Source: Chloroflexota bacterium (GTDB taxonomy: Bacteria; Chloroflexota; Limnocylindria; Limnocylindrales; CSP1-4). Taken from it: DNA of 35,391 nucleotides. The position numbers and the translations under genes are program-made. Below are positions 1-35,391 of this stretch, piece by piece; the stretch's first letter is position 1; the number at the start of each line of letters is the position of its first letter. The stretch lies in assembly GCA_012026785.1 (NCBI GenBank), contig VEOW01000252.1:1-35391 (forward strand), given 5' to 3'. Below the pieces are notes generated by a model, which saw nothing but the letters and a program-made list of their open reading frames with translations, did no database searches and was not told where the DNA came from.

Positions 1-838
1 AGTGGGGGCAGACGAAGGCCGTCATGTTCTCCACGACGCCGAGGACCGGGACGCTCATCCGCTTGAACATCGCGAGGGCCTTCTCGACGTCGAGCAGCGA
101 CACCTCCTGGGGCGTCGTCACCAGGACGGCGCCCGAGATCGGGACCGCCTGGGCCAGCGTGAGCTGGGCGTCGGAGGTTCCCGGCGGCAGGTCGACGATC
201 AGGTAATCCAGCTCGCCCCAGTCGACGTCGCTCAGGAACTGGGTGATCGCCCCGCCGACGAGCGGGCCGCGCCAGATGATCGGCTGGCCCGGCGGGACGA
301 AGAACTGGATCGAGATGGCCTTCACGCCGTGACGACTCAGCGGCGAGATCTTGTTCTGGTCGGTCTTGGTCGGCTGGCCGTCGAGGCCGAGCATCAGCGG
401 GATGTTGGGCCCCGTGATGTCGGCGTCGAGAAGACCGACGGCCGCGCCGTCGTTGGCCAGGGCGACCGCGAGGTTGACCGCGACCGTGCTCTTGCCCACG
501 CCGCCCTTGCCGGACGCGACGGCGATGACGTTCTTGACGCCGGGCAGCAGCTGCTCCGGCGCTCGCGGGGTGGCCCGTCGGACGCTGGCGCCCCAGGTCA
601 GCTCGACCGCCTCGACGCCGATCGGATCGAGGGCCCGATGGACGCGCGCCTCGATCTCGTCCTTGAGCGGGCAGGCGGGCGTCGTCAGCTCGATCTGGAA
701 GGCGACCTTCGAGCCATCGATCCGCAGGTCCCGAACCATGTTCCGGGTCACCAGGTCGCCGCCCAGCTCGGGCTCCTGGACGGTCCGCAGGGCATCGAGG
801 ACGGCGGCTTCGGTGATCGTGGTCATCGGGTACTTCAT
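1..838 (-). CDS. mrp: Mrp/ApbC family iron-sulfur carrier ATPase (3' end cut by window)
   Basis: Translated on the minus strand from ATG at 838, the frame stays open to the window edge (about 279 residues, C-terminus missing). An N-terminal DUF59/MIP18-like region (residues 5-85) contains the typical TPACPLKDEI stretch. It is followed by a deviant Walker A, SGKGGVGKST, then DADITGPNIP, RGPLVGGAI and DLPPGTSDAQLT, all signatures of Mrp/NBP35 P-loop ATPases. The last readable residues, ENMTAFVCPH, lead into the CxxC Fe-S motif that lies outside the window. The family binds and transfers Fe-S clusters in the cytoplasm. Start choice: GAAGGG abuts ATG 838 directly, so the in-frame ATG at 826 (MTTITEAAV) is a real alternative. 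The gene is divergent from the pot operon and separated from it by a repeat-bearing intergenic region. Confidence 0.93.
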   Translation of the reverse strand, partial: MKYPMTTITEAAVLDALRTVQEPELGGDLVTRNMVRDLRIDGSKVAFQIELTTPACPLKDEIEARVHRALDPIGVEAVELTWGASVRRATPRAPEQLLPGVKNVIAVASGKGGVGKSTVAVNLAVALANDGAAVGLLDADITGPNIPLMLGLDGQPTKTDQNKISPLSRHGVKAISIQFFVPPGQPIIWRGPLVGGAITQFLSDVDWGELDYLIVDLPPGTSDAQLTLAQAVPISGAVLVTTPQEVSLLDVEKALAMFKRMSVPVLGVVENMTAFVCPH

Positions 839-997
839 CCCTTCGTCGGGCTGCCTGAATTTCCGGGGGGTTACGCGTCGATATCGTAGGCCGCGCCGCC
901 GAATCGGGCCGCCGTGGCGTCTCATCAGCCGCCGCGGCGCCTCGCCCACGCCGAACATCGTCCACTGGGGACTGGGCCTTTGACCAGGGCTCTCTCC

Positions 998-1163
998 GTC
1001 CCCTCCCAGGTGACACCCATCGCGGGGTCGCGTTGAAGCGTCCCTTCGCAGGGGACAGTTCGACCGAAAACCGGGCAGGTAAGCGTCCTCTGCCGTCGGC
1101 GTGTCACCCACCAAGGGACAAGACGACGGCAGCCTGGCGCCGCTGTCCCCTGGCAGGTGACAC
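998..1163. repeat. Cluster of four 19-bp imperfect palindromes
   Basis: Four copies of a GTCCCYT-N3-RGGKGACAS element lie at 998-1016, 1040-1058, 1101-1119 (reverse orientation) and 1145-1163. Examples are GTCCCCTCCCAGGTGACAC and GTCCCCTGGCAGGTGACAC. Each is an inverted repeat around a 3-nt spacer; the last three bases (ACAC or ACAG) give it direction. A fifth copy lies at 8281-8299. The copies sit only in intergenic DNA here. They could be operators, REP-like elements or small hairpins; the sequence does not decide which. The rest of 839-1376 shows no convincing gene. Confidence 0.75.
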
Positions 1164-1275
1164 TTGCGCGGTCATGGCCTGGAGCAGGCGGTGGCTGGTG
1201 TGATTCGTTCGCATGCCGGCCATAGCGTGCGATTCTCGCGGGTGTGCCGGGCAACGAGGCCACGAATTCCGTGGT

Positions 1276-1304
1276 TTGCGCGAACGGCGGTGAGTGACTA
1301 TCCT
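1276..1304 (+). promoter_or_regulatory. Possible promoter of the pot operon
   Basis: TTGCGC at 1276-1281 and TATCCT at 1299-1304 are separated by 17 nt, about 70 nt upstream of the potA start. The match is 3/6 and 4/6 to the sigma-70 hexamers, so this is only a plausible site in GC-rich DNA. Confidence 0.3.
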
Positions 1305-1376
1305 CCCGCCATCGTGCGTCGCCCGAACCCAGGGTCGGCGTGGAGGAACCCCTCGAACGAGGAGCGCTACCTGCCC

Positions 1377-2579
1377 ATGGCCGACGTGGCCGTCCGCCTC
1401 GTCCAGCTGACCAAGCGCTTCGGTGGCGATGCCACCGGTCGGCGTGTCGCCCAGTACGTCGAGGGTGCCAACCCCAGCTCGGGCTTCCTGGCGGTCGACC
1501 ACATCGATCTCGAGGTCAACGACGGCGAGTTCTTCAGCCTTCTGGGCCCGAGCGGCTGCGGCAAGACGACGACGCTGCGGATGATCGGCGGGTTCGAGCA
1601 GCCGACGGAGGGCCGGATCGAGCTCCAGGGCGTCGACGTGACCTGGCTGCCCCCCTACCGCCGGAACGTCAACACCGTCTTCCAGAACTACGCCCTGTTC
1701 CCCCATCTCACCGTCTACGAGAACGTCGCGTTCGGCCTGCGACGCCGGAAGGTGGCCGATTCGGAGATCCGCAAGCGCGTGCTCGAGATGCTCGAGCTCG
1801 TCGAGCTGCCGGGCTACGAGCGTCGCAAGCCGAGCCAGATCTCTGGCGGACAGGCACAACGTGTCGCCCTCGCGCGGGCGCTCATCAATCGCCCGGCCGT
1901 CCTGCTGCTGGACGAGCCGCTCGGGGCGCTCGACCTCAAGCTGCGCAAGCAGATGCAGGTCGAGCTCAAGCGGATCCAGAAGGAAGTCGGCATCACCTTC
2001 ATCTACGTGACCCACGACCAGGAAGAGGCGATGACGATGTCCGACCGGATCGCGGTCATGAACCGCGGCCGATACGAGCAGCTGGGCGATCCGGAGGCGT
2101 TGTACGAGCGGCCGGAGACGCGCTTCGTTGCCGGCTTCCTCGGCGTCAGCAACCTGCTGCCCGCGACGGCGGCAGAATCCCTGAACGGCCACGCTGCCTT
2201 CCGGCTGTCCGACGGCTCGACTGTCCGGGTTCCGGCCGGCCTGATCGAGACGGGCCGGAACGCGGTGTCGCTCGGGGTCCGGCCGGAGAAGATCCGTCTC
2301 ATCGAGGTCGACAAGGAGGTGCCCGCCGGCATGAATCGGGCGGCCGGCACCATCGTCGATGCGTCCTATCTCGGCGTCAGCACCCAGTACATCGTGGCCC
2401 TGCGCGACGGCAGTCGCGTGACGGTCTACGAACAGAACGTCGAGCGAGCGACCAAGGCCGAGCTGTGGGCTCGCGGCGAGGAGGTCGTCATGGCCTGGTC
2501 GCCCGACCACTGCTTCGTCGTCGAAGAGGAGAACGGCGCCACCGAACCATCGGTGGACGAGTCAGTCGCGGTCGCTTGA
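1377..2579 (+). CDS. potA: Spermidine/putrescine ABC transporter ATP-binding protein PotA
   Basis: This 400-residue ABC ATPase powers polyamine import. It has Walker A GPSGCGKTTT, a Q-loop in TVFQNYALFPH, signature ISGGQAQRVALARAL, Walker B VLLLDEPLGALD and switch histidine VTHDQEEA. A C-terminal TOBE-type domain (about residues 285-375) includes LGVRPEKIRL. ATG 1377 was chosen because the family homology starts at once (VRLVQLTKRFGG) and a GAGGAG lies upstream, though 12 nt away; the open frame extends further back to 1164 without family-like sequence. A short extra segment (about residues 17-35, ATGRRVAQYVEGANPSS) sits between the first strand and the usual ALDHI region. First gene of the potADBC operon; potD starts 19 nt downstream. 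Confidence 0.93.
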   Translation: MADVAVRLVQLTKRFGGDATGRRVAQYVEGANPSSGFLAVDHIDLEVNDGEFFSLLGPSGCGKTTTLRMIGGFEQPTEGRIELQGVDVTWLPPYRRNVNTVFQNYALFPHLTVYENVAFGLRRRKVADSEIRKRVLEMLELVELPGYERRKPSQISGGQAQRVALARALINRPAVLLLDEPLGALDLKLRKQMQVELKRIQKEVGITFIYVTHDQEEAMTMSDRIAVMNRGRYEQLGDPEALYERPETRFVAGFLGVSNLLPATAAESLNGHAAFRLSDGSTVRVPAGLIETGRNAVSLGVRPEKIRLIEVDKEVPAGMNRAAGTIVDASYLGVSTQYIVALRDGSRVTVYEQNVERATKAELWARGEEVVMAWSPDHCFVVEEENGATEPSVDESVAVA

Positions 2580-2598
2580 CCGCGCGAGGAGGACCGCG

Positions 2599-3822
2599 AT
2601 GACCGACCGACCCATTCTCGAACACGCCGTGACACGCCGGGCGTTTCTGGCCGGCACGTCGATGGCCGGCTTCGCCGCGTTCCTCGCGGCCTGCAACGCT
2701 CCGGGTGCGGCGACGCCGACACCCGGCGGCGCGACCACCGGCCCGACTGAGGCGCCAACCGAGGGTCCGAGCGCCGAGCCGACCGAGAAGCCGAGTCCGG
2801 CAGCCGAGCTCAACTTCGCCAACTGGCCGCTGTACATCGACACCGACGACGAGGACGAGACCAAGCACAAGACGCTGGAGGACTTCACGGCCGAGTACGG
2901 CACGGTCGTCAACTACAGCGAGGTCATCAACGACAACAACGAGTTCTTCGGGACCATCCGGGCGCCGCTCGAGGCGGGCCAGGACACCGGCTGGGACATC
3001 ATCGTCCTGACCGAGTGGATGGCCGGCCGCATCGTCCGTCTCGGCTGGGCCGAGAAGCTGGATCTCGGGAACGTACCGAACTACGTCAACAACCTCGTCG
3101 ACGTGTACAAGGGCCCCGACTTCGACCCGAACAACGAGTACCACGCGCCGTGGCAGGCGGGCATGACCGGCCTCGGCTACGACGCAGACGTGACCGGCGA
3201 GCTGACCAGCGTGAATGCCTACTGGGATGAGCAGTGGGCCGGGCGGGTCACGTTCCTGTCGGAGATGCGGGACTGCGTCGGGATGGCCCTGGCCCGCCTC
3301 GGCTATTCGCGGACCGATGTCACGACCGAACAGTACGACGAGGCCATCGCCGAGCTTCAGAAGGCCGTCGACGCCAACATCGTACGAGCCTTCACCGGCA
3401 ACGAGTACGCCGAGGACCTGGTGTCCGGCAACGTCGTCCTGGCGATGGCCTGGTCGGGCGACATCATCCAGAAGCAGTACGAGCGCGAGTCGCTTCGCTT
3501 CACGGTCCCCGATGAGACGGGGACGCTGTGGTACGACAACATGCTGATCCCCAAGGGGGCCCAGCACAAGTACACGGCCGAGCTGATGATCGACTTCGTC
3601 TACCGGCCGGAAATCGCGGCCCAGATCGAGGCCTGGGTGAACTACATCTGCCCGGTCAAGGGCGCTCAGGAGGAGCTGGCCAAGATCGACGAGGAGCTGG
3701 CCGCGAGCGAATTGATCTTCCCCAGCGACGCGACCCTCGCCAAGGTGGAGCGCTTCCGGACCCTTACCGAGGAGGAGGAGTCCTACATGAACGACCAGTT
3801 CTCGGCGCTGATCGGCGTCTGA
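2599..3822 (+). CDS. potD: Polyamine ABC transporter substrate-binding lipoprotein PotD
   Basis: This 407-residue periplasmic-type binding protein has an RRAFLAGTSMAGFAAFLAAC export signal. The twin arginine (R13, R14) and lipobox cysteine C32 suggest a Tat-exported lipoprotein. A Thr/Pro/Glu-rich linker (residues 33-68) precedes the binding fold, which begins LNFANWPLYID, typical of PotD/PotF. Later segments such as GWDIIVLTEWMAGRIVRLGW and MAWSGDI match spermidine/putrescine-binding proteins. GAGGAGG lies 6-7 nt before the ATG, the best ribosome binding site in this operon. It captures polyamine outside the membrane and delivers it to PotB/PotC; the ligand is inferred from family and operon, not from identified binding residues. 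Confidence 0.92.
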   Translation: MTDRPILEHAVTRRAFLAGTSMAGFAAFLAACNAPGAATPTPGGATTGPTEAPTEGPSAEPTEKPSPAAELNFANWPLYIDTDDEDETKHKTLEDFTAEYGTVVNYSEVINDNNEFFGTIRAPLEAGQDTGWDIIVLTEWMAGRIVRLGWAEKLDLGNVPNYVNNLVDVYKGPDFDPNNEYHAPWQAGMTGLGYDADVTGELTSVNAYWDEQWAGRVTFLSEMRDCVGMALARLGYSRTDVTTEQYDEAIAELQKAVDANIVRAFTGNEYAEDLVSGNVVLAMAWSGDIIQKQYERESLRFTVPDETGTLWYDNMLIPKGAQHKYTAELMIDFVYRPEIAAQIEAWVNYICPVKGAQEELAKIDEELAASELIFPSDATLAKVERFRTLTEEEESYMNDQFSALIGV

Positions 3823-3862
3823 CGCACCGCCGGGCGAGACGTCGTTCGAGAGGAGCCGCGGC

Positions 3863-4879
3863 TTGGGGATGTTCCTGCGTCGCCATCGCTGGATCGTCCC
3901 CTATGCCCTGCTGACCCCGGGCCTGCTGTGGCTGGCCGCGTTCTACGTGTGGCCGGCGGTCCAGATGTTCGTCAGCTCGTTCTGGAGCGGCAGCGTGGAG
4001 CGCGGCTTCACCTTCTCGCTCGAGAACTGGACGACCTATCCCGACGCCCTGGACCGCTACTCGACGCAGTTCCAGCGCTCGGTGCTGTACGCCGGGGCGG
4101 CGACGATCCTGACCTTCATGATCGCCTACCCCCTGGCCTACGCGATCGCGTTCCGCGGCGGGCGGCTGAAGAACCTCCTGCTGTTCCTCGTCGTCGCGCC
4201 GTTCTTCACCAGCTTCCTGCTCCGGACGATCAGCTGGAAGATCATCCTCGGCGATGACGGCCTCGTCTTCGGACCGCTCAAGACGCTCGGCTTCGTCGAC
4301 GACAGCTTCCGCGTCCTGGCGACGCCGATCGCCGTCATCTCGGGCATCACCTACAACTTCCTGCCATTCATGGTCCTGCCGATCTATGTCTCGCTCGAGA
4401 AGGGCGACCAGCGGCTGGGCGAGGCGGCCGAGGACCTGTATGCCGGGCCGTGGCGTCCGGGTGGCACGATCGCCGGGGCGATTGCGAGCGGCCTCCTGTT
4501 CGCCCTCCTCGGCGTGGCCTTCGGCTACTCGGTCCCGATCATGGCTGCCGCCGGCGCGGTCATCGGGGCGGTCGCCGGGACGCTCTTCCTCTCGGAGGGC
4601 TTCATTCGAGTGACGCTGCCACTGTCCCTGCCGGGCGTCTTTGCCGGGTCGTTGCTGGTGTTCATCCCGGCCCTGGGCGACTACGTCAACGCCGCCCTGC
4701 TCGGCAACCCGGGCACGAACATGATCGGCAACGTCATCCAGAGCCGCTTCCTCGTGAACAACGACTACCCGACCGCGTCGGCGCTCAGCTTCATCCTCAT
4801 GGTCGCGATCCTGGTCGCGGTGGCGATCTACGCCAGGCTGCTGGGGACGGAGTCCCTGACCGAAGGGCGGCGGCTCTGA
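3863..4879 (+). CDS. potB: Polyamine ABC transporter permease PotB with inserted hydrophobic segment
   Basis: This 338-residue inner-membrane permease starts at TTG 3863 (AGGAG 7 nt upstream) or at ATG 3869. It shows the usual PotB features: TM1 around PYALLTPGLLWLAAFYVWP, RTISWKIILGDDG and ALGDYVNAALLGNPGTNMIGN. The coupling-helix EAA motif begins normally (EAAEDLYA, E187-A194) and ends normally (FIRVTLPLSLPG from F247). Between them are about 52 residues (195-246, nt 4445-4600) instead of about 5. The extra part is largely hydrophobic and could form two TM helices (AGAIASGLLFALLGVAFGYS and PIMAAAGAVIGAVAGTLFL). PotC has an uninterrupted EAA loop. The frame is intact throughout, so this is an in-frame insertion rather than decay. 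Confidence 0.9.
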   Translation: MGMFLRRHRWIVPYALLTPGLLWLAAFYVWPAVQMFVSSFWSGSVERGFTFSLENWTTYPDALDRYSTQFQRSVLYAGAATILTFMIAYPLAYAIAFRGGRLKNLLLFLVVAPFFTSFLLRTISWKIILGDDGLVFGPLKTLGFVDDSFRVLATPIAVISGITYNFLPFMVLPIYVSLEKGDQRLGEAAEDLYAGPWRPGGTIAGAIASGLLFALLGVAFGYSVPIMAAAGAVIGAVAGTLFLSEGFIRVTLPLSLPGVFAGSLLVFIPALGDYVNAALLGNPGTNMIGNVIQSRFLVNNDYPTASALSFILMVAILVAVAIYARLLGTESLTEGRRL

Positions 4880-4880
4880 C

Positions 4881-5732
4881 ATGACCGCTGTTGCCGCCAC
4901 GGCCGCCAAGGCGCCCGCACTGTCGGTGAGCGTTCGCCGGCTGCTCGACCGCTACGTCCTGCGGCTGTACGTCATCCTGGCCGTCGCCTACCTGATGCTG
5001 CCGATCGTCGTGATCGCGCTGTTCTCGGTCAACGACCCGATCGGGCGCAGCAACTTCGCCTGGCGTGCCTTCACCCTCGACCACTGGCTGTCGCCGTTCG
5101 GCGTGCCCGGCCTGTTCGACGCCGTCGCAACGAGCCTCCGCGTGGCGTTCCTGTCGACCCTCATCGCGACGACGCTCGGGACGCTGATCGCCCTGGCCTT
5201 GGTCCGCTACCAGTTCCGGGGTGCAGGCAGCGCCAACCTGCTGATCTTCCTGCCGATGGCCACGCCCGAGATCGTGCTCGGCGCCTCGCTGCTCACGATG
5301 TTCGTCTCGATCGGCGAGCCGCCGTTCTTCCCGCTCAGCGAGTTCACGATCCTGATCGCCCACATCATGTTCAACATCAGCTTCGTGGTGGTGACCGTTC
5401 GGGCGCGCTTGGCGGGCCTCGACCGGAACCTCGAGGAGGCGGCGATGGACCTCGGGGCCAACGAGTGGACGACCTTCTGGAAGGTCACCTTCCCGCTCAT
5501 CCTGCCGGGCATCGTCGCCGCGGCCCTGCTGGCCTTCAGCCTGTCGATCGACGACTTCGTGATCACCAACTTCACGGCCGGCCGGACGGTCACCTTCCCG
5601 ATGTTCATCTGGGGTTCGTATCGGATCGGGATCCCGCCGCAGGTCAACGTGATCGGGACGCTGATCTTCCTGATTGCGGTCGGGCTCGTCGCGCTGTCGG
5701 TGGTGTTCCAGCGGCGGTCGGCCCGGGCCTGA
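4881..5732 (+). CDS. potC: Polyamine ABC transporter permease PotC
   Basis: This 283-residue permease is the second membrane subunit of the polyamine importer. It has a normal EAA loop (EAAMDLGANEWTTFWKVTFP) and the PotC-like segments LPIVVIALFSVNDP, DDFVITNFTAG and TFPMFIWG. Six membrane spans fit the hydrophobicity pattern. It starts one nucleotide after the potB stop, so translation is probably coupled. Its last 89 nt (5644-5732) are antisense to the 3' end of the convergent phosphatase gene, and no terminator hairpin was seen between the two. Confidence 0.93.
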   Translation: MTAVAATAAKAPALSVSVRRLLDRYVLRLYVILAVAYLMLPIVVIALFSVNDPIGRSNFAWRAFTLDHWLSPFGVPGLFDAVATSLRVAFLSTLIATTLGTLIALALVRYQFRGAGSANLLIFLPMATPEIVLGASLLTMFVSIGEPPFFPLSEFTILIAHIMFNISFVVVTVRARLAGLDRNLEEAAMDLGANEWTTFWKVTFPLILPGIVAAALLAFSLSIDDFVITNFTAGRTVTFPMFIWGSYRIGIPPQVNVIGTLIFLIAVGLVALSVVFQRRSARA

Positions 5733-6654
5733 TCGGTCGGCGCGCGGCCGGGCGGGTCGGCTCGGCGACGAGGCGGCGGCGGATCTCGTCGTGGAGGGCG
5801 CCGTTGGTGGCGAGATAGCCTGGCCCGCCGGCCGCCCGGACCCCATCGAGGCCGGTCACCCGGCCGCCCGCCTCCTCGACGATCACCAGTGGCGCGGCGG
5901 CGTCCCAGACCGACAGCTCGGCCTCGACCATCGCCTCGGCGGCGCCCTCGGCCACCAGCGCATAGCCCCAGAAGTCGCCGAAGCCCCGCTCCCGCCAGGC
6001 GTCCCGAAGGAGCGCCGCCAGCCCGGGGACGAGCCCCGTGCGCTCGAGGTCGCTCCGGGACCCGTACAGGACCTGGGCGTCGGCGAGGTCGGAGATCCGC
6101 GACACGGCGATCGGCCTGGGGTCACCGCCGGCCGTCCGCCGAGCCCATGCGCCGCCACCGCGCCAGGCAAACCAGCGCTCGCCGAGCGCCGGGGCCGAGA
6201 CGACGCCGACCTGCAGCTCCCCATCGCGCTCGACCGCCAGGAGCGTCGCGAAGACCGGGATGCCGCGCATGAAGTTGTGGGTCGCGTCGATCGGATCGAC
6301 GATCCACCGGACCGAGGCTCCGACCCCCTCGACGCCGTACTCCTCGCCGATGACACCGTGGCCGGGAAACGTCTCGGCGATCCGCTCGCGGACGAGCCGC
6401 TCCACGGCGGTGTCCGCGGCCGTGACAAAGGTCCGATCGGGCTTCCGCTGGAGGCCCAGCTCGAGGCGGAAGTGGTTCATGGCGATCGAATCGGCCTGGT
6501 CGCACCACGCAACGGCCGCCTCGACCCAGCCTCGGAGTTCGCGGTCGGTCCCCCGCCGCAACCCGGCGCTCCAGGCCGACCCGTAGCCCGTCGGCGCCGC
6601 GGCCAGCGTCTCGGCCAGGCGCGCGACGGGATCGGGCGTGGCGATGTCGGCCAT
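5644..6654 (-). CDS. Inositol monophosphatase family protein, histidinol-phosphatase (HisN)-like
   Basis: This 336-residue Mg-dependent phosphatase carries the IMPase metal ligands: GEEYG (E104, E105), WIVDPIDATHNF (D120, D123) and WDAAAPLVIVEEAGG (D251). The run RGIPVFATLLAVERDG followed by VGVVSAPALGERWFAWRGGGA resembles HisN-type histidinol-phosphatases more than true inositol phosphatases, so histidine biosynthesis is a likely role; no other his genes are in view. The expected G in DPxDGT is A124. ATG 6654 has no clear Shine-Dalgarno and lies 20 nt after the aldolase stop, so the two are probably one operon. The natural domain ends near residue 296; residues about 308-336 are an Arg/Pro-rich tail read antisense to the end of potC. 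Confidence 0.85.
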   Translation of the reverse strand: MADIATPDPVARLAETLAAAPTGYGSAWSAGLRRGTDRELRGWVEAAVAWCDQADSIAMNHFRLELGLQRKPDRTFVTAADTAVERLVRERIAETFPGHGVIGEEYGVEGVGASVRWIVDPIDATHNFMRGIPVFATLLAVERDGELQVGVVSAPALGERWFAWRGGGAWARRTAGGDPRPIAVSRISDLADAQVLYGSRSDLERTGLVPGLAALLRDAWRERGFGDFWGYALVAEGAAEAMVEAELSVWDAAAPLVIVEEAGGRVTGLDGVRAAGGPGYLATNGALHDEIRRRLVAEPTRPAARRPIRPGPTAAGTPPTARRARPQSGRSASRSR

Positions 6655-6674
6655 CGCTGCGGCGAACGTCGGGC

Positions 6675-8087
6675 TCAGCGGGAGGTCGCTGCCGATGCCT
6701 CCGCGACGGCCGGCGGGGCCTCGCGGTGCAGCTCGACCGGGCCGACGTAGCGCTCGACCATCGCGCGGCTGCCGACGACGCCGAGCTCGCGGAACAGGAA
6801 CTCCAGCTTGCGGCCCTGGTCGGCGAGGATCGCCTCCCGGCTCGGCAACTCCCACAGCTGGCGCTTGAACGGCCCGATCGCCTTCTTGCGGGTCGTGTAC
6901 ACGAACTGCTGGTCGGTCTGGTCGGGCTTGCGCTCGTCGAGGGCGTTCGAGAAGCACCAGCCGTCGATCTCGTCGCGGAGCTCGGCCGGGAACTCGGGAT
7001 GGTCGTACAGCGCGTTCTGGAAGCCGGTCGCGAGGTGGATCTCGGCGGTCTCGGTCTCGGGGAAGCGGTGGAACATCTCCTCGGGCAGGGTGCTCGCCCC
7101 GTGCTGGACCGTCCCGGCCAGCCCGTACTCCTCGCGGGCGACGCGCCCGAGTCGCTCGTGGACCGAGAAGTCGAGCGCGACCTGGGCGATCGAGCCGTCG
7201 GGCAGGACGACCCCGCCGTGCGAGGTGCCGGTCTGGACACTGACCTTGCTGATCCCGGGCGCTCCCGGCGCCCGTTGCCCGAGCTCGCGGGCGAGGCCGT
7301 CGAGGTAGGCCCGCAGCTCGCCCTCGGTCGAGTTCGACTTGCCGACCTCGCCGATCTCGCCGCCGATCGAGACGGTGACGCCGTCCTCCTCGAGCGACCG
7401 GATCAGCGCCGCCATCTCGGCCGTTCGAAGGTAGTTCTCGCGCTGCTGCTGGTCCTCGGTCGGCTTCGAGAGGTCGACCAGCGTCGAGGCGTCGATGTCG
7501 ATGTTCCGGTAGCCGGCGTCGATCGCGAGGCGGCAGGCCCGCCGGATCTCCTCGGTCATCGCCTCGGGATCGGCGGCGTACTTCTTGGCGTTGAACTGGT
7601 AGTGGTCGCCCTGGACGAAGACGGGGCCCTGCCAACCGGCCGCCACCGCGCCGGCGAAGCAGGCCGTGGCGTAGTCGATCGGCCGCTGGTAGGTGTAGGT
7701 CTGCTCGCTCCGAGCCAGCTCCAGGATGACCGCCCCGACGTCCTGGGCCGCCGCCTGCTCGAACACGATCCGGGCCATGTCGAAGGTCTGGGCGCGGAGG
7801 TTGATGGCCGGCACGGTGAAGCCGCCCACCTCGCCTCGACCGCGGGCCAGGTACAGCTCCTGGATGCTCGCCGAGCGCGCGCCGAGGGCCTGGGCCACCT
7901 CCCAGGCGAGCCATTGCGCGGTAGCGACGGCACCGTCGTCCTGGCTGAACGCGGCCGTCCAGGCGACGTCGGCGATGCGGCGCCTGGCAGCAGCCGTGTC
8001 GTCGATGACCAGGCGGCCGTCCTGGACGTGGAGCGCGCCTTCGAGCTCGCGAAGGAGATCGGCGGCGGAGGTGGCGACGTGTGGCAT
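6675..8087 (-). CDS. Class II fructose-bisphosphate aldolase family protein (long form)
   Basis: This 470-residue Zn-dependent aldolase-family protein has the main elements in order: VGGFTVPAINLRAQ (residues 87-100), GDHYQ (H162), NIDIDAST (195-202), GGEIGEVG (E244), QTGTSHGG (H290) and VQHGAST (H329). H162, E244, H290 and H329 fit the metal and active-site ligands of the FbaA/GatY/KbaY superfamily. It is longer than classical enzymes (about 290-360 aa), with an 85-residue N-terminal extension and a C-terminal region of about 120 residues. The substrate cannot be fixed: fructose-1,6-bisphosphate, tagatose-bisphosphate or another ketose phosphate are possible. AGGAGA lies 9 nt before the ATG. 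It heads a two-gene unit with the HisN-like phosphatase. Confidence 0.85.
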   Translation of the reverse strand: MPHVATSAADLLRELEGALHVQDGRLVIDDTAAARRRIADVAWTAAFSQDDGAVATAQWLAWEVAQALGARSASIQELYLARGRGEVGGFTVPAINLRAQTFDMARIVFEQAAAQDVGAVILELARSEQTYTYQRPIDYATACFAGAVAAGWQGPVFVQGDHYQFNAKKYAADPEAMTEEIRRACRLAIDAGYRNIDIDASTLVDLSKPTEDQQQRENYLRTAEMAALIRSLEEDGVTVSIGGEIGEVGKSNSTEGELRAYLDGLARELGQRAPGAPGISKVSVQTGTSHGGVVLPDGSIAQVALDFSVHERLGRVAREEYGLAGTVQHGASTLPEEMFHRFPETETAEIHLATGFQNALYDHPEFPAELRDEIDGWCFSNALDERKPDQTDQQFVYTTRKKAIGPFKRQLWELPSREAILADQGRKLEFLFRELGVVGSRAMVERYVGPVELHREAPPAVAEASAATSR

Positions 8088-8238
8088 GGCTGGGCGTCTC
8101 CTGTCGAGCGGGCCGGTCGACCGTTACCGGTGCCGGATGGACGTGATCCGCGCCGAAGTCGAGCGGTGTCGCTGATCGATTATCGCCCTGCCGACCCGTT
8201 CCAGCATCCGGGGTCGGGGCGTGGCGCGTGGCCGGCCC

Positions 8239-8268
8239 GGCCTGCCGCGGCCCGGCCTGCCGCGGCCC
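8239..8268. repeat. Two tandem 15-bp GC-only units
   Basis: GGCCTGCCGCGGCCC occurs twice back to back (8239-8253 and 8254-8268), with partial units on both sides. It lies in the 237-nt gap between the aldolase and the DUF2269-like gene. No gene is seen in that gap. Confidence 0.7.
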
Positions 8269-8280
8269 GGCGCCCAGCTT

Positions 8281-8299
8281 GGCCCCTCGGAGGGGACAC
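8281..8299. repeat. Fifth copy of the 19-bp palindrome family
   Basis: GGCCCCTCGGAGGGGACAC matches the elements at 998-1163 in length, 3-nt spacer and ACAC tail. The inner arms CCCCT/AGGGG are perfect here, so it could also act as a hairpin downstream of the DUF2269-like gene. Its recurrence about 7 kb from the other copies suggests a dispersed family. Confidence 0.65.
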
Positions 8300-8324
8300 G
8301 TGTGACGGCATGGCGGCCCCGAGC

Positions 8325-8831
8325 TCAGAAGGGCTTCATCACCATGAGGAAGACGATCACCGCGATGAGGGCGGCGAGAAAGATCCCGCCACGGCGGAGG
8401 GTGCGGGCGGTTGCGAGGAGCTCCGGTGGCGGGCCACCGGCAGGAGGGCCACCGGGAGCCGCCCCGGCTGCCGCGCCCGATGGCGGCCCTCCCGAGGTCA
8501 TTTCGATCATCCGCACGGCTGCCGGCGTCTGGACGAAGATCGCGAAGCCCAGGGCAACCAGGTACAGCACGATGGCCACGAGCAGCCAGCGGGTGTTCAG
8601 CAGGTCGAGCTGAAGGGCGAGGATGAGCGCGACTCCGGTGATCCCCTGGAGGATCGCGAACGGGATGATGACCCGCTGTGAAACCGTCTTGCTGACGCGG
8701 ACGGCGAAGTTGCCGTGCATCGGCTCGCGGCCGCCCATGGCCCCGAGGATCGGCAGCGCGCTGAACGACGCGCCGAAGGCGATGATCGCGCCCAGCACGT
8801 GGGCAAACAGCAGCCACGGAACGAGATTCAT
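8325..8831 (-). CDS. DUF2269-like integral membrane protein
   Basis: This 168-residue membrane protein has about four hydrophobic segments: MNLVPWLLFAHVLGAIIAFG, VIIPFAILQGITGVALILAL, WLLVAIVLYLVALGFAIFVQ and GIFLAALIAVIVFLMVMKP. A Gly/Pro/Ala-rich loop (about residues 111-138) separates the last two. The HVLGAIIAFG start and the overall plan resemble DUF2269-type proteins of unknown function. ATG 8831 was chosen over the longer frame because AGGAGGGACCGG immediately precedes it, a strong ribosome binding site. The family assignment is from memory of the pattern. Confidence 0.75.
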   Translation of the reverse strand: MNLVPWLLFAHVLGAIIAFGASFSALPILGAMGGREPMHGNFAVRVSKTVSQRVIIPFAILQGITGVALILALQLDLLNTRWLLVAIVLYLVALGFAIFVQTPAAVRMIEMTSGGPPSGAAAGAAPGGPPAGGPPPELLATARTLRRGGIFLAALIAVIVFLMVMKPF

Positions 8832-8894
8832 CCGGTCCCTCCTCGGCTCGGCAGCGTACACACTCTCGATCCGCGTCGCAGCCCGGCGACGCAT

Positions 8895-9638
8895 TCAGTG
8901 CTGGCGACCCTCGTGATGGTCTCCGTACTCGACGCGATAGCCGGCGACGAGGCGCTGGACCTCGGCGAGGGCCGTGACCCGCGCCGATACGAGGCCGGCC
9001 AGGTCGTCGCGCCGGTGATGGAGATCTCGCTCCAGGTCGCCGGTTCGACGGCCGAGTCGCGCGGCGATCTCCGGCAGAACTCCCCAGGCGAAATGCTCGT
9101 AGCGCTCGAGGCGCCCGTCCCAGGTCGCCAGGACGGCCGGCGGCAGCAGCTGCGAGTGGCCGTGGGCGTCACGCGCCAGCGGCCGCACGTAGTGCGCCGC
9201 CGTCACCCGAAGCCGGCCGCCTGCCTGATCGCGCGGCGTGCCCGAATCGGCGCCCAGCACCAGCACGGCGCCGAGGAAGGACAGCTGGTCGTCCGTCAGG
9301 GGCAACGGCCCGGACCCGAGCACCTGCCGGACCTCCTCGAGCGAACCGGCCTCCAGAACCCCGCCGGGGCGCCTGCCGCGAACGAGGCTCGACGCCCCAG
9401 AGGCGCCAAGGGGCCGGGCCAGCCCTTCGAGCTCGACGTTCGGTCGAATGGAGGCGAGGATGCCGCACAGGAGTTGGCCCCCGGCGGCAATGCGGCCGTG
9501 GGGTGCCGCGATGACCAGCGGCACGCCACCCTCCACGAGCAGCCACAGCAGCGCCGCGAGCTCCGCGTCGAGCACGCCCCGCGAGATCAGCTCGGTCAGC
9601 GACGGCGGCGAGGGCTGGGGAGGCGACGGCGACGGCAC
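8895..9638 (-). CDS. Hypothetical protein, possible degenerate secretion-ATPase-like fold
   Basis: This frame of 247 codons starts at GTG 9638, without a convincing Shine-Dalgarno, and has a Pro/Ser-rich N-terminus. The stretch LISRGVLDAELAALLWLLVE followed by GGVPLVIAAPHGRIAAGGQLLCGIL resembles the region before and around Walker A of type II/IV secretion (CpaF/VirB11-like) ATPases. The GKT residues are absent (APHGRIAAGG), so ATP binding is unlikely by this motif. Later segments (ERYEHFAWGVLPEIAARLG, DLERDLHHRRDDLAGLV) are charged and helical. Function is unknown; the kinship with secretion ATPases is inference. The stop lies 63 nt before the start of the DUF2269-like gene. Confidence 0.65.
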   Translation of the reverse strand: MPSPSPPQPSPPSLTELISRGVLDAELAALLWLLVEGGVPLVIAAPHGRIAAGGQLLCGILASIRPNVELEGLARPLGASGASSLVRGRRPGGVLEAGSLEEVRQVLGSGPLPLTDDQLSFLGAVLVLGADSGTPRDQAGGRLRVTAAHYVRPLARDAHGHSQLLPPAVLATWDGRLERYEHFAWGVLPEIAARLGRRTGDLERDLHHRRDDLAGLVSARVTALAEVQRLVAGYRVEYGDHHEGRQH

Positions 9639-9687
9639 CGCGCGAGCCTACACCGCGGACGGTCGACGACCCGTTACGAATGAATGC

Positions 9688-9713
9688 GCCGGCCGGGAGG
9701 GCTCCCGGCCGGC
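9688..9713 (-). terminator. Perfect 12-bp GC hairpin
   Basis: GCCGGCCGGGAG at 9688-9699 and CTCCCGGCCGGC at 9702-9713 form a perfect stem with a 2-nt gap. It lies 24 nt after the stop of the 4-TM gene in its reading direction. There is no clear T-run, so it is a terminator-like hairpin rather than a textbook rho-independent site. Confidence 0.55.
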
Positions 9714-9737
9714 CCGAGTCTGCTGGCGGCTGCCGTC

Positions 9738-10142
9738 TCAGGCGCGGCCGAAGGCGGCCTTCACCTGCGGCGTGTACAGGTAGTACAGGATGATGCCGTT
9801 GATCGCGATCGAGATGATCTGGCTGCCCAGATCGGCGCCGCCGAGGACGTTCAGCACGGCCAGGGCGAGGCCGAAGACGGCCGCGATGATCCCCAGGGTC
9901 CAGGCCCACGGCTTGAGCGTCCAGGCACCGTAGGCGAATGCCAGCTCCACGACGCCGAGGACCAGCAGGAGGAGCCCGAAGATTCCGACAAGACCGCCCA
10001 GGAGACCACCCCCGGCGGCCCCGACGATCCCACCCACCGTCACCGCGAGCAGCCCGCCGAACAGTGCGAACACGCCGCCGATGGCGGCGAGCACGGCGAG
10101 GATGGTCACGCCGGTTGGTCGTGCCATTGACTGGTTGGCCAT
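9738..10142 (-). CDS. Small four-helix membrane protein
   Basis: This 134-residue protein begins with MANQSMARPTGVTILAVLAA. It has four Gly/Ala/Val-rich hydrophobic segments (about 11-35, 37-60, 72-98 and 104-124) and ends in a short charged tail. The RPTGVTILAVL opening recalls DUF2127-like and similar small membrane proteins, but function is unknown. ATG 10142 was chosen because GAGAGG lies just upstream; the longer open frame to 10226 starts in non-conserved sequence. It is divergent from the ABC exporter operon and is followed by the hairpin at 9688-9713. Confidence 0.75.
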   Translation of the reverse strand: MANQSMARPTGVTILAVLAAIGGVFALFGGLLAVTVGGIVGAAGGGLLGGLVGIFGLLLLVLGVVELAFAYGAWTLKPWAWTLGIIAAVFGLALAVLNVLGGADLGSQIISIAINGIILYYLYTPQVKAAFGRA

Positions 10143-10192
10143 ACCCTCTCCCTTCGATCCTGCCGGCTCCCTCGTCCGGCATTCGTGCCCGC

Positions 10193-10222
10193 ACTCTAGC
10201 AATGCCTGCAAGGGCTGAACAA
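10193..10222 (-). promoter_or_regulatory. Possible promoter for the small 4-TM gene
   Basis: On the minus strand TTGTTC (10222-10217) and TAGAGT (10198-10193) are 18 nt apart, with TG(C) before the -10 box. The -35 match is poor, so confidence is low. Confidence 0.25.
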
Positions 10223-10272
10223 CCAACTCCGCGGGGATCGGCGCCCCGGCCGACCATCGTCATTCGTCCAGG

Positions 10273-10302
10273 TTGACAGCGCCTCCGTCGCGCCCCTAGC
10301 AT
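10273..10302 (+). promoter_or_regulatory. Sigma-70-type promoter of the leader/ABC exporter operon
   Basis: A perfect TTGACA at 10273-10278 and TAGCAT at 10297-10302 are separated by 18 nt. Transcription would start near 10309, 25 nt before the strong Shine-Dalgarno of the 28-codon leader ORF. It is the best promoter match noticed in the window. Confidence 0.55.
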
Positions 10303-10344
10303 TCGCGGCCGGCGCACTGCGCCGCTGGCTACCGGAGGTGTGCA

Positions 10345-10431
10345 ATGCACAACACCGCTATTCGAATTCGGTGCACGACGGCGCCCGATGGCGTCGCCGT
10401 TCGCGGGAGATTTGTGCCCACTTCCAGGTAG
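10345..10431 (+). CDS. 28-residue putative leader peptide
   Basis: The short ORF starts at ATG 10345 with a perfect GGAGGT (10334-10339) five nt upstream and ends at TAG 10429-10431. It reads MHNTAIRIRCTTAP, then DGVAVRGRFVPTSR. Five of 28 codons are arginine (CGA, CGG, CGC, AGA, AGG), including codons rarely seen in the neighbouring genes. It lies between a good promoter and an intrinsic terminator upstream of an ABC exporter operon, the layout of a regulatory leader peptide. No conserved protein family is recognised. The alternative is a chance ORF, which the very strong ribosome binding site argues against. Confidence 0.5.
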   Translation: MHNTAIRIRCTTAPDGVAVRGRFVPTSR

Positions 10432-10436
10432 CCGCC

Positions 10437-10505
10437 GGGCGGTAGGACCGCCCTCCAGGACCACCCGGACCGTGGGCCAGATCGGGCCCACGGTTATTTG
10501 TTTGT
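10437..10505 (+). terminator. Attenuator-like hairpins: small stem plus rho-independent terminator
   Basis: A 7-bp stem (GGGCGGT 10437-10443 / ACCGCCC 10447-10453) is followed by a perfect 10-bp stem, ACCGTGGGCC (10469-10478) with GGCCCACGGT (10485-10494). A T-rich tract, TATTTGTTTG, follows directly. This is the clearest intrinsic terminator in the window and it sits before, not after, the ABC genes, 38 nt past the leader stop. GCCCAC at 10416-10421, inside the leader ORF, could pair with GTGGGC (10472-10477) of the terminator arm as a competing antiterminator. The 110 nt after the terminator hold only a possible second small ORF. Confidence 0.7.
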
Positions 10506-10562
10506 CCTCGGGGCTGCACACCGAGGACCGACGACGAGCCGCGAGCCCGCCCGCACCGCCGG

Positions 10563-10619
10563 ATGAGGATCGCGGCTTTGTTGTTTCTCGCGCCTACACC
10601 TGAAGGACTCGAACGATGA
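10563..10619 (+). other. Possible second 18-codon upstream ORF
   Basis: ATG 10563 opens an 18-residue frame (MRIAALLFLAPTPEGLER) whose TGA (10617-10619) overlaps the ATG of the ABC ATPase (10616). An overlap like this would allow coupled re-initiation. The upstream sequence GCACCGCCGG is not a good ribosome binding site, so it may be a chance frame. Confidence 0.25.
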
Positions 10620-11554
10620 CCACCACGCTCGAACAACCGAATACGACCCACCGGTCGGTCGCCTCGCCGGAGGCCGCGGTCCGGGTCGCGCTCGAGCTGC
10701 TCGAGCGCGATCTCGTGACCGAGCCCGAGGTGCGGCCGGAGCCCGCGACGATCCCGGCCCTGGCGGTCGAGCGCGTGACGAAGCGCTTCCACGTTGGTGG
10801 CAAGCGCCGCCCCGTCACCGCAATCCACGATGTGTCCCTCCGCCTCGAGCGGGGCGGGACGATCGGGATCCTCGGCGCGAACGGCTCGGGCAAGTCGACG
10901 CTGATCCGCCTCGTCTCGGGTCTCTTGACCCTCGACGAGGGCCGGGTCGAGGTCTTCGGCCACGACATCGTCCGCGACGAGATGGCGGTCAAGCGCCTCA
11001 TCAACCGGGTGAGCGTGGACGCCGCGTTCTTCAAGAAGCTCAGCCCGATGGAGAACCTCCTCTTCGCGGCCCGCCTGTACGGCATCGACGCCGGCCAGGC
11101 ACGGCGCGAGGCGGTCGTGATCTGCGGGCGGCTGGGCATCGCCGAGAAGCGGTTGAGCCGGCCGGTCGAGCAGCTCAGCCGGGGCATGCAGCAGAAGGTC
11201 GCCATCGCGCGAGCGCTGCTGACGAGCCCGGCGCTGCTCCTCCTCGACGAGCCGACGACGGGGCTCGACCCGCGTTCGAAGCTCGAGGTCCAGGCGTTCA
11301 TCGAGGACGTCCGGACGAATCACGACGCTTCGATCGTGCTCACGACGCACGACCTCGACGAGGCCGAGCGGCTGTGCGACCGGATCGCCGTTCTCAACGA
11401 CGGCCGCGTCGTCGTCCAGGACACCCCCGCCGCGCTCAAGCGACTCGTCGCGGAGCGCCACGGCCAGGCCCCGACGATGCACGCCGTGTTCATGACCTAC
11501 ACCGGTCGATCGCTCGACGACGACGTCGAGGACGACGACCACGACGACGAATGA
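10616..11554 (+). CDS. ABC-2 type exporter, ATP-binding protein
   Basis: This 312-residue ATPase has Walker A GANGSGKST (87-95), signature QLSRGMQQKVAIARALL, Walker B LLLLDEPTTGLDPRSK and switch histidine TTHDLDEAERLCDR. It resembles CcmA/DrrA-type ATPases of drug, lipid or polysaccharide exporters. The first 45 residues form a charged N-terminal extension absent from minimal members, and the C-terminus ends in an acidic tail (SLDDDVEDDDHDDE). AAGGA lies 9 nt before the ATG. Expression is probably governed by the leader and terminator upstream. The partner permease follows after a 61-codon gene. The substrate is unknown. Confidence 0.9.
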   Translation: MTTTLEQPNTTHRSVASPEAAVRVALELLERDLVTEPEVRPEPATIPALAVERVTKRFHVGGKRRPVTAIHDVSLRLERGGTIGILGANGSGKSTLIRLVSGLLTLDEGRVEVFGHDIVRDEMAVKRLINRVSVDAAFFKKLSPMENLLFAARLYGIDAGQARREAVVICGRLGIAEKRLSRPVEQLSRGMQQKVAIARALLTSPALLLLDEPTTGLDPRSKLEVQAFIEDVRTNHDASIVLTTHDLDEAERLCDRIAVLNDGRVVVQDTPAALKRLVAERHGQAPTMHAVFMTYTGRSLDDDVEDDDHDDE

Positions 11555-11575
11555 TGGAAAGGAGGTGAGAACCAG

Positions 11576-11761
11576 ATGCAGGAAATGATGTACGTCAAGG
11601 CGATGCAGGCGCAGCGCGAGCGCGAGATCGCGGCAGCGATCCGAGTCCGCGGCCTCAAGGCCTCGTCCCCGTCGGTCCGCCGCGTCATCGGGCTGTCGAT
11701 CATGAAGATCGGCGCCCGGCTGGCGGCGGAGCCGCAGCCCAGGCTGGCCCGGTCGGCATGA
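11576..11761 (+). CDS. 61-residue protein between exporter ATPase and permease genes
   Basis: The ORF has the strongest ribosome binding site in the window, AAAGGAGGTGA (11558-11568), nearly the full anti-16S complement, 7-9 nt before ATG 11576. Its TGA overlaps the ATG of the permease (ATGA at 11758), so the two are translationally coupled. The product is basic and amphipathic (QEMMYVKAMQAQREREIAAA, then a Leu/Ile-rich stretch around VIGLSIMKIGARLAAEP) without a clear signal peptide. A helical accessory subunit or a translation-coupling peptide are both possible. I recognise no family. The signals make it a real gene even though it is small. Confidence 0.75.
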   Translation: MQEMMYVKAMQAQREREIAAAIRVRGLKASSPSVRRVIGLSIMKIGARLAAEPQPRLARSA

Positions 11762-12606
11762 CCGGGCCAGCCCTAACCACCATCACCACAAGGCCCAATC
11801 CCATGGCACTCCTGACGCACGAGCTCAAGGCGTCGTACGCCTTCATCGAACGGAACTTCTTCCTGTCCCGGCGCTACTGGGGCTGGGAGGTCGCGTTCCT
11901 CGTCTACTCCGCGGCCGGGGCGCTGTCGATCTCGCTGATCGGTGCCCAGGCCGGCGATCCGCGCCTGATCCTGACGCTCGTCGTCGGCGCGATCTTCTGG
12001 AACTACCTGTCGGTGGTCTTCAGCTGGATCGCCGAGACGATCGCGATCGAGCGCTGGGAGGGGACGCTGGAGTACACGATGATGGCGCCCGTCCGCCGTT
12101 CGACCCACCTGTTCGGTGCGGTCGCCTACGCGATGATCTACGGGCTGATCCACACGGCCGCGATCCTCCTGGCCGTGATGCTGTTCTTCCCGGACCTGTC
12201 GCTCGGCCACGCCGATCCGCTGACGGTCGGGGCGTTCTTCGTCCTCGGCTCGTTCAGCTTCGTCGGCATCGCGATGCTGGCGGCCATCCTGCCGCTGCTG
12301 TACGTCGAGCGCGGGGCGCAGATGACGTTCGTTCTGCAGTCGGTCCTCCTGCTGGTCAGCGGGGTCTACTACTCGATCGACGTCCTGCCCGGCTGGATGC
12401 AGGTCGTCTCGTGGTTCTCACCCGCAACCTATGCCCTGCACGGCGTGCGGGCCGGCCTGATCGACGGCGTGCCGCTCGCGGCCCTGTGGGCCGACGTCTG
12501 GCCGCTGCTGGTGGCCGGCGCGATCCTCATCCCGTTCGGGCTGTGGGCCTTCGGTCGCGCCGAGCGATATGCGAAGCGCACCGGCAAGCTGAAGCGAGTC
12601 GGCTGA
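11758..12606 (+). CDS. ABC-2 type exporter permease
   Basis: This 282-residue protein has six hydrophobic spans and the ABC-2 permease pattern: FIERNFFLSRRYWGWEV at the cytoplasmic start, AETIAIERWEGTLEYTMMAPVRR before TM3, LLLVSGVYYSIDVLPGWMQ and WFSPATYALHGVRAGLIDG near the end. The last two are typical of DrrB/NodJ-like exporters. The start ATG 11758 overlaps the stop of the 61-codon gene; MALLTHELKASYAF at 11803 is an alternative start. It should form the membrane part of the exporter with the ATPase at 10616. The following GNAT gene overlaps its stop by one base. Confidence 0.9.
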   Translation: MTGPALTTITTRPNPMALLTHELKASYAFIERNFFLSRRYWGWEVAFLVYSAAGALSISLIGAQAGDPRLILTLVVGAIFWNYLSVVFSWIAETIAIERWEGTLEYTMMAPVRRSTHLFGAVAYAMIYGLIHTAAILLAVMLFFPDLSLGHADPLTVGAFFVLGSFSFVGIAMLAAILPLLYVERGAQMTFVLQSVLLLVSGVYYSIDVLPGWMQVVSWFSPATYALHGVRAGLIDGVPLAALWADVWPLLVAGAILIPFGLWAFGRAERYAKRTGKLKRVG

Positions 12607-13619
12607 TGGACGCTCGAACCACGACGGCCGCTCGAACCGCCCCGGCCGGGCTCCGGCTTCGCCCCTATGCGGGCGAGCCGGACCTGGCCGCCATCACGCG
12701 CATCCTGAACGCCGAAGCGGCGGCCGATGACCTTCCCGACCGCTTCTCGGTGGAGGGGCTGGCGGCCGAGTACCGGCATCCCAACGAGCATTTCGACCCG
12801 GGGCGCGACGTCACGATCGCCGAGCTCGACGGCCTCCCGGTCGGGATGGGCCATCGCACCTGGGTCGACACCACCGACGGCTACCGCGAGTACCGGATGG
12901 ATGGCGCCGTCGACCCGGGCTGGCGCCGCCGGGGCGTCGGAACCGCCATCGCCGCCGAGAACGAGCGCCGGCTGCGAGATCTCGCCGCGGAGCACGGCCC
13001 GCAGCGCCGGGTCCTGGGGTCGTGGGGCTGGGAGGGCCAGCAGGGCCACGCCGCCATCGTCCGGGCGATGGGGTTCGAACCCGTTCGGTGGTTCTTCCAC
13101 ATGGTCCGGCCGACCCTCGACGACCTCCCGGTCCTGCCGCTCCCGGACGAGCTGGAGATCCGACCGATCACGCCGGAGCTGGCGCGCCAGGTGTGGCGGG
13201 CCGACGTCGAAGCCTTCGAAGATCACTGGGGCGGGTTCGATCGCTCCGATGAGCAGCTCGAGCGCTGGCTCGCCGATCCGTCCACGGACCTCTCACTGTG
13301 GGTCGTGGCGTTCGACGGGGACGAGGTGGCGGGTGGTTCGCTGAACGCCATCAGCGAGGCCGAGAACGAGCTGATGGGCCATCGCCGGGGCTGGCTGGCC
13401 AGCGTCTTCACCCGCCGTCCATGGCGGCGCCAGGGCCTGGCCCGGGCGATCATCGCGCGCTCGCTCGAGGCGCTGCGCGAGCGCGGCATGACCAGCGCTG
13501 CGCTCGGCGTCGACGCGGAGAACCCGAGCGGGGCGCTGGGGCTGTACGAAGCCCTCGGCTTCGAGGTCGAGAACCGCGCCACCGCCTGGCGCAAGGCGTT
13601 CCAGGCATGGATCACGTAG
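12606..13619 (+). CDS. Tandem GNAT-domain acetyltransferase (copy 1)
   Basis: This 337-residue protein has two GNAT folds, a plan shared with MshD-like mycothiol synthases. The N-terminal acetyl-CoA loop is WRRRGVGTAI and the C-terminal one is WRRQGLARAII, followed by VDAENPSGALGLYEALGFEV, the typical end of a GNAT domain. The start ATG overlaps the permease TGA (TGATG), so it is in the exporter operon. The substrate is unknown; self-resistance by acetylation is possible given the exporter but unproven. It is clearly related to the protein at 14713-15720 (shared DVEAF/NVEAF, FxDHW, AENELMG/EENERLG, WRRxGL and LGVDAENPxGAL patterns). Confidence 0.85.
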   Translation: MDARTTTAARTAPAGLRLRPYAGEPDLAAITRILNAEAAADDLPDRFSVEGLAAEYRHPNEHFDPGRDVTIAELDGLPVGMGHRTWVDTTDGYREYRMDGAVDPGWRRRGVGTAIAAENERRLRDLAAEHGPQRRVLGSWGWEGQQGHAAIVRAMGFEPVRWFFHMVRPTLDDLPVLPLPDELEIRPITPELARQVWRADVEAFEDHWGGFDRSDEQLERWLADPSTDLSLWVVAFDGDEVAGGSLNAISEAENELMGHRRGWLASVFTRRPWRRQGLARAIIARSLEALRERGMTSAALGVDAENPSGALGLYEALGFEVENRATAWRKAFQAWIT

Positions 13620-13621
13620 GC

Positions 13622-14716
13622 ATGGATCAAGCCGGGGCGGCCCTCGCGCGACTCGGGTGGGACGATCGCCTGACCGGGCTGCATGCCGCCATCGCGCCCG
13701 ACCTGGACCCGGGCCGGATCCTCGCCGAGGACCGCGGCCGATACCTCGTGGGCACGGCCCGCGGCGAGCAGGCCGGCAGCCCTTCGGGGAAGCTCCGCTA
13801 CGCCGCCGAGGCTGACGCATCGGTCGACTGGCCGGCGGGCGGCGACTGGGTCGGCCTGGAGCCGTCGGCGGGCGCCGGCGAGGCACTCGTCCACACCGTG
13901 CTGCCGCGGCGGAGCGCCGTCGTCCGGCGGGCCCCATCGGACCGCGGAAGCCCGACCCAGGTCCTCGCGGCCAACGTCGACAGCGTCTTCATCGTGTCCT
14001 CGCTGAACGGCGAGCTCAACCTCCGTCGCCTGGAGCGCTACCTGGCCGTGGCCTGGGACTCCGGCGCGACCCCCGTCATCCTGCTTTCGAAGGCCGACCT
14101 CGGCGACGACGTGGCGGGCCGGGTGGCCGAGGTGGAGACCGTCGGCGGTGGCGTCGAGGTCGTCCCGGTCTCGGTCGTCAGCGGCGACGGCCTGGACCGC
14201 GTCCGCTCGTACCTCGCCCCCGGGCGGACCGTCGTCTTCGTCGGCTCGTCAGGGGTTGGCAAGTCGAGCCTCGTCAACGCCCTCGCCGGCGCGCCACTGC
14301 TCGTCACCGCGGCGATCCGCGAGGACGATGCCCGGGGCCGCCACACCACGCCCCGCCGGCAGCTGCTCCGGCTCGCCGACGGCCTCGTCATCGACACGCC
14401 GGGGCTCCGCGAGCTCGGCGTCCTCGACGAGGACGGCGTGGCGACCGCCTTCGGGGACGTCGAGGGGTACGCGGCCGGCTGCCGATTCGTCGACTGCGAG
14501 CATGGCTCCGAGCCCGGCTGCGCCGTCCGGGCGGCCATCGCCGAGGGCAGGCTGCCAGCGACGCGTCTCGAGGGCTATCGGAAGCTGCGGCGCGAGGCGC
14601 GCCGGGCGGCCCTGGAGACCGATGCCGTCGCGCGGCGCGCGGAACGGAAACGCTGGTCGGCGATCTGCCGCTCGGTGGACGTCCACATGAAGGCCAAGTA
14701 CGGAGACCAGCGATGA
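13622..14716 (+). CDS. rsgA: Ribosome small-subunit-dependent GTPase A (RsgA/YjeQ)
   Basis: This 364-residue circularly permuted GTPase has an N-terminal OB-type region (to about residue 115), then LSKADLG (G4), GSSGVGKSSLVNAL (G1), GRHTTPRRQL (G2 region) and DTPGLRELG (G3). A C-terminal zinc cluster reads GCRFVDCEHGSEPGCAVRAA. It assists late 30S maturation and hydrolyses GTP on the small subunit. ATG 13622 follows the GNAT stop by 2 nt; ATG 13607 in the same frame is an alternative, and GGCATGGATCA is repeated at both. The next gene overlaps its stop (ATGA). Finding a housekeeping ribosome factor between two GNAT paralogues is unusual. Confidence 0.92.
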   Translation: MDQAGAALARLGWDDRLTGLHAAIAPDLDPGRILAEDRGRYLVGTARGEQAGSPSGKLRYAAEADASVDWPAGGDWVGLEPSAGAGEALVHTVLPRRSAVVRRAPSDRGSPTQVLAANVDSVFIVSSLNGELNLRRLERYLAVAWDSGATPVILLSKADLGDDVAGRVAEVETVGGGVEVVPVSVVSGDGLDRVRSYLAPGRTVVFVGSSGVGKSSLVNALAGAPLLVTAAIREDDARGRHTTPRRQLLRLADGLVIDTPGLRELGVLDEDGVATAFGDVEGYAAGCRFVDCEHGSEPGCAVRAAIAEGRLPATRLEGYRKLRREARRAALETDAVARRAERKRWSAICRSVDVHMKAKYGDQR

Positions 14717-15720
14717 CGATGACGGGTTCGCGGCACGGAGCCGCGATCGAGGGATTGCAGCTGCGGCCGCTCGATCCGGCCCGCGACTACGAGCCCATCG
14801 CCGAGCTCATCTCGTCGACCAACCTGGCCGACGATCTCGACTGGGTCATGACCGCTGCGACCCTGCGCCACGAGATCGCCCCGGATGGGCAGTTCGATCC
14901 CGAGCGGGATACCCGTGTCGCCGAGCTGGATGGCACGCCCGTCGGATTCGTCCGGGTCTACTCGCGGATCCGCGGACCGGAGCGGAAGGTCGTCCATCGG
15001 ATGGACCTCTGGACGCGGCAGGGTTGGCGTCGCCGAGGGATCGGCACGGCCCTCGTCGCCTGGGCCGAGGAGCGGTCCCGGCGCGTGGCGGCCGGGGCCA
15101 CGCTCGCGCCGGCCGATGCGGTCCACGAGCTGTCGGGCTTCTGCGACGATCGAAATGCCGGGTCGGCCGCGTTCGCGGAGGCGCTCGGCTTCCGGCTGAT
15201 CCGCTACACGTTCGAGATGCGGCGCGATCTGGGCGAGCCGATCCCCGACCTGGCGTCACCGACGGGCCTCGAGTTTCGCCCGGTTCGAGCCGAGGACCAT
15301 CGCCGGATCTGGGATGCCAATGTCGAGGCCTTCCGCGATCACTGGGAGGCGGCCGAGCGAACCGAGGCCGATTACGACGCCTGGTTCGCCGACCCGGAAA
15401 CGGACACGACGCTGTGGCGCGTCGCCTGGGACGGCGACGAGGTCGCCGGCCTGTCGATGAACACCATCTACGCGGAGGAGAACGAGCGCCTCGGTATCCG
15501 GGCCGGCTGGCTGGAGCAGGTCTCGGTCCGTCGACCGTGGCGGCGTCGCGGCCTCGGCGCGGCGATCATCGCGGCCTCCCTGCGGACGTTCCGCGAGCAG
15601 GGCATGAACGAGGCGATGCTCGGCGTGGATGCCGAGAACCCAACCGGGGCACTGGCCCTCTACGAGCGACTTGGCTTCACCCGTCACCGGGCCTTCCGGA
15701 TCTACCGCAAGGGCCTCTGA
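14713..15720 (+). CDS. Tandem GNAT-domain acetyltransferase (copy 2)
   Basis: This 335-residue protein has two GNAT domains, paralogous to the one at 12606. The acetyl-CoA loops are WRRRGIGTALVAW (N-terminal) and WRRRGLGAAIIAASL (C-terminal), and the protein ends with LGVDAENPTGALALYERLGF. ATG 14713 overlaps the rsgA stop, giving translational coupling. MSxDNA-like substrates cannot be inferred. It converges with the subtilisin gene, only 6 nt between stops, and no terminator is visible there. Confidence 0.85.
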   Translation: MTMTGSRHGAAIEGLQLRPLDPARDYEPIAELISSTNLADDLDWVMTAATLRHEIAPDGQFDPERDTRVAELDGTPVGFVRVYSRIRGPERKVVHRMDLWTRQGWRRRGIGTALVAWAEERSRRVAAGATLAPADAVHELSGFCDDRNAGSAAFAEALGFRLIRYTFEMRRDLGEPIPDLASPTGLEFRPVRAEDHRRIWDANVEAFRDHWEAAERTEADYDAWFADPETDTTLWRVAWDGDEVAGLSMNTIYAEENERLGIRAGWLEQVSVRRPWRRRGLGAAIIAASLRTFREQGMNEAMLGVDAENPTGALALYERLGFTRHRAFRIYRKGL

Positions 15721-15726
15721 GGAACG

Positions 15727-17598
15727 TCAGCGGGTCTTGAAGTCGAATCGACCGCGCGCGAGCGCGTTGCCGCCGAGGTCCACGATCCCGTCGCGGACCT
15801 TGATCCGGTACCAGGTCTTGGCCATCAGCCGGTACGTGGGATCGAGATACGCCGTCCTGGTCGCGGCGTCGTAGCGGACGGTGACCGAGACGCGGTAGCC
15901 GGTCCGGAGGTTCTTCAGGCGAAGGGTGACCTTCGAGACGTTCTTAACGGCCTCGCTGAATGTCAGCCGGATCGTCACGCCGCGCCAGACGCCCGTCTTG
16001 CCGGGCTTCGGCCGGACGGAGGTCACGGTCGGGCGGATCGAGTCACCGGTCGTGAAGGTGAAGGACGTCGCGGTGACCGGGTTGCCGTTGAGGTCGCGGA
16101 TCGTGCCCGCAACGCGGACCCGGTACTGGGTCCGGGACGCCAGCTTGGCGGTCGGATCGACGCTGGCCCGCTTTCGCGAGGCGTCGTACACGACCGTCGC
16201 CGACACGGCCTGGCCGGCACCGTCAACCAAGGTCACGGACGCGCCGTCAACGCCGGTCACGGCCGCGTCGAACGCGACGACCGGCGTCACGGACTCCGAG
16301 ACGCCCTTCGAACCGGAGAGCGGGCTGGCGAGGGTGGCCACCGGCGGGGTGATGTCCGGCGGCGTCCAGGACAGGGCGGCGGGAGCGACGATCCGACCGG
16401 CGCCGTAGAGGTCGTCGCGACCGGGTGCGCCGAGGTCCTTGGCAGTCGCCTTGATCGCCGTCTCGATCTCCTCGAGGGTGAACTCGGGGTGGAGCGAGCG
16501 GATCAGCGCCACGAGCCCCGCGACATGCGGCGTGGCCATGCTCGTCCCGCCCATCGTCCGGTAGGTCCCGTCCTTGAAGGCCGAGGTGATGCCCACGCCG
16601 GGCGCGGACACGTCGACCATCGGCCCGTAGTTGCTGAAGTTGGCCTTCGTGTCGCTGTTGTTGGTGGCCGACACGGAGATGACGTTCGCGAACGAGGCCG
16701 GGTAGAAGGGCGTGTCGTTGCTGTTGTTGCCGGCGGCCGCGATGACCATGACGCCGGCCGCCCAGGCGCGGGTGAACGTCGGCTGGAAGGCCGCGACCTG
16801 CGAGGCCGACAGGCCGCTGCCGAGGCTCATGTTCACGACGTCGGCGCCGTGGGCAACGGCCCAATCGACGCCCTCGAGGAAGTCACTCCAGTACCCGTAG
16901 CCGTTCGAGTCGAGGACCTTGACCGGCATGATCGTGACGCCCGGCGCCATCCCGGCGACGCCGATGGCGTTGTTCGTCGCCGCCGCGATCGTGCCGGCGA
17001 CATGGGTCCCATGACCGTAACCGTCCTTGACGCTGGTCGAGCCGGCGCGCGAGTTGTAGGGGTCCACGACGGGGATGCCCTGGAGATCGGGGTGGGTCAG
17101 CTCGTAGCCGGTATCGACCACCGCGACGACCACGTCGGGCGAGCCGATCGTGTACTGCCAGGCCGCCGGCATCCCGATGAGCCGCATGTCGTACTGGTAG
17201 GCCGACCACAGCTCGTCGCTCGGGGCGGCGTCCTCCGGCCACGCCACGACGGACCCGACGGCATCGGGCACAACGGCCTTGACCCGGGGGTCCTTCTCGA
17301 GGCGCTTGGCAACCGCGGCCGCCTGCCCGGGCTTGGCGATGACGACGGAGCGCCGGGCGTTCGTCTTTGAGAGGTGCAGCTCGGCGACGCCGGCGTCCGC
17401 CAGGGCGCTCGGCGCGTCGTCGCGCCACAGCACGACGAGCCGGCCATCGGGCGCCTTGGCGACGGCCTCGTCGCTCGGCGCGGGGCCGCCGGGGACGATG
17501 GCCAGCAGCGCCAGGAGGACGGCGACGAGCGTGGCGGCGATCGGAGCGGCGGCGGGTGGGGCGGGGCGGCCGGGGGCGGCGGCTCGGCGGGGCGCCAC
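15727..17598 (-). CDS. Secreted subtilisin-family (S8) serine protease with C-terminal Ig-like repeats
   Basis: This 623-residue protein starts at GTG 17598 with GAGGAG 8 nt upstream. A long N-terminal signal region (TM about 18-36, AATLVAVLLALLAIVPGG) is followed by a propeptide-like domain to about residue 125. The peptidase domain has the full triad: VAVVDTG (D162), GHGTHVAG (H196) and GGTSMATPHVAG (S353), plus oxyanion N291 in AAAGNNSND. After about residue 415 come two Big_5/SbsA-type beta domains (418-510 and 515-623), each with a TFTTG or DFKTR ending. It is likely exported and may be surface-associated. No protease substrate can be inferred. Confidence 0.92.
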   Translation of the reverse strand: MAPRRAAAPGRPAPPAAAPIAATLVAVLLALLAIVPGGPAPSDEAVAKAPDGRLVVLWRDDAPSALADAGVAELHLSKTNARRSVVIAKPGQAAAVAKRLEKDPRVKAVVPDAVGSVVAWPEDAAPSDELWSAYQYDMRLIGMPAAWQYTIGSPDVVVAVVDTGYELTHPDLQGIPVVDPYNSRAGSTSVKDGYGHGTHVAGTIAAATNNAIGVAGMAPGVTIMPVKVLDSNGYGYWSDFLEGVDWAVAHGADVVNMSLGSGLSASQVAAFQPTFTRAWAAGVMVIAAAGNNSNDTPFYPASFANVISVSATNNSDTKANFSNYGPMVDVSAPGVGITSAFKDGTYRTMGGTSMATPHVAGLVALIRSLHPEFTLEEIETAIKATAKDLGAPGRDDLYGAGRIVAPAALSWTPPDITPPVATLASPLSGSKGVSESVTPVVAFDAAVTGVDGASVTLVDGAGQAVSATVVYDASRKRASVDPTAKLASRTQYRVRVAGTIRDLNGNPVTATSFTFTTGDSIRPTVTSVRPKPGKTGVWRGVTIRLTFSEAVKNVSKVTLRLKNLRTGYRVSVTVRYDAATRTAYLDPTYRLMAKTWYRIKVRDGIVDLGGNALARGRFDFKTR

Positions 17599-17964
17599 GG
17601 CTCAGGCTCCTCGGCGCGGTAGGTCGTCACGCGGTCGCGCAGCGCGAGCGCGACAGACGCGTGGGACCATGGAACCCGGGCGGAGCGGGCGTCGCTACGG
17701 GACATTGGTCCCGGTGCCCGTGGCCCCATCGCGGCACGTACGCCATCCCCCACCGACGGGCCGACCCGCGCGCTCGCAAAGCGCTGCTTCCTCTCGTCTG
17801 CCCGTATGGAGAGCACCGTGTCGCGACGCGGGCCGCACCTTCTCTCGCCTGCGCGCCCAAGAGGCAGCTGAGCTAAGACGGACCCTGGCCGGGGCAACGG
17901 TGCTCGGCTGACGAGCATCCGATGGAAGGCGCCCTGATGCGCCCGCGCAGATCGTGCCCGCGGC
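17599..17964. other. Intergenic region upstream of the subtilisin gene
   Basis: No gene is seen in these 366 nt. A perfect 6-bp inverted repeat, CGGGAC-ATTG-GTCCCG, lies at 17698-17713, and GCGCT-CGCAA-AGCGC lies at about 17770-17784. I compared the minus strand with the riboswitch patterns I know (c-di-GMP, c-di-AMP) and found no match. Confidence 0.4.
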
Positions 17965-18603
17965 TCAGATCGGCAGGCGGCCCTCGCGGGCGACGAGCTC
18001 CAGCCAGGCCCGTTCCCGGCCGATCGTGGTCTCGGGGCCATGGCCGGGAAGCACGGAAATCGGGTCGGCGAGGCGCGAGAGACGGGCAAGGGATTCGGCC
18101 ATCGCCTCGGGCGAGCCGCCGGGCAGATCGACTCGCCCGAATGACCCGGCGAAGAGCGTGGCGCCGCTGAACAGCAGGCCCTCGTCGCGCGCCAGGAGAC
18201 AGACCGAGCCCTCGGTGTGACCGGGGGTGTGGAGGACCTCGAGTCGAATCGAGCCGAAGAGGACCTCGCCGCCCTCGGCCAGGTCGACCGCCGGCACGGA
18301 CGGCGGGATCTCGAACGGCGCCCAGATCCCCGACGGGTTGATGAGCCGATCGCGGTCCAGCGGGTGGGCCGCGATCTGCGCGCCCGTGTGCTGCGCGACC
18401 CGGGCGTTGTCGCCGATGTGGTCCCAGTGGCCGTGTGTGGAAACAATCAGCTTCAGCGTCCAGCTTCGCGCCGCGAGCTCGTCGGTCAGCCACGGCAGCG
18501 ACGGGATCGCCGTGTCGATCGCGATCGCCTCGCCCGACCGCTCGTCGGCGAGGAGGTGGAGGTTCGTCGCCAGCGGCCCGACGACGCGCAGGAGCCGCTC
18601 CAG
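17965..18603 (-). CDS. Metallo-beta-lactamase fold hydrolase (glyoxalase II-like), apparent CTG start
   Basis: This hydrolase of about 212 residues has the dinuclear-metal signature STHGHWDHIGDN, then HTPGHTEGSVCLL, LFSGATLFAGSFGRVDLPGG and a final LPGHGPETTIGRERAW. It is close to the YcbL/GloB branch that hydrolyses small thioesters or acts on metabolites. No ATG, GTG or TTG occurs between the upstream stop and the first conserved motif. Expected homology begins ERLLRVVGPLATNLHLL, just after CTG 18603, which has GGAGG 7 nt before it. A second CTG at 18609 overlaps the coxG stop (CTGA). CTG initiation or a base error in an ATG are the main explanations. Confidence 0.8.
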   Translation of the reverse strand: MERLLRVVGPLATNLHLLADERSGEAIAIDTAIPSLPWLTDELAARSWTLKLIVSTHGHWDHIGDNARVAQHTGAQIAAHPLDRDRLINPSGIWAPFEIPPSVPAVDLAEGGEVLFGSIRLEVLHTPGHTEGSVCLLARDEGLLFSGATLFAGSFGRVDLPGGSPEAMAESLARLSRLADPISVLPGHGPETTIGRERAWLELVAREGRLPI

Positions 18604-18605
18604 CG

Positions 18606-19046
18606 TCAGGCCTCCAGCTTCGCGCGCATGCAGTCGAAGGTCTGCTTGATCATCTTGTTGGCGGTGCCCTCGATGAGGCGCGCGCCGACCGACGCGAGCG
18701 TGCCAGAGATCGTGACCGTGGCCGTCCACTCCATCGTCGTCGGTCCCTCGGCCGGCCCGACGAGGCGCATCTCGCCGCTCGCGTCCACCGCGCTGCCCGG
18801 CGCCTGGCCACTGGCCTTGATGACCGCCCGGTCCGGCGGCTGCTGCTCGGTCATCTCGAGGTTGACGTTGAACCGCGCGGCGATGACGCCGATGCCGACT
18901 TTGGCCCTGGCTCGGTAATGGGTCTCGTCGACGGCCTCGATCGACTCGACACCGGGCCCGCACCAGCCGACCTGCTGCGGGTCGATGACGAAGGCCCAGA
19001 CCTTCTCGCGCGGGGCGTTGATCTCAGTCGTGCCGGAGAACTGCAT
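18606..19046 (-). CDS. coxG: Carbon monoxide dehydrogenase subunit G-like SRPBCC protein (CoxG)
   Basis: This 146-residue SRPBCC/START-fold protein begins MQFSGTTEINAPREKVWAFV. It keeps the CoxG run VGIGVIAARFNVNLEMTEQQ and ISGTLASVGARLIEGTANKM. In carboxydotrophs CoxG helps attach CO dehydrogenase to the cytoplasmic membrane; here it is the second to last gene of the maturation operon. It lies 9 nt after the MocA-methyltransferase stop, and its own stop lies at the start of the hydrolase gene. Confidence 0.9.
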   Translation of the reverse strand: MQFSGTTEINAPREKVWAFVIDPQQVGWCGPGVESIEAVDETHYRARAKVGIGVIAARFNVNLEMTEQQPPDRAVIKASGQAPGSAVDASGEMRLVGPAEGPTTMEWTATVTISGTLASVGARLIEGTANKMIKQTFDCMRAKLEA

Positions 19047-19055
19047 CCTCGAATC

Positions 19056-20465
19056 CTAGCGGGGCTGCCAGGTTGCGACGCCGACGGTCAGCGGGGCAGC
19101 GTTCGACAGCCCGACGGTCCCTTCCTCGTTCGAGACGAGCGTCTCATCGAGCAGCGCCTGGAGGCGCCGGTCCTTCCGTGACCCCGGCTCGACCCAGGTC
19201 TGCCGGCGGAGGTTGCGGAGGACCTCGTCGCGGTCGGCCCAGGTTCGGCGCCGCGACTCGAGGATCTCGACCGCCGGCTCACGGCCGCGGGCGGCGAGGA
19301 GGTCGACGAACGCCGGCAGGCCCGGGAGCGCGATTCGCGGCTCCCCGTGGACCGCCGGCCAGAACGCCTCGGCGAGCGAGGCCGGGCTGCGCTCCATCAG
19401 CACCGCCAGGCAGGTCCGCCGAGCGGCCCGCTCCATCGCGTCGAGGAACGGCCCGATCGCCTCGACGTCGTAGCTGACATGGGCAATCAGCGACACATCG
19501 GCCACCGGCGGCTGACCCAGGCTGTCGAGCGCCTCCGGCCAGCGACCCTCGACGGCCCGCACGTTGGCGATTCCATGCTCCCCCATCCCCTCCCCGAGCG
19601 CACCGAGCATGCCCGGGGACGGGTCGAGGGCGATGACCTCCCGGACGAGGCGCGCCAGCGGCAGGGCGTACCGACCGGCGCCGGCGCCGATGTCGAGCCA
19701 GATGTCGTCGGGCCGAGCGTGGGCTCGTAGCGCCTCAAGGACAAGATCCCCGGTTCGATCCGGGTCATCGCGGAAGGTCGCGCTGACGTTGGCGTAGAAG
19801 TCCGGGCCGTCGGCGACCTCGCGGAGCCGTTCGACCTGCTCGCGGTTGGCTCGAACCCGCTCCGCCCAGGCCAGCTCGGCGACGGCGGCGAGGTCGGCCG
19901 TCGTGTCGACGTCGGGGTTTCGACCCGGTACCTCGACCTCGATGACCATGCGGCGATGCGCATCGAGGACGGGCCCGAGACCTCGGTCGGCATCCGTCTC
20001 CGCCGCGAGCTCGAAGCCGGCGCGGCGCAGCACGACGGGGTTCGGCGCGCCGCCTTCGGTGTAGCGCGGGACGGCGGCCACGACGGGAGCGGGGGCGCGT
20101 TCGAGGGCCTCGATCAGCCGTTCGACCGCCGACGTTCGAACCAGGGGCTGGTCGCCAAGCAACACGACCGCGGCATCGACCGGCGGCTCGACGGCCGCCG
20201 CGGCCGCGAGGCCGATCCTGACGGAGCTCGCCAGGCCCCGTTCCGGCTCCGGGTTGCCGACGAGCTCGCCGGATTCGAACCCGAGCGTGGGGGCCTGGTC
20301 CTCGAGGTCTGGTCCGACGACGACGATCAGCGGCGCGAGGCCGGCGGCACGTGCCGTCTCGACGACCCGGGCGAGGATCGGGGCACCGTCGATCCGGGCG
20401 AGCAGCTTGGCGCCACCAAAGCGCGAGCCGGCACCGGCCGCGAGGACGACCCCGGCGACCCGCAC
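19056..20465 (-). CDS. Fusion: MocA-like molybdopterin cytidylyltransferase + SAM-dependent methyltransferase
   Basis: This protein of about 469 residues starts at GTG 20465, 4 nt after the decarboxylase stop. Residues 1-195 form a MobA/MocA-like nucleotidyltransferase: VAGVVLAAGAGSRFGGAKLL, LLGDQPLV (103-110) and GGAPNPVVLRR (138-148). Residues 205-469 form a class I methyltransferase with SAM motif WLDIGAGAGRYALPLARL (256-273) and an acidic ALDPSPGML next. One uninterrupted frame joins them. Among Mo hydroxylases, MocA makes the cytosine dinucleotide form of Moco that CoxL-type subunits need, so the first half fits the operon. The methylation substrate is unknown. The open frame extends upstream to 20825, but that part is Arg/Ser-rich antisense-like sequence. 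Confidence 0.85.
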   Translation of the reverse strand: MRVAGVVLAAGAGSRFGGAKLLARIDGAPILARVVETARAAGLAPLIVVVGPDLEDQAPTLGFESGELVGNPEPERGLASSVRIGLAAAAAVEPPVDAAVVLLGDQPLVRTSAVERLIEALERAPAPVVAAVPRYTEGGAPNPVVLRRAGFELAAETDADRGLGPVLDAHRRMVIEVEVPGRNPDVDTTADLAAVAELAWAERVRANREQVERLREVADGPDFYANVSATFRDDPDRTGDLVLEALRAHARPDDIWLDIGAGAGRYALPLARLVREVIALDPSPGMLGALGEGMGEHGIANVRAVEGRWPEALDSLGQPPVADVSLIAHVSYDVEAIGPFLDAMERAARRTCLAVLMERSPASLAEAFWPAVHGEPRIALPGLPAFVDLLAARGREPAVEILESRRRTWADRDEVLRNLRRQTWVEPGSRKDRRLQALLDETLVSNEEGTVGLSNAAPLTVGVATWQPR

Positions 20466-20469
20466 GATC

Positions 20470-21891
20470 TCAGCCGTCCCGGGCGGCGCGAGCCTCCGCC
20501 AGGCAGCGCGCGATCGCGTCGAGCGTCCGTGCGCCGTCCTCCTCGGTCGTGGCCCAGTTGGAGACCGAGATCCGGATCGCGACCGTCCCGTGATAGGTCG
20601 TGCCACCGAACCAGGCCGTGCCCTCGTCCTGGATCCGCCTGACGAGGTCGCGGGTGACCTCGTCGGAGTCGTCGAACCGGGCGAGGACCTGGTTGAGGAC
20701 GACCTCGTTGATGACCCGGACGCCGGGCATCGCGGCAAGCCCGTCGGCGATCTGGCGAGCGACCCGGCTGTTGCGTTCAACGATCTCGGCGATCCCGGCC
20801 CGACCGAGCGAGCGGAGGGCGGCATAGACGGGGAAGCCGCGCGCCCGGCGGCTCATCTCGGGCGCGTAGTCGAACGGGTCGCGCTCGGCGCCCGGGGCCG
20901 GCGGCAGGTAGGCGGCCGCAACGCCCATCGCGGCCCGGAGCGCGGCGACGTCGCGGACGAGCGCGAGCCCCGAGTCGTACGGCACGTTGAGCCATTTGTG
21001 GGCGTCGGTGGCCCACGAATCGGCTCGCTCGACGCCGGCCACGAGGTGCCGCAGCGACGGCACGACCGCGGCCCACAGCCCGAAGGCGCCGTCGACGTGC
21101 AGCCACGTGCCGGGGCGCTCGGCCACGGCGTCGGCGATCGCGTCGATGGGGGCGAAGGCGCCGGTGTTCACCTCGCCCGCCTGGGCACACACGATCGTCG
21201 GGCCGGCCGGCAGCTCGGCGAGGACAGCGCGCAGCTCGCGGGTGATCATCCGGCCCTCGTCGTCGGTCGCCACGCGGATCGCTCGCCCGCGCCCCAGCCC
21301 GACCATGCGAAGGGCGTTGAAGAGCGAAACATGGGCGTCCTTGCCGAGGACGACCCGGATCTCGGGGGCGCCCTGGAGGCCCTGCTCCTCGACGTCCCAG
21401 CCGGCGTTCCGAAGCACCGCGTGTCGGGCCGCGGCGATTGTCACGAAGTGGGCCATCGTGGCGCCGGTCGTGAAGCCGACCGCCGTTCCGGCCGGCAGGC
21501 CGAGCAGCTCCACGAGCCACTCACCGGCGACCTCCTCGACCATCGCCGCTGCTGGCGTGGCCAGGTAGAGCCCGGCGTTCTGGTCCCAGGCGGTGGTCAG
21601 GATGTCCGCGGCGAGGGCAGCCGGAACCGAGCCGCCCATGACGAAGCCGAAGTAGCGCGGCGAGTCGATCGTCACGAGGCCGGGCTCCACCGCGGCGATG
21701 AGCTCGTCGACGACCTGCCGTGGGTCGCGAGGCGCCTCGGGCAGCGGTCCACCGAGGGCGGCCCGGAGCTCATCGGAGGTGAGCCCGGGGCGGGCACCGA
21801 CGCGGCGGGTCGGCACCGAGGCGCGGTAGTCGATGGCGTAGTCGGCCGCCTGGCGGAGCACCGCCGGCGTCGCTGCGTCGAGGTCAGGCAT
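20470..21891 (-). CDS. PLP-dependent group II decarboxylase (aromatic amino acid/tyrosine/glutamate type)
   Basis: This 473-residue PLP enzyme shows the group II decarboxylase pattern: SPRYFGFVMGG near the start, GFTTGATMAHF, KDAHVSLFNAL (H187), LHVDGAFG (D267) and the cofactor lysine in DSWATDAHKWLNVPYDSG (K299). The C-terminal half contains NEVVLNQVLARF and IRISVSNWATTEED. The substrate could be an aromatic amino acid, glutamate or diaminobutyrate; a clear choice is not possible. It overlaps the xdhC stop by 8 nt and precedes the MocA fusion by 4 nt, so it belongs to the same transcript. This is an unexpected member of a Mo-hydroxylase maturation operon. Confidence 0.87.
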   Translation of the reverse strand: MPDLDAATPAVLRQAADYAIDYRASVPTRRVGARPGLTSDELRAALGGPLPEAPRDPRQVVDELIAAVEPGLVTIDSPRYFGFVMGGSVPAALAADILTTAWDQNAGLYLATPAAAMVEEVAGEWLVELLGLPAGTAVGFTTGATMAHFVTIAAARHAVLRNAGWDVEEQGLQGAPEIRVVLGKDAHVSLFNALRMVGLGRGRAIRVATDDEGRMITRELRAVLAELPAGPTIVCAQAGEVNTGAFAPIDAIADAVAERPGTWLHVDGAFGLWAAVVPSLRHLVAGVERADSWATDAHKWLNVPYDSGLALVRDVAALRAAMGVAAAYLPPAPGAERDPFDYAPEMSRRARGFPVYAALRSLGRAGIAEIVERNSRVARQIADGLAAMPGVRVINEVVLNQVLARFDDSDEVTRDLVRRIQDEGTAWFGGTTYHGTVAIRISVSNWATTEEDGARTLDAIARCLAEARAARDG

Positions 21892-22993
21892 GGGCGCTCA
21901 CCTTCTCCAGCAGCGGCCGGCCGGTCGCGCCGTACCGGTCGGCGATGATCTCGGCCATGATCGCGAGGGCCGTCTCGGCCGGGGCTCGGCCACCGAGATC
22001 GAGTCCGATCGGGCCATGGAGGCGCGCGAGATCCTCGTCCGGGACACCCGCCTCGCTCAGCCTCGCGCGACGGTCGGCCTGGGTCTTGCGGGAGCCGACC
22101 GCGCCCACGTAACGGCAGCCACGGCGGAGGGCCTCGACGATGGCCGGCTCGTCGAACTTGACGTCGTGGCTCAGGACCGCGACGGCGTCGTTCGGGCCGA
22201 GGCCGATCTCGTCGGCGACCTCGTCCGGCCAGCCGACGACGAGGCGGTCCACGTCGGGGAACCGCTCGGGCGTCGCGAAGGCCGTGCGTCCATCGACGAC
22301 GACGGTCTCGTAGCCGAGCGTGCGGGCGATCGAGACCAGGGCCCGGGCGACCTCGACGGCGCCGACGATGACGAGGCGCGGTCGAACCGGGAAGGCCTCG
22401 ATGAAGACCGAGCGGCCGGCCAGCTCGACCGTTCGAGAGGCCCCGCGGCGCAGGGCATCGAGCGCGTGGGCGACGAGCGCGGCGTCGGCCTCGGGGTCGC
22501 CGAGGGAGCCGTGGAGCGTGCCATCGTCGTCGACAAGGAGCTTCGATTCGGGCGGCGCGCCCTCGCCGGGTCGATGCTCGCCGAACTGTGGCGGCGGCGA
22601 ATCGGGCGGCAGGAGCGTGACCACGGCCGTGCCCCGCGCGCCCGTCCCGAGCGAATCTCGCGCCGCATCGCCGGCGGCCGCCGGCAGCTGCGGCTCGACG
22701 AGGACGTCGATCGTGCCGCCGCAGGCCAGCCCCACGTCCCACGCCTCCTCGTCGCTGATCCCGTAGCGAATCACGCGTGAGTGGCCGGTCGCCCGTGCCT
22801 TCTCGATCTCCTCGGCCGCGGCGCCCTCGACGCAGCCCCCGCTGACCGAGCCCGCGATCCGCCCGTCCGGGGTCGTCAGAAGGACGGCGCCCTCGGGCCG
22901 GGGGGCCGAGCCGAAGGTTCGAACGACGACCGCCCGGCCGACCCCGTCGAGGTTCGAACCCCAGGCATCCAGCATCGAGAGCAGCTCCTTCAC
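21884..22993 (-). CDS. xdhC: XdhC/CoxI family Mo-cofactor maturation protein
   Basis: This 369-residue protein has both family halves. The N-terminal XdhC_CoxI domain has GSAPRPEGAVLL, IAGSVSGGCVEGA and GLACGGTIDVLVEP. The C-terminal Rossmann domain has RLVIVGAVEVARAL, YVGAVGSRKTQADRRARL and PIGLDLGGRAPAETALAIMA. XdhC-like factors bind the Mo cofactor and promote its sulfuration and insertion into xanthine dehydrogenase or CO dehydrogenase. The usual GAGxVA nucleotide loop reads GAVEVA here. GTG 22993 overlaps the coxE stop (GTGA), indicating tight coupling. Confidence 0.92.
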   Translation of the reverse strand: MKELLSMLDAWGSNLDGVGRAVVVRTFGSAPRPEGAVLLTTPDGRIAGSVSGGCVEGAAAEEIEKARATGHSRVIRYGISDEEAWDVGLACGGTIDVLVEPQLPAAAGDAARDSLGTGARGTAVVTLLPPDSPPPQFGEHRPGEGAPPESKLLVDDDGTLHGSLGDPEADAALVAHALDALRRGASRTVELAGRSVFIEAFPVRPRLVIVGAVEVARALVSIARTLGYETVVVDGRTAFATPERFPDVDRLVVGWPDEVADEIGLGPNDAVAVLSHDVKFDEPAIVEALRRGCRYVGAVGSRKTQADRRARLSEAGVPDEDLARLHGPIGLDLGGRAPAETALAIMAEIIADRYGATGRPLLEKVSAHA

Positions 22994-24336
22994 GTCAGCG
23001 GCCTCGCGACGGTGGGATCAAGGCGGGTGCCGAGCGGCGTCGGGGGCGTGGGGCCCGTCGCGGCCGCCAGGTCGGGCGCGACGTGCGCGGCCGCCTCGCG
23101 CCCCCGATCGGTATCGCTGGCCCGCACGCCGGCGAGGATCTCGCCGAGGCGCTCCAGCGACGCGACCGACCCGGCCGGCAGGAAGTCGTCGATGTAGGGA
23201 TAGGCCGCCCGCCTCCCGGCGGCGAGGGGCTGGTAGCCGGGCGTGCCGGCCAGCGGATTGAGCCAGACGAGGCGATGGCACGACCGCCGGAGGCGCGCCG
23301 TCTCGGCTTCGACGAGCGCCGGGTCGCCGCGATCCCAGCCGTCGGACACCACGATCACGATGCCGGAGCTTCGGAGCGCCCGCCGTGCCCACTTCATGTT
23401 GAACTCGCGGAACGACTCCCCGATCCGTGTCCCGCCGGCCCAGTCGTTGACCGAATCGGCCACCCGGGCCAGCGCCCGGTCACGATCGCGATCCCGCAGC
23501 AGCCGCGTCACCCGCGTCAGCCGCGTGCCGAAGACGAACGATTCGGTTCGAACCGCCGACGACTGGGACAGGGCCTGGACGAACCGTAGCAGCAGGCGCG
23601 AGTGGCGCTCCATCGAGCCGGAGATGTCGCACAGCACGACGAGCGGCCGGGGGCGGCGGCGCTGCCGGCGCCAGACCCACGAGACGATCTCGCCGCCGTT
23701 GGCGATGCTGCGCCGGAACATCGCCCGGGCCGCGATCCGCCGGCCGTGCGGATGGAGCTCGTAGCGGCGGGTCCGGCGCAGCTCCAGGCGCGGCTCGAGG
23801 AGGTCGACCAGCCGCTCCGCGTCCCGCAGCTCGGCGGGGGTCATCCGATCGAACTCGCGATGGCGCAGGACCTCGGACTTGCTGTACGCCTCGGGCGAGA
23901 TCGCGACGTCGTCCTCGGCCGCCTCCTCGGCCTCGCCCTCGTCGGTCGGGCTGAGCGTCGCGAGGGCGTCGTCGAGCCCGCCGAGGCGCTCGTCGCCGGG
24001 AATCGTCTCCTCGGCGCCGGCTTCCTCGGCCTCGGCGTCCTCCGGCCGTTCGAGCGTCGACGGCGCCCACTCGGGCGGCAGCGCCTGGCGGGCCCGCCAG
24101 AAGCGCTCGAACACCGCGTCGTAGACCTCGCGGTCGTCGCGGCGTCGAACGAACACCGTTGCGCCCGCGGCCTTGACGTCGCGCCGGTCGGCCAGGTCGA
24201 CGATCTGGAGCGCCCGGGCGAAGTCGATCTCGGCGCCGAGGTCGATCTGGAGGCCGGCCCGTCGAAGGGCCCGCCCGAACCGCACCGACTGCTCCAGGAG
24301 TCGCCGCCCATCGACGGCGACCGGCGGGGTCAGCAT
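22990..24336 (-). CDS. coxE: VWA domain-containing CoxE family protein
   Basis: This 448-residue protein has a CoxE-type N-terminal region (residues 10-90), an acidic linker (100-145) and a C-terminal von Willebrand A fold. The MIDAS motif is VVLCDISGSMERHS (DISGS 237-241), followed later by GGTRIG and VVSDGWDRGDP. CoxE works with the AAA ATPase CoxD in activating CO dehydrogenase (Cu/S-Mo cluster assembly in the CODH model). ATG 24336 fits family homology (MLTPPVAVDGRRLLEQ), with a weak GGTGAG upstream; the open frame continues upstream in unrelated Arg-rich sequence. It lies 40 nt after coxD. Confidence 0.9.
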   Translation of the reverse strand: MLTPPVAVDGRRLLEQSVRFGRALRRAGLQIDLGAEIDFARALQIVDLADRRDVKAAGATVFVRRRDDREVYDAVFERFWRARQALPPEWAPSTLERPEDAEAEEAGAEETIPGDERLGGLDDALATLSPTDEGEAEEAAEDDVAISPEAYSKSEVLRHREFDRMTPAELRDAERLVDLLEPRLELRRTRRYELHPHGRRIAARAMFRRSIANGGEIVSWVWRRQRRRPRPLVVLCDISGSMERHSRLLLRFVQALSQSSAVRTESFVFGTRLTRVTRLLRDRDRDRALARVADSVNDWAGGTRIGESFREFNMKWARRALRSSGIVIVVSDGWDRGDPALVEAETARLRRSCHRLVWLNPLAGTPGYQPLAAGRRAAYPYIDDFLPAGSVASLERLGEILAGVRASDTDRGREAAAHVAPDLAAATGPTPPTPLGTRLDPTVARPLT

Positions 24337-24376
24337 CGACTCACCATTCCGGGACGCCCTCCAACGACTCGCTCGA

Positions 24377-25291
24377 TCAGGACCCGCCAGCGGCCGCCGC
24401 CGTCTCGGCGAGGAACGTCCGGGCCGTCTGGCCACGGACCTGTCGAACGTCCTCCTCGTACTTGAGGACGACGCCGAGCGTCTCGTCGACGAGGTCGGGC
24501 GTCAGCTCCGCGGCACCGAGGGCCATCAGCGCCGCCGCCCAATCGAGGGTCTCGGCGATGCCGGGCACCTTCGTCAGCTCCGCCCGGCGCAGCCGATGGA
24601 CGAAGTCGACGACCTGGCGAGCCAGCTGGGCCGGCGCACCGGGGACCCGTGTCAGGACGATCTCGAGCTCCTTGGCCGCTGTCGGGAAATCGATCCAGTG
24701 GTACAGGCAGCGCCGCTTGAGCGCGTCGTGGACCTCGCGCGTCCGGTTGGAGGTCAGGATCACCCGCGGCTGGCGGTCGGCGCGGATCGTGCCGATCTCC
24801 GGCACGGTGCCCTGGAAATCCGAGAGGATCTCGAGCAGGTACGCCTCGAACTCCTCGTCGGCCCGGTCGATCTCGTCGATCAGCAGGACCGGCGCCACCC
24901 CGTCATTCGATTCGAGGGCCTGCAGCAGCGGGCGCTTGATCAGGAACTCCGGCCCGAAGATGTCGTGGGCGGTCGCTTGGGCGATCGCGCCGCGGGCCTC
25001 GAGGAGCCGGATCTCGAGCATCTGGCGCGGGTAGTTCCACTCGTAGACCGCCGTGTTGACGTCGAGGCCCTCGTAGCACTGGAGGCGGATGAGCGGCGCG
25101 TCCAGGGACGCGGCGAGGACCTTCGCCAGCTCGGTCTTGCCAACGCCGGCCTCGCCCTCGAGGAGCAGCGGGCGGCCAAGTCGCAGGCCCAGGAAGACCG
25201 CGGTCGCGAGCGAGCGGTCGGCGATGTAGCCGCGCTCGCGGAACGCCGCGACGATCGCGTCGGTGGAGTCGAGGGTGGGTGTCGTCGTCAC
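24377..25291 (-). CDS. coxD: MoxR-type AAA ATPase CoxD
   Basis: This 304-residue AAA+ ATPase has Walker A GEAGVGKT (46-53), YEWNYPRQML, Walker B PVLLIDEIDRADEEFEAYLL, sensor ILTSNRTREVHDALKRRC and arginine-rich C-terminal helices. It matches the CoxD branch of MoxR ATPases, which unfold or reshape the Mo enzyme so the cofactor can be completed. GTG 25291 is chosen because homology (DSTDAIVAAFRERGY) follows soon; the frame runs on to 25369 without family-like sequence. No good Shine-Dalgarno is visible. It is the first gene of the maturation operon, directly downstream of the inverted-element region. Confidence 0.88.
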   Translation of the reverse strand: MTTTPTLDSTDAIVAAFRERGYIADRSLATAVFLGLRLGRPLLLEGEAGVGKTELAKVLAASLDAPLIRLQCYEGLDVNTAVYEWNYPRQMLEIRLLEARGAIAQATAHDIFGPEFLIKRPLLQALESNDGVAPVLLIDEIDRADEEFEAYLLEILSDFQGTVPEIGTIRADRQPRVILTSNRTREVHDALKRRCLYHWIDFPTAAKELEIVLTRVPGAPAQLARQVVDFVHRLRRAELTKVPGIAETLDWAAALMALGAAELTPDLVDETLGVVLKYEEDVRQVRGQTARTFLAETAAAAGGS

Positions 25292-25360
25292 GCCGGGGAG
25301 TGTACGCGCCGCCTCCCGTTTGGGGCCGCGGCAGGCGCGGCCCGACAGCGTCACCTGTCG

Positions 25361-25506
25361 CTTACGCAAGAGCTGCGTGATATCTCGCCATTTGCATCGC
25401 CGCGCCTGTCTTCCAGCGCGTGTTCGTCCCGGGCCGCGTTCGGCTCGGGAAGAAGTCGCCCGGGAGCTCGGTTCACGTGGTGGATATCACGCGGTGGGCG
25501 CGTAAG
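25361..25506. repeat. Inverted pair of a bipartite 24-bp element
   Basis: CTTACGC-N7-GCGTGATATC at 25361-25384 has an inverted mate, GATATCACGC-N7-GCGTAAG, at 25483-25506. All 17 fixed positions and the 7-nt spacer length are identical, while the spacers differ (AAGAGCT versus GCCCACC when read in the same direction). The copies enclose 98 nt. They lie 70-215 nt upstream of coxD. This could be a pair of operator sites, or terminal repeats of a 146-bp MITE-like element; no target duplication is evident. Confidence 0.75.
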
Positions 25507-25536
25507 TGCCACCACTGGGCCGACGAGCGAGGGTTA

Positions 25537-25555
25537 CTACGCGCCCTCCGCGTAG
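25537..25555. repeat. 7-bp inverted repeat CTACGCG-CCCTC-CGCGTAG
   Basis: A perfect palindromic hairpin lies 30 nt beyond the second 24-bp element and 53 nt after the stop of the acidic ORF in its direction. It lacks a T-run. It could be a weak terminator for the acidic ORF or another binding site. The rest of 25292-25607 contains no gene. Confidence 0.5.
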
Positions 25556-25607
25556 GTGAGTTCCGCCCGAACGCGGGCACCGGCAGGTAGGCCCCGGGCG
25601 CTTGTCG

Positions 25608-25919
25608 CTAGCGAGTGCGACGCTCCAGCTCGCGCTCCTCGTCGTCGCCGCCCATCGGATCCGGCCACTCGGTGCCCGGCGGCGGCGCGACCACACCGGG
25701 GCCTCCGCCGCCCGTGCCCGCGGGGGCGACCACGGCCTCATCGTTGTCGAGGGGGCTGGTGTCCGGGTCGTCCTCGAGGTCACGCCGCGCCTCGTCGAGC
25801 GCCCCACGCTCCGGATGGCCGCCGGCGCCGGCGCCCGTCACGGCAGTGGTGTGCCCGGCCTCGTCCGGCCCTTCGAACTCCTCGCGCAATCCTGGGGACC
25901 GCTCACGTTCGTCTGTCAT
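25608..25919 (-). CDS. Small acidic, probably disordered hypothetical protein
   Basis: This ORF of 103 codons is rich in Glu, Asp, Gly and Pro (ALDEARRDLEDDPDTSPLDN, EWPDPMGGDDEERELERRTR) with no hydrophobic core or signal. Its composition suggests an intrinsically disordered protein. There is no Shine-Dalgarno before ATG 25919, so the start and even the gene are uncertain. I recognise no family. It is the last minus-strand gene before the inverted-element region. Confidence 0.45.
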   Translation of the reverse strand: MTDERERSPGLREEFEGPDEAGHTTAVTGAGAGGHPERGALDEARRDLEDDPDTSPLDNDEAVVAPAGTGGGGPGVVAPPPGTEWPDPMGGDDEERELERRTR

Positions 25920-26022
25920 GCCGCCAGCATTGACTGCGAGGTGCTCGAGCCTGCGGCGGCACGCCTACCCCGGCCGTTGCAGTTCGCTGACGATGTCCGC
26001 CTGCTGCGGCCGGCGCTTGCGG

Positions 26023-27272
26023 CTACTCAGGGGCCACGAGGACGTCGATGGTTCCGAATGGCCAACCCTGCATCGTCGTCCCGAGCGCGATCGGGTGTGA
26101 TTCACCGCTCCTGACGTCGATCGCGAGCGTTGCGTCCGTGGCCAGCCACGGGATGACGCAGAAGTAGCCGGGCGGGCACGGGACCGCGGCCGTGGCTGCA
26201 AGCAGCTCGGGGCCGAGCCAGACGGGTGCGACATAGCCGCTGGCCAGCTTTCGACTCGTCCCCTGCACACGATCGAAGACGTAGATGGACGGTGCTCCGC
26301 CGTCCCCGTCATCGAAGGCGATCATCTCGCCGGACGGCGACAGCGCGGGTCGATAGGCATCCGACGGCAGGTCGAACCGTCGGGCGTCGCCGGTTGTCGT
26401 CGAGATCGAGATCCAGTCCCAGGGCAGCGTCGTGTTATTGGGGTGCTTCTGAAACAGCACCCGTTGGTTCGATAGCCAGCGGCCGAACGTTCCCAACTGC
26501 GGCGGAACCACATCCCGACCATCCAGGTCGACGACGAGCACGGTGGGATACTCCAGCGTGTCGACGACGAGGACCTGGTCGACCGTCGGCGACCACGTCA
26601 CCACGACCTCGTCCCGCTGATTGCCGCCGCGCCCGATCCACGGTTCAAGTGATCGAAGGAGCCTGGCGGAGGCGGTCCGCGTGTCGAACAGGCACAGTGA
26701 GACCGGCATCTCTGTCGTCGCGGAATGGCCTTGCACGAGGTACGCGAGCCGGGTTCCATCGGGGCTCCAGTCGAAACCGAGCAGGCCGCTCGGTAGCCGG
26801 AGGATCTCCTCTGATCTCCCGCTTTCCAGGTCGAACTCCCAGAGCGAATCCTGTCCGAAGAGGTGCCCCTCATCGGGCAGCTCCCGTTGGCGGACGAACG
26901 ACACCAGCCCGGAAGTTCGAAACTGCGGCCTCATCCCGAGCCGCGTGGCCGCCGGGTCGAGGATGGAAACCGAGTCGGCCTCGACGTCGTAGAGTGACAG
27001 GCCGTCCGCGGTTGGGAAGACCGCCAGCGACTGCGTCAGCGATCCGTTGGGTGCCGTGGCTGCGACGGCCTGGCCGCAGTCCCCGATCGCGGTCTCGCTT
27101 GGTTCAGCCGACGGAAGGGCGGACTCAGTCGGCCTCGCCGAGGGCGGTGGCGCCGAGCTCGTTGCCGCGGGCATTGGGTCCGCTGCCGTCGCCTCGGCGG
27201 GTCGCTCGCGTCGGCGCCGCAGCCAGCGAGCATCAAGCCAACGACGACAGTGATCGCGAGCCGCCGCTTCAT
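26023..27272 (-). pseudogene. Beta-propeller (PD40/TolB-like) lipoprotein with apparent frameshift near 27200
   Basis: A clear lipoprotein signal (MKRRLAITVVVGLMLAGCGA, Cys18) starts at ATG 27272, but this frame soon becomes Arg-rich nonsense. One frame away (-1), from about 27201, the sequence continues as a typical Pro/Ser/Thr linker (ATAADPMPAATSSAPPPSAR). About 350 residues of beta-propeller follow, with blades such as FDWSPDGTRLAYLVQ and ALSPSGEMIAFDDGDG. The intact protein would be an anchored extracytoplasmic lipoprotein. The break is close to a CCC run. Possible causes are a real one-base loss, an assembly error or programmed -1 frameshifting. The main frame is otherwise open from 27399 but has no signal peptide. 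Confidence 0.7.
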
Positions 27273-27453
27273 GCCCACCCGGACGTCCCCGGGGTGCCAA
27301 TCGTGACGCAGAGGTTCGATGTTCAGCTTCAAGAGCGAACGGCCGAACCGTTCGTGACATCCGACGAACTCGCTCAATCTGATCAATGTCACTCGACACT
27401 GAGTTGTCGCTGGAGGGGATGGCGCCCGTAGGCCGCCGGTGCCTCGGCCTACC

Positions 27454-28713
27454 TCAACTCGGCACGACACAGCTGGCTTGCTCGTCATCCTCGGCCCCGA
27501 TGGCGTCCCGTTGCCCGAGCGCGATGAGCTCCGCGATGCAGATGACAGGGTCGAGCCGGAGGCGGTCGCGGACGGCGATGACATCGACGCCAGCGCCGAC
27601 CTGGAAGCGATACCAGCCGAGACCCTCGGGCGTCCCGAGCCCGACATAGTCGAGGACCTCCACACCATGCCGCGCGGCGAATTCCGCGAGATCGCTGTCA
27701 GTCGGTGGTGCCCTGAATCGAGCCATGACCTGGTCCCGGACGTAGCGGCCCTCCAGCTGCACCGCGGATGGCAGCGTGACCGACTCGGCGAGTTCGATGA
27801 ACTCGCGGCGGCTGAAGTCGTGGTCCCACCCGACGAGAGCGAACTCGCTATCGCCGTTGGCCCAGATCAGGACAAGCCCCGCGCCAAACGGGTATCGGTC
27901 GACCCACAACGTCGCCGGCCGACCATTGACCTCGACCACGGAGCGCTCGCCTCCTCCTTCGGTGTTGATCGGCCCGCCGAAGGACTGCGTCAACGTCAGG
28001 ATCGGATCGCCATCTGCCGGGTCGGGGTCGCGTACGGGCGACCAGACGCGCTGCCAGCGTGGGGTCGGGGTGCCCAGGACGTTGCCTTCACGTCGGAGGA
28101 TCCAGCCATCGGGTAGGCCCTCGACCTCGGCCAGCCAATGCGGGGCGCGGAGCCACAGCAGCTGCCCGTAAAGGTCCCGGACGACATCTCCGGCGAATGG
28201 TGCCTCGAGGATCAGGTCCATCGACCGATCGATGCCGACGCCGGCGCAGACGTAGCGGCCGGACGGATCGTCCCAGGGATGATCGCGCGCCGGGTCACGG
28301 TACTCGTAGATGCCGACCTCCAAGACCCCATCGACGTCGCGGGCGCTGCCTTCGTAGCCGTCGGCGCACGTGTCCGCGTCGTACTCGACGTGCAGGACCA
28401 TCCCGTCGCCGCTCAACGCCACGGCCCGGATCCTGGTGAGCTGCAGTCGGATCAGGCCGCCATCCTGCGTTTCGGATGGGCCTGCCGTTGCCGTCGCTGT
28501 CGCGGAGGCGGAGGGGTCGTTGCCCGTTGCGGGAGCCTCGGCCTTCGGTGGCGACAGGATTACGACCATCGCAATGGCCACCGTCGCCACGACGAGCGCC
28601 CCAAGGGGCGGGCTGACTCGGGAAGCAGTGCGACGGCGCATGGTGGGCGGCCGAACGCCACGGGTCAACTCGTCCCACGAGTCGAGGATCGAAGGCCGAC
28701 GACTGATGGTCAT
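27454..28713 (-). CDS. Single-pass membrane protein coupled to ECF sigma factor (candidate anti-sigma)
   Basis: This 419-residue protein has a basic N-terminal cytoplasmic part of about 35 residues (SILDSWDELTRGVRPP), one TM helix (36-54, LGALVVATVAIAMVVIL), a Ser/Thr/Ala linker, then about 350 extracytoplasmic residues without a recognised domain. Its ATG overlaps the sigma-factor stop (ATGA), the usual arrangement for sigma/anti-sigma pairs. No zinc-binding HxxxCxxC anti-sigma motif is present, so the function rests on position and topology. Several cysteines in the outer domain (DTCADGY, RYVCAGV, PVICIAE) could form disulfides. A 181-nt gap with no gene separates it from the next gene. Confidence 0.75.
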   Translation of the reverse strand: MTISRRPSILDSWDELTRGVRPPTMRRRTASRVSPPLGALVVATVAIAMVVILSPPKAEAPATGNDPSASATATATAGPSETQDGGLIRLQLTRIRAVALSGDGMVLHVEYDADTCADGYEGSARDVDGVLEVGIYEYRDPARDHPWDDPSGRYVCAGVGIDRSMDLILEAPFAGDVVRDLYGQLLWLRAPHWLAEVEGLPDGWILRREGNVLGTPTPRWQRVWSPVRDPDPADGDPILTLTQSFGGPINTEGGGERSVVEVNGRPATLWVDRYPFGAGLVLIWANGDSEFALVGWDHDFSRREFIELAESVTLPSAVQLEGRYVRDQVMARFRAPPTDSDLAEFAARHGVEVLDYVGLGTPEGLGWYRFQVGAGVDVIAVRDRLRLDPVICIAELIALGQRDAIGAEDDEQASCVVPS

Positions 28714-29201
28714 CGGTGGGCCTCGAGCTTGTCACGAGCGCGAGACACAGCCGCCCTGATCGCGCCCGGCGTCGTCCCCATGAGGTGCGCGGCGTCCGTC
28801 GAGTCACGGCCCTCGAGCGCGACGAGGAACAGGGCGCTCCGCTCCAGGGCGGAGAGCCGGCTCATGGCGCGTTGGACGTCCAGCCAGCGATCCGCCGTCG
28901 CCTCGTCGAGCGTCGCCGGTGGAGTGAACCGGAGCAGGCGGCGTCGAAGCATTCGAAACCGGTCGGTCAAGAGGTGCCTCGCGGTGACGAGCAGCCACGG
29001 GAGGACATCGCGGTCCCACTCGACGCTTGAGCGGTTCCGCCACAGCCGGGTGAATGTCTCCTGCGCCACGTCCTCTGCCGCTCCCCAGTCGTTCGTCCAG
29101 GCCAAGGCGAATCGAAAGACCGTTGGCCAGTGAGCCTCGTAAGCGCGCTCGTAGGCGGTCTCGAGCGGAACCACCGCGAGGCCTTCCAGGCTCACACCCA
29201 T
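28710..29201 (-). CDS. ECF-type RNA polymerase sigma factor
   Basis: This sigma-70 family factor of about 163 residues has region 2 (HWPTVFRFALAWTNDWGAAEDVAQETFTRLW) joined by a short linker to region 4 (LSALERSALFLVALEGRDSTDAAHLMGTTPGAIRAAVSRARDKL). Regions 1 and 3 are absent, as in ECF factors. ATG 29201 has GGGTGA about 8 nt upstream; GTG 29207 and later GTG codons are alternatives. The membrane protein downstream is probably its regulator, and the flanking lipoproteins are possible regulon members. The signal sensed is unknown. Confidence 0.9.
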   Translation of the reverse strand: MGVSLEGLAVVPLETAYERAYEAHWPTVFRFALAWTNDWGAAEDVAQETFTRLWRNRSSVEWDRDVLPWLLVTARHLLTDRFRMLRRRLLRFTPPATLDEATADRWLDVQRAMSRLSALERSALFLVALEGRDSTDAAHLMGTTPGAIRAAVSRARDKLEAHR

Positions 29202-29255
29202 GTACACGTCACCCGGCCTTGATGCGCACGGCGAGTTGGAGGCCGTGCGACGTAA

Positions 29256-30404
29256 TCATTCGACGTCGAGTGAGAAGACGGACACCCCGCTCCCAAGTGC
29301 ACAAGGCAACTCCCATCGGAATGACAGCGCTACCACGTACCGCCCATCCGCCGGGACTCGGAGACGGAGCGCGCCGGCTGCCGTGGTCGTGGCTTCCTCG
29401 TAGAAGAGCGGCTTGGGATAGTCCCCGCCGTTCAGAAGCTCGGTCACGTCGCGACGCCGGTAGAACTGCGCGACGATGTGATTGAGCAGGAAGCCGGTGC
29501 TCCCGATCGTGAGTCGGGCGTTCGTTCCCGCAGACCCTGAGACGGCGGGAGCGGTGCGCTGCCAGCTGTAGAGGGCTGGCCCATCTGCCGCGATGGCGCC
29601 AACCGAGAACCGCGAGACCTGATGGGTCAGCCGGAGCCGGATCGGAGTCCCGTTCACTTCTGCATCCGGCTGCCGTGCATCGACGTAGTCGAGGAACCCG
29701 CTGCCCTTCGGGCATGCCCGGGCCGTGGCGCTGCTGACGATCCAGAAGTCCGCGCCACCCGTCGCGGCGTACCCAAAGCATCGATCGACCCATTCGACCC
29801 GAAACTCGATGGTCGCCGGCCCGTCGACGTCCGGGATGCGCACCTTGGGAAACTCGTGCGACCCATCGGCAGAGGGCACGAAGCGGACGGCGAGGGGCCG
29901 TGGCCGCTGTCCGTCGAGCCGGAGGACGCCCGTGAGACCCAGGATGGTTGCGTATGGTTCGAAGCCAATGCCGTGGAGGTTGAGACCAAGCCCGACCTCG
30001 CCGCCGCCTACCAACACGCTGGCCCCGACGTTGAGCGATGTCGCGGGATGCCCTATCCATACGGAGTCCGGTTCGGCGAACGCCGCGGCACGCTCCACAC
30101 CGAGCCTCATCCGGATGTCCTCGCCGCCACCGGTCGTGTCCAGGGTGATGTCGGGCGGGACGTACGCCGCATCGAGCTTGGGGCAAGTCGCCTCCGTGGG
30201 TTCGGGCGTGGACACCGGTGTCGGCATCGTGGACCTGGGTCGGGGGCTGGGCGTGGCTGCCAAGGTCGGCTCGGCGCTCACGGTCGGAACGGACGAGGGA
30301 GGAACCGATGGGATCGGGGTCGCGTCGCAGCCGGCCAGGATCACGGCCATCGCGAGGATCGAGAGGTAGCGATGGCCGGGCGCTGGGCGCTGCCGACGCT
30401 TCAC
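29256..30404 (-). CDS. Lipoprotein of unknown function
   Basis: This 382-residue protein starts at GTG 30404 (no good Shine-Dalgarno). Its signal peptide ends in a lipobox, YLSILAMAVILAGC (Cys26), followed by a Pro/Ser/Thr-rich linker (to about residue 70). The mature part looks all-beta with several cysteines (EATCPKLD, DRCFGYA, RACPKGSG, LPCALGSG), and no known domain was recognised. It lies 54 nt upstream of the ECF sigma gene on the same strand, so it may be co-transcribed with or controlled by it. The linker style matches the frameshifted lipoprotein nearby. Confidence 0.75.
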   Translation of the reverse strand: MKRRQRPAPGHRYLSILAMAVILAGCDATPIPSVPPSSVPTVSAEPTLAATPSPRPRSTMPTPVSTPEPTEATCPKLDAAYVPPDITLDTTGGGEDIRMRLGVERAAAFAEPDSVWIGHPATSLNVGASVLVGGGEVGLGLNLHGIGFEPYATILGLTGVLRLDGQRPRPLAVRFVPSADGSHEFPKVRIPDVDGPATIEFRVEWVDRCFGYAATGGADFWIVSSATARACPKGSGFLDYVDARQPDAEVNGTPIRLRLTHQVSRFSVGAIAADGPALYSWQRTAPAVSGSAGTNARLTIGSTGFLLNHIVAQFYRRRDVTELLNGGDYPKPLFYEEATTTAAGALRLRVPADGRYVVALSFRWELPCALGSGVSVFSLDVE

Positions 30405-30427
30405 GCTCGTAGGACGTCGCGCCGCAT

Positions 30428-30482
30428 ACGCGTGTGGTGCCCGCTCACGTCACTCGCGGTTACGTCATGTGACCACACGCGT
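30428..30482. repeat. Perfect 11-bp inverted repeat between vapC and the lipoprotein gene
   Basis: ACGCGTGTGGT at 30428-30438 and ACCACACGCGT at 30472-30482 enclose 33 nt that include two ACGTCA direct repeats (30447, 30462). One arm is inside the last codons of vapC, the other 24 nt upstream of the lipoprotein GTG. It may be a terminator hairpin for vapBC or an operator. Confidence 0.6.
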
Positions 30483-30866
30483 TCGAACACCGAGGCGATC
30501 GTAGGTCGCGAGAGCGCGTCGATCCAACGTCAACAACGTGGCGTCGTGGTCGCGTGCCGTGACTCCGATCAGCCCGTCGTACGCGGCACCGCCGAAGATC
30601 TCCAGATTGGCCAGCTCGCCAATGAGCTCGAGCATCGATGTCCGGGGCTCCAGGCTCCGCTCGCCGAAGTTCTCGACCAACGAGGCGTGCACGATCATCG
30701 GCGATGATCGGAATGGGTTCGGGAGGCGGGTCAGGACCGAGTAGGCTTCGACGGCCGCGTGAGCGGGAAAATGCGGCTTCTCTCGCAGGGCGGCAGCAGC
30801 GGCGGCATGGCCTCCATGCCAGGTGCTGAATGCAGCGATGATGACGCTGCTGTCGACGGCGTTCAT
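30465..30866 (-). CDS. vapC: PIN-domain ribonuclease toxin (VapC family)
   Basis: This 133-residue PIN-domain protein has the acidic residues of the family spaced along the chain: NAVDSSVIIAAF (D5), HAAVEAYSVLTRLP, AAYDGLIGVTARDHDATLLTLDRRA. VapC toxins are RNases that cleave tRNA or rRNA and are held inactive by VapB. ATG 30866 overlaps the antitoxin stop (ATGA). The pair forms a complete module inside the block that separates the two halves of the cox locus. Confidence 0.88.
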   Translation of the reverse strand: MNAVDSSVIIAAFSTWHGGHAAAAAALREKPHFPAHAAVEAYSVLTRLPNPFRSSPMIVHASLVENFGERSLEPRTSMLELIGELANLEIFGGAAYDGLIGVTARDHDATLLTLDRRALATYDRLGVRTRVVT

Positions 30867-31108
30867 CGCCGAACGCGTTCTAAGGTCTCCCGCACGAGCT
30901 CCTGCGTCAGCGTCGGCATCGGCACATCCGTGACCGCCACCAGGATGCCGCCGCGATCCTCGAGCCGCATTGGCGTCGGGGGGACCTCGATCTCGATTCT
31001 CCCGTCGCGCGCCGCCACCTCGAGTTCCTGCCCCCCGTACAGGGCCAGCTCCTCGCGGATCGCCTTCGGAACGACGATCCGCCCGGCATTGTCGATGGTG
31101 GTTCGCAT
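30863..31108 (-). CDS. vapB: AbrB/MazE-type antitoxin (VapB family)
   Basis: This 81-residue protein has an N-terminal SpoVT-AbrB DNA-binding fold (MRTTIDNAGRIVVPKAIREE, then LYGGQELEVAARDGRIEIEV) and a C-terminal part that should bind VapC. It probably represses its own promoter. The short gap to the upstream MoCF gene contains repeated CTACCAYCAT half-sites consistent with that. ATG 31108 has no strong ribosome binding site. Confidence 0.87.
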   Translation of the reverse strand: MRTTIDNAGRIVVPKAIREELALYGGQELEVAARDGRIEIEVPPTPMRLEDRGGILVAVTDVPMPTLTQELVRETLERVRR

Positions 31109-31139
31109 GGCAGAATTCTACCATCATGCCTACCACCAT
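31095..31139. promoter_or_regulatory. Candidate VapB operator: spaced repeats
   Basis: CTACCATCAT (31118-31127) and CTACCACCAT (31130-31139) are direct repeats 12 nt apart, about one helical turn. ATGGTGGT (31095-31102), an inverted half-site, overlaps the vapB start. A GAATTC lies between. Autorepression by the AbrB-type antitoxin is the likely use (inference). Confidence 0.45.
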
Positions 31140-31147
31140 CCTTGCCT

Positions 31148-32200
31148 CTATCCCTCGGGTGCCTCGAGGGAGCGAGCGTAGGCGGGGAAGCGGAAGCGCT
31201 GGTGGCGGTTGAGGATGCCGCCGTGGCCGAGCTTGGCGACGGTGCCGGCCGAGGCGGGTTGGCCGGCGACGAGACGCGGCAGCAGGAGGTCGGCGGCGGT
31301 TGCCTTCGAATAGGCACCGCACGAGGGCAGGCCCACCACCGCTGTTCGCCCGATGGTGGCCAGCCAGCCCATCGAACCGGGGTGCGCCGGGACGCCGTGG
31401 CGGATGAACCGACCGCCGAGGGCCTCGACGGCAACGAAGAACGGGTCGGCCGGGTCAGTCGTACCGCCGCCGGCGGTCAGGACGATCGCGGCGCGCCGAC
31501 GACCGGTCGTGAGGTCGCGCAGGGCCGCGGTAACCGCGTCGGCCGAATCGGGCAGGTACTGGATCGAGAGGAGCCTCGCGCCGAGGCCCTCGATCTTGTC
31601 GCGGACCGCGGTCTCGAACCGCTCGCGGGCGGTCCCCGAGATCGACTCTCGAACGAGGACGGCGATCGGCAAGTCCCGCCGAAACGGCCGGACCCGGACG
31701 ATGCGATTCGCACGCCGTGCCAGCGCCTCGCCGGCAGCGACGATGGATTCCGGCACGAGGTGCGGCCCGACCTTGACGCTCGCCACCAGGTCGCCCGGGG
31801 CGACCGTCTGGCCGTCGAAGACGGTGAAGACCTCGAGCGGATCGAGTCGGTTGAGCCGCTCGAGGTCGCGCAGCGAGATCTCGACGACCCCGGGGACGGC
31901 CGCCACGAGATCAACCCGCGATTCGGAAGGCCCGCGGAGGGTGGTGCCCGGATCGTCTCGTCGAATCGCGGCGGCCAGTCGGAGCGCCGCCTCGTCCTCG
32001 TGGATCTCGCCTGGCTCGGCGAGGAGCACGGAGACGGCGCGGTCCGCCGGCGGCTCGGCCGCCAGGGCGGCGAGGTCGGCGGCCGAGAGCCGCCGACCCT
32101 TCGACCAGCGCGACCCGGCGACCTTCAGATCCCGGGCCAGGACGCCACCCTCGAGGCCCGGCGGCACCTCGCCGCCGGGCCGAATTCGAACGACCTTCAG
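31148..32200 (-). CDS. MoCF/molybdopterin-binding domain protein, apparent CTG start
   Basis: This protein of about 350 residues has a MoeA/MogA-like molybdopterin-binding region with AIVLTAGGGTTDPADPFF near residues 245-265 and a preceding half with LNRLDPLEVFTVFDGQTVAPGDLVASVKVGPHLV. Such proteins accompany cox and xdh genes and probably handle the Mo cofactor. The sequence KVVRIRPGGEVPPGLEGGVLA, typical of the family's beginning, follows CTG 32200, which overlaps the coxM-like stop (CTGA) and has GAGG 5 nt upstream. The first conventional start is GTG 32167, which would cut off 11 residues. The gene is followed by vapB after 39 nt. Confidence 0.82.
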   Translation of the reverse strand: MKVVRIRPGGEVPPGLEGGVLARDLKVAGSRWSKGRRLSAADLAALAAEPPADRAVSVLLAEPGEIHEDEAALRLAAAIRRDDPGTTLRGPSESRVDLVAAVPGVVEISLRDLERLNRLDPLEVFTVFDGQTVAPGDLVASVKVGPHLVPESIVAAGEALARRANRIVRVRPFRRDLPIAVLVRESISGTARERFETAVRDKIEGLGARLLSIQYLPDSADAVTAALRDLTTGRRRAAIVLTAGGGTTDPADPFFVAVEALGGRFIRHGVPAHPGSMGWLATIGRTAVVGLPSCGAYSKATAADLLLPRLVAGQPASAGTVAKLGHGGILNRHQRFRFPAYARSLEAPEG

Positions 32201-33072
32201 GTGAGCCTCGCCCGAGCGCCCTCGAGCGCCCGCTGGCCCATGACGGCCGCCATCGCCGCGCGGTACTCGCGGTCGGCATGGATGTCGCTCATGACCTCGA
32301 CGCCCTCGCAGATCGCCCCAACGGCCGATGCAATTGACGGCCCATCGATCGGCGTCCCGACGAGGGCCGCCTCCACGGCGCCAGCCCGGTAAGGGTGGTC
32401 CCCCACCCCGGTCACCGCGCCCCGGACGTCGTCGAAGACGTCGTCGGCCGCGGCCCCGGTCTGGCCGATCACCACGGCGACGCCGGCGATCGCGAAGCCC
32501 GAGGCTGGCTGCTCGAGCATCCGGTACGCCGAGGCGTGATGCTGCGACGGACCCGGCAGGCGGATCTCGATCAGGAGCTCGTCCGGGTCAAGTGCCGTCG
32601 TGAACGGGCCCTGGAAGAACTGCGTGGCGGGAATCGTCCGCTCTCCGCGATGTGCGGACCGGCAGACCAGCTCGGCATCGAGCGCCAGGAGCAACGCCGG
32701 CATGTCCGCGGCCGGGTCGGCATGGGCGATCGCCCCGCCGATCGTGCCGCGGTTGCGAACCTGGACGTCGGCGATCGTCGGCAGCGCGTCCTTGAACAGC
32801 CCGTACGGCACCTCCGGCGAGGCGATCAGCTCGGCGTAGGTCGTCAGCGAGCCGACCGCCCTGCGGCCGTCGTCGAGGACTCGAATGCCCTTGAGCGCCT
32901 CGATCCGGCCGATGTCGATCAGCCGATCGGGCCTCGCCAGGCGGAGCTTCATGAGCGGCAGGAGCGACTGGCCGCCGGCGATGAGCTTGGCATCGGAGCC
33001 ATGGGTTCGAAGGAGACCGAGGGCCTCCTCGACGCTCGACGCGCGGTCGTACTCGAACGCGGCCGGGATCAT
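32197..33072 (-). CDS. coxM: FAD-binding medium subunit of a CO dehydrogenase-like Mo hydroxylase (CoxM-like)
   Basis: This 291-residue flavoprotein has both FAD-binding motifs of the family: AGGQSLLPLMKLRLARP (residues 32-48) and TIGGAIAHADPAAD (about 109-122). Its length matches CoxM. It transfers electrons from the Fe-S subunit (not in view) to the acceptor. ATG 33072 overlaps the coxL-like stop (ATGA); the longer open frame to 34071 is antisense-like Arg-rich sequence. The true substrate follows that of the large subunit. Confidence 0.92.
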   Translation of the reverse strand: MIPAAFEYDRASSVEEALGLLRTHGSDAKLIAGGQSLLPLMKLRLARPDRLIDIGRIEALKGIRVLDDGRRAVGSLTTYAELIASPEVPYGLFKDALPTIADVQVRNRGTIGGAIAHADPAADMPALLLALDAELVCRSAHRGERTIPATQFFQGPFTTALDPDELLIEIRLPGPSQHHASAYRMLEQPASGFAIAGVAVVIGQTGAAADDVFDDVRGAVTGVGDHPYRAGAVEAALVGTPIDGPSIASAVGAICEGVEVMSDIHADREYRAAMAAVMGQRALEGARARLT

Positions 33073-35391
33073 GCCTGGGCCTCCTTCCCGTTGCCGGCCG
33101 AGTGGCCGTTCGAGCCGCCGGCTTTGGCGGCCTGCATCGCCTTCCAGACCCGAGGGGCGGTCAGCGGCATGTCCAGGTGCCGGATCCCGAGCGGCGCGAG
33201 CGCGTCGTTCACGGCATTGGCCACCGCGGCCGTCGACGCGATCGCCCCGGCCTCGCCGCCCCCCTTGACGCCGAGCGGGTTGACCGGGCTCGGGGTGACG
33301 GTCTCGTCGAGCTCGAACGGTGGGAACCATTCGGCGCGTGGGACGGCGTAGTCGAGCATCGAGCCCGACAGCAGCGAGCCGTCCTCGCCGTAGATCGCGG
33401 CCTCCCAGAGTGCCTGGCCGACGCCCTGGGCGATGCCGCCGTGGAGCTGGCCGTCGACGATCATCGGGTTGATCTTCGCCCCGACGTCGTCGACCGCGAT
33501 GTAGCGCTTGAGATCCACCACACCGGTCGCCTCGTCGACCTCGACGATCGCGACGTGCGTGCCGAACGGCCAGGTGCAGTTCGGGGTGTCGTGGTAGGCC
33601 GTCTCGTCGAGATACGGCTCCATGCCCTCCGGCGCATCGAACGCCAGGTCGAGGGCGAAGGCGATCTCCTGGATGGTCTTCTTCTTGTCGGGCGAGCCCT
33701 TGACCCGGTACTCGGCGCCCTCGACCTCGATGTCGTCGGGCGACGCCTCGAGCATGTGAGCGGCGTAGCGGCGGGCCTTGTCCTTGATCTTCCGGGCGGC
33801 CTTGATCGCGGCCGTCATGCCGACCGAGCTCGTCCGCGAGCCGTAGCTCCCGTACCCGAACGGCGTGCCCTGGGTGTCGGAGTGCTGGACGACGACGTCC
33901 TCCATCGGCACGCCGAGCTCGTCGGCCACGACCTGGGCGTAGGTCGTCTCGTGGCCCTGGCCCTGCGGCTGGGTTCCCGCGGTGACGACGACCTTGCCGG
34001 TCAGATGGACCTTGATATTGGCCGATTCCCACATCGCGGCGCCCCAGCCCTCGCCGACGGCGCCGATCCACTTCGAGGGCGCGACGCCGCAGACCTCGAT
34101 GTAGCTCGACAGGCCAACCCCAAGGAGCTTGCCGCGGCCCTTCGCCTCGGCCTTCGCGGCGGCGATGTCGGCGTAGCCGGCGGCCGCGAGGGCCTTGTCG
34201 AGGGCCGGCTCGTAGTTGCCCGAGTCGATGTAGATCTTGGCTCCGCCGCTCGCCGTCCCGAGCCCCGAGGGGTTCTCGTAGGGAAACTGGTCGGGCGGGA
34301 TGAAGTTACGCCGGCGGAGCTCCGCCGGGTCCATCCCGATCTCCTTCGCGAACAGGTCCATCGCCCGTTCGACGACGTAGGTCGCCTCGGGGCGTCCCGC
34401 GCCACGGTAGGCGTCGACGAACGCGGTGTTGGTGTAGACGCCGACGACCTCGGCGTAGACGTTCGGGATCTTGTAGCAGCCCGACAGGACCCGCGCGTAG
34501 AGGGTCGTCGGGATGCCGGGGCCGCTCGTCGACAGCCGGCCGCCGAGGTTGGCATAGGTCTTGACCCGGATCGCATCGACCGTCCCGTCGCGCTTGCCGG
34601 CGACCTCGAGATAGGTGATGTGGTCACGGCCGTGGATCGTTGCCTGGTAATTCTCGCGGCGGCTCTCGACCCACTTGACTGGCCGGCCGCCCAGGCGCTT
34701 CGAGCTGAGCAGCACGAGCGCGTAGTCGGCGTAGCAGAAGATCTTCGTCCCGAAGGCGCCGCCGACGTCGGGGCTGATGCAGCGAATCTTGTGCTCCGGC
34801 ACGCCCATCACGAACGCGGCGAGCAGCAGGCGCTGGATGTGCGGCGTCTGGCTGGACATCCAGATCGTGTACTCGTCGGTCCCGGGGTTGTAGAGCCCGA
34901 TGTCGCCTCGAACCTCCATCGGGTTCGGGATCAGACGTTGGTTGACGAGGCGCTGCTTGACGACGACGTCGGCGCCGTCGATGGCCTTCGCGGTCCCGTC
35001 CCGGTCGCCGACCGACCATTCGAAGACGACGTTGTTGGGGGCGTTCTCGTGCAGCTGGGGGGCGCCGGGCTTCGTGGCCGCCTCGGCGTCGACGACCGCC
35101 GGCAGCGGTTCCCAGTCGACGATGATCGCCTCGGCCGCATCGGCGGCCTGCTCGGCCGTCTCGGCGATGACCGCGGCGACCCCCTCACCCTGCCACTTGA
35201 CGCTGTCGGTCGCGAGCGCACGCGGCGTGTTGACGTTGTTCTGGATGCCCGCCGAGCCGCCGGCCGGCCAGGCCATCGGCAGCGGGTTGTACGGGACGTC
35301 CGCCCCGGTCAGGACGTCGACGACGCCGGGCATCGAGCGGGCGATGCTGGTGTCGACCTTCTTGATGTTGGCGTGGGCGTAGGGGCTCCGG
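33069..35391 (-). CDS. coxL: Mo-binding large subunit, form II CO dehydrogenase-like (CoxL-like), 5' end cut
   Basis: The frame is open through the window edge; about 773 residues are visible, beginning RSPYAHANIKKVDTSIARSM. It has the xanthine dehydrogenase-family Mo-binding sequences: CISPDVGGAFGTKI, TAGTQPQGQGHETTYAQV, GSRTSSVGMTAA, GQLHGGIAQGVGQAL and catalytic-glutamate loop VKGGGEAGAI. The active-site loop reads DAYRGAGRPE (AYRGAGR at 34412-34392), the form II signature; the Cu-binding AYxCSFR of form I CO dehydrogenase is absent. CO oxidation is therefore not assured; another aldehyde or purine-type substrate is possible. The small Fe-S subunit may lie just outside the window. Confidence 0.92.
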   Translation of the reverse strand, partial: RSPYAHANIKKVDTSIARSMPGVVDVLTGADVPYNPLPMAWPAGGSAGIQNNVNTPRALATDSVKWQGEGVAAVIAETAEQAADAAEAIIVDWEPLPAVVDAEAATKPGAPQLHENAPNNVVFEWSVGDRDGTAKAIDGADVVVKQRLVNQRLIPNPMEVRGDIGLYNPGTDEYTIWMSSQTPHIQRLLLAAFVMGVPEHKIRCISPDVGGAFGTKIFCYADYALVLLSSKRLGGRPVKWVESRRENYQATIHGRDHITYLEVAGKRDGTVDAIRVKTYANLGGRLSTSGPGIPTTLYARVLSGCYKIPNVYAEVVGVYTNTAFVDAYRGAGRPEATYVVERAMDLFAKEIGMDPAELRRRNFIPPDQFPYENPSGLGTASGGAKIYIDSGNYEPALDKALAAAGYADIAAAKAEAKGRGKLLGVGLSSYIEVCGVAPSKWIGAVGEGWGAAMWESANIKVHLTGKVVVTAGTQPQGQGHETTYAQVVADELGVPMEDVVVQHSDTQGTPFGYGSYGSRTSSVGMTAAIKAARKIKDKARRYAAHMLEASPDDIEVEGAEYRVKGSPDKKKTIQEIAFALDLAFDAPEGMEPYLDETAYHDTPNCTWPFGTHVAIVEVDEATGVVDLKRYIAVDDVGAKINPMIVDGQLHGGIAQGVGQALWEAAIYGEDGSLLSGSMLDYAVPRAEWFPPFELDETVTPSPVNPLGVKGGGEAGAIASTAAVANAVNDALAPLGIRHLDMPLTAPRVWKAMQAAKAGGSNGHSAGNGKEAQA

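Follow-up and report, generated by a model that had tools for sequence, protein, structure and literature searches.

A dispersed palindromic repeat in a Chloroflexota genome is linked to a family of predicted XRE–PD-(D/E)XK nuclease genes that may spread it

The window, by which we mean the whole 35,391-nucleotide stretch of Chloroflexota DNA analysed here, carries a palindromic repeat element beside genes for a CoxD-like AAA ATPase and CoxE. An initial annotation had placed the site next to cox genes and had described two mirrored copies of the motif CTTACGC-N7-GCGTGATATC; both observations hold, with exact matches (0 mismatches) at 25361–25384 (plus strand) and 25483–25506 (minus strand). 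Across 100 dinucleotide shuffles, the mean number of matches (≤3 mismatches) is 0.04, and no shuffle contains two. The mirrored motifs are part of a larger arrangement, for which that annotation missed a third, diverged unit (25533–25560) and the conserved outer ends GGTGA/TCACC. Scored against the frame GATANSAC-N11-GTAGGTGAC, the features are as follows.

24380–25291, minus strand: CoxD-like AAA ATPase gene, flanking context outside the element
25357–25560, no strand assigned: whole palindromic repeat element (~200 bp), one unit inverted relative to two tandem units
25357–25384, minus strand: unit 1, GATATCAC-GCAGCTCTTGC-GTAAGCGAC, two mismatches to the frame
25385–25482, no strand assigned: central segment, containing CGAGCGTGG and a GATTGTCAGCCGGCG stretch in better-preserved copies, degenerate in the window copy
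25483–25510, plus strand: unit 2, GATATCAC-GCGGTGGGCGC-GTAAGTGCC, inverted relative to unit 1, two mismatches to the frame
25533–25560, plus strand: unit 3, GTTACTAC-GCGCCCTCCGC-GTAGGTGAG, tandem to unit 2 with a 50-bp period, three mismatches to the frame

This is the only cluster of units in the window, and an Rfam search with the element returned zero family matches. The source genome (G000) is a Limnocylindria-like Chloroflexota metagenome-assembled genome (3.77 Mb, 260 contigs, 89% complete), throughout which the motif recurs: a genome-wide search at ≤3 mismatches gives 15 + 15 matches, versus 2 + 0 for the reversed control. Searching with the core pattern extends this to at least 53 units in 19 clusters, each built from one or more units facing one way, a centre and one or more inverted units (2–4 units, ~200 bp in all), with tandem units mostly at a 50-bp period. 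Pairs of clusters reach 83% identity over ~209 bp, in both relative orientations. Aligning the window element with 14 other clusters shows that, besides the units, the centre (CGAGCGTGG) and a TGACAATCGGTGGATACGACGC arm are conserved. The profile of the 53 units from 19 loci is sharp (GATA-NN-ACGC-R-N5-Y-GCGTAGGTGA); the spacer interior and the linkers lie near background and the spacer flanks are strongly conserved, in agreement with the annotated view that selection acts on the fixed bases and not on the spacer. That the window motif is part of a dispersed, non-coding repeat family is close to certain.

The clusters are intergenic, lying between about 19 unrelated gene pairs. Congeners lack them: none of 14 same-genus genomes matches a pattern specifying 22 bases, some of these genomes do carry coxD, and their DNA match to the window stops at coxD. 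The initial annotation had offered a looping operator for coxD, a reading prompted by the location just upstream of that gene and one that anticipated conservation in close relatives. With like clusters at so many unrelated loci, coxD-bearing congeners devoid of the repeat and no congener having the element conserved upstream of coxD, we regard this as extremely unlikely; coxD control by the window repeat finds no support. The repeat marks the coxD-proximal edge of a ~6-kb block: in other Limnocylindria-like genomes, the next cox-linked gene lies a few hundred base pairs from coxD, compared with ~6 kb here, occupied by a same-strand ORF block (25611–31108) and including a PIN-domain ORF (30465–31322).

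The annotation's other suggestion, the two ends of a 146-bp MITE, was close in kind and wrong in extent (~200 bp, 2–4 units), and the target duplications and empty sites expected of it did not emerge. Flanks of the clusters share a mean k-mer of 3.9, versus 4.0 for shuffled flanks (p = 0.81). No exact empty site could be read in congeners at the window or at contig C142; coxD and the right-hand gene of C142 are both present there without the repeat, and the insertion joints are unreadable because the other flank is not syntenic.

Inverted repeats can also act as RNA, and transcribed hairpins serving as bidirectional terminators or stabilizers would suit intergenic elements, 5 of 19 of which lie between convergent genes. 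Folding is better than in shuffles (z = −5.9 for the L014 copy; z = −3.3 for the window element), although good folding is expected of any inverted repeat. Flanking-gene orientations are mixed—six (−|−), five convergent, two divergent and two (+|+), the remaining clusters having no called gene on one side under crude, codon-based gene calls—and neither spacer complementarity nor the Rfam search favours an RNA, making this explanation very unlikely. One specific version, a hairpin RNA with a covarying 7-nt loop, was ruled out: loop complementarity is not kept in the source genome.

Beyond the genus, the distribution is patchy. An architecture pattern (unit, 82–112 bp, inverted unit) occurs in 4 of 177 class genomes, representing four genera (G000, G043, G054 and G094), with zero control matches; the three other genera have their own versions of the repeat in the architecture of the source genome. 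All versions share the 28-bp frame, whose N11 portion is palindromic and family-specific: GC-N7-GC in the source genome, G043 and G054, GAACCnGGTTC in G001 and G014, GATCCGGGATC in G008, and others elsewhere. The strict frame (≤1 mismatch) is found at 52 places in 16 of the 177 class genomes, with reversed-pattern controls at zero everywhere. Spans of paired inverted units fall into two groups, 126–131 and 137–140 bp, separated by about one helical turn; shared ancestry of sub-families could also produce two such groups.

A frame strongly conserved relative to its linkers, paired units at two preferred inverted spacings and intergenic positions are what protein-binding sites would look like. 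The units might accordingly be sites for an XRE-nuclease of the kind described below (acting in regulation, genome defence or self-protection) or for a chromosome-organizing protein, spread by ordinary duplication or recombination, with no mobilization by the nuclease. Against this, homology spans the whole ~209-bp element with copies in both orientations, and absence from all congeners would be odd for a housekeeping site. We judge this alternative unlikely, if the most serious of those considered.

The repeats lead to a particular gene. In G043, one element (L154) is adjoined by a 266-residue ORF with an XRE helix-turn-helix (HTH), and in G054, of another genus, an element is adjoined by a protein 54% identical to it. 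A dispersed G043 element (L158), 90% identical to that of L154 over 182 bp, retains the last 22 codons of the L154 gene. The gene belongs to a family, which we term XRE-nuclease, that is present in 97 of 107 family genomes at 1–13 copies each. Examining the 3′ flanks of 30 copies, we found many to have paired or tandem palindromes on the GATANSAC-N11-GTAGGTGAC frame. Of 27 strict-frame loci inspected outside the source genome, 7 are found where a family gene has its 3′ end; we estimate that such 3′ windows occupy roughly 0.2% of a genome. In several genera the first unit of these gene-adjacent arrays is inverted and either overlaps the last codons or comes immediately after them, with later units ~90–170 bp on, in 50-bp steps where tandem. 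A motif-free test agrees: across 36 loci, the downstream side of the gene carries stronger inverted repeats than the upstream side (Wilcoxon p = 0.0013), and 14 of these loci exceed all shuffles.

The source-genome elements themselves connect to these arrays. Their nucleotide profile matches, at E = 3e-9, the array directly 3′ of gene L193 (G023, genus g10); reversed target sequences give zero matches. A GTCAGCCGGCG stretch follows the unit in source-genome elements and, by eye, recurs at the corresponding position in gene L178; this shared stretch suggests a descent of the elements from the 3′ ends of genes. Most XRE-nuclease gene copies have no strict frame nearby. Comparing N11 between gene-adjacent and dispersed units, the true pairing ranks best only by tie (2 of 24 permutations, hand-collected units). 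In the HTH recognition helix, a leucine follows VS in 7 of 7 'GA...TC' genes versus 1 of 7 others, a post hoc comparison uncorrected for phylogeny, to which we give no weight. Overall, we consider it well supported that the repeat family belongs with the XRE-nuclease genes.

Arrays behind other family genes vary further. At L190 (G015:C96), several tandem GCACCGCCCCCGGCGGTGC palindromes, with yet another N11, recur at ~50-bp steps some 100–330 bp after the gene; at L181 (G059:C68) and L182 (G048:C43), the steps are 70 bp and about 98–99 bp, not 50. Searches for XRE-nuclease in plasmids, phages and IMG/VR gave zero matches.

A standard MITE dependent on a DDE transposase or another of the classical types, with XRE-nuclease genes merely attracting or carrying it, would share the inverted terminal units, dispersal and patchy distribution seen here. 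Target-site duplication does not rise above shuffled pairings, however, the XRE-nuclease gene is the only one seen bounded by units, and the placement of arrays at or over its last codons repeats across genera. We therefore hold this origin to be quite improbable, albeit less so than the RNA reading.

The partner protein is predicted to fuse an XRE-type HTH to a PD-(D/E)XK nuclease domain. Its AlphaFold2 model (mean pLDDT 90) shows a helical HTH domain at the N terminus, followed by an α-β3-α-β core (H71–94, E98–104, E113–120, E125–131, H138–160 and E166–174). Residues E102, D115, E130 and K132 are invariant in 36 aligned family members and supply the superfamily signature, E ... D ... (D/E)-x-K within an α-β-β-β-α-β core. 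Among solved structures, HipB and C.BclI are closest to the HTH domain. Beyond the HTH, fold matches are weak: the best for the nuclease domain is the R2 restriction-like endonuclease (Foldseek E 1.2e-3, TM 0.37), and a profile search also touches the Upx/restriction endonuclease 9wuf over residues 86–132. The protein is a predicted nuclease of the PD-(D/E)XK superfamily.

Within the source-genome assembly there are six family members, none of the six with this repeat type alongside. Repeats appear to break this assembly. The ends of contigs C204 (L014) and C215 (L308) overlap by exactly 99 bp, running into an element, as would be expected of assembly-graph neighbours. On C204 the element lies directly upstream of pdhC, and contig C41 terminates 10 bp past pdhB. 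Among pdhB–pdhC homologues of other genomes (L278–L303), an XRE-nuclease gene in the interval is polymorphic in presence and orientation: it faces one way in G043, G014, G005 and G117, the opposite way in G007, G008, G011, G010, G012 and G018, and is absent from G003, G020, G021, G023, G009 and G015. The interval is a hot spot for this gene in several genera; where gene-free, it is filled by apparent small ORFs, by eye, at L280 (G009), L290 (G003) and L294 (G015). It is possible that the cognate gene of the source genome is hidden in such an assembly gap.

Taking together the repeat family with its frame, architecture and patchy distribution, the gene-family link and the predicted nuclease fold, we lean towards spread in trans by the XRE-HTH/PD-(D/E)XK nuclease, the dispersed elements being gene-less copies of the 3′ array. 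The window element would be the palindromic array of a gene 3′ end without the gene body. Recognition of the N11 palindrome within its frame would fall to the HTH domain, probably acting as a dimer; inverted units ~110–125 bp apart would become paired, and the nuclease domain would cut at the units. Gene-less copies could then reach intergenic sites through mobilization in trans, as is thought for RAYTs and REPINs, and the source genome would once have had, or would still have, the cognate gene. Binding, cutting, mobilization in trans and this cognate gene are what we infer from sequence. A protein that moves the repeat would be the simplest reading, but no duplication or exact joint was found, nor a cognate gene in this assembly. 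More tentatively, and with somewhat less than even confidence, we propose that the system may represent a new class of bacterial mobile repeats, in which families that each have their own N11 palindrome in the common 28-bp frame are recognized and spread in trans by a multi-copy, non-HUH XRE-nuclease throughout one Chloroflexota family.

Known REP-type repeats with an assigned partner all rely on one class of enzyme, HUH Y1, and many REPs have no known mobilizer (PMC3733652). If the proposed role holds, palindromes located where a restriction-like nuclease gene ends would constitute a second, unrelated route for palindrome spread. The system would also supply a defined protein–DNA pair for testing and account for a large set of paralogous genes labelled in databases just as 'HTH domain'; this undescribed nuclease family may copy the repeat around the genome.

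Among open-licence papers, we found no account of such a repeat–nuclease system. MITEs and modular repeats such as BOX and ERIC are non-coding, dispersed and modular with inverted ends, as is the repeat here, but no target duplication was found for the latter and its linked gene encodes a nuclease, not a classical transposase. Restriction-modification C proteins (C.BclI) and HipB-type antitoxins are stand-alone regulators, unlike the present fusion of HTH and nuclease, whose sites lie 3′ of the gene. The likeness to the R2 retrotransposon is confined to the endonuclease fold and is weak (TM 0.37), with no reverse transcriptase here.

The nearest comparison is with REP/REPIN repeats, whose partners, the RAYTs (TnpA-REP), are HUH/Y1 enzymes; both systems comprise short palindromes, arranged as inverted pairs or in tandem, that are intergenic, dispersed and lineage-specific (PMC3116915, PMC2817692, PMC8266576). 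In each, a partner gene stands beside matching palindromes whose type varies by family, and the mechanism proposed here would be comparable to that of a REPIN/RAYT pair. A RAYT/Y1 transposase was nonetheless ruled out as partner: Y1_Tnp (PF01797) is found in 0 of 107 family genomes, compared with 5 of 14 control genomes. Whereas a RAYT is an HUH enzyme, the partner here joins an XRE HTH to PD-(D/E)XK, with the array seen where the gene ends on its 3′ side. The shared frame does not clearly resemble a hairpin tagged 5′ with GTAG; GTAGGTGAC is conserved, yet lies 3′ of the palindrome in frame orientation. CGTC-tagged REPs form palindromic dimers without a known dedicated transposase, and Chloroflexi is not among the phyla listed for them (PMC3733652); neither their unpaired terminal CGTC tag nor their CCA tail is a conserved feature of our unit profile. 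The repeat is not a REPIN/RAYT member, because the defining enzyme is absent, and is best read as a REPIN-like non-autonomous element served by a non-HUH enzyme.
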